Shown: one piece after another, positions 1 through 31,118 of the stretch | Layout of the letters: every line of letters starts with the position of its first letter | How positions within the stretch are numbered: position 1 is the first letter of the stretch | Virus record (IMG/VR): IMGVR_UViG_3300036985_006499 | Coordinates: 1 to 31,118 of that record | Source of the DNA: a virus | Direction: 5' to 3' (one strand) | DNA: 31,118 nt | Notes under the pieces: generated by a model | Seen by the model: the letters and a program-made list of their open reading frames with translations, nothing else | The model's database searches: none | Told to the model about the DNA's origin: nothing | Position numbers and translations under genes: made by a program

Positions 1-163
1 ATCTGCAACTGATTATGTTCAGGGAAATATAAATACAGCTACCACTGGAATTTACCTAGAGTTAAACTCATTTATCAACAGCACTCATTCTACTGGTATT
101 ACATTTACAACTTGCGACACTAACATCGCAGTTCTAGCTAGTTCTAATACTTATTACGCTTAA
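1..163 (+). CDS. C-terminal end of an unknown protein (partial)
   Basis: This is an open frame running in from the left edge and ending at TAA 161-163; the first full codon is at position 2. The 53 visible residues are rich in Thr, Ser, Asn and Gly (for example TTGIYLELNSFINSTHSTG). That composition is common in beta-rich phage surface or structural proteins, but I recognise no family. It lies upstream of the prohead protease, on the same strand, where a lambda-type phage would have its portal gene. The fragment does not look like the end of a portal. The next ORF starts 2 bases after the stop, so the two are probably co-transcribed. Function unknown. Confidence 0.6.
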   Translation, partial: SATDYVQGNINTATTGIYLELNSFINSTHSTGITFTTCDTNIAVLASSNTYYA

Positions 164-164
164 T

Positions 165-344
165 ATGAAACTATTTTACAATGCAGACAAAATTTATTAC
201 TCCGTTCCAGACAAAGACTTGTTCTGGTTCACCCATTCAACCAATCTTCCTTTAACGGAATTGGAAATTGACGAAATAGACCCCACCAATAAGGCCATCT
301 GTCTTGACCTTATAAGATACGGAAACACCCAAATAAAATACTAA
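165..344 (+). CDS. Small hypothetical protein, 59 aa
   Basis: An ATG at 165 follows the previous stop by one base and opens a 59-codon frame ending at TAA 342-344. The protein begins MKLFYNADKIYYSVPDKDLF and is rich in aromatic residues early, then has an acidic stretch (TELEIDEIDPTNKA). There is no signal peptide, membrane segment or Cys pair. It resembles the short proteins often found beside phage tail-fibre genes, but I cannot assign it. The tight coupling to the upstream gene and the protein-like composition support it as real; the short length limits certainty. Confidence 0.55.
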   Translation: MKLFYNADKIYYSVPDKDLFWFTHSTNLPLTELEIDEIDPTNKAICLDLIRYGNTQIKY

Positions 345-353
345 CTTATTATA

Positions 354-440
354 ATGGGAAACAGATTAAAAATAGATATAATAGCTGGATCACGTAAAAA
401 CGTAAAACTATATTTAGTTAGTAATAGATTATATTCTTGA
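354..440 (+). CDS. Possible 28-aa small ORF
   Basis: ATG 354 to TGA 438-440, nine bases after the preceding stop, encodes a basic 28-residue peptide that includes AGSRKNVKLYLVS. Its TGA lies inside the -35 box of the promoter at 437-465. The spacing fits a gene array, but a frame this short could occur by chance. Function unknown. Confidence 0.3.
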   Translation: MGNRLKIDIIAGSRKNVKLYLVSNRLYS

Positions 441-465
441 CAAATGATTAAATTTTAACTACTAT
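437..465 (+). promoter_or_regulatory. Sigma70-like promoter for the head operon
   Basis: TTGACA (437-442) matches the -35 consensus exactly. After a 17-base spacer comes TACTAT (460-465), a 4-of-6 match to the -10 consensus. The expected start point near 472 lies shortly before the protease ATG at 488. It would drive the capsid and tail genes. Inferred from sequence alone. Confidence 0.5.
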
Positions 466-487
466 TTAATTAATTAACATTAAACTT

Positions 488-1705
488 ATGCCATACCCAG
501 GAGTGCCAAAGGAATTAACACCAAAAATGGATAGATGTGTAATAAAGGTGATGAAAACAGGTAAGGATAAATCATCTGCTATTGCTATTTGTAAAACTTC
601 AATAATGAGTCAAACTAAGCTAGAGGAAGAAAAACCTTGGAAAACAGTATCTGAAAAGGATACTAGGTATATGTTTTTCTCTTCTGATAATTTTTCAAAA
701 GACACAGAAGATGATGAGGAAGATGATGAGGAAGAAAAAAAGGTAAATACGCTTAAAGAAGGTAAATTTCTTAAAGGAGTGGAAGTCTTTAAGGCTGGAA
801 CATACAGGGGAATAGAATATAAAACATCAGCTTTAGACAAAATGGTTGCTAATTTCCACTATTTGAAAGCTCATGAAATTTTTGGAAATGTTCCAGTAAG
901 GTCTGATCATCCTGGTTTTTTCGGTGGAGGAGATATTATAGATAAAGTCGGCGGATATATCAGTGATTTAAGAAGAGATGGAAAGAAATTGGTTGCTGAT
1001 TTTAGAATTACAAGCCAAAAAATGTGGGATAAGATTATGGAAGGAACTTATGTAAACAGGAGTTCTGAGATCGGAACCTATGATGATAATGAAGGAACTG
1101 TTTATTCACCGGTATTATTTGGAGTTGCTTGGGTGGATATACCACAGGTCGAAGGACTATCGCCAACATTCTCCTATTCTAAGGATAATAAAAATATAAT
1201 TAATCTAAATAATTTAACTAACATGGCAGAAGAAATAAAAGATAATGCCTCAGAGGAAGTTAAAGATGAAATCAAAGAAGAGATTGAAGTTAAGGAAGAA
1301 GTAAAAGAAGAAGTTAAGGAAGAAGTAAAAGAGGAAGTTATCGAAGAAAAAAAGGAAGAAGTTCAATTATCTAAATCAGAAGCAATTGAATCATTTGATA
1401 AATTGTTTCCAAAAGAGTTTGAAGAACTTTCTAAATTAAGAGAGGAAAAATTCACAAAAGTATTTGATGAATTTGTAGAAAAAGGAAAAATTACACCTGC
1501 ATTGAAAGATAAGGAAATGGAATTTGCTAAAACTTTATCACAAGATCAATTTGACAAGTATATCGGTATTAAGGATGAAATGCCAGCTATTGTGAAACTT
1601 GATAAGGAAGAAATTGAGAATGATGAACAAAAAAAGCCTGAAGAGGTCGAATCAGGAGAGTCAGTAGAACAAAAAGCTGACGAATTCTTAAATGAAACTA
1701 AATAA
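488..1705 (+). CDS. Prohead protease fused to a scaffold-like C-terminus
   Basis: The 405-aa protein has three parts. Residues about 10-40 carry a short module (KMDRCVIKVMKTGKDKSSAI) of a kind seen at the start of other phage head proteins. Residues about 90-235 resemble Mu gpI-type prohead proteases: GVEVFKAGTYRGIEY, then VPVRSDHPG, GYISDLRRDGKKLVADF, and NRSSEIG before a GVAWVDIPQVEGLSP ending. Residues about 245-400 are Glu/Lys-rich and probably helical, with repeated EEVK units, as expected for an internal scaffold. Expected role: shape the prohead around the major capsid protein, then cleave and clear the scaffold. The decoration and capsid genes follow directly. The start has no Shine-Dalgarno but an AATTAATTAA leader. 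The protease family is inferred by resemblance; I cannot place the catalytic residues firmly. Confidence 0.8.
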   Translation: MPYPGVPKELTPKMDRCVIKVMKTGKDKSSAIAICKTSIMSQTKLEEEKPWKTVSEKDTRYMFFSSDNFSKDTEDDEEDDEEEKKVNTLKEGKFLKGVEVFKAGTYRGIEYKTSALDKMVANFHYLKAHEIFGNVPVRSDHPGFFGGGDIIDKVGGYISDLRRDGKKLVADFRITSQKMWDKIMEGTYVNRSSEIGTYDDNEGTVYSPVLFGVAWVDIPQVEGLSPTFSYSKDNKNIINLNNLTNMAEEIKDNASEEVKDEIKEEIEVKEEVKEEVKEEVKEEVIEEKKEEVQLSKSEAIESFDKLFPKEFEELSKLREEKFTKVFDEFVEKGKITPALKDKEMEFAKTLSQDQFDKYIGIKDEMPAIVKLDKEEIENDEQKKPEEVESGESVEQKADEFLNETK

Positions 1706-1720
1706 TAAAAATTAAAAATT

Positions 1721-2137
1721 ATGCGTTCAATTACACCTGCTAGTGGAATTACAATTAAGGAATACTTAGCATCAACGACTGGAAATATCTTTGATAGTGC
1801 CACTCTTGAGGACTCTGTTGTTTCTACTGTTTATTCTGATAGCAAAAAATATTTGAATAAAGGAGTTGTTCTTGCGAGAATAACATCTCCTTCAACTACT
1901 TCCGGTATGGTTGGTCCTTATGACCTAACTGCTTCCGATGGTAGACAACTTTCCTATGGAATTGTAGGAATAAACGATACTTTTGCAGATCTTTCAAACG
2001 GAGATGTAGAGGTTGGAGTTCTTGTAGAAGGAAGAGTACTAGAATCTCAAATCGTTATGGGTTCTGCAGATGGAGCTTTGCCTCCTACTTACAAGGAACT
2101 CTTGAGAAATTCAAAAGTTGATATTAAATTTAACTAA
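1721..2137 (+). CDS. Head decoration protein, lambda gpD-like
   Basis: At 138 aa this is close to the size of lambda gpD (about 110 aa) with an N-terminal extension. The core KGVVLARITSP, then PYDLTASDGRQLSYGIVG and VEVGVLVEGRVLESQI, follows the gpD pattern: a short strand, a 'D..ASDG' turn and a Val-rich C-terminal half. Such proteins bind as trimers on the expanded capsid and stabilise it after packaging. Its place between the protease/scaffold and the major capsid gene is the lambda order (C/Nu3-D-E). The ATG at 1721 follows an AATTAAAAATT leader 15 bases after the previous stop. Confidence 0.82.
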   Translation: MRSITPASGITIKEYLASTTGNIFDSATLEDSVVSTVYSDSKKYLNKGVVLARITSPSTTSGMVGPYDLTASDGRQLSYGIVGINDTFADLSNGDVEVGVLVEGRVLESQIVMGSADGALPPTYKELLRNSKVDIKFN

Positions 2138-2152
2138 CATTAATTAAAAAAT

Positions 2153-3193
2153 ATGGCGGAAAAACTTTCTGTTTATGGGTTAGACCAGGCCACAATGACT
2201 GCTGTTGTTCGAAAACTTGAGAACAAGGGTGGACAGAAAATTGGTCTTGAATTTCTTCCTTTTTATGATTCTCCTACCGAGGAAATCACATGGGATATTA
2301 TAACAGCTAAAAATCCATTGGCTAGCTTTAGGGCTGTTGATGGTGAAGCTGAAATTGTCGGAAGACAAGGATTCCAAAGAGCATATGCTGATGTTGCTAG
2401 CATTGCAAGAAAGGAAAGATTCAATGTTTCTGATTTAAGAAAAATCAGAGAAGCTGGCATGTTGCCAATCGTAGATGGTTCTACATCTCTTGTTGCACAA
2501 ATGGGTGCTGCTGCTAAGAAGAAAATCAGAGAAGCTTTGCAAAGATGCAAAGATGCTGTTGATAATCGAATCGAATGGTTGCAAGTATCTGCTCTTCTTG
2601 GAAAAATTGATTCTCCAAGCGGAAGCAAGATAAAATTCTCTGTTGATTACGGAGTTACTGGAGGACAAACTGGAATTGTTCCAACAAATCTTTGGAGCGA
2701 TACAACCAATGCTACTCCATTGAAAGATATTCAAGATTGGCAAGAACTTGTTCTTACAAACACTGGAATCTTATTGGATACTATAATTATGAGTAGAAAA
2801 GCTCTTAATTATATCAAAGATAATGCAAAATTGCAGACAATATTTCAGTACACCAATCCTCTTCAGTCAATTGATATGGCTAAGACGATTGTTCAAGATA
2901 ATACCGGTTTGAAGATCAGAATTTATGATTCAACTTATACCAACGAGGCTGGAACAACTGTTACCAGATTCTTGGCTGAAAATAAGATAATCATGCTTCC
3001 TTCAACTGATATTCTTCCTGAAGGTGTTGGAAAGACTGCTCGTGTTGCTCATCCTTTGTCTGGATACACACAAGGTTATTATTCTTGGACTGAAGAAAAG
3101 AAAGATCCTTATGGAATCGAAGGTGGCGTAGGATTAGATTGCTTCCCAATGATCACTCATCCAGAAGCACTTCTTAATGCTATTGTTTACTAA
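2153..3193 (+). CDS. Major capsid protein, lambda gpE family
   Basis: A 346-aa protein, the usual length for the HK97-fold capsid protein E family (lambda gpE is 341 aa). The N-terminal part with FLPFYDSPTEEITWDII, followed by RAVDGEAEIVGRQGFQRAYA, then RKIREAGMLPIVDG and a helical stretch AAAKKKIREALQRCKDAVDNRIEW, resembles the family's N-arm, E-loop and spine helix. A later segment with IRIYDSTYTNEAG and a C-terminal block ending HPEALLNAIVY fits the A-domain end. It forms the icosahedral shell. A hairpin without a T-tract follows the gene (3221-3254), which could set capsid mRNA level or stability. Confidence 0.9.
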   Translation: MAEKLSVYGLDQATMTAVVRKLENKGGQKIGLEFLPFYDSPTEEITWDIITAKNPLASFRAVDGEAEIVGRQGFQRAYADVASIARKERFNVSDLRKIREAGMLPIVDGSTSLVAQMGAAAKKKIREALQRCKDAVDNRIEWLQVSALLGKIDSPSGSKIKFSVDYGVTGGQTGIVPTNLWSDTTNATPLKDIQDWQELVLTNTGILLDTIIMSRKALNYIKDNAKLQTIFQYTNPLQSIDMAKTIVQDNTGLKIRIYDSTYTNEAGTTVTRFLAENKIIMLPSTDILPEGVGKTARVAHPLSGYTQGYYSWTEEKKDPYGIEGGVGLDCFPMITHPEALLNAIVY

Positions 3194-3220
3194 TATAGCA
3201 AGTTAACTACTTTTGTAGAT

Positions 3221-3254
3221 TTACTGATTGGGCATGTCCTATGCCCAATAGTAA
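3221..3254 (+). promoter_or_regulatory. Hairpin after the capsid gene, no T-tract
   Basis: ATTGGGCAT (3227-3235) pairs perfectly with ATGCCCAAT (3241-3249) around a 5-base loop. After a one-base bulge (G3226), TTACT pairs with AGTAA, giving 14 pairs. No T-run follows, so it is not a classical intrinsic terminator. It may attenuate transcription or protect the capsid mRNA 3' end. Structure seen; role inferred. Confidence 0.6.
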
Positions 3255-3265
3255 GTCCATAAACA

Positions 3266-3442
3266 ATGTTTTTAGACAAATTAAAATTTGATAGCAATGA
3301 AATAAATCTTCACATTTTTGGAGTTAATGATAACAAAGAAGATGAGCCAGAATTTATTCAAGTAGATTTTAAGTGTGATGAATGTGGGTTTGTGGCTAAA
3401 AACGGTAATGGTTTAAGGATGCATAAAAAGAAACATAAATGA
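3266..3442 (+). CDS. Single C2H2 zinc-finger protein, 58 aa
   Basis: ATG 3266 to TGA 3440-3442, 58 codons; the stop overlaps the next start as ATGA. The C-terminal third is a textbook C2H2 finger, CDECGFVAKNGNGLRMHKKKH, with C37-x2-C40-x12-H53-x3-H57, Phe two after the second Cys and Leu in the usual hydrophobic position. Residues 1-36 are acidic with no motif I recognise. The tail KKKHK is basic, so nucleic-acid binding is plausible. Its place between the capsid and head-tail connector genes is unusual. It could be a minor head protein, a packaging factor or a late regulator. Confidence is high for the gene and metal site, low for the function. Confidence 0.8.
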   Translation: MFLDKLKFDSNEINLHIFGVNDNKEDEPEFIQVDFKCDECGFVAKNGNGLRMHKKKHK

Positions 3443-3942
3443 GCACTTATTCAATAGATACAGATGTAACAGAAAAATATGCACATTTAACAACACCGAC
3501 TAATGTTGTTATATCTAATTTTAGGAAAGATTCTTATAATTATATTAATGCAAGAATAAGAAGCATTTACTCAGTTCCTGTTGTAAGCACAGACGAATCG
3601 GATAAAGGAATTTTAAGAGTTATTGAGTCTAAATTATCAGCAGGAAATATTTTAATGTCTGTTGCTGCTGTCCAAGAAGCTGAAAATTTACATTCTTACG
3701 CAGAAAGTTTGATAAAAGACGCTGAAAATCTTTTAACAATGCTTGTTGATGAGAGTATGCAATTATCTTCACTGGCTACCAGAGATACTTCTGAATCTAC
3801 TGATGATAGGATACTTCAAGGATCTGCTCCTGATAGTTATGCTACTTTTGACAGACCGATGAGCGGAGTTGATAATGACGCTATTGAAGGAATTGTTGAT
3901 TCTGAGAAGTACAATTCATTAGAGGATGTTAAAACTTTATGA
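3439..3942 (+). CDS. Head-tail connector (DUF1320/gp6-like)
   Basis: A 167-aa, mostly helical protein. Its N-terminal half (ISNFRKDSYNYINARIRSIYSVPV) resembles the gp6/DUF1320-type head completion proteins, where a helix of the form 'A...I..YI..R...PV' is typical; two further helices follow (residues about 65-115). The C-terminal third (GSAPDSYATFDRPMSG) looks flexible. Such proteins form a ring below the portal that closes the DNA-filled head and receives the tail. The gene overlaps the zinc-finger gene before it and the tail completion gene after it by 4 bases each. The assignment rests on motif resemblance and synteny. Confidence 0.7.
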   Translation: MSTYSIDTDVTEKYAHLTTPTNVVISNFRKDSYNYINARIRSIYSVPVVSTDESDKGILRVIESKLSAGNILMSVAAVQEAENLHSYAESLIKDAENLLTMLVDESMQLSSLATRDTSESTDDRILQGSAPDSYATFDRPMSGVDNDAIEGIVDSEKYNSLEDVKTL

Positions 3943-4412
3943 TAAAGTTTGAAGTTATCGGTTTAGAAAATTTAAAAAAAGGATTACTTAGATTTTCACA
4001 AATAAACAAAATTGCTTATGATTGGATGAAATCAGGACAGCCGGATGAGATAATGAATAAAAGTTTTCAAAAAAACTTTACTTCTCAAGGAAGACCTAAT
4101 AAGTGGAAAGCTCTATCTCCCATAACTAAAGAAGAAAGGAAAAAATTAGGTTTTGGAACAGCTCCTATACTTAGAAGAACAGGAAATCTATATGATGAAA
4201 TAACTTCTATGATCGGGAAGAAAGCTATCAGTTCTAGGGAATCTTCTGTAGAATGGGGAATAAATCAATTAAGAAAAGAAGAGCAAGGTAAGTTTGCAGG
4301 ACATCAATTAGGAAAAAGAACTCCCAAAAGACAAACTTTAGGATTTCAAAAAGAAGATAAGACAAGATTAGTAAGAAGTTTAAGGGAATGGATTTTTAAA
4401 CAAGTCATATGA
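3939..4412 (+). CDS. Tail completion protein (Mu gpG / virion morphogenesis family)
   Basis: A 157-aa basic protein. The run F-x-SQGRPNKWKALSPITKEER, followed by ILRRTGNLYDEI, matches the phage virion morphogenesis family (Mu gpG-like, P2 gpS-like), which has a 'G..W..L...T......IL..TG.L..S' signature. These proteins join completed tails to heads. The C-terminus (GKRTPKRQTLGFQKEDKTRLVRSLREW) also fits: family members end with an 'R.P.R..LG' element. It overlaps its neighbours by 4 bases each, so it is translationally coupled within the connector set. Confidence 0.82.
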   Translation: MIKFEVIGLENLKKGLLRFSQINKIAYDWMKSGQPDEIMNKSFQKNFTSQGRPNKWKALSPITKEERKKLGFGTAPILRRTGNLYDEITSMIGKKAISSRESSVEWGINQLRKEEQGKFAGHQLGKRTPKRQTLGFQKEDKTRLVRSLREWIFKQVI

Positions 4413-4882
4413 GAAATAAGATTTTAAATAATATCAAAGACGGATTGGCTGCTAATATGGGAGAAGATGGATTGTATGCTGATTTAAAAATTGAAGATAT
4501 CCAAAATAGGTTTCCTCAAACTATCACAGTCAACAGATTTATCGGAGTGGCAATTGAAAGAGCAGGAACGGAAGATAAAGAAATTGGAAACTATTGTCCG
4601 GTTAGAAAAAATTATAATTGTAGCGTAGTGGTTGTTAATAAGAGTGCTGATTATGATTCTGGACAAACAGATTTGGATACATTAGTTAATAGGATTATAA
4701 AATATTTTAAGCAAGATACTGGAAATTTAAACGGATTGTCTTTGACAAAAGATAGTATTGTAGAAACTGTTTATGGATATAGTGTTGAAGATTTCGATTA
4801 TGTTTCTGGAGAATTCAAGGTCGGTAATCTAGGACATTTTTGCATAATCAACTTGCTTATTAAAACGGAAATAATAATTTAA
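4409..4882 (+). CDS. Tail terminator-like / minor tail protein
   Basis: A 157-aa protein between the tail completion and tail tube genes, where siphophages encode their tail terminator (lambda gpU-like). It starts with a helix (MRNKILNNIKDGLAANM). A beta-rich body follows with VRKNYNCSVVVVNKS, a helix LDTLVNRIIKYFKQ and a final strand ILLIKTEIII-like hydrophobic end, an alpha-beta layout in keeping with that family. No catalytic motif is visible. The assignment is mainly synteny and fold impression. Confidence 0.55.
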   Translation: MRNKILNNIKDGLAANMGEDGLYADLKIEDIQNRFPQTITVNRFIGVAIERAGTEDKEIGNYCPVRKNYNCSVVVVNKSADYDSGQTDLDTLVNRIIKYFKQDTGNLNGLSLTKDSIVETVYGYSVEDFDYVSGEFKVGNLGHFCIINLLIKTEIII

Positions 4883-4894
4883 TTATATACTTTT

Positions 4895-5878
4895 ATGGCT
4901 TATACAGCAGAAACGGGCAGTGTAGGATTAGCTATACAACCAGTAAAAGGAACTTTCACAGAACCAACTGATTTCATTAAGGTTACAAGTGTTGATCTTA
5001 ATCCAGAAGGTGAAAAAATTGTTCCTGATGCTGAAATTGGGATGGATTCATTTATCAGTGATGTTTATCAGGGAAGTTATCGTATAGCTGGTTCTTTGGA
5101 TGCCTACGTAAGACCACAGGCTATGGGATTGCTTTTTTATGGAGCTTTAGGAAAATATACATCATCTGGTTCACTTGGAAATGGAGCATATATGCATAAC
5201 TTTACCGCATCTGGAACTCTTCCTTGGCTTTCAATTAAGAAAAATGTATCAACTAACATTGAAACATTTGATTACACTGATTGCAAGATTGAAGGATTTA
5301 CTCTCGATATCAACGCATCAGAGCCTTGTACGGCTAGCTTTGATATTGTCGGTATCAGTGATAAAGTAGGATCAACTCCAACACCTACTTATGAAACAGC
5401 ACCAATATTGATTGCTTCAAAAGCAACTATCAATATCGGAGGAACAGCAGTTTCAGTTAAGAATTGTTCAATAGAATACAAAAATAATCTTGACAATGAA
5501 GATTATCGAGTAGGAACAAGATTCTTAGGAGACATTACTGAGAAAAGAAGAGATTTAGATATCAAACTTGATATAGTTCTTGATACTACTTCTAAACTTT
5601 ATAGGAAGTCATTCTATGGAACAGCATCTGCAACAACTGCAGGATTCGATGTTTATGCAGATAGACTTGATGTTATCATTGACAGTCCAACAGTGATCGG
5701 AACTTCTGTCTTGACACATAAGATTCTTATCCAAATTAAGAATTGCGTATTTATGGCTGCTCCAGTTCCAGCTTCAGGAGATGACTTAGTTGTCATTCCT
5801 TTGGAATTGAAAGCTACCAAGATAGCATCTCAAAACATGATGGAAATCCATGTTTGGAATGGAAAAGCGAGCTACTAA
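4895..5878 (+). CDS. Major tail tube protein
   Basis: A 327-aa beta-rich protein. The start, GSVGLAIQPVKGTFTEPTDFIKVTS, is typical of phage tail tube proteins of the large siphovirus type ('G...E...GT...P...F..V.S'). The middle (GFTLDINASEPCTASFDIVG) and the later VKNCSIEYKNNLDNEDYRVG resemble the strand-turn repeats of these proteins, which often have two similar halves. It polymerises into the hollow tail tube around the tape measure. A strong 13-bp hairpin follows (5894-5929), then the chaperone genes, which is the conserved order. The ATG at 4895 has an AATTTAATTATA leader and no Shine-Dalgarno. Confidence 0.8.
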   Translation: MAYTAETGSVGLAIQPVKGTFTEPTDFIKVTSVDLNPEGEKIVPDAEIGMDSFISDVYQGSYRIAGSLDAYVRPQAMGLLFYGALGKYTSSGSLGNGAYMHNFTASGTLPWLSIKKNVSTNIETFDYTDCKIEGFTLDINASEPCTASFDIVGISDKVGSTPTPTYETAPILIASKATINIGGTAVSVKNCSIEYKNNLDNEDYRVGTRFLGDITEKRRDLDIKLDIVLDTTSKLYRKSFYGTASATTAGFDVYADRLDVIIDSPTVIGTSVLTHKILIQIKNCVFMAAPVPASGDDLVVIPLELKATKIASQNMMEIHVWNGKASY

Positions 5879-5893
5879 AAACTTTAATATAGT

Positions 5894-5938
5894 CTATGGG
5901 GGAGTAACGCTGATGATACTCCCCCATAGCTCATCAGC
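5894..5938 (+). promoter_or_regulatory. Two mutually exclusive hairpins before the tail chaperone gene
   Basis: A perfect 13-bp stem pairs 5894-5906 (CTATGGGGGAGTA) with 5917-5929. Its 10-base loop contains GCTGATGA (5909-5916), whose exact complement TCATCAGC follows the stem at 5931-5938. The only link is one base (C5930), too short to span a 13-bp helix, so the two pairings should exclude each other. This A-B-A'-B' arrangement is that of an attenuator or riboswitch-like switch. It ends 6 bases before ATG 5945. The pairing is seen; switching is inferred. Confidence 0.65.
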
Positions 5939-5944
5939 AAAAAT

Positions 5945-6313
5945 ATGACAGTATATTTTGGAGTAAAAAAAACAAAGAAATTCTATCTTGATGAATCTAA
6001 TGATCAATGGATAGAATTCAAAGTATTAACAGAGGGAGAAAGAGTGCAGTATCAAGATTCAGTATCTGGAAAAGTTTCAATCAACCAAGCTACTCAAATG
6101 GGAGAGATTGAAACTAGAATGGGAAGTGATAGGGCGGCTCTTATTAAATTAGCAGTATGCGGATATGACATATTGGTCGGTGAAATCGGAGAAAGATTGG
6201 CCGGATATGATAAGGCAAAATGGGAAGAACTTTATGAAGGAATGGATGGTAATGTAGCGGAGAAACTTTATGATGAAATAAAGAAATTCAATGGTTTTGA
6301 TAAAAAAAAATAG
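5945..6313 (+). CDS. Tail assembly chaperone, short form (gpG-like)
   Basis: A 122-aa protein between the tail tube and tape measure genes, the constant position of tail assembly chaperones. It begins MTVYFGVKKTKKFYLDESND and is acidic and mainly helical later (DKAKWEELYEGMDGNVAEKLYDEIKKF). It ends KKK-stop on a run of nine A (6302-6310) followed by TAG. The second chaperone frame opens exactly there in -1, so ribosomes that slip make a longer G-T-type fusion. Chaperones of this kind coat the tape measure during tail assembly and are absent from the virion. Confidence 0.78.
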   Translation: MTVYFGVKKTKKFYLDESNDQWIEFKVLTEGERVQYQDSVSGKVSINQATQMGEIETRMGSDRAALIKLAVCGYDILVGEIGERLAGYDKAKWEELYEGMDGNVAEKLYDEIKKFNGFDKKK

Positions 6314-6531
6314 TAGAAACAGATTTTATTTCTAAAGTAAGAGCTTGGGCAAAAGGGCATCCGATATTGAATCCTCCGCCTGAGCTTTCTTTATTTATAA
6401 TGTGCAAAGAGTTTAATTGTTTGCCAGATTCCGGTGGATGGTATGACCAAAGTCCTGACATATGTGAAAAATTTGAAATTATAACTAAGATAATTTCAGA
6501 AGAAGAATCTAAGAAAAATAAGAAAAAATAA
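6304..6531 (+). CDS. Chaperone extension made by -1 frameshift (gpT-like)
   Basis: This -1 frame is closed by TAA at 6301-6303 and stays open to TAA 6529-6531. It encodes about 75 residues, including FISKVRAWAKGHPILNPPPE, MCKEF and GGWYDQSPDICEKFEIITKI, and ends in Lys-rich residues. It has no suitable start codon of its own near the 5' end. The frames can only be joined inside the A9 run: tandem AAA codons at 6305-6310 allow a slip on A-AAA-AAA, after which the reading continues ATA-GTA-GAA. The stop overlaps the tape measure start (TAATG). Frameshifting here is a well-known property of the lambda G/GT pair. RNA polymerase slippage on A9 is an alternative. Confidence 0.75.
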   Translation, partial: KKIVETDFISKVRAWAKGHPILNPPPELSLFIMCKEFNCLPDSGGWYDQSPDICEKFEIITKIISEEESKKNKKK

Positions 6532-8591
6532 TGGATTACGAGCTTTTGATAAAAATGAGAGCTATTGATCAAGCTTCTCAAGTCGCTAATAAAGTTAGTG
6601 GCAATTTTGATAATTTCGGAAAGAAGATGATGTCAATGGGAAGCCAGTTAAATGTTCTTGGTCAGAGAATGACTTGGATGGTTTCTGTTCCCTTGTTGGC
6701 ATTTGCTAATTCATCTGTAGATACGGCAGTAGAAATAGAACGTTCATGGACAAGATTTAGAAAGGTTTTTAATGGAACAGAGGATGATATTAAAAATCTT
6801 ATGGGAGTAGCTACAGAACTTTCTAATAAATTTGGAAGACCAATAGAAGAAATAAATGGAATAATGGCTGAATTTAATAAAGCCGGAATAGATTCTAGTA
6901 AAGAGTTAGAAAAATTAGCGTCTATTGTTTCAGAAACAGCTATTATTTTTGATACAGAACTACAAACAGCACTAGATGGAACTAAATCAGTTATGATGGG
7001 ATTTAATTTAACCGCTATGGAAACAGAAAAAGCATTAGCAGCTATAAATATAATTGCAGATAAAACAACTGCATCAGAAGAAGGTATTCTTGATGTTTTT
7101 AATAGGGCTGCTGGAACTGCCAGACAAGCAGGATTTTCTTTTAGAGAATTAGCATCTTCTCAATCTGTTTTTGAAAAAAACGCTATTCCTGCTGGTAGAG
7201 CTGGAAATGCAATGAAAAGTATACTTACATCATTAACAAAGCAATCACAAAAAGCAAAAGATCAATTTAAAGTACTAGGTGTTGATATGGAATCAACAGC
7301 TTGGAGAACTTCAAATGCTGGAGACAAATTAAATATATTAGCAAAAACATTATTACAAGTAAAACAAAGTGGTGATAAGTTAAAACTAGCAGACTTGAAT
7401 GAAGCAATGGCTTCCTTGGTGGGAAAATTTCAAATAAATAATCTTAATGTATTGTTAGAAGATTTATCATATGAATTTGATAATAATGCTCAAACAATAT
7501 CTCAATTTAATGAAGGATTAAGAGTTTCTGCTGATGAAACAGAGAATCTTAAATTTAAAAATGAGCAGTTAAAAAAGGTTCTTGAATCATCTCCACAAAA
7601 ACTAGATACTTTAAATCAAATATATAGAAACCAACAATCAATTTTAGGAAATCAATTATTACCATATAAATTAAAATTATTAGAAACAATTTCAAAATTA
7701 ATAGATGGTTTTAATAAACTTTCTCCAGAAACTCAAAAATGGGTATTATATTTAACTGGTGCTGTTGTTGTTCTTGGACCATTATTAGCTGGATTAGGAC
7801 TTCTTATGACAGGATTAGGATCATTGGGAACGATAATTGTTTCTGTCTCTAGTGCTGTCGGATCTGTTGGTTCTGCTATTGGATTAGTTGGAGGATTATG
7901 GGCACTAGTTGCTGTTCTTGCTATTATTTCAACAATTATGATAGTAAAGGCTATTAAATCTTTTAAAGAATTGAACTCACAAATAGAAGAATCAAATAAA
8001 TGGTTACAGCAGAACAATAAAACATTAGATGTTTTTCAACAAAAAGTTGGATCATTAAGCACACAAAAATCTAATGATCAGCTTCAAAATGCAATTAATA
8101 AATCAAGAGAAATGGATAAAGCATTACAAGACTTGAATAATAGATATTCTGGTTTTGGAGGAGTATTAAGATCGGTTGGAGATCAATTTGCAGAATGGGG
8201 AAATAAGGCTGTAAATGCGTTAAAAAAGGTTTGGGGATGGTTAAAAGAAAAAGGATTAAACGCAGGAAGTGCTATTTCAAAAATGCTTGGATTTGCTAAT
8301 GGAGGAATTGTAAATGGTTATGCAAACGGTGGTTTAGTCTATGCTGCCAATGGTTTTCTCGCTAGAGGGAAAGACACTGTCCCTGCAATGTTGAGCCCTG
8401 GAGAAATGGTTTTAAATAAATCACAGCAAAGCACTTTATTTGATTTGCTTTCAGGAAGATCACAAATGCAATCTGCAGGTGGTCCTGTTATCAATATTAA
8501 TGTTGGAACAATGGTTGCTTCAAGAGGAGAACAAAGAGAGTTTGCCAGAAAGATACAAGAATTATTAACTGAAGATAATAAGAGAAAATAA
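6531..8591 (+). CDS. Tail tape measure protein
   Basis: A 686-aa protein and a clear tape measure. Residues 1-60 start with YELLIKMRAIDQASQVANKV. Residues about 70-330 match the TP901-type core (ATELSNKFGRPIEEI, MGFNLTAMETEKALAAINII, FREL, NAMKSILTSL). Residues about 404-475 are a Gly/Ala/Val/Ile-rich membrane-type region (LTGAVVVLGPLLAGLGLLM and after). The C-terminus has the frequent motif FANGGIVNGYANGG, then DTVPAMLSPGEMVLNKSQQ. It sets tail length and is ejected with DNA; at about 1.5 angstrom per residue it implies a tail near 100 nm. The start overlaps the chaperone stop. It is short for a siphophage tape measure and shows no lysozyme or peptidase domain. Confidence 0.9.
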   Translation: MDYELLIKMRAIDQASQVANKVSGNFDNFGKKMMSMGSQLNVLGQRMTWMVSVPLLAFANSSVDTAVEIERSWTRFRKVFNGTEDDIKNLMGVATELSNKFGRPIEEINGIMAEFNKAGIDSSKELEKLASIVSETAIIFDTELQTALDGTKSVMMGFNLTAMETEKALAAINIIADKTTASEEGILDVFNRAAGTARQAGFSFRELASSQSVFEKNAIPAGRAGNAMKSILTSLTKQSQKAKDQFKVLGVDMESTAWRTSNAGDKLNILAKTLLQVKQSGDKLKLADLNEAMASLVGKFQINNLNVLLEDLSYEFDNNAQTISQFNEGLRVSADETENLKFKNEQLKKVLESSPQKLDTLNQIYRNQQSILGNQLLPYKLKLLETISKLIDGFNKLSPETQKWVLYLTGAVVVLGPLLAGLGLLMTGLGSLGTIIVSVSSAVGSVGSAIGLVGGLWALVAVLAIISTIMIVKAIKSFKELNSQIEESNKWLQQNNKTLDVFQQKVGSLSTQKSNDQLQNAINKSREMDKALQDLNNRYSGFGGVLRSVGDQFAEWGNKAVNALKKVWGWLKEKGLNAGSAISKMLGFANGGIVNGYANGGLVYAANGFLARGKDTVPAMLSPGEMVLNKSQQSTLFDLLSGRSQMQSAGGPVININVGTMVASRGEQREFARKIQELLTEDNKRK

Positions 8592-8592
8592 T

Positions 8593-8958
8593 ATGTGGGG
8601 AAAAATAAATGACTTAGAAATAAATGCTCCATCTTCTTTTACGGAAACAAACGAAGTTGTCGGAGGTTATAATATTACTCTTATGGGGAATAAGAGAAGA
8701 TTTGTAAAGAATGTTAAAAAGATATGGACATTTGGTTATGATATTATCACTAATCAAAACTATGCTGATATTTTGTATGAATTTAACAGATTATCAACAT
8801 CTGGATTACAAACAAGCCAGCCATATGCAACATTTACTGTTAATGATTCAAGATTTTCCATAAGTGGAGAGAGAGTCCATATGGATGTAGGAGATAGGAA
8901 TATCATTCCTGCCACTGATTTATTGTCTAATTTTGAAATAACTTTGACTCAATTATGA
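8593..8958 (+). CDS. Distal tail / minor tail protein
   Basis: A 121-aa beta-rich protein between the tape measure and the hub, where siphophages encode distal tail (Dit-like) or lambda gpM-like proteins. It begins MWGKINDLEINAPSSFTETN and contains RRFVKNVKKIWTFGYDIIT and a C-terminal strand LLSNFEITLTQL. 'Replace the wild-type feature, keep the pattern' features of Dit (such as 'W.....G') are only faint, so the name rests on position. It overlaps the hub gene by 4 bases (ATGA), and its start lies one base after the tape measure stop. Confidence 0.6.
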   Translation: MWGKINDLEINAPSSFTETNEVVGGYNITLMGNKRRFVKNVKKIWTFGYDIITNQNYADILYEFNRLSTSGLQTSQPYATFTVNDSRFSISGERVHMDVGDRNIIPATDLLSNFEITLTQL

Positions 8959-11495
8959 TAAATCCGCCTAGTGGATTAATTGAACAAACAGATTATTACA
9001 CCAGAAATCCTGCAGCAAAAATAAATATATCTTGGGGAAGCACATTGATTTCTGGGGAATGGTTTGTAATAGATGAAAGTCTTGTTGATTCTAATTCGCT
9101 TATAACTAAAATTACATATCCTGACGGAGCTGATATTGAAGAATTTATATCGGATATTGATGCGTATGTTTTTTCTGATGAAAGCGAATATATCCAGATG
9201 ATTGAAGGCTATTCTGAACTTTTAGGGGATAGTTTCCAATATTCTTCTTCTGATATGGATTGTGAACTTGATAATTCTAATAATAGGTTTACTCCTAGAA
9301 AAAATAAGAATAAGCTTGCTAATCCCGGATTTGAAGATAATAAAGATTTTTGGAATGAATATATTGGAGGTTCAGAGCTTGTTGATCAAGAACAATTAAC
9401 CAGTAGTTCAAATATTTTAAATATTGGTGGAATAAATACTCCAATAGGAGGACAATCATTTATTCCTCTTAAAAACAATATATCTAAAATAGCTCTAAGG
9501 ATAACTAGAAGATATACTTCTAATACATCCCCTTTAAAAATACAGATAAGGACTTCAATGTTGGTTAGTGGAAATAAAGTTCCATCAAACACTATTTTAG
9601 CTTCTGTTGTTTACCCAGCAAGTTATTTTAATTCTTCTTCTTCAGATGCTGTGATAGACATTGTTTGTCCTGTTACTCCAGGACAAACACACTTTATAAC
9701 AGTTGAGCAAGTAAATCCTAGTAATACTTATTATTATAGAGTTTACGGAGCAACTCCTCAAAATTATACTGGAGGAAATTTTGTTTTATGGAATATAACC
9801 TCTAATGCATGGATACAGTATGGAACAATGGATATGTATTTTAAAACATATTATCAGGAAACTAAAGAAAATAGAGGAAATTTCTTTATCAATGAGTTTA
9901 ATGTAAGAAAAGGAAGAAGGTCTTTACAGATAAATAATTCAGGATCATGGAACGCATATTTATTTTCAGATATTGTTCCTATATATAATATAGATAGTAA
10001 GTATAAAAATCCAATAACATCTCCAGAAAATTGGACATTTTCTGCCTATATGAATGGTACTGGAAAGCACTCTGTTAACCTTAGTGCTTTTACATTATCT
10101 GCCAGTGGATCTGACGATTTTAGCACAGGATATTTGACAGGTTCATCTTATCAAACATCATTAGTCTCCGGTTCTTGGACAAGGCTAGAAACAACATTAA
10201 CTGTTCCGTCAGGAACAAATTATCTTAGAGTGGCGATAGTAGCTTCCGGCATTTGGTCTGTTTCTGATGATCTACAGTTAGAAAAAAATTCATATTCAAC
10301 TAATATAGAAGAAGATTTTATTGGAGAAAAGATTTATCCAAAAAGAGCCATTAAGTCATTTGTGGGATTTTCTGATTATATTGTTCCTAAGTTTACAGGA
10401 CTTATTGATAAAATTGTTCCTGATATTAAAAATGATACTGTTCAGATACATGCCTATGATTGGACAGATAAGCTAAAAGATACTTTAATTACCTCAGAAT
10501 TATATCAAAATGTCAGGTCTGATCAACTTATCGGATATTTGGCTGATATGGTTGGTATATCGGTTGGAAGAAGAAAATTAGAACAAGGGGTTGATACAAT
10601 AGACTTTGCGTGGTTTCAGGAAGGTTCAGCTTGGACATATATGCAACAAATTGCAGAAGCTGAAGGTGGAAGAATATTCTTTGACGAAGAAGGTATTTTA
10701 AATTTTTGGAATAGAAATCACTATTTTAATCAGAATGAAAATCCTGTTTATACCTTTAATTTTAATGATAATATATTAGATCTTAAATATGATATTAGCA
10801 AAGATAAGATTAAGAATAGAATAGTAGTAAAAGCACAACCAAAACAATTGCTTAATAAGACTATAATTTATAATGATACTAATCAACCGTCATTATCTTA
10901 TGATAATATCCAAGAATTTTGGTGTCAATTTGCTTACTCATCAGATTCTAGCGTATCAGCGATTAATGTAGAAGTTCCAACCATAGGGCAAAATATCATT
11001 GCTAATACTAAGGCAGACGGAACAGGAACAAATGTTTCAAGCTATTTGGCTATTACCAGTCATTATGTATTTTCTGAATCAATAAAGATAAATATTGTCA
11101 GCACTTATCCTGAAACAATTTATATTACAAAATTTCAAGTCCTTGGACAGCCGATAGTGGTTAAAAAGAATATTCAATATGTAGCTGAAGATTATAAATC
11201 ACAAAGACTATATGATGTTCAGGAATTACAGATAGAAAATGACTTGATAGATTCTGAAGAGTATGCTAAGCTTTTAGGAGACCAAAAATTAGCAGAACTT
11301 AAAGACCCAAGAGATTTGATACAAATCGAGTGTATCGGAGTTCCTTATCTTCAATTAGGAGATCTAGTAAGAGTTCAAAATAGCTTTGAGGGAACATATG
11401 ATAATTACTTTATTTCAAAAAACAGATGGAGAATGGATGGAGAATTCGTACAAAACTTAGATTTAATTAAGTTTAAAAAAGTATTATCATCATGA
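8955..11495 (+). CDS. Tail tip/baseplate hub with carbohydrate-binding-like insert
   Basis: An 846-aa protein. Residues 1-120 look like a hub N-terminal domain (YSELLGDSFQYSSSDMDCELDNSNNRF), which resembles the gp37/siphovirus hub family where a 'D..L.N....F' element is common. Residues about 120-450 form a beta-rich insert beginning NKLANPGFEDNKDFWN and including SGSWTRLETTLTVPSGTNYLRV, the pattern of a carbohydrate-binding-like jelly roll. Residues about 460-846 return to hub sequence: FTGLIDKIVPDIKNDTVQIHAYDW, a helix of the form EGSAWTYMQQIAEAEGGRIFFDEEG, and a C-terminal LGDLVRVQNS. It should cap the tube and contact the cell surface. The sugar-binding role is inferred. Confidence 0.75.
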   Translation: MINPPSGLIEQTDYYTRNPAAKINISWGSTLISGEWFVIDESLVDSNSLITKITYPDGADIEEFISDIDAYVFSDESEYIQMIEGYSELLGDSFQYSSSDMDCELDNSNNRFTPRKNKNKLANPGFEDNKDFWNEYIGGSELVDQEQLTSSSNILNIGGINTPIGGQSFIPLKNNISKIALRITRRYTSNTSPLKIQIRTSMLVSGNKVPSNTILASVVYPASYFNSSSSDAVIDIVCPVTPGQTHFITVEQVNPSNTYYYRVYGATPQNYTGGNFVLWNITSNAWIQYGTMDMYFKTYYQETKENRGNFFINEFNVRKGRRSLQINNSGSWNAYLFSDIVPIYNIDSKYKNPITSPENWTFSAYMNGTGKHSVNLSAFTLSASGSDDFSTGYLTGSSYQTSLVSGSWTRLETTLTVPSGTNYLRVAIVASGIWSVSDDLQLEKNSYSTNIEEDFIGEKIYPKRAIKSFVGFSDYIVPKFTGLIDKIVPDIKNDTVQIHAYDWTDKLKDTLITSELYQNVRSDQLIGYLADMVGISVGRRKLEQGVDTIDFAWFQEGSAWTYMQQIAEAEGGRIFFDEEGILNFWNRNHYFNQNENPVYTFNFNDNILDLKYDISKDKIKNRIVVKAQPKQLLNKTIIYNDTNQPSLSYDNIQEFWCQFAYSSDSSVSAINVEVPTIGQNIIANTKADGTGTNVSSYLAITSHYVFSESIKINIVSTYPETIYITKFQVLGQPIVVKKNIQYVAEDYKSQRLYDVQELQIENDLIDSEEYAKLLGDQKLAELKDPRDLIQIECIGVPYLQLGDLVRVQNSFEGTYDNYFISKNRWRMDGEFVQNLDLIKFKKVLSS

Positions 11496-12259
11496 GCAAG
11501 TCTAAAGGAATAATAAATGAATTTGATATAGCTACTATTGATAGATCTTTAAATACTGATATTTCAACAGGAATAATGTCTGTTAATAAGATTGAATTTG
11601 ATAATTTTTATGGAAGAAACGATGAAACTATAACTTACAGCGGAGTATGGAGCGATGAAGAAGTCGGTTTATTGCTTGGAGGAGGAAGAATGGTTTCAAG
11701 CGTAGTTGGTGATTTTTTTGAAGTAGATTTTGAAGGTTCTAGCATAGGAATATATACTGAAATAGCCAGTAACCTTGGAAAACTTGATATGTATGTTGAT
11801 GAAACATTTATTGAGACTGTTGATTTATACCAACCATTTTTTGCTCAAGCAAGAGCAATAACATGGAAAAAGACAGATTTAGAGTTAAAAACTCATAAAT
11901 TAAGAGGTGAAATAGCAACAAAAAACGCAGGCTCATCATCAAATAGGGTTGGAATCCAAGGATATACGTTATTTCCTCATGAGGGAATAAAGTTACAACA
12001 ACTATCTAATTATGTCTATTCTTATACTGTTGTTGTTACAACTAATGCAAGAGGATATTATAAAGGAACTATCGACACTCCTAGTGGAAATTTTCAGGTA
12101 ATTGATATTATAGGAGTAAGATGTTCAGAGGCAGATATGAATAATAATCCGGTATATGCAGGAACAACAGCATGGAGTGGAACAGCTTGGTATTTATATT
12201 TTGGTTATGGAACTAGATCATATAGCGTTACGATAACTTTATCAATTTCTAATCTATAA
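11492..12259 (+). CDS. Adhesin-like tail protein A (paralogue of the next gene)
   Basis: A 255-aa protein, paralogous to its neighbour. Residues about 50-165 have a galactose-binding-like layout: a D-F-E-G-S-S-I-G-I-Y turn, then KLDMYVDETFIETVDLYQPF, WKKTDLELKTHKLRGEI and NRVGIQGYTLFPHEGIKLQQLS. The C-terminal 80 residues (TTNARGYYKGTI, NPVYAGTTAWSGTAWYLYFGYG) form a second beta-rich unit. It has no signal peptide, fitting a virion protein. It overlaps the hub gene by 4 bases and the next gene by one (TAATG). Likely a receptor-contact or tip-decorating protein; a purely structural role is possible. Confidence 0.6.
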   Translation: MSKSKGIINEFDIATIDRSLNTDISTGIMSVNKIEFDNFYGRNDETITYSGVWSDEEVGLLLGGGRMVSSVVGDFFEVDFEGSSIGIYTEIASNLGKLDMYVDETFIETVDLYQPFFAQARAITWKKTDLELKTHKLRGEIATKNAGSSSNRVGIQGYTLFPHEGIKLQQLSNYVYSYTVVVTTNARGYYKGTIDTPSGNFQVIDIIGVRCSEADMNNNPVYAGTTAWSGTAWYLYFGYGTRSYSVTITLSISNL

Positions 12260-13020
12260 TGTCAAAATCAAGAATAATAACAAATGAGATAGTAAGGGGG
12301 CTTTACAAAGAAACATTAAAACCGCAAGAAGAATATAATATTGTAAGCGGAAGATATATTGATTTTGATTCATTTATACCGATAACAAATTCTGGAATAG
12401 TGTATTCTTATGGATGGGAGATAGATTATAAAAGCGATAGTATAGAAAATAATTTTTTTGGAGCATGTGAAGTTTTTGCGGAAGCATCAGGATTAACAAT
12501 GGAATATGAGTTTGATGGAAAAAATATAGGAATTTTTGGACAGAAAGATTTTGATACCGGAGCGTTAAATATTTATATTGATGATGAATTTGTTGAAACT
12601 GTAAATACCTATAGTGCTAACCAATTTGAAAGATCATTAATTTGGCAAAAGACAGACTTAACGGATGCAAATCATATAATAAAAGTTGAAACAGCCAACG
12701 CTACTTATGTTGGAATATCAGGATTTACTTTTCTTCCGAATGAAGGTTTAAAACTACAACACTTATCAGATGATTTGTATTATTATGCTATTTCAGCAAC
12801 TACTAATGCAAATGGATATTATGCTTTTACATTTACCGCTCCTGAAGGATATGATGTTTATCATATTGCTAATATATGTTTGCAAAAAAGCGATATGGAT
12901 TCTGCAACATATACTGCATTGACAATGCCTGCATGGAGGGGAACAGAAGCTTACATTTTTTACGGAATAGCTTTACATACTTATAATATAACAATTGGAT
13001 TAAGAATATCAAAAATATGA
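12259..13020 (+). CDS. Adhesin-like tail protein B (paralogue of the previous gene)
   Basis: A 253-aa protein that follows its neighbour block for block. It has KNIGIFGQKDFDTGALNIYIDDEFVETVNTY-type strands, WQKTDLTDANHIIKVE, and GFTFLPNEGLKLQHLSDDLYYY against GYTLFPHEGIKLQQLSNYVYSY in gene A. TTNANGYYAFTF is followed by a C-terminal unit with MPAWRGTEAYIFYGIA. The alignment is clear along the whole length, but identity is well below that of a recent duplication. Two related adhesin-type proteins in a row suggest subfunctions, for example different glycans or two positions in one tip complex. It starts on the A of the previous stop (TAATG) and overlaps the next gene by 4 bases. Confidence 0.6.
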   Translation: MSKSRIITNEIVRGLYKETLKPQEEYNIVSGRYIDFDSFIPITNSGIVYSYGWEIDYKSDSIENNFFGACEVFAEASGLTMEYEFDGKNIGIFGQKDFDTGALNIYIDDEFVETVNTYSANQFERSLIWQKTDLTDANHIIKVETANATYVGISGFTFLPNEGLKLQHLSDDLYYYAISATTNANGYYAFTFTAPEGYDVYHIANICLQKSDMDSATYTALTMPAWRGTEAYIFYGIALHTYNITIGLRISKI

Positions 13021-13358
13021 TTTATTTATTTCACAAAAAAGGAGAAATTGATTCTGTCATGAATACTGGATCAGTTGATATGTTTGGAGTTGAAAAATTA
13101 AAAAAAACACATTCAGATAAAGAAGTCATTAATATATCTGAAGAAGATTATTTAAAAATAAAAAATGATCTAGTGATATTTGAAGTGATTGATGGAAAGG
13201 TTGTTGAAAAATCAGAGGCAAAGAAAAAAGAAATAGCAGATTTTAGGGATAATTGGTATAGAGAAAATACAATTCAAGGATTATCAGAAAAGATAAATGA
13301 ATTAAAACAGGAAAATGAATCACTTAGTAATTTATTAAAAGATAAGAAATTAATTTAA
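13017..13358 (+). CDS. Small tail-region protein with C-terminal coiled coil
   Basis: A 113-aa protein between the adhesin pair and the collar protein. The first 60 residues (MIYLFHKKGEIDSV, VINISEEDYLKIKNDLVIFEV) are mixed alpha-beta; the last 35 (LSEKINELKQENESLSNLLKDKK) show a heptad pattern typical of a coiled coil. Short proteins with such ends near fibre genes often act as fibre-assembly factors or as connectors, but I recognise no family. It overlaps the previous gene by 4 bases and stops 4 bases before the collar gene's start. Confidence 0.55.
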   Translation: MIYLFHKKGEIDSVMNTGSVDMFGVEKLKKTHSDKEVINISEEDYLKIKNDLVIFEVIDGKVVEKSEAKKKEIADFRDNWYRENTIQGLSEKINELKQENESLSNLLKDKKLI

Positions 13359-13362
13359 AAAT

Positions 13363-13917
13363 ATGGCTTGGACATCACCAAAAACATGGTCTTATAAAGA
13401 AACTTTGTCATCTGTAGACCTTAACACCTACGTTAAAGATAATATGAATTATTTAAAAACACTTCTTCCTGCTGGTGTTATTCTTCCTTATGGAGGAAGC
13501 TCTGCTCCTGCTGAGTTTTTGATATGTGATGGAAGTGCTGTTAGTAGAACAACCTATGCAACACTTTTTTCTGCTATTGGAGATTCTTATGGTATTGGAG
13601 ACGGATCTTCAACATTTAATCTTCCTAATTTAAAAGGTAAGGTTCCTGTTGGTAAAAACTCTGCAGAAACAGAATTTGATTCACTTGGAGAAGCAGGAGG
13701 ATCTAAAGTTGCAGCAACACATACTCATGCAGTTTCCGGAAATACTGGTAGTACTCCTAGTAATTTAGCTGGTGTTGATGGATATGGAGAGGGAACAGAA
13801 GTGGCACAAGGTCGTAGTCCAGGACACAGTCATACAGTTTCTATTACCTCTGCTGCAGGCGGAGATGTTTCTATATTGCAACCATATGTCGTTACAAATT
13901 TCATTATAAAATATTAG
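13363..13917 (+). CDS. Phage tail collar domain protein
   Basis: A 184-aa protein with the tail-collar signature. Residues about 36-100 read LPAGVILPYGGSSAPAEFLI, C-DGSAVSRTTYATLF, then a G-DGSSTFNLPNLKGKVPVG segment, close to the collar family of T4 gp12 and many fibres. The second half contains HTHAVSGNTGS and GHSHTVSIT; such His pairs are the metal-binding or loop elements of these tips. It ends with the family's 'QPYVVTNFIIKY'. Likely a tail fibre tip or host-recognition subunit. It is the last gene of the late operon and is followed at once by the bidirectional terminator. Confidence 0.87.
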   Translation: MAWTSPKTWSYKETLSSVDLNTYVKDNMNYLKTLLPAGVILPYGGSSAPAEFLICDGSAVSRTTYATLFSAIGDSYGIGDGSSTFNLPNLKGKVPVGKNSAETEFDSLGEAGGSKVAATHTHAVSGNTGSTPSNLAGVDGYGEGTEVAQGRSPGHSHTVSITSAAGGDVSILQPYVVTNFIIKY

Positions 13918-13932
13918 AAACAAAAACAAACA

Positions 13933-13959
13933 AAAAAGCCTCCATATCGGAGGCTTTTT
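13933..13959. terminator. Bidirectional intrinsic terminator between converging operons
   Basis: AAAAAGCCTCC (13933-13943) pairs perfectly with GGAGGCTTTTT (13949-13959) around ATATC. The A- and T-flanks make it a good Rho-independent terminator for both strands. It sits between the collar gene (ends 13917, plus) and the glycosyltransferase (ends 13961, minus), the only place in the window where two operons converge. Confidence 0.92.
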
Positions 13960-13960
13960 A

Positions 13961-15220
13961 CTATTTTAGTGAATCTGTTATTAATTTATCCCAATCTTTT
14001 ACTATCTTTTCCCAAGTTATATTATCAATTACCCATTGATAAGCCTTTTCTTCCATTTCTTTCCTAGTATCATAATGAGAATATGCCCATAACATCTTTT
14101 CAACCATATCGTCAATATTGGCTGTTGGTCTGATCAAACTATTATCCATTGGACCATTCATTGTTAAGTGGTTTGGCTTATCTCCTGATTCATACAGGAT
14201 TCCCCTGTCATCAGCTAATATTTCTTTTAAGGAAGTATTATTAGGAAATACATTTAGCGTTTTTGCTGCCATAGATTCAGAACAACTTAACCCCCATCCC
14301 TCTCCAAGAGTTGTTGAGATATTTATATCAGCAATATTATAGAGAGAATTTATGAAGGAATCATTAAATCCTTTTCCTTGATTAAATGTTTTTGGATTTG
14401 GATACAGCCAATTGTCTAATATTCCTAATTGTTCAGCTACTTCTATTAAATTTCCACCTCTATCTCCAATAACATCACAATGAGTATACAATACAGAATT
14501 AGGAACGATTGATCTAAATATCTTGAAAGCCAATAGAGTATGGAATAAGTTTTTTCTTTCCTGATTTCTATTTACATTAACCATTAAAAAATTATTTTTA
14601 AGGTTGTTTTCTTTGAAAAACTTATTTCTAAATTCCTCTTTTTCTTCCTCTGTTAGTTGGTAGTATGTTTTTGTATCTACTCCATGATACATAACATGAT
14701 ACTCTCTATCAAGTATTTCCTTTGATTTCTCCATTGCATAATTAGTATATGGACAGGCTATGTCTGCAAATTTTACTGATTTTTCAATCCAGTCTTTCTT
14801 TGGTTTTGCGTCAATCGGATAGTAATATATCCATTTGAATCTTTGTCCTTTTTGAAGTATTTTCTTACCATCTTTTTCAATAATTAATCCGTCACGAAGT
14901 TTTTTAATATGCTCTCCGATAGTAGCCATTACGAATGTGTCCTGAAGAGTGAATAAAACATCGAATTTATCATCCTTATTTCTTAGCAAGTCAAGCAATC
15001 TTTGCCTTCCATATACATCATTTTGTTGATTGATGCTTGCCGGATAAAGTTTATAGGGCAAATCATGCGGATCTCCATAATAATTTATAGCAACTACGCT
15101 TATATCATATTTTCCAGTTTTATGAAGTCCATTTAGAATTTCTTTGCTTACATGTCCAAATCCAGTAGAACAAGTTGGAGAATCTCCATAAAAAAGCAAT
15201 TTTATTTTTTTATCTTCCAT
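13961..15220 (-). CDS. GT4-type glycosyltransferase
   Basis: A 419-aa GT-B fold glycosyltransferase. The N-terminal half opens with LLFYGDSPTCSTGFGHVSKE, a Gly-rich acceptor-side loop. The C-terminal half carries NVNRNQERKN (214-223, with the Arg/Lys that hold the nucleotide phosphates) and the E-x7-E motif at E307 and E315 in LGEGWGLSCSESMAA. Such enzymes move a sugar from a nucleotide-sugar with retention of configuration. It is cytoplasmic, with no membrane segment. It is the last gene of the minus-strand block and follows a 64-base inverted repeat. With the GT2 and methyltransferase genes upstream it probably builds or trims a glycan; the acceptor is unknown. Confidence 0.85.
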   Translation of the reverse strand: MEDKKIKLLFYGDSPTCSTGFGHVSKEILNGLHKTGKYDISVVAINYYGDPHDLPYKLYPASINQQNDVYGRQRLLDLLRNKDDKFDVLFTLQDTFVMATIGEHIKKLRDGLIIEKDGKKILQKGQRFKWIYYYPIDAKPKKDWIEKSVKFADIACPYTNYAMEKSKEILDREYHVMYHGVDTKTYYQLTEEEKEEFRNKFFKENNLKNNFLMVNVNRNQERKNLFHTLLAFKIFRSIVPNSVLYTHCDVIGDRGGNLIEVAEQLGILDNWLYPNPKTFNQGKGFNDSFINSLYNIADINISTTLGEGWGLSCSESMAAKTLNVFPNNTSLKEILADDRGILYESGDKPNHLTMNGPMDNSLIRPTANIDDMVEKMLWAYSHYDTRKEMEEKAYQWVIDNITWEKIVKDWDKLITDSLK

Positions 15221-15246
15221 ATATTAAAATTTATTAATTAGCTATG

Positions 15247-15310
15247 ATTAGCTTATGCAGGGCGTGGCAACACTAAAGTTAATTTATGTTCTGCTTCTGC
15301 ATAAGCTAAT
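15247..15310 (-). repeat. Perfect 14-bp inverted repeat between RusA-like and GT4 genes
   Basis: ATTAGCTTATGCAG (15247-15260) is the exact reverse complement of 15297-15310, around a 36-base loop. The arms are mid-AT sequence with no T-run, so this is not a classical terminator. It lies in the only gap of note (91 bases) in this part of the cassette, just upstream of the GT4 gene on the minus strand. It could be a structured leader, a processing site or a protein site. Confidence 0.65.
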
Positions 15311-15311
15311 A

Positions 15312-15722
15312 TTATTTCAATATCCAGAACTCTGTTCGTGGATTTTCTTTATCGTAAAAAACTCTACTTCCATCATGTCCTATAAGTATTTTTGAGTTAT
15401 CATCTAACAATACTCCTGCTTTAACTAAAACATCCTGTATTCCTTCCAAGCAAGCTGATAAATCCCTTCTTCTTTTGTCTTGGCAATAGAAATGACATTT
15501 AAGGATTATTGGAAAATCTATTGCTTTTGGATTTCCATTTTTTATCCACGACCCATTACGGCTTAATCCCAGTTGTTTAAGTGCGTCTTTTTCCCAAGTT
15601 AGATAGTTATTTGAATAGATAACTATCGGTCTTTTAAGGTATTTATGATAGATTGTCCTTTGGTTATTTTTTTTAATATAGGGATGACCATATATTATTT
15701 TGTGAAATAATTCTTCCAACAT
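15312..15722 (-). CDS. RusA-like Holliday junction resolvase
   Basis: A 136-aa protein, the size of RusA (about 120 aa). The N-terminus (GHPYIKKNNQRTI) fits the 'G.P..K.N' start, and WEKDALKQL its first helix. The core RRRDLSACLEGIQDVLVKAGVLLDDNSKI (84-112) matches the catalytic helix and 'G...DD..I' turn, and the end RVFYDKENPRTEFWI the last strand. RusA needs a D-x-D pair at the start of that helix; here the second position is Ser (D87-L-S89), so activity may be altered. It would resolve junctions before packaging. The start lies 50 bases inside the GT2 gene, but the conserved N-terminus needs this start. Confidence 0.68.
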   Translation of the reverse strand: MLEELFHKIIYGHPYIKKNNQRTIYHKYLKRPIVIYSNNYLTWEKDALKQLGLSRNGSWIKNGNPKAIDFPIILKCHFYCQDKRRRDLSACLEGIQDVLVKAGVLLDDNSKILIGHDGSRVFYDKENPRTEFWILK

Positions 15723-16488
15723 CTTTTATTGTTAAATTAGGGTTATTAAACGGAGTTTTATAATACTGTTCTCTCATATTTGGAACATCTCCTAGTGGAT
15801 ATATTCCCCATTTTTCTTTAAAATATTCTTTATTTTGTTTAAAAGCGTTTCCTATTATTTCTGATAAATGAGGGTTATTAAGTGATGTTTTTGAGCAAAA
15901 ATGGTAATAGGTAGCTGAAACCGTTGATACTGCCTTTTCTCCTGATAAAGCTATTTTAGCGTGTGTATCATTATCTTCAAAGTAAGCTACTCTATAATTT
16001 TCATCAAACAAACCTACCTTTTCTATAAATGCTTTATTTATCATATAGCAACTAAAGTCTGGATGTTCATTATCAGGTTCATTTTCGTCATATTCTTTTT
16101 CAACATCCATCATGTCATCAGGGTTTTCAACAGATTGATCGTTTACTCCAGTAACCATTATGTATTTTCCAGTTTCAATTTTTTTAACCATATTATCAAT
16201 AGTATTTTTAGCCAGAATAATGTCATTATTAAGTACTAAAAAAAGAGAGCATCCATCATTGATAGCTCTCTTTATACCAAGATTCCATAATCCTGCAAGA
16301 CTGGAAATAAGCGGATTTTTATAGGCAATAATATCAGGTCTTGAATTAAGCCAATCCTTTGTTCCGTCTGTAGATCCGTTATCTATAAATATTATCTCAT
16401 AGTCATGTTTTGTTTTTATGCTATTAATAGTTTTTTTAGAGTAATCTAAACAATTTATTGCTGGTATTATGATTCCAATTTTTGCCAT
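15673..16488 (-). CDS. GT2-type glycosyltransferase (1)
   Basis: A 271-aa GT-A fold enzyme. The first strand IGIIIPAINCLDYSKKTINS is followed by DNGSTDGT (36-43), the nucleotide-binding turn, and LVLNNDIIL (residues 84-92), whose N-N-D takes the place of the metal-binding D-x-D. The later GLFDENYRVAYFEDNDTHAKI holds the ED-D acceptor-site acid typical of GT2 (as in WcaA/SpsA-like enzymes). Expected role: an inverting sugar transfer from a nucleotide-sugar in the cytoplasm. It ends inside the RusA-like gene (50-base overlap). The small Lys-rich ORF lies 4 bases upstream. Confidence 0.85.
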   Translation of the reverse strand: MAKIGIIIPAINCLDYSKKTINSIKTKHDYEIIFIDNGSTDGTKDWLNSRPDIIAYKNPLISSLAGLWNLGIKRAINDGCSLFLVLNNDIILAKNTIDNMVKKIETGKYIMVTGVNDQSVENPDDMMDVEKEYDENEPDNEHPDFSCYMINKAFIEKVGLFDENYRVAYFEDNDTHAKIALSGEKAVSTVSATYYHFCSKTSLNNPHLSEIIGNAFKQNKEYFKEKWGIYPLGDVPNMREQYYKTPFNNPNLTIKDVGRIISQNNIWSSLY

Positions 16489-16492
16489 AATT

Positions 16493-16627
16493 TTAATAGT
16501 ATTTTTTATTTCTTATATTTGGTACGTTATCTTTATAAACAAATCCTATTACTATTATCTTATCATTGAAGTAATTAGATTTCTTTTTTACTGGTTTTTT
16601 CTTTTTTTTAGGTTGTTCTTTTTTCAT
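16493..16627 (-). CDS. Lys-rich small protein, 44 aa
   Basis: ATG at 16627 to TAA at 16493-16495. The first 16 residues are almost all Lys, Gln and Pro (MKKEQPKKKKKPVKKK); the rest (NYFNDKIIVIGFVYKDNV) looks like one or two strands. It fits the 140-base gap between a methyltransferase and a GT2 gene exactly, with short spacers on each side, so it is probably expressed. A basic N-terminal tail suggests binding to nucleic acid or another acidic partner, but there is no recognised domain. Confidence 0.5.
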   Translation of the reverse strand: MKKEQPKKKKKPVKKKSNYFNDKIIVIGFVYKDNVPNIRNKKYY

Positions 16628-16628
16628 A

Positions 16629-17150
16629 TTATTTATGGGTTACTTTAATGCTTAGTATCCACCAATCAAGAGCTAATTTACCTTTTAACTCTATTGGTAG
16701 ATTATTTGAAGTTAATACTTCGCAATTAAAATCAGTTAGCCTATCTGATAATTCTTCATAATCATACGACCACTTATGAGAATCGGCCGGACTTCCATGT
16801 TGTGGACCGCACATATTGATAGAAAAAATAAAATGATCAATGTCATGAGTAACATATTTTTCAGCCAGTTCTCTTGAATTGGGAACAGTAATATATAGTG
16901 CTCCGTCTTTTTTAAGACATCTCATCCAGTCTTTAAGAACATCTCTTACTATTGACATTTCAATGTGTTCTACTATATGAGAAGCAACCATTATATCAAA
17001 TTTTTCATCATCAAAAGGAAGTTTTTTAGACACATCTCCGGAAACCTCAACCTTTCCATCTCTTTCATCTAAATCCATATTTATCCATTCAATTTTTTCA
17101 TTTGAATCAAAGTGTTGATTTCCTGATCCTAAGTTTACGCCATGTTTCAT
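16629..17150 (-). CDS. Class I SAM-dependent methyltransferase (1)
   Basis: A 173-aa Rossmann-fold methyltransferase of the Methyltransf_11 type. Motif I is at the very N-terminus (GVNLGSGNQHF, residues 4-14), then an acidic end of strand 2 (INMDLDERDG), LPFDDEKFDIMVASHIVEHI (motif IV-like) and LKKDGALYITVPNSRE (post-IV). The C-terminal part (residues about 110-173) is a variable cap that would set the substrate. With glycosyltransferases on both sides, a sugar hydroxyl or carboxyl is a likely target. It is adjacent to the next GT2 gene with no spacer. Confidence 0.82.
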   Translation of the reverse strand: MKHGVNLGSGNQHFDSNEKIEWINMDLDERDGKVEVSGDVSKKLPFDDEKFDIMVASHIVEHIEMSIVRDVLKDWMRCLKKDGALYITVPNSRELAEKYVTHDIDHFIFSINMCGPQHGSPADSHKWSYDYEELSDRLTDFNCEVLTSNNLPIELKGKLALDWWILSIKVTHK

Positions 17151-17852
17151 TTATTCGTAAATTAAATTATTTAACTTATGTTTAACTTTAGCTTGTCCAA
17201 GTTCTTCTATCATTATTTCAGCTCCAACTGAAGCTTCTCCCCTAGAATTACATACTCCGCAATGGAGAACTTTATGTGGAAGTAATCTTACGACAAAATT
17301 ACCATCTTTTCTTATTCTCTGACACATTTCCCAATCTTCACTATTCATTATTCCATCTGTTTCATGAAGTCCGTATGAAAAATAATTTTCAGTAGATATG
17401 AACCAAGAGTTTCCAGATACTGCATCTACGGTTTCAACATTTATTGATTCAAAATTTTTATCATTATTTTTTTGTAAAAATGGATGACAGTACGGTCCTA
17501 TTATTATGATTTCTTTATGTCCAATTATATTATAACACGATTCTAACCAATTTGGCAAAAAATACATATCATTATCGGTATGATACAGATATTTGTATCC
17601 TTTCTTTTTAGCAATTTCAGCACCTAAGTTCCTACAGCGTGAAGGAGATCCAAATTTTGTAAATATCAAATCTGATATTTTTCCGCTATCAAATAATCCT
17701 TTTAAAAACTGTGTGCAATCTATATCACTTCCATCATCAACAACCATTAAATCATATAATTCTTTTGGTGTATTTTCAATTAAAGAAAATATAGTTTGCT
17801 TTAATAGATTTATCCTATTTTTTGTTATTAATATTATCGCTGTTTTTTCCAT
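17151..17852 (-). CDS. GT2-type glycosyltransferase (2)
   Basis: A 233-aa GT-A fold enzyme. It has IILITKNRINLLKQTIFSLI, the turn VVDDGSD (37-43), SRCRNLGAEIAKKKGYKYL and then HTDNDMYF (91-98), where the T-D-N-D supplies the D-x-D metal ligand (D93, D95). MNSEDWEMCQRIRKDG gives the ED acid of GT2 enzymes. It should transfer one sugar from a nucleotide donor. It starts within the end of a 51-aa ORF (19-base overlap) and stops one base before the methyltransferase start. Some members of this family act on proteins, but the gene set here suggests a glycan. Confidence 0.85.
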   Translation of the reverse strand: MEKTAIILITKNRINLLKQTIFSLIENTPKELYDLMVVDDGSDIDCTQFLKGLFDSGKISDLIFTKFGSPSRCRNLGAEIAKKKGYKYLYHTDNDMYFLPNWLESCYNIIGHKEIIIIGPYCHPFLQKNNDKNFESINVETVDAVSGNSWFISTENYFSYGLHETDGIMNSEDWEMCQRIRKDGNFVVRLLPHKVLHCGVCNSRGEASVGAEIMIEELGQAKVKHKLNNLIYE

Positions 17853-17989
17853 ATAAATGATACTTTATTTCTTTTACTTTTATTACATCTTTTTTTCCAT
17901 TCTGATATTTTTTCTAAAATGTCTTCCAAAAAATCCTCTTTTGTTTCATCGTTTTCAAAGTCTGCATCTATTTCTATATTATATTTCAT
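17834..17989 (-). CDS. Small acidic-basic protein, 51 aa
   Basis: ATG at 17989 to TAA at 17834-17836. The N-terminal 30 residues are acidic and helical (ENDETKEDFLEDILEKISEW), the C-terminal 20 basic (KKRCNKSKRNKVSFIWKKQR). It occupies the gap between the radical SAM gene and the GT2 gene, overlapping the latter by 19 bases, which is the style of this genome. No known family. The acidic/basic split and the good fit in the gap favour a real gene. Confidence 0.5.
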   Translation of the reverse strand: MKYNIEIDADFENDETKEDFLEDILEKISEWKKRCNKSKRNKVSFIWKKQR

Positions 17990-18000
17990 ATTTTTGGTAA

Positions 18001-18024
18001 GGTAGGGGGAGTTTCCCCCCTACC
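18001..18024 (-). promoter_or_regulatory. GC-rich hairpin after the radical SAM gene
   Basis: GGTAGGGGG (18001-18009) pairs with CCCCCTACC (18016-18024) around a 6-base loop, 9 perfect pairs, in otherwise AT-rich sequence. On the minus strand it comes right after the radical SAM stop at 18026. No T-run follows. It is like the hairpins behind the capsid and tail tube genes and may reduce read-through or set mRNA stability. Confidence 0.6.
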
Positions 18025-18025
18025 T

Positions 18026-19177
18026 TCAGTTAGTTGATAAAAATGTTTCCCATAGCATATTTCTTGCTTGCACAATTTCATCTGCTGTCATATAAGGTGT
18101 AGATACTGTGCTTACATACTCATTAGATCTTCCTTTATACCAAGTCGGATCAGAAAATGTAAGTTCATAATTTTGAGGATTATCATAGATATCACATCCC
18201 ATATAGACAGAGAGAACTGTTATATCCAGTGAATCAGGTTTTGTTTCAAGTATTAAATCACGAGATTCATTAATGGTTTCCCATTTTTCTCCAGGAAGTC
18301 CGGCTATCATCAATGCTTTTACTTTTATTCCAGCATTTTTAGCAAAATTTATTGCATCTTTATGCTGTTGAACGGTTTCATTCTTCCTTATTTTTTTAAG
18401 GATTTCATTACTTCCGCTCTCAACTCCGATAAGCACTTCATGACAACCTGCTCCGGCCATTCTATTGAAACACTCCTGATTTACCTGATCAGAACGAACA
18501 AAGCATCTCCAAGTAAGATTTAATCTTTCCATAGATTTGCAAAGTTCAAAAAGTCGTTTTCTGTTAATGGCAATTGAATCATCATAAAACATTACAGCCT
18601 CAAATCCATAATGCTTTATAACAACCAATTCGTCTATTATGTTCTGAACTGAACGAAGATAGATACCTCTGTTCATAACAGCTTTACAACAAAATGAACA
18701 TTTCCCATTACATCCTCTGGAAGTGATCATTGTGGTAGCACGTTTTCCATTTATCATATAATGATATTTATGGCACGTGCTTCTATCAGGAAAAGTCAAT
18801 GAATCAAGGTTTTTTATCCTTGGTGAACGGATAATTCCAGTTGGATTTTCTCTGACTATTTTTTCTATCACATTCTCACCTTCTCCTACTACTACGCAAC
18901 GGAAATCATCAAGAAGAACACAAGGATTTATAGAAGCATGAGGACCACCAATAATGGAGTTATTCCTTCTTGCTTTCTTGGCTTCTTTTATCTGTGGAGT
19001 TGTTGCTGTTATATACACAGTCTGTCCGGAAGGAATCATTTCATTTAACCCCAAGTCTATGACTTGAGATTTTATTCCTGCTTTTTTAAGAGCAGAAACT
19101 AAATAAAATAATCCTAACGGAGGCATTATTCCTTCTTCTTGAAGGAACGTACTTCTTGGGTTAATGAAATTAATCAT
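18026..19177 (-). CDS. B12-binding-domain-type radical SAM enzyme
   Basis: A 383-aa protein. Residues about 15-125 resemble a cobalamin-binding Rossmann domain (MPPLGLFYLVSALKKAG, IDL, TVYITATTPQIKEA, IIGGPHASINP, VVVGEGENVIEKI). The radical SAM barrel carries C156-x3-C160-x2-C163 (RGCNGKCSFC), which binds the 4Fe-4S cluster; the downstream CHEVLIGVESGSNEIL and LMIAGLPGEK fit the SAM site. Family members methylate unreactive carbons or form ring bonds, often on antibiotics, lipids or sugars. I start at ATG 19177, not the GTG one codon earlier, because AAGGAGGT (19190-19183) is spaced 6 bases from it. This is the only strong Shine-Dalgarno I found, and by eye the gene is less AT-rich than its neighbours, so it may be a recent arrival. 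Confidence 0.87.
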   Translation of the reverse strand: MINFINPRSTFLQEEGIMPPLGLFYLVSALKKAGIKSQVIDLGLNEMIPSGQTVYITATTPQIKEAKKARRNNSIIGGPHASINPCVLLDDFRCVVVGEGENVIEKIVRENPTGIIRSPRIKNLDSLTFPDRSTCHKYHYMINGKRATTMITSRGCNGKCSFCCKAVMNRGIYLRSVQNIIDELVVIKHYGFEAVMFYDDSIAINRKRLFELCKSMERLNLTWRCFVRSDQVNQECFNRMAGAGCHEVLIGVESGSNEILKKIRKNETVQQHKDAINFAKNAGIKVKALMIAGLPGEKWETINESRDLILETKPDSLDITVLSVYMGCDIYDNPQNYELTFSDPTWYKGRSNEYVSTVSTPYMTADEIVQARNMLWETFLSTN

Positions 19178-19182
19178 CACAC

Positions 19183-19190
19183 ACCTCCTT
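19183..19190 (-). promoter_or_regulatory. Consensus Shine-Dalgarno of the radical SAM gene
   Basis: AAGGAGGT on the minus strand, 19190 down to 19183, ends with 5 bases before ATG 19177 and overlaps the stop of the upstream methyltransferase. No other gene in the window has a comparable site; it settles the choice of start here. Confidence 0.85.
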
Positions 19191-19789
19191 TAGCAAGCTT
19201 TTAAAGGTACTTTTTTTTGAAGCAGATATTTAATCTCTGCTCCGATTATTTTTTTATTTACTATTGAAAAACCTATTATCCTAAACATTTTTTCCCACAT
19301 AAATTGAGTCATAAGATAATGATGGTCTGGATTTTCTTGATGGCAATGCGATCCTCCGTCACTCATTGATAATGGGAAATCTAAAAATACATATTGTTTT
19401 GTAACCCTCCATAATTCATATAACATCATAGCTGGAAAATATGAATGTTCTAAAACATTGACTGCTAATATTAAATCAAAAAAATTATCTTCGTAATTTA
19501 AGAAATGCATATCCATTTCATAAATAGGATATTTATATTTATTATTTTCTAAATCTATACCTTTATTTGTTCCCTCCCATACAGCAACCTTGTCTTTTAA
19601 ATATTCATATGTATAACAATCTCCGCATCCGACATCAAGAACTGAACTATTTTTATTTATTATCGACTCTATGAATTCTTTCATATATTCATCAGTTCTT
19701 CCTACAACTCCCGGATAATCACCTGCACCTCTAATATGAGCATCGAACAATGAAATTACTTTATTTATTTTTTCTTCTCTGTTCATCAT
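19190..19789 (-). CDS. Class I SAM-dependent methyltransferase (2)
   Basis: A 199-aa enzyme with motif I at residues 50-57 (VLDVGCGD), an acidic strand-2 end (GIDLEN), motif IV-like NFFDLILAVNVLEHS (about 105-119) and a motif V-like segment YELWRVTKQYVFLDFP. The N-terminal 40 residues form a helical lid. Its substrate cannot be read from the sequence; with the surrounding genes a sugar or glycan is likely. A 4-base overlap with the upstream methyltransferase suggests coupled translation. The stop overlaps the Shine-Dalgarno of the radical SAM gene. Confidence 0.82.
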   Translation of the reverse strand: MMNREEKINKVISLFDAHIRGAGDYPGVVGRTDEYMKEFIESIINKNSSVLDVGCGDCYTYEYLKDKVAVWEGTNKGIDLENNKYKYPIYEMDMHFLNYEDNFFDLILAVNVLEHSYFPAMMLYELWRVTKQYVFLDFPLSMSDGGSHCHQENPDHHYLMTQFMWEKMFRIIGFSIVNKKIIGAEIKYLLQKKVPLKAC

Positions 19790-20406
19790 TTTGTAGCATT
19801 AACTAGGTGGTCAATATGAGTTGTTATAAATTTTCTTATTTTTATAAACCCAGCTTCTTTCAACCAATTTTCTAATAATTCTCTAGTTATCACATTGTGA
19901 GTTTCAGTATTTCCACCACCTAAAAACTTATGTTCATCTATTTCATCTGTTGGGCAAGCAAGTAAAAATGTTCCTCCTTGTTTCAAGACATTATAAGCTC
20001 CTTTCAATGTTTCAACTGGATTTTTATCATGTTCTAATTGGCTGATTGAAATAACTAAATCAAAACTATTTTCTGGAAAGGTAATATTATTTGAATTCAT
20101 AACAACATCTACACTCGGTCCGTCTATCAAATCAATACCAATATATTCTTCACATCCTATTATTTCTCTCCATTGTGGAAGTTTATCTTCCCTGAGAAAA
20201 CTGTAATTTCTAATCGTTCCATTAATATCCAGTGATCCTATATCTAAAACTTTTTTATAAATTGGTTGTTCTTTCAGAAAATCATTTTCAAATTCATATT
20301 GTAAATATTCTTTAACTGCATTTCCATTATGACATTCTCCTGTCGGATAATCCATTCCTCCCAATACAGTATTAACCACTACCCAATCTATTGTTTCTCC
20401 ATGCAT
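19786..20406 (-). CDS. Class I SAM-dependent methyltransferase (3)
   Basis: A 206-aa Rossmann methyltransferase. Motif I is VLDIGSLDINGT (53-64), with a serine in place of the third glycine-like position; then IGCEEYIGIDLIDGP (strand 2), FPENSFDLVISISQLEHD (motif IV-like) and LKQGGTFLLACPTDE. The last 60 residues include a helix EWLKEAGFIKI-like cap. The family is the broad Methyltransf_11 group. It lies between two other methyltransferase genes, with a 4-base overlap downstream and a 2-base gap upstream, so the three are likely co-translated. Substrate unknown. Confidence 0.8.
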   Translation of the reverse strand: MHGETIDWVVVNTVLGGMDYPTGECHNGNAVKEYLQYEFENDFLKEQPIYKKVLDIGSLDINGTIRNYSFLREDKLPQWREIIGCEEYIGIDLIDGPSVDVVMNSNNITFPENSFDLVISISQLEHDKNPVETLKGAYNVLKQGGTFLLACPTDEIDEHKFLGGGNTETHNVITRELLENWLKEAGFIKIRKFITTHIDHLVNATK

Positions 20407-20408
20407 AA

Positions 20409-20948
20409 TTATTTTTTAATTGGTTTAAGTAATCCTAAACCATGAGCCTCTTTAGTTAAATTTACAAATTCCCATATTCCAGATTCTTGTGCAAATTCTT
20501 TAATTGCATCAGTCATATGATTATAGAAACCAAACATCCAAGTATCATGGAATAACCAAATGGTATTTTCATTGGCAAGTTGTTTCCATAAATTTAATTC
20601 TGTTTTTAGGAAGTCATATTCGTGAACAGTATCAATAAAAATCAAATCTGCCTTTCTATCTCCTAAGATTTTCTTACATTTTTCAATAGTAGATTGTTCT
20701 CGGCTATCCCCCATTACATAATGTTGCCAAGGCTCTAACTCAAAGAAATCTTCTCTTTGGTCTAGGTGATCAATACCAATAAACACTTTATCAGTTGATT
20801 TATCTTCTGCCATAGCTCTTGTGATATAGCGTGTAGAGCCGGTAGCCTTACAAACTCCTACATCAATTGCTACTTTTTTTCCTTTTGCAAAATCTCCAAT
20901 CATTGGAAGAATTGGAATCATTTCAATTGTATCTGGAATTTTATTCAT
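20409..20948 (-). CDS. Class I SAM-dependent methyltransferase (4), Methyltransf_24-like
   Basis: A 179-aa protein. VAIDVGVCKATGSTRYI (26-42) is the strand 1/loop of the family, GIDHLDQRED the strand-2 acidic turn, and DLIFIDTVHEYDFLKTELNLW (101-121) the 'IDg.Hsy..v..Dl' metal-and-SAM element of the Methyltransf_24/cephalosporin hydroxylase-like group, members of which methylate sugars in antibiotic or glycan pathways. The end with TIWLFHDTW is also typical (His-Asp pair). The start lies 8 bases inside the upstream GT2 gene. Sugar O-methylation is a reasonable guess. Confidence 0.78.
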   Translation of the reverse strand: MNKIPDTIEMIPILPMIGDFAKGKKVAIDVGVCKATGSTRYITRAMAEDKSTDKVFIGIDHLDQREDFFELEPWQHYVMGDSREQSTIEKCKKILGDRKADLIFIDTVHEYDFLKTELNLWKQLANENTIWLFHDTWMFGFYNHMTDAIKEFAQESGIWEFVNLTKEAHGLGLLKPIKK

Positions 20949-21831
20949 ATAGTTTAGTTTTAATTAATTTATTATCCATATATAATGAATATCCAACAAT
21001 TTTATCTAAAGATTCATCATAAATATCTTCAATCCATATTGGAAGCTTTCCTTTTCCATATTCCCATAATGGTGGATGAGCCTCTGAATGAATATCTTGT
21101 TTTGATTTTCCAGTTCCTGCTGTCCAATTTTCTTTTACATCGGTTTGACCGCCTATATGATTACAATCAAATGGAATTATAATATTTTCATAATCCATTT
21201 CTATCGACTGAATACAAATTAAGTTGTCTTGATTGTGATGGTAAAATAATATTTTTCCAAATCCATCAGTTTTATCTATAATTTCTTTCTTAATAACCAT
21301 CATAAATCCATCTAATACGGCAACATTTTCAAAATCATTCTTTAAATTTCTAAATCCATGAATGTCTTTATCCATTCTTGCGTTTGAAACATTCCCACCT
21401 CTAGCTAATTGGCACATTTCGTAAGGCTTTGTATAAATATCTCTTGTTCCTATTCCTTTTGCTCCATATCCTCCGACTATTCCAATATCATTATTAATTT
21501 CAAATGCTTTTTTTAACTTTACATCATAATTTTTTTCAAACACTTCAGTATCATTATGAAGAAAAAATATAATATCTCCTGTTGCATTTCTCCAAATTTG
21601 ATTTAAGGATTCTATTGCTCCAACATTTTTATTATTTCTTATAACCTTAATTTTATTTAACAATCTTGAGTCAACCTCTTGTAATGGTTTATAAGATAAG
21701 AAATCTCCAATAGTAGAATTATCTATTAAAACAACCTCGTCTATTTCAAAAGCATTTTTTTCTAGTAATTTAAGGCATGAAACAGTTAATTCATGTTGAT
21801 TTAATATTGGTAGTCCTATTGTCATTTTCAT
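20941..21831 (-). CDS. GT2-type glycosyltransferase (3)
   Basis: A 296-aa GT-A fold enzyme. It has TIGLPILNQHELTVSCLKLL, the nucleotide turn LIDNSTIGD (35-43), then KNVGAIESLNQIW and FFLHNDTEVF (89-98), whose H-N-D stands for D-x-D. VAVLDGFMMVIKKEIIDKTDG resembles the acceptor region of GT2 rhamnosyl- and other glycan transferases. The C-terminal 60 residues (IDDIYDESLDKIVGYSLYMD-like) form an unusual tail. It is the first gene of the accessory cassette, starting 50 bases after the deformylase stop. It overlaps the next methyltransferase by 8 bases. Confidence 0.82.
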   Translation of the reverse strand: MKMTIGLPILNQHELTVSCLKLLEKNAFEIDEVVLIDNSTIGDFLSYKPLQEVDSRLLNKIKVIRNNKNVGAIESLNQIWRNATGDIIFFLHNDTEVFEKNYDVKLKKAFEINNDIGIVGGYGAKGIGTRDIYTKPYEMCQLARGGNVSNARMDKDIHGFRNLKNDFENVAVLDGFMMVIKKEIIDKTDGFGKILFYHHNQDNLICIQSIEMDYENIIIPFDCNHIGGQTDVKENWTAGTGKSKQDIHSEAHPPLWEYGKGKLPIWIEDIYDESLDKIVGYSLYMDNKLIKTKLYE

Positions 21832-21881
21832 ATTATTTATAGCATCTAAAATTTATATTTTTTAATTTTATATGAATTGCA

Positions 21882-22325
21882 TTATATGTCAAAAATATAT
21901 TTACAATCGAAGTGATCCATTTCATGTTGCCAAACATGAGATTCTTTTCCGCTTAGTCTTTTTCTTTTTTTAGTAAACCCTTCACCATATATTCCATAGT
22001 ATTCAACTTCTATCACATTCCATCTTTGTTTTAATATTTCTCTATTGATATATGGGAATGAAAGGCATAACTCTCGTGAATCAACTGTAGTTTTTGTATG
22101 ATTTAATATCTTCGGGTTAACAATTGTTTCTCCTTCTCTTAGAACAAAGAATGTTAATGGATCTTCATTTTCAACCTGTTGATGAGATAGTGCGTATCCT
22201 CCTTTCATAAACCCTATTCTTTCACTGCACATTTGTGACATTCTTTTAGCAGCTCTTACTATTCTGTCGATATCACTTTCTTTGCATACCCTTGATTTTA
22301 TTTTGTGTGGTTTTATTATTTCCAT
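21882..22325 (-). CDS. def: Peptide deformylase
   Basis: A 147-aa protein with the three deformylase motifs: a degenerate motif 1 (GYALSHQQV, 43-51; Q50 is the conserved Gln), motif 2 ELCLS (85-89; C87 binds the metal; the usual EGCLS has Gly where this has Leu) and motif 3 QHEMDH (133-138; H134 and H138 bind the metal, E135 catalyses). It removes the formyl group from nascent proteins. As in other phage deformylases the C-terminal helix of bacterial enzymes is missing. It overlaps the zinc-ribbon gene upstream by 53 bases. It may help rapid processing of phage proteins late in infection. Confidence 0.8.
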   Translation of the reverse strand: MEIIKPHKIKSRVCKESDIDRIVRAAKRMSQMCSERIGFMKGGYALSHQQVENEDPLTFFVLREGETIVNPKILNHTKTTVDSRELCLSFPYINREILKQRWNVIEVEYYGIYGEGFTKKRKRLSGKESHVWQHEMDHFDCKYIFDI

Positions 22326-22563
22326 AAATATTTAAAATATTAGTTATTGATTCTCTTTGGTCTTTGTATAAATCAAGAGGAAATTCTTTCCATGAATATC
22401 CACATTCAGAACAAACTTTTTTCATATGTTGTTCAATATAAATTCTCTTAATGATTTTTCCAAAAAAATCTTTTTTAAAAATTATTTTTGTCGGATTAAA
22501 TTCTGTAAAATTTCCATCTGTATTACCGCATTTTATGCAAGGATTTTTTTTAGAATATTTCAT
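22273..22563 (-). CDS. Small protein with two Cys pairs (zinc-ribbon-like)
   Basis: A 96-aa protein with CIKC (residues 9-12) and CSEC (51-54) about 40 residues apart, the spacing of a long zinc ribbon. The segment between is basic (KIIFKKDFFGKIIKRIYIEQ). The C-terminal 40 residues are helical and basic. Such small ribbons in phage replication blocks may bind nucleic acid or act as transcription factors. The first 50 bases of the deformylase gene are overlapped. The upstream partner overlaps by 4 bases. Confidence 0.6.
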   Translation of the reverse strand: MKYSKKNPCIKCGNTDGNFTEFNPTKIIFKKDFFGKIIKRIYIEQHMKKVCSECGYSWKEFPLDLYKDQRESITNILNIYGNNKTTQNKIKGMQRK

Positions 22564-22790
22564 ATATTTTTTTCACATAGATAGTTTCTGCAATTTTTAC
22601 AGAGATAACTACTATTAGGATTAAAATTATAAATAAATTTTTCACATTTTTTTTCAAAATCAATTCTTTCAAACGCCAAATTAGCAGGAACTCTTTTCAT
22701 TCCCTTGAATATTTTTGAATGTTGTCTCTTACTCCTATCATTTGAAGTTCCTTTGTATTGATGTTTTCCATTTGTCCAAGTAGTGTTCAT
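22560..22790 (-). CDS. Small basic protein with a C-terminal Cys pair
   Basis: A 76-aa protein rich in Lys and Arg. It begins MNTTWTNGKHQYKGTSNDRS and ends YLCKNCRNYLC, giving a CxxC and one more Cys; with C49 these could hold a metal ion. No family recognised. It overlaps the 59-aa ORF upstream and the zinc-ribbon gene downstream by 4 bases each, which supports it as a translated member of this small-gene run. Confidence 0.5.
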   Translation of the reverse strand: MNTTWTNGKHQYKGTSNDRSKRQHSKIFKGMKRVPANLAFERIDFEKKCEKFIYNFNPNSSYLCKNCRNYLCEKNI

Positions 22791-22966
22791 TTTTTTAAGT
22801 TTATTAATCTTTGGATTAAATTTTCAGCTTGTGATTTAGACAAACCAATTTTCATTAACTTGTTCGCATCTATTGTTATTTTTGTTTTATCTATTTTTCT
22901 TTTTCTTTTTAACTTATCTATGTAATTATTATCTCCAAACTTAGGAATTTCATATTCGAATATCAT
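22787..22966 (-). CDS. Small helical protein, 59 aa
   Basis: ATG at 22966 to TGA at 22787-22789, which overlaps the next start as ATGA. It opens MIFEYEIPKFGDNNYIDKLK, has a basic cluster KRKRK and ends with ANKLMKIGLSKSQAENLIQR, a likely helix pair that could bind DNA. The start codon lies one base after the -10 box of a consensus promoter, so a transcript from that promoter would lack it; translation would then need read-through from upstream. No family recognised. Confidence 0.5.
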   Translation of the reverse strand: MIFEYEIPKFGDNNYIDKLKRKRKIDKTKITIDANKLMKIGLSKSQAENLIQRLINLKK

Positions 22967-22967
22967 A

Positions 22968-22996
22968 ATTATACTCTAAATTTATTATCTTGTCAA
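22968..22996 (-). promoter_or_regulatory. Consensus sigma70-type promoter upstream of the accessory block
   Basis: On the minus strand TTGACA (22996-22991), exactly 17 bases and TATAAT (22973-22968) match both boxes fully. It sits between the helicase stop (22999) and the 59-aa ORF. The start site is expected near 22961, just inside that ORF. It could drive the deformylase and glycan genes independently of the replication genes. Confidence 0.75.
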
Positions 22997-22998
22997 AT

Positions 22999-25344
22999 TT
23001 ATTGATATGGCTCATACATTTCTCCCGTCAATTGCTTTAAATTGAGCTTTCCAGAACCTATTCGACCATGTCGATTCTTGTTAATAATGGCTATTAATGG
23101 TATATCTTCTCCTGTCCTATATTTTTCAATTATATCTTCTTCAGAACCTTCTCGCTTGAGATAAATAAACAAATCAGAAGCAGCTTTTATAGCTCCTGAT
23201 CCTTTACCGGAAACATTCAACATATTTCCATTTTTATTATCTTCATTAGAAATTTGAGAAAGAATTACAGTGGTAGTTTTTAGTTTTCTGGTAGAGTTTT
23301 GTATTTTTTTAATCGCATTAGTCAATAATGTATATTCATCTCTAGCTTGTCCGGAAACATTTTGGATATAATCTAAGAAAAACACATCCACTTGTTTCTT
23401 AAAATTTTCAACTTTCATAGTTGCAATAATTTTATCAACATCAAAACATTCAGAATAAATTTTCATTTCTTTTTCTCTAAGTTTTGTTTTAGCCATTGAT
23501 TGCAGATGATATATTTCATTGTCTGTCAATCCTTTTTTAATCTGTATCGGAGACAAACTTGTTTCTATTGCTAATAGTTTTCCAACAATATCTTCCTTGC
23601 TCATTTCAAGAGAAAATACTACCACTTTTTTATTTTTGTCTAAAAGATTTTTAATCAAATTACACATCATTGAACTATTATGATTAACAATGAAATTATC
23701 AAGCAGGTATAAATTATCTCCATCTAATGTAAAACCTCTATATTCTCCAATCCCCAATGATTCTACTTTAAATCCAGTAGTTAAGTGATTTCTTGTAGAA
23801 GAAAACTTTTTAATTTTTTTCCTTTTTATTCTAATTGGAATTTTCCAAACTGGTCCACCGATATAAATTCTATAACTTTTACATACTTTTCCATTTGAAA
23901 AATTGGTAATAGATTTTCTTATTTTTTTAGTAACTCTAAAACCAAGAGACAGTGCTACAAACTCAACATCATTTGCTATATATTCATCAATAGTTGAATA
24001 TTCATAAGCATAATTTCCACTAGCATTACCATCAGAATCTATTAATCCAGCAAGTAATTCTAATCTATTCTTTCTTGAGTTTATTTTATATATATTTGGA
24101 ATGTGTTTATTTTTTAATAAATTTAATTTATTTAAAGTTCCTTGTAATGAATCTTCACTTCTTGTTAATTTTTTATTTTTTCTTGTAATTGAAAGTGTTT
24201 TACATAATCCATTGTTATTTACATGCAGTTTCATTTTTAATTTTTTTGCATATTTTTTTAAATCTAATTCAACTTCATTATCAGGATTAGTTATTCTTAC
24301 TGATTTAGCATCACCATCACCAAGCCAAACTCCTAAAAAATAAGGGTCAATTAATAGTTTTTTTTCTTTAAACTCAATTGGCTTTCTGTATAACTTACTT
24401 CTATGCTTAAATCCATTACTTGATTTTAAATAATTTTCAACAGAAATATTTGTGATCTCTCCTTTTTTATTTGTCCAAATTTTATCTCCTGACATTCCAG
24501 TTCTTTTAACAGATAGTATATGTTGACTATTAACAACAAAATCAGAACCATAATATGGTTTAATTTTATACATATTATCCTTACCTCCACAAATACTCAA
24601 AACATTTCTAGGCTTACTATCTTGACCCATAACCTTATCACCAACAATAATATTTTCAATTTTTTTAATAGAACCATCATACATTAATATTTTTGTTCCT
24701 AGTCCATGACATTTTCCAACGCTAGTAAACGCAGTTATTGTCCACAAATGTTCTTCTCTATATCCGTCAATAGCTGCATCAATAAATCCATAACCGCAGG
24801 GAATTCCAATGCTTAATTCTCCATCGGCTTTCTTCAAAGAATATGCCTCTTGACTTGCAGTATAATCGTCTAATATTTCATCTATTGATGTTCTTTTTTC
24901 ATTGTCATCATCTATTGTTCCTAGTATTTTTTCAATATCTTCACAAACTGTTTTTTTATCAATAATTTTTCCAAGATTTATTTTCTCATATTCTTTTCCA
25001 AAAAACTCATAAAACATCCTAAGACTTCCTTTTTCCAAAACTATCTCAGCATAATGTTCCACCTGAGAATCTGTTGTGTGGTTTTTACAAAGTTCTGCCA
25101 AATAAGACGATCCTCCGATAAATTCCAAGTTATTATTTTTTTCAAGATAATCGCTAACAGTAATTATGTCAGAAATAACCTCATTTTTGTATAAATTTAT
25201 AATAGCATCGTAAATAACACTATGTTTTTCCCAATAAAAGCTTGATTTTTTGAGCTTTTGTGCTATTAGGTCTATCTTTTTAGAACCCGATAGCAGTGAA
25301 CCCAAAATATATTTCTCCGCTTCTAAGTTTTGTAAGTTGTTCAT
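22999..25344 (-). CDS. dnaB: DnaB-type replicative helicase with intein
   Basis: The precursor is 781 aa; without its intein (residues 212-556) the helicase is 436 aa, a normal DnaB size. The N-terminal domain (NLEAEKYILGSLLSGSKK) is typical, as is SDIITVSDYLEKNN. The P-loop reads AFTSVGK (205-211), the intein, then SSMMCNLIKNLL. Downstream are VVVFSLEMSKEDIVGKLLAIE (H1a-like), VDVFFLDYIQN (Walker B), ILSQISNE (H3) and KNRHGRIGS (H4 with the Arg/Lys finger). DnaB unwinds the fork 5'-3' as a hexamer. The start follows a small ORF by 16 bases in the same operon as the initiator. Only the spliced form can bind ATP. Confidence 0.92.
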   Translation of the reverse strand: MNNLQNLEAEKYILGSLLSGSKKIDLIAQKLKKSSFYWEKHSVIYDAIINLYKNEVISDIITVSDYLEKNNNLEFIGGSSYLAELCKNHTTDSQVEHYAEIVLEKGSLRMFYEFFGKEYEKINLGKIIDKKTVCEDIEKILGTIDDDNEKRTSIDEILDDYTASQEAYSLKKADGELSIGIPCGYGFIDAAIDGYREEHLWTITAFTSVGKCHGLGTKILMYDGSIKKIENIIVGDKVMGQDSKPRNVLSICGGKDNMYKIKPYYGSDFVVNSQHILSVKRTGMSGDKIWTNKKGEITNISVENYLKSSNGFKHRSKLYRKPIEFKEKKLLIDPYFLGVWLGDGDAKSVRITNPDNEVELDLKKYAKKLKMKLHVNNNGLCKTLSITRKNKKLTRSEDSLQGTLNKLNLLKNKHIPNIYKINSRKNRLELLAGLIDSDGNASGNYAYEYSTIDEYIANDVEFVALSLGFRVTKKIRKSITNFSNGKVCKSYRIYIGGPVWKIPIRIKRKKIKKFSSTRNHLTTGFKVESLGIGEYRGFTLDGDNLYLLDNFIVNHNSSMMCNLIKNLLDKNKKVVVFSLEMSKEDIVGKLLAIETSLSPIQIKKGLTDNEIYHLQSMAKTKLREKEMKIYSECFDVDKIIATMKVENFKKQVDVFFLDYIQNVSGQARDEYTLLTNAIKKIQNSTRKLKTTTVILSQISNEDNKNGNMLNVSGKGSGAIKAASDLFIYLKREGSEEDIIEKYRTGEDIPLIAIINKNRHGRIGSGKLNLKQLTGEMYEPYQ
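23677..24711 (-). mobile_element. LAGLIDADG intein in the helicase P-loop
   Basis: Residues 212-556 of the helicase (345 aa) form the intein. It starts at Cys212 (CHGLGTKILMYDG), has the block B His in VNSQHILSV (271-279) and ends VNHN (553-556) before the +1 Ser557. Splicing joins VGK to SSM and restores the P-loop. Two LAGLIDADG helices, LGVWLGDGD (337-345) and LLAGLIDSDG (430-439), show a homing endonuclease with both acidic residues, so mobility is plausible. Phage and bacterial DnaB P-loops are known intein sites. Confidence 0.9.
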
Positions 25345-25360
25345 AGAATCGTTTTATTGC

Positions 25361-25632
25361 TTAAATTTTGCGTTCTGCGAGGTTTTTATGACTAGATGAT
25401 ACATTGATACCATTTTGGGGGTAGAAGCCCTTAGAACTCAATTTTAGAGCTTCTCCGAAAATTGTTCCGTTTTCAATTTTTTTTATCGATATCACGTGAC
25501 CTAGGCTTATCCACTCTCCAGTTCTTTTCAGGTAGAACATTCCTGATCTTTTTTCTGCCAGTAATTGCGAAATTTGCAAGTACTCGTCATTGTTTATTTT
25601 TATTTTTTCTCCAGATATGTTTAGAGTGTAGT

Positions 25633-25636
<4 letters not shown>
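25361..25636 (-). CDS. Hypothetical protein between initiator and helicase, 91 aa
   Basis: A 91-aa protein starting MNYTLNISGEKIKINNDEYL. The first half looks like a small beta domain with a helix (YLQISQLLAEKRSGMFYLK), the second half is extended (GHVISIKKIENGTIFGE, then GFYPQNG). No motif is recognised. It overlaps the initiator stop by 4 bases and precedes the helicase by 16 bases. That place is often taken by a helicase loader, but this protein is short and has no P-loop, so I leave it unnamed. Confidence 0.5.
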
Positions 25637-26565
<929 letters not shown>

Positions 26566-26580
26566 ATATTTTTATAATTA

Positions 26581-26665
26581 AAAAAATCAACTTGAGCCAA
26601 CACTAGACTAAACCAAGGTAAATGAAAAACCTATAAAATCTAGTGTTGACTTAAATTGATTTTTT
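26581..26665 (-). promoter_or_regulatory. 27-bp hairpin in the initiator leader, terminator-like
   Basis: Arms 26581-26607 and 26639-26665 pair over 27 positions around a 31-base loop. On the minus strand only one pair is an A-C mismatch and two are G-U; on the plus strand two are mismatches, so the minus-strand RNA folds better. The 3' arm on that strand ends in seven T (26586-26580), 15 bases before the initiator ATG at 26565. This is the shape of a leader attenuator, or of an operator. The rest of the 179-base gap (26666-26744) shows nothing else I can name. Confidence 0.7.
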
Positions 26666-26744
26666 GATTTCATTTTATCAGGTTTAAGTTGTTTATACTA
26701 TTGCACATTTGATTTTATATGTCAAATGTGCTAAGTTTAAAAAA

Positions 26745-27671
26745 CTAAAATGGAACATCTTCAATTCGTATTTGACTATCGTCTTTTATTGGTTCTTCTG
26801 GTATTTCAACAGCTTCTTCTTCATCGATATTTATCGTAGGAATATCTTCTACAGGTTTTTCCAATTGTTTAACATCTTGTTTTTTCTCAAGTATGTTTTC
26901 AAATTTAATATCTCTCTGTTGAAGATCACTGTTAAACTTATCTTGAATAGAACTTATTTGTTTCAAATCATTGAAAGAAACCATTGAATCTTTTTCAAAA
27001 CACATTGAATAGGCAGGAACTCTTAATGGCCTTCCCTTATAATCTTTATCAACCAACACTGTGCTTACTTCTGTCCAGAATCCAACCATATGTTCTCCAT
27101 TTTTTCTGTCAAATGTTTTCATATAATCCATATATCTTCCTCTTGACATTCCTCTGCAATCTAATTTTATTATCTTAGGATTATTAAAATCTTCCAACAA
27201 AACATAAACAGCGTGTCTTAACTCTAGGTAGCCTTCTTTTATCAGATCATCTTTTCTGCTATATTTTTCTTGTACTTGTTTATAGTTTCCAGTAAAAACA
27301 GGAATATATTTATCATCTTTTTTTTCTTTGACTATGATAACTTCATTGTCTCCATAGCTATCAAACTCATTAGTGATGTATCTTGGAAGTCCTTTTTCTG
27401 TCCATTGGTATTTAGTTGTCAAATACATCCTAGTTTTTATCACCACGCATTTAAAGGGCTTAGAAAAACTTTCTTCTGAATATCCATTATCAGATTTAGT
27501 AGAAAGAACTAGATCTCCATGTTTAAACTGAGATTCTCTTGTGCTTCCATTAAAAACTGTCAAAACAGACATTGATTCAAATGATTGCATATTTTCTCCG
27601 GCTTTCATTGCCATCGATTCTCTTAGTTTTTTTATCTCATCTTCTGAAATTATTTGAGTATTGTTTTCCAT
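26745..27671 (-). CDS. Putative ssDNA-binding-like protein with SSB-type acidic tail
   Basis: A 308-aa protein. Residues about 35-235 are a beta-rich domain (VLTVFNGSTRESQFKHGDLV, FKCVVIKTRMYLTTKY, AVYVLLEDFNNPKIIKLDCRG). Residues about 260-308 are a long acidic disordered tail (PTINIDEEEAVEIPEEP) that ends IEDVPF. SSB proteins have a tail of exactly this kind (DDIPF), which recruits replication partners. Size and body differ from bacterial SSB and I cannot see an OB fold with certainty. The position between initiator and Rad50-like ATPase fits an SSB, or a recombination mediator. Confidence 0.55.
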   Translation of the reverse strand: MENNTQIISEDEIKKLRESMAMKAGENMQSFESMSVLTVFNGSTRESQFKHGDLVLSTKSDNGYSEESFSKPFKCVVIKTRMYLTTKYQWTEKGLPRYITNEFDSYGDNEVIIVKEKKDDKYIPVFTGNYKQVQEKYSRKDDLIKEGYLELRHAVYVLLEDFNNPKIIKLDCRGMSRGRYMDYMKTFDRKNGEHMVGFWTEVSTVLVDKDYKGRPLRVPAYSMCFEKDSMVSFNDLKQISSIQDKFNSDLQQRDIKFENILEKKQDVKQLEKPVEDIPTINIDEEEAVEIPEEPIKDDSQIRIEDVPF

Positions 27672-27677
27672 TGAGGT

Positions 27678-29345
27678 TTAATTAATTGTTAGTTTATCGG
27701 TTGAAACTTTGCATATGAAGTTTTGGATAGAAATATTTGGAACAGTGTCTATTACTTCTGAGTTGTCTAGGAAATATATTCCTATTTTATCTTTCAAAAA
27801 TGAATCTATTATTTGTGATAAGGCAATATCTATCTTTGTCCTTTCTCCTAATGACATTTTTGAGTATTCTTTGTTTCCAGAAAAAATCTTGAATACTTCC
27901 TTGTAGCTTAATCCGTTTTTAAGAAGTTCTAATGTAGATATATTTGCTTCCGGTATAAACTCTCTGAACTTTTCTATGATCGGTTTTAATTTGATGTCCA
28001 TTTCTCTGGCCGGTATTCCTTTAGGAGAAAAGATACTTATCAACTGAGTGTACATATCATTTTCTGTCCTGATGCTTGAAATAGTGCTTTTGAGTTTATC
28101 GACCTTTAAAACTCTTTCTTCTTCTTGTTTTTTTAATAATTCTATTTTGGATTTTTCTGATAAGTATTTCTGTTGTTCTTCTTCTAATTTTCTAAACTGA
28201 TCATAATCAACATTTATTTTTTCAGGTATGTTTTCTAACGGATAAATATTTCTTATCTTAGCTGACAATACATTTATCCTATTTTTATTATTTTCGTTTT
28301 CATTATACTCTTTTTCTTTTGAAAGGAAAATAAATTCTTCCTTGTCTATTTCTTCTTGAAGTTTTCTAGTTTCGACAGCAACCTTATTATTAGCTTCGTC
28401 AATTTTATCTTTATGTTCAGGGAGAATATCTTGTAAGCATAGCGGACATTTTCCTTCAGGGAGGTTAATTGTTTTCGATAATTCATTTTTTTTATTTGTT
28501 AAATTATTAATTATTTCTCTTGACGGTTTTTCTATTTCAAGTATTTTTATCTGATCTATTTCTTTTAAGATGGTATCGTTATTTTTTATTATTTCTTCAT
28601 TATCTCTCATCTTTAAACTTCTTGTTTCCCAAAGGGCATCTATCTTTCTTGAATTTTCTATAGCAACTTTCATTTCAGCTATCTCCTTTGACTTATCTTC
28701 GTATGGGTTTTTAGTAAGTTCAATTTTAACTGAATCTTTAAGAAGTGCGTTTATTCTGATAAGTTCATCATCATTTTCTTTTTTTTCTTTTAGAAACTTC
28801 TTATGATTTCCTTCAATGTTATTAAAATCAGTTCCAAATAACCATTCATCTTTACCTCCTAGTTCATAATATATTTCGCTTTTATCGATAGATGGAGTCA
28901 ATGATAGTATAAACTCTCTTTTTTCATTATCTGATAACCTCATAAAATAGCCTATGTTGAAAACAGCTTGAAAAACCTCATAAGAAGGAATTATTGAATC
29001 CAATTCTCTTTGAGTTATTATTGAATCATCTTCTGATTGTGAATTATCGCAGTAAGTTATTCTTGTTTGCTTATCTGTCCTTTCTCTTTTTACCGTATGA
29101 GTTATTCCATCTTTTTCAAACTCAACTTCAACCAAGCATTTTACTTTTCCGTTAGAGATATACTTGTTTGATTCTGTGGATGATCCTTCTGAGGTGCGAT
29201 TATAGAAACAAAAAATTATTGCATCTTTGATAGTTGATTTTCCAGATCCGTTATATCCGGAGATGTTGTTTGAATCCTTAAATTCAAATAGTTTTTCTTC
29301 TTCAAACTTTTTAAAATTGATGATTTTTACTTTATTGATTTTCAT
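27678..29345 (-). CDS. Rad50/SbcC-type zinc-hook ATPase
   Basis: A 555-aa SMC-like ATPase, close to the size of T4 gp46 (560 aa). It has Walker A GYNGSGKST (30-38), a coiled-coil region with the zinc hook CPLC (300-303) in its middle, the ABC signature MSLGERTKIDIALSQ (497-511) and Walker B IGIYFLDNSE (521-530). Walker B has Asp-Asn (D527-N528) where most members have Asp-Glu, so hydrolysis could be slow. Its usual partner is an Mre11/SbcD-type nuclease; none is visible in the window. It should tether and process DNA ends in phage replication and recombination. It overlaps the upstream small gene by 14 bases. Confidence 0.86.
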   Translation of the reverse strand: MKINKVKIINFKKFEEEKLFEFKDSNNISGYNGSGKSTIKDAIIFCFYNRTSEGSSTESNKYISNGKVKCLVEVEFEKDGITHTVKRERTDKQTRITYCDNSQSEDDSIITQRELDSIIPSYEVFQAVFNIGYFMRLSDNEKREFILSLTPSIDKSEIYYELGGKDEWLFGTDFNNIEGNHKKFLKEKKENDDELIRINALLKDSVKIELTKNPYEDKSKEIAEMKVAIENSRKIDALWETRSLKMRDNEEIIKNNDTILKEIDQIKILEIEKPSREIINNLTNKKNELSKTINLPEGKCPLCLQDILPEHKDKIDEANNKVAVETRKLQEEIDKEEFIFLSKEKEYNENENNKNRINVLSAKIRNIYPLENIPEKINVDYDQFRKLEEEQQKYLSEKSKIELLKKQEEERVLKVDKLKSTISSIRTENDMYTQLISIFSPKGIPAREMDIKLKPIIEKFREFIPEANISTLELLKNGLSYKEVFKIFSGNKEYSKMSLGERTKIDIALSQIIDSFLKDKIGIYFLDNSEVIDTVPNISIQNFICKVSTDKLTIN

Positions 29346-29580
29346 TTTTTTCTTTTAATTTATTAGCATAGTTTTTTCTCCAAACTTTTACACGATCTTT
29401 ATTTCTGGTTTCATACATCCTTTTATACATCATTTGGGCTTTTTTAGCGTGTTCTTTACAGCAATATTTTCTTATTTTTTGTCCTTCTTGTTTTACTATA
29501 GGATTATTACATCCTGGTAATTGGCAAGAAAAATATTCTTTGTAGTTTCGTTTCGAAAGTTTTTCGTATATTTCTTCCAT
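29332..29580 (-). CDS. Small Cys/His-rich protein, 82 aa
   Basis: An 82-aa basic protein with a Cys cluster: C19 and C24 (SCQLPGCNNP), then C44-C45 and H49 (YCCKEHAKK), a spacing that could form a zinc finger of the type often found in small phage proteins. The C-terminal 40 residues are helical and basic (MYKRMYETRNKDRVKVWRKN), which fits DNA or RNA binding. It overlaps the start of the Rad50-like gene by 14 bases and so may be made with it. No family recognised. Confidence 0.55.
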   Translation of the reverse strand: MEEIYEKLSKRNYKEYFSCQLPGCNNPIVKQEGQKIRKYCCKEHAKKAQMMYKRMYETRNKDRVKVWRKNYANKLKEKNENQ

Positions 29581-29589
29581 GGCATAGTA

Positions 29590-29778
29590 TTAATTAATTA
29601 TTTGATCATCATTTTTTATTTTCCAAAAATATAGGCACTTATCTTTTTCATTAGGATTCTTTTTTTTAATTCTTGGGCTTCCTATAAAGTAAGATTGATA
29701 TTCATCAGGTATTGCCTCATGACGAAAGCACTGATGTTTAAGTTCGCATTCTTCGTCATTACATTTAGTTATGTCCAT
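29590..29778 (-). CDS. Small Cys-rich protein, 62 aa
   Basis: A 62-aa protein starting MDITKCNDEECELKHQCFRH, with four Cys/His in the first 20 residues (C6, C11, C17, H20), and a single Cys at residue 48 (KCLYFW). Proteins with a 'C....C.....C..H' start and a later 'C.YF' are frequent in phages; they are of unknown function and may hold a metal or an iron-sulfur cluster. It is the first gene after the structured 413-base region and starts with the leader AAATTAAATTAAGTTT. Confidence 0.6.
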   Translation of the reverse strand: MDITKCNDEECELKHQCFRHEAIPDEYQSYFIGSPRIKKKNPNEKDKCLYFWKIKNDDQIIN

Positions 29779-29796
29779 AAACTTAATTTAATTTAC

Positions 29797-29896
29797 TTAA
29801 ACCATTTAAATCCGAAGACATTAAACTCTGCAGAATTGTAGGACTAGGCGTAATCCATTGACGAACCATTAACATCTTCGGGTTTGAATGGTCTAA
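29797..29896 (-). ncRNA. Hairpin 1 of the structured region (22-bp stem)
   Basis: 29797-29818 pairs with 29875-29896 over 22 positions with three differences, around a 56-base loop. On the plus strand two are G-U and one A-C; on the minus strand one is G-U and two are C-A. The loop repeats CCATT twice (29854-29868 region). Confidence 0.65.
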
Positions 29897-29903
29897 ACTA
29901 ATA

Positions 29904-29979
29904 TATCCTAAATCTAGGAGGCGTTCGGGAGGTAGCTACCTGATACCCCAGAGACTCCCCATCTCCTAGATTTAAGATA
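29904..29979 (-). ncRNA. Hairpin 2 of the structured region (17-bp stem with inner stem)
   Basis: 29904-29920 pairs with 29963-29979, 17 positions with one difference that is a G-U on the minus strand. Inside, GGGAG (29927-29931) can pair with CTCCC (29955-29959), and a perfect 12-base palindrome AGGTAGCTACCT lies at 29930-29941. Confidence 0.7.
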
Positions 29980-29980
29980 C

Positions 29981-30071
29981 ATAACTTATTGCTGATGACA
30001 GGATTAGACAAAAAGCATTTCTGCTGTCTGCCTTATTCTTCGGCAGAATCCAACCATCAGCTATAAACTAT
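29981..30071 (-). ncRNA. Hairpin 3 of the structured region, three-way junction
   Basis: 29981-29997 pairs with 30055-30071 (14 of 17; two of the three differences are G-U on the minus strand). Inside, GGATT (30001-30005) pairs with AATCC (30047-30051), and this encloses two further stems: AGAC/AGCA with TGCT/GTCT (30006-30029) and TGCC with GGCA (30029-30045). This is a cloverleaf-like junction but not a tRNA. Confidence 0.65.
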
Positions 30072-30156
30072 CTATCTAAAAATTAAGGCAAGTTATCACT
30101 GTTCCATCAACTATAGGAGTCATACAGCTACTTGATATTACATTTATTACTACTAG

Positions 30157-30175
30157 AGATATTGTTATAGACATA
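30157..30175 (-). repeat. 19-bp direct repeat, copy A
   Basis: AGATATTGTTATAGACATA on the plus strand, exactly repeated at 31005-31023. On the minus strand it reads TATGTCTATAACAATATCT and includes TATAAC, 5 of 6 of a -10 box, but I see no good -35 box. It lies just downstream of a gene's stop on the minus strand and upstream of the structured region. Possibly a promoter or operator. Confidence 0.7.
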
Positions 30176-30191
30176 GGATTATTTTAAAGAG

Positions 30192-30395
30192 TTAGAGATA
30201 AAGTTCTTCTTTTATATGTTTAAATAATTTTTTAAGCGTTTTTTCGCAAAACATAACGTGTCTTCCGTATCCTTGATTTATATCCACACAAAATAACTTA
30301 TCCTTGTATTCATAACTTCCAACGCCTATTTTCTTTACTTCTCTTACTTTCTTTATTTTAATTGTATAAAGATTAAATTCTTGTTCCTTCTTCAT
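30192..30395 (-). CDS. Small hypothetical protein, 67 aa
   Basis: A 67-aa basic protein (MKKEQEFNLYTIKIKKVREV) with a beta-like centre (GVGSYEYKDKLFCVDINQGYGR) and a helical end (KTLKKLFKHIKEELYL). No known family. It follows the beta-helix gene by 11 bases with an AATTAAATAACT leader, and is followed by copy A of the 19-bp repeat. The compact composition and close spacing support a real gene. Confidence 0.6.
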   Translation of the reverse strand: MKKEQEFNLYTIKIKKVREVKKIGVGSYEYKDKLFCVDINQGYGRHVMFCEKTLKKLFKHIKEELYL

Positions 30396-30406
30396 AGTTA
30401 TTTAAT

Positions 30407-30982
30407 TTAATGATTTAGTATTTTACCATCAACTAACTTTCCTTTTTCAGTTAGGAGTTTAATAGCTTTTTCAACCTCATCATCTACTTCTTCAAATTTA
30501 GATTCACCCTTGTAAATCAATTCTTGTCCTTCGTTTTCTTTGTATTTAATTTCTTCTTTGTCATATCTCATACCGAAGAAATAACCTGATATAATTTTTA
30601 TTTTACCAGAAAACTCCGCATTACCAGAAACCATCGCATTACCAGAAACCCTCGCATTATCATAAACCCACGCATCACCAGAAACCTTCGCATAACCATA
30701 AACCCTCGCATTATCATAAACCTTCGCATAACCATAAACCTTCGCATTATCATAAACACTTGCATTACCATAAACCTCCGCATTACCATAAACCCACGCA
30801 TTACCATAAACACTTGCATTATCAGAAACCCACGCATTACCATCTTTACTTAAATTTTCTTCTTTCTCTATCCATCCACCTAACTCTCCTTTTTCAACAT
30901 TTCCAAAAGACATTTCTGCTTTAATTTGGAATAAAGTTACTCCACAGTATTCCTTTTTATTTTTTGTTAGACTATACTTCAT
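30407..30982 (-). CDS. Hexapeptide-repeat beta-helix protein, 191 aa
   Basis: A 191-aa protein. Residues 1-47 (CGVTLFQIKAEMSFGNVEKG, then GGWIEKEENLS) form a fixed head seen in many phage and gut-bacterial proteins of this type. Residues about 48-125 are imperfect 6-aa repeats, mostly [GD]-N-A-x-V-[YS], which should fold as a left-handed beta-helix (YdcK-like). The last 55 residues are a mixed, acidic tail. Its DNA is a tandem 18-bp repeat, so copy number may vary between strains. The role is unknown; beta-helices of this size occur in transferases and structural proteins, but no catalytic His is visible. Confidence 0.78.
   Translation of the reverse strand: MKYSLTKNKKEYCGVTLFQIKAEMSFGNVEKGELGGWIEKEENLSKDGNAWVSDNASVYGNAWVYGNAEVYGNASVYDNAKVYGYAKVYDNARVYGYAKVSGDAWVYDNARVSGNAMVSGNAEFSGKIKIISGYFFGMRYDKEEIKYKENEGQELIYKGESKFEEVDDEVEKAIKLLTEKGKLVDGKILNH
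30598..30843 (-). repeat. Imperfect 18-bp tandem repeats encoding the beta-helix
   Basis: About 13 imperfect 18-base units run through the middle of the beta-helix gene (on the plus strand of the type ACCATAAACCTCGCATT with variants). Because the unit is a multiple of three with no stops in other frames, a second frame also stays open (an artefact). Confidence 0.8.
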
Positions 30983-31004
30983 ATATTTTTTAATTTAATT
31001 TATT

Positions 31005-31023
31005 AGATATTGTTATAGACATA
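31005..31023 (-). repeat. 19-bp direct repeat, copy B
   Basis: Exact copy of 30157-30175, placed between the stop of the right-edge partial gene (31024-31026) and the start of the beta-helix gene (30982), at 23 bases from that start. Both copies follow AATAAT on the minus strand with 0-4 bases between. The shared placement after a gene end and before the next unit suggests a common control site. Confidence 0.7.
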
Positions 31024-31118
31024 TTATTCTCGGTTAAAAAATTCTTCTATGTTTTTTTCTGAGTATTCCATCGCCTTAAAGGCTGGGATAATCAACTTAT
31101 CAGCTACATCGCTAAGAC
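31024..31118 (-). CDS. C-terminal end of an unknown protein (partial)
   Basis: The minus-strand frame enters from the right edge and ends at TAA 31024-31026. The 30 visible residues (LSDVADKLIIPAFKAMEYSE, then KNIEEFFNRE) are helical and give no family. The stop abuts copy B of the 19-bp repeat. It is the first gene upstream of the beta-helix gene on this strand. Confidence 0.55.
   Translation of the reverse strand, partial: LSDVADKLIIPAFKAMEYSEKNIEEFFNRE

Follow-up and report, generated by a model that had tools for sequence, protein, structure and literature searches.

A three-hairpin array ahead of an early gene block in an uncultured phage: an orphan RNA element that is most likely a cis-acting leader

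The window (the whole stretch of 31,118 nt that was analysed, a phage contig of 31 kb from IMG/VR that carries early genes as well as genes for capsid and tail) contains a real, strongly structured RNA element of the phage early operon, which is most likely a cis-acting leader. It consists of three abutting hairpins, H3, H2 and H1, whose core occupies 29796-30067 on the minus (transcribed) strand, and it is an orphan, its sequence being known from one phage among those searched. Our best explanation, which we put forward tentatively, is that the array is an intercistronic structured 5' leader of a leftward early phage mRNA, protecting or separating the downstream message.

Structure of the array

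The 272-nt core folds on the minus strand with a minimum free energy of -96.3 kcal/mol, against -65.3 kcal/mol for dinucleotide shuffles (z -6.6, with 0 of 150 shuffles as good), and the plus strand lies equally far out (z -6.6, again 0 of 150). A sequence-only reading of this DNA had described three long hairpins in the region 29779-30191 and had proposed folding against shuffles as a check; the hairpins are there, and the 413 nt of the region also surpass all of 100 shuffles on each strand (-110.9 kcal/mol, z -3.4, on the minus strand; -100.9 kcal/mol, z -4.5, on the plus strand). The whole structural signal, however, sits in 29796-30067: the segment 5' of H3 (30069-30173) is without structure (z +1.0), and only the core with its three hairpins, as opposed to all 413 bp, is remarkable. 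Folded singly, the hairpins reach z values of -3.6 to -5.3 (0 of 150 shuffles each), and their main stems pair with mean probabilities of 0.89-0.94.

On the minus strand, H3 (29985-30067) has an imperfect outer stem of 17 pairs, two of them G-U, formed by the arms 30067-30048 and 30004-29985 (z -4.3, 0 of 150), and encloses a junction with two inner stems, as had been read from the letters. H2 (29901-29982) joins 29982-29960 to 29923-29901 by 22 pairs, three of them G-U (z -4.3), and holds inner stems together with the 12-base palindrome AGGTAGCTACCT (29930-29941), which lies partly within one of these stems; both features had likewise been seen before. H1 (29796-29897) joins 29897-29869 to 29824-29796 by 27 pairs, four of them G-U (z -5.3), and its apical region of 44 nt holds a 6-bp inner stem. 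The earlier figures need some adjustment: stem lengths of 22, 17 and 17 were right in substance and become 27, 22 and 17 when longer extension is allowed, and the hairpins do abut, with gaps of 2 and 3 nt instead of 7 and 1. A search for kissing loops and for pairing between a loop and the start gave nothing better than 8 nt, with a p of 0.02 before correction for nine tests.

That both strands fold well is what any inverted repeat must give, and it is the mismatches that bear on the nature of the molecule. When ungapped stems of the phage group were scored symmetrically, 66 G-U pairs were found on the transcribed strand against 44 A-C mismatches, and the two stems of the array found in that scan have 10 against 3. 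The previous remark that stem changes are G-U on the minus strand had the direction right (G-U to A-C is 5:2 in H1 and 5:1 in the long stem on the H3 side). The minus strand is thus slightly favoured, by its G-U pairs and by energy, and the array leans to RNA on account of these mismatch types.

When 415 intergenic segments of 272 nt from nine phage genomes are placed on one scale, the core ranks first (z -7.9, the best control reaching -6.35). The five strongest segments all belong to the phage group (the core itself, L029 13574, G005 41341, L029 14978 and position 26519 of the window, L029 and G005 being related phages), and in each of them the better strand is the one used by most flanking genes. 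We rejected the idea of a higher overall hairpin density in the group, control phages being similar: a window-based scan gave 1.0-2.6 single intergenic hairpins per 10 kb in the group and 1.5-2.4 in the four control phages.

Genomic context

The region 29779-30191 is gene-free, as had been claimed, in that it has no open reading frame of at least 60 aa; it contains an unsupported 32-aa frame at 30174-30076 (minus), within the unstructured 5' segment, and similar short ones. Co-oriented minus-strand genes lie on both sides and the next start is near, as in a structured 5' leader or intercistronic element: upstream is a 67-aa gene (30192-30395), and downstream come a 62-aa gene (29590-29778, with a weak match to phrog_20586, function unknown), the gene of an 82-aa protein (29332-29580) and that of a Rad50/SbcC-like ATPase of 555 aa (27678-29345). 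The stop of the 67-aa gene is separated from H3 by 124 unstructured nt (30068-30191), whereas H1 ends only 17 nt before the ATG at 29778, leaving an AU-rich, unpaired spacer (29779-29795) without Shine-Dalgarno (SD) motif; these two distances place the array on the start side of the gap.

No terminator-like site was found in 29500-31118, and H1, which is followed by TAAATTAAATTAAGTTTATG, does not qualify as an intrinsic terminator. Nor was a sigma70-like site of at least 10/12 found in 28.3-31.1 kb, in a scan that non-consensus phage promoters would escape; in other gaps of the window such sites occur at 22996 (12/12), 437 and 26725. Since sigma70-like sites are, window-wide, no commoner than in shuffled sequence, the absence of a promoter is weak evidence either way. 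Neither an own promoter nor an own 3' end, as a stand-alone phage sRNA would have, was found for the array, and the suggestion of a free RNA or a sponge finds no support, since neither a good promoter, a terminator, a homologue nor covariation could be demonstrated.

The unstructured 5' segment carries a 19-mer, TATGTCTATAACAATATCT (30157-30175, minus), with an exact second copy at 31005-31023 (minus), both sitting right behind a gene's stop. This direct repeat flanks the 67-aa gene and a beta-solenoid (YdcK-like) gene, and may be a regulatory site common to both places or may delimit a cassette of two genes that was exchanged. The beta-solenoid (B_solenoid_ydck) is encoded by 13 copies of an 18-bp repeat (30603-30843, minus), and in G005 the homologue of its C-terminal part adjoins a 441-nt gap.

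The lack of an SD motif is general, 35 of the 37 genes of the whole window being without one, and the starts are A-rich (A at -6 in 29 of the 37 genes, T at -1 in 26). A Bacteroidota host is only hinted at by such starts, and sigma70-like promoter boxes would be a misfit for a host of this kind. Flavobacterium has SD-less starts whose efficiency varies with mRNA structure and upstream adenines (PMC6847099).

Search for relatives

No Rfam family, ROOL and GOLLD included, matched the window at the gathering threshold (the best sub-threshold hit, E 0.84, was a nematode snoRNA), none reached the gathering score in 132 kb of kin sequence, and the window has no tRNA, tmRNA or tRNA island, which agrees with the statement that the array is neither a tRNA nor a known phage RNA. 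Cultured phages show no DNA similarity to it, and scans of viral contigs for the exact H2 arm and of genome contigs for both H2 arms as a pair came back empty. Covariance models, each built from the single sequence of H1, H2 or H3, recovered only themselves from kin and control phages; a 28-base match to the H2 model (E 0.39) was put down to chance. The three hairpins are mutually unlike, and no second copy of them was found in the window, in kin or in genome contigs. Because no homologue was found, no covariation count is possible for the array stems, and the proposal of a candidate new phage RNA, if understood as a conserved family, goes further than one sequence can carry.

Kin were found mainly through the capsid protein, which gave ten loci at 62-70% identity and no match in bacterial genomes. 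Searches with single Rad50 and DnaB sequences gave nothing, a Rad50 alignment retrieved just G005 and remote ATPases, and the 62-aa protein matches nothing in viral contigs and just one cultured phage, a remote one with two records. G005 (51,289 bp) is the sole kin phage that also covers the early region, with identities of 43-44% for the Rad50-like protein, 40% for a 308-aa protein, 46% for the 82-aa protein and 39% for DnaB. Its Rad50 block is preceded by a 149-aa gene and by a gap of 212 nt that is weakly structured and contains a perfect sigma70-like promoter; the array is absent from this syntenic gap. An intein that carries a LAGLIDADG homing endonuclease splits the DnaB-like helicase of the window (22999-25344, minus); at 436 aa, the homologue in G005 has no room for it.

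Structure before start codons in the phage group

In a comparison of five group members with four control phages, z falls below -3 in 34% of the segments that immediately precede starts in the group, against 13% in the controls (p 0.002, an optimistic value since the group sequences are not fully independent), whereas after stops the proportions are 29% and 24% (p 0.50). Within the window, where distances were read from the sequence, hairpin 26576 ends 10 nt before the start at 26565, hairpin 15247 26 nt before 15220, hairpin 5938 6 nt before 5945 and hairpin 3256 9 nt before a short ORF at 3266, and hairpin 18000 ends about 10 nt before another short ORF.

An H-type pseudoknot lies at 5891-5938 (plus) between two structural genes, ahead of a gene of the tail region, with a counterpart in the related phage L030 (about 4190-4240, plus). 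Its pairing, read from the letters, joins CTATGGGGGAGTA to TACTCCCCCATAG in the stem and the loop GCTGATGA to TCATCAGC in the window, and CCTTGGGGGATAGA to TCTATCCCCCAAGG and TTGCTCATG to CATGAGCAA in L030. An ATG follows each version after 4-6 nt, and both helices show compensatory changes between the two phages. The pseudoknot, which is absent from G005 and L007, is a promising candidate as a new cis-regulatory RNA. A hairpin behind the major capsid gene (3218-3256, plus, in the window) recurs in all the kin, namely G005, L007, L009, L011, L014, L016, L017, L029, L030 and L031; most kin share an ATAGGGC/GCCCTAT core, the stem sequence differs in the window, in G005/L031 and in L029, and in several kin a start codon follows soon after. 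Judged by their sequences, these two elements support the class of element and not the array itself.

Other gaps are also structured. The one before the O-like initiator gene (26566-26744, minus) has a 10-bp palindrome, GCACATTTGA/TCAAATGTGC, overlapping a TTGACA box and followed by a 32-position hairpin that ends 10 nt before the start; it is the second strongest intergenic fold of the window. L029 has a three-hairpin array of its own upstream of an endolysin gene (13578-13730, plus; z -10), one hairpin having an inner junction, without sequence similarity to ours, and a capsid-protease operon leader (15085-15195, plus) that folds intricately and has a sigma70-like promoter at 15030; GCTGTGGG and CCCACAGC of this leader could form a pseudoknot.

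Interpretation

Among the options offered by the sequence-only reading (a free RNA, a sponge for host factors or a leader controlling the Rad50-like module), the evidence agrees best with the leader, given that the first start of that gene block comes 17 nt after the array and that no terminator belonging to the array was found. The observations on which we build are the fold, its excess over shuffles, its position, the lack of a terminator and of an SD motif, and the start-side enrichment in the group; transcription through the region and effects on processing, stability and translation are what we infer from them. A transcript coming from the small genes to the right would continue across the region and fold into a compact three-hairpin block, with no more than the 17-nt AU-rich unpaired stretch left between this structure and the ATG of the 62-aa gene. 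This gene opens the block of 62-aa, 82-aa and Rad50-like genes. The array would most likely act in cis: it would shield the downstream mRNA from ribonucleases, would likewise shield the new mRNA 5' end after a cleavage upstream of or inside the block, and would shield against ribosomes continuing from the preceding gene, while the SD-less start site would stay single-stranded.

Also in favour of a leader are the non-terminator intergenic hairpins elsewhere in the window, which end 6-26 nt before a start, the first rank of the core among the 415 segments together with the group membership and strand preference of the five strongest, the two other types of intergenic element in which compensatory changes between kin preserve the pairing, and the 66:44 ratio of G-U to A-C in group stems. 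Against it, and against proven selection on the array structure, stands the lack of any homologue; against it also count the plus strand, as far beyond shuffles as the minus strand, the G005 gap, which has a promoter instead of the array, and the equal density of single intergenic hairpins in control phages.

A stable trans-acting RNA of about 270-400 nt, with its own promoter or cut from the operon RNA and serving as decoy, regulator or scaffold, would agree with three nearly spacerless hairpins stronger than any other intergenic region compared, with the exact 19-mer repeat just upstream, which could mark a phage promoter, and with the precedent of cabRNA, a structured RNA of roughly 400 nt from phages, whose binding partner is a defence enzyme of the host (PMC10686824). 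We think it unlikely, given that neither a good promoter nor a terminator was found, that Rfam was empty, that the methods used turned up no homologue in kin, in control phages or in public contigs, and that the array is missing from a kin phage that has the neighbouring genes. We would give still less credit to a multi-hairpin phage RNA of a new type, cut from or embedded in the early mRNA as a compact domain (a processing-resistant leader or a trans-acting RNA), with sequence-unrelated counterparts in kin such as L029 13578-13730 and G005 41341-41862. The least probable proposal is a regulatory leader with two alternative folds, in which transcription speed or a ligand would decide downstream expression. 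The segment 30068-30088 can indeed pair weakly with the 5' arm of H2 (about 29965-29984), extending H3, and in growing transcripts this longer H3 appears first (-43.4 kcal/mol for a transcript reaching 29955) and H2 later; but an extension as good arises by chance in about 2.5-4% of trials (10 of 400 shuffles of the flank, 25 of 600 flanks drawn at random), it was noticed post hoc, the final fold is far more stable, and neither state forms a terminator or covers the start site.

Two further explanations dispense with RNA. In one, the array would act as DNA, as a cruciform or single-strand hairpins for replication, packaging or recombination, perhaps tied to the SbcC/Rad50-like protein, whose gene adjoins it, and the equal excess of both strands over shuffles would be natural. 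We regard this as improbable: arm spacers of about 40 nt make cruciform extrusion unlikely, G-U exceeds A-C on the transcribed strand, the terminase genes are far away in kin, and a better candidate for an origin exists. The origin is probably, as in lambda O, at 26162-26236, where six exact 12-bp iterons (6.2 copies of AAAGTGTTAGGT) lie inside a gene weakly matching O-like initiators (phrog_678), which makes a replication role of the array less likely, and no tandem repeats occur in 29779-30191. In the other, which we consider slightly less credible again, the array is leftover or mobile palindromic DNA, now functionless, captured between genes. Its presence in one phage only, its absence from the syntenic gap of G005 and its G+C of 0.40, where most other long gaps have about 0.2-0.3, would suit such an origin, but the hairpins do not resemble one another, no second copy of them was found in the window, kin or genome contigs, and their mismatches lean to G-U on one strand.

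Beyond the array itself, these results point to a wider pattern in an uncultured phage group with unusually strong RNA structure before starts, at least two of the elements showing compensatory changes, and in the window with its mostly SD-less genes. Group-wide structured leaders before SD-less starts are a more testable lead than the array alone. If confirmed, this would mean that phages of SD-less hosts tune expression inside long operons by RNA structure and not by ribosome-binding strength.

Comparison with known systems

Known phage leader and intercistronic elements are usually single hairpins. Our array resembles such elements of phage mRNAs, whose post-transcriptional control has been reviewed for T4 (PMC3014915), in having strong hairpins between cistrons or before starts in a long phage operon, and differs in its three long hairpins abutting at 2-3 nt, one with an inner junction. 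The CBASS-activating RNA (cabRNA) of staphylococcal phages, also of about 400 nt and with several hairpins, derives from the terS/terL coding sequence and is defined by binding and activating the host CdnE cyclase (PMC10686824), whereas the array derives from an early-region gap and is known here from sequence alone. Compared with ROOL and GOLLD, large structured RNAs encoded by phages and prophages (PMC12286853), it is shorter, matches no Rfam family, is not in a tRNA island and forms no conserved family. A further parallel is in the window itself: the pseudoknot at 5891-5938 is kept with compensatory changes in L030, whereas the array was not found elsewhere, and both are structured RNAs that end a few nucleotides before an SD-less start.
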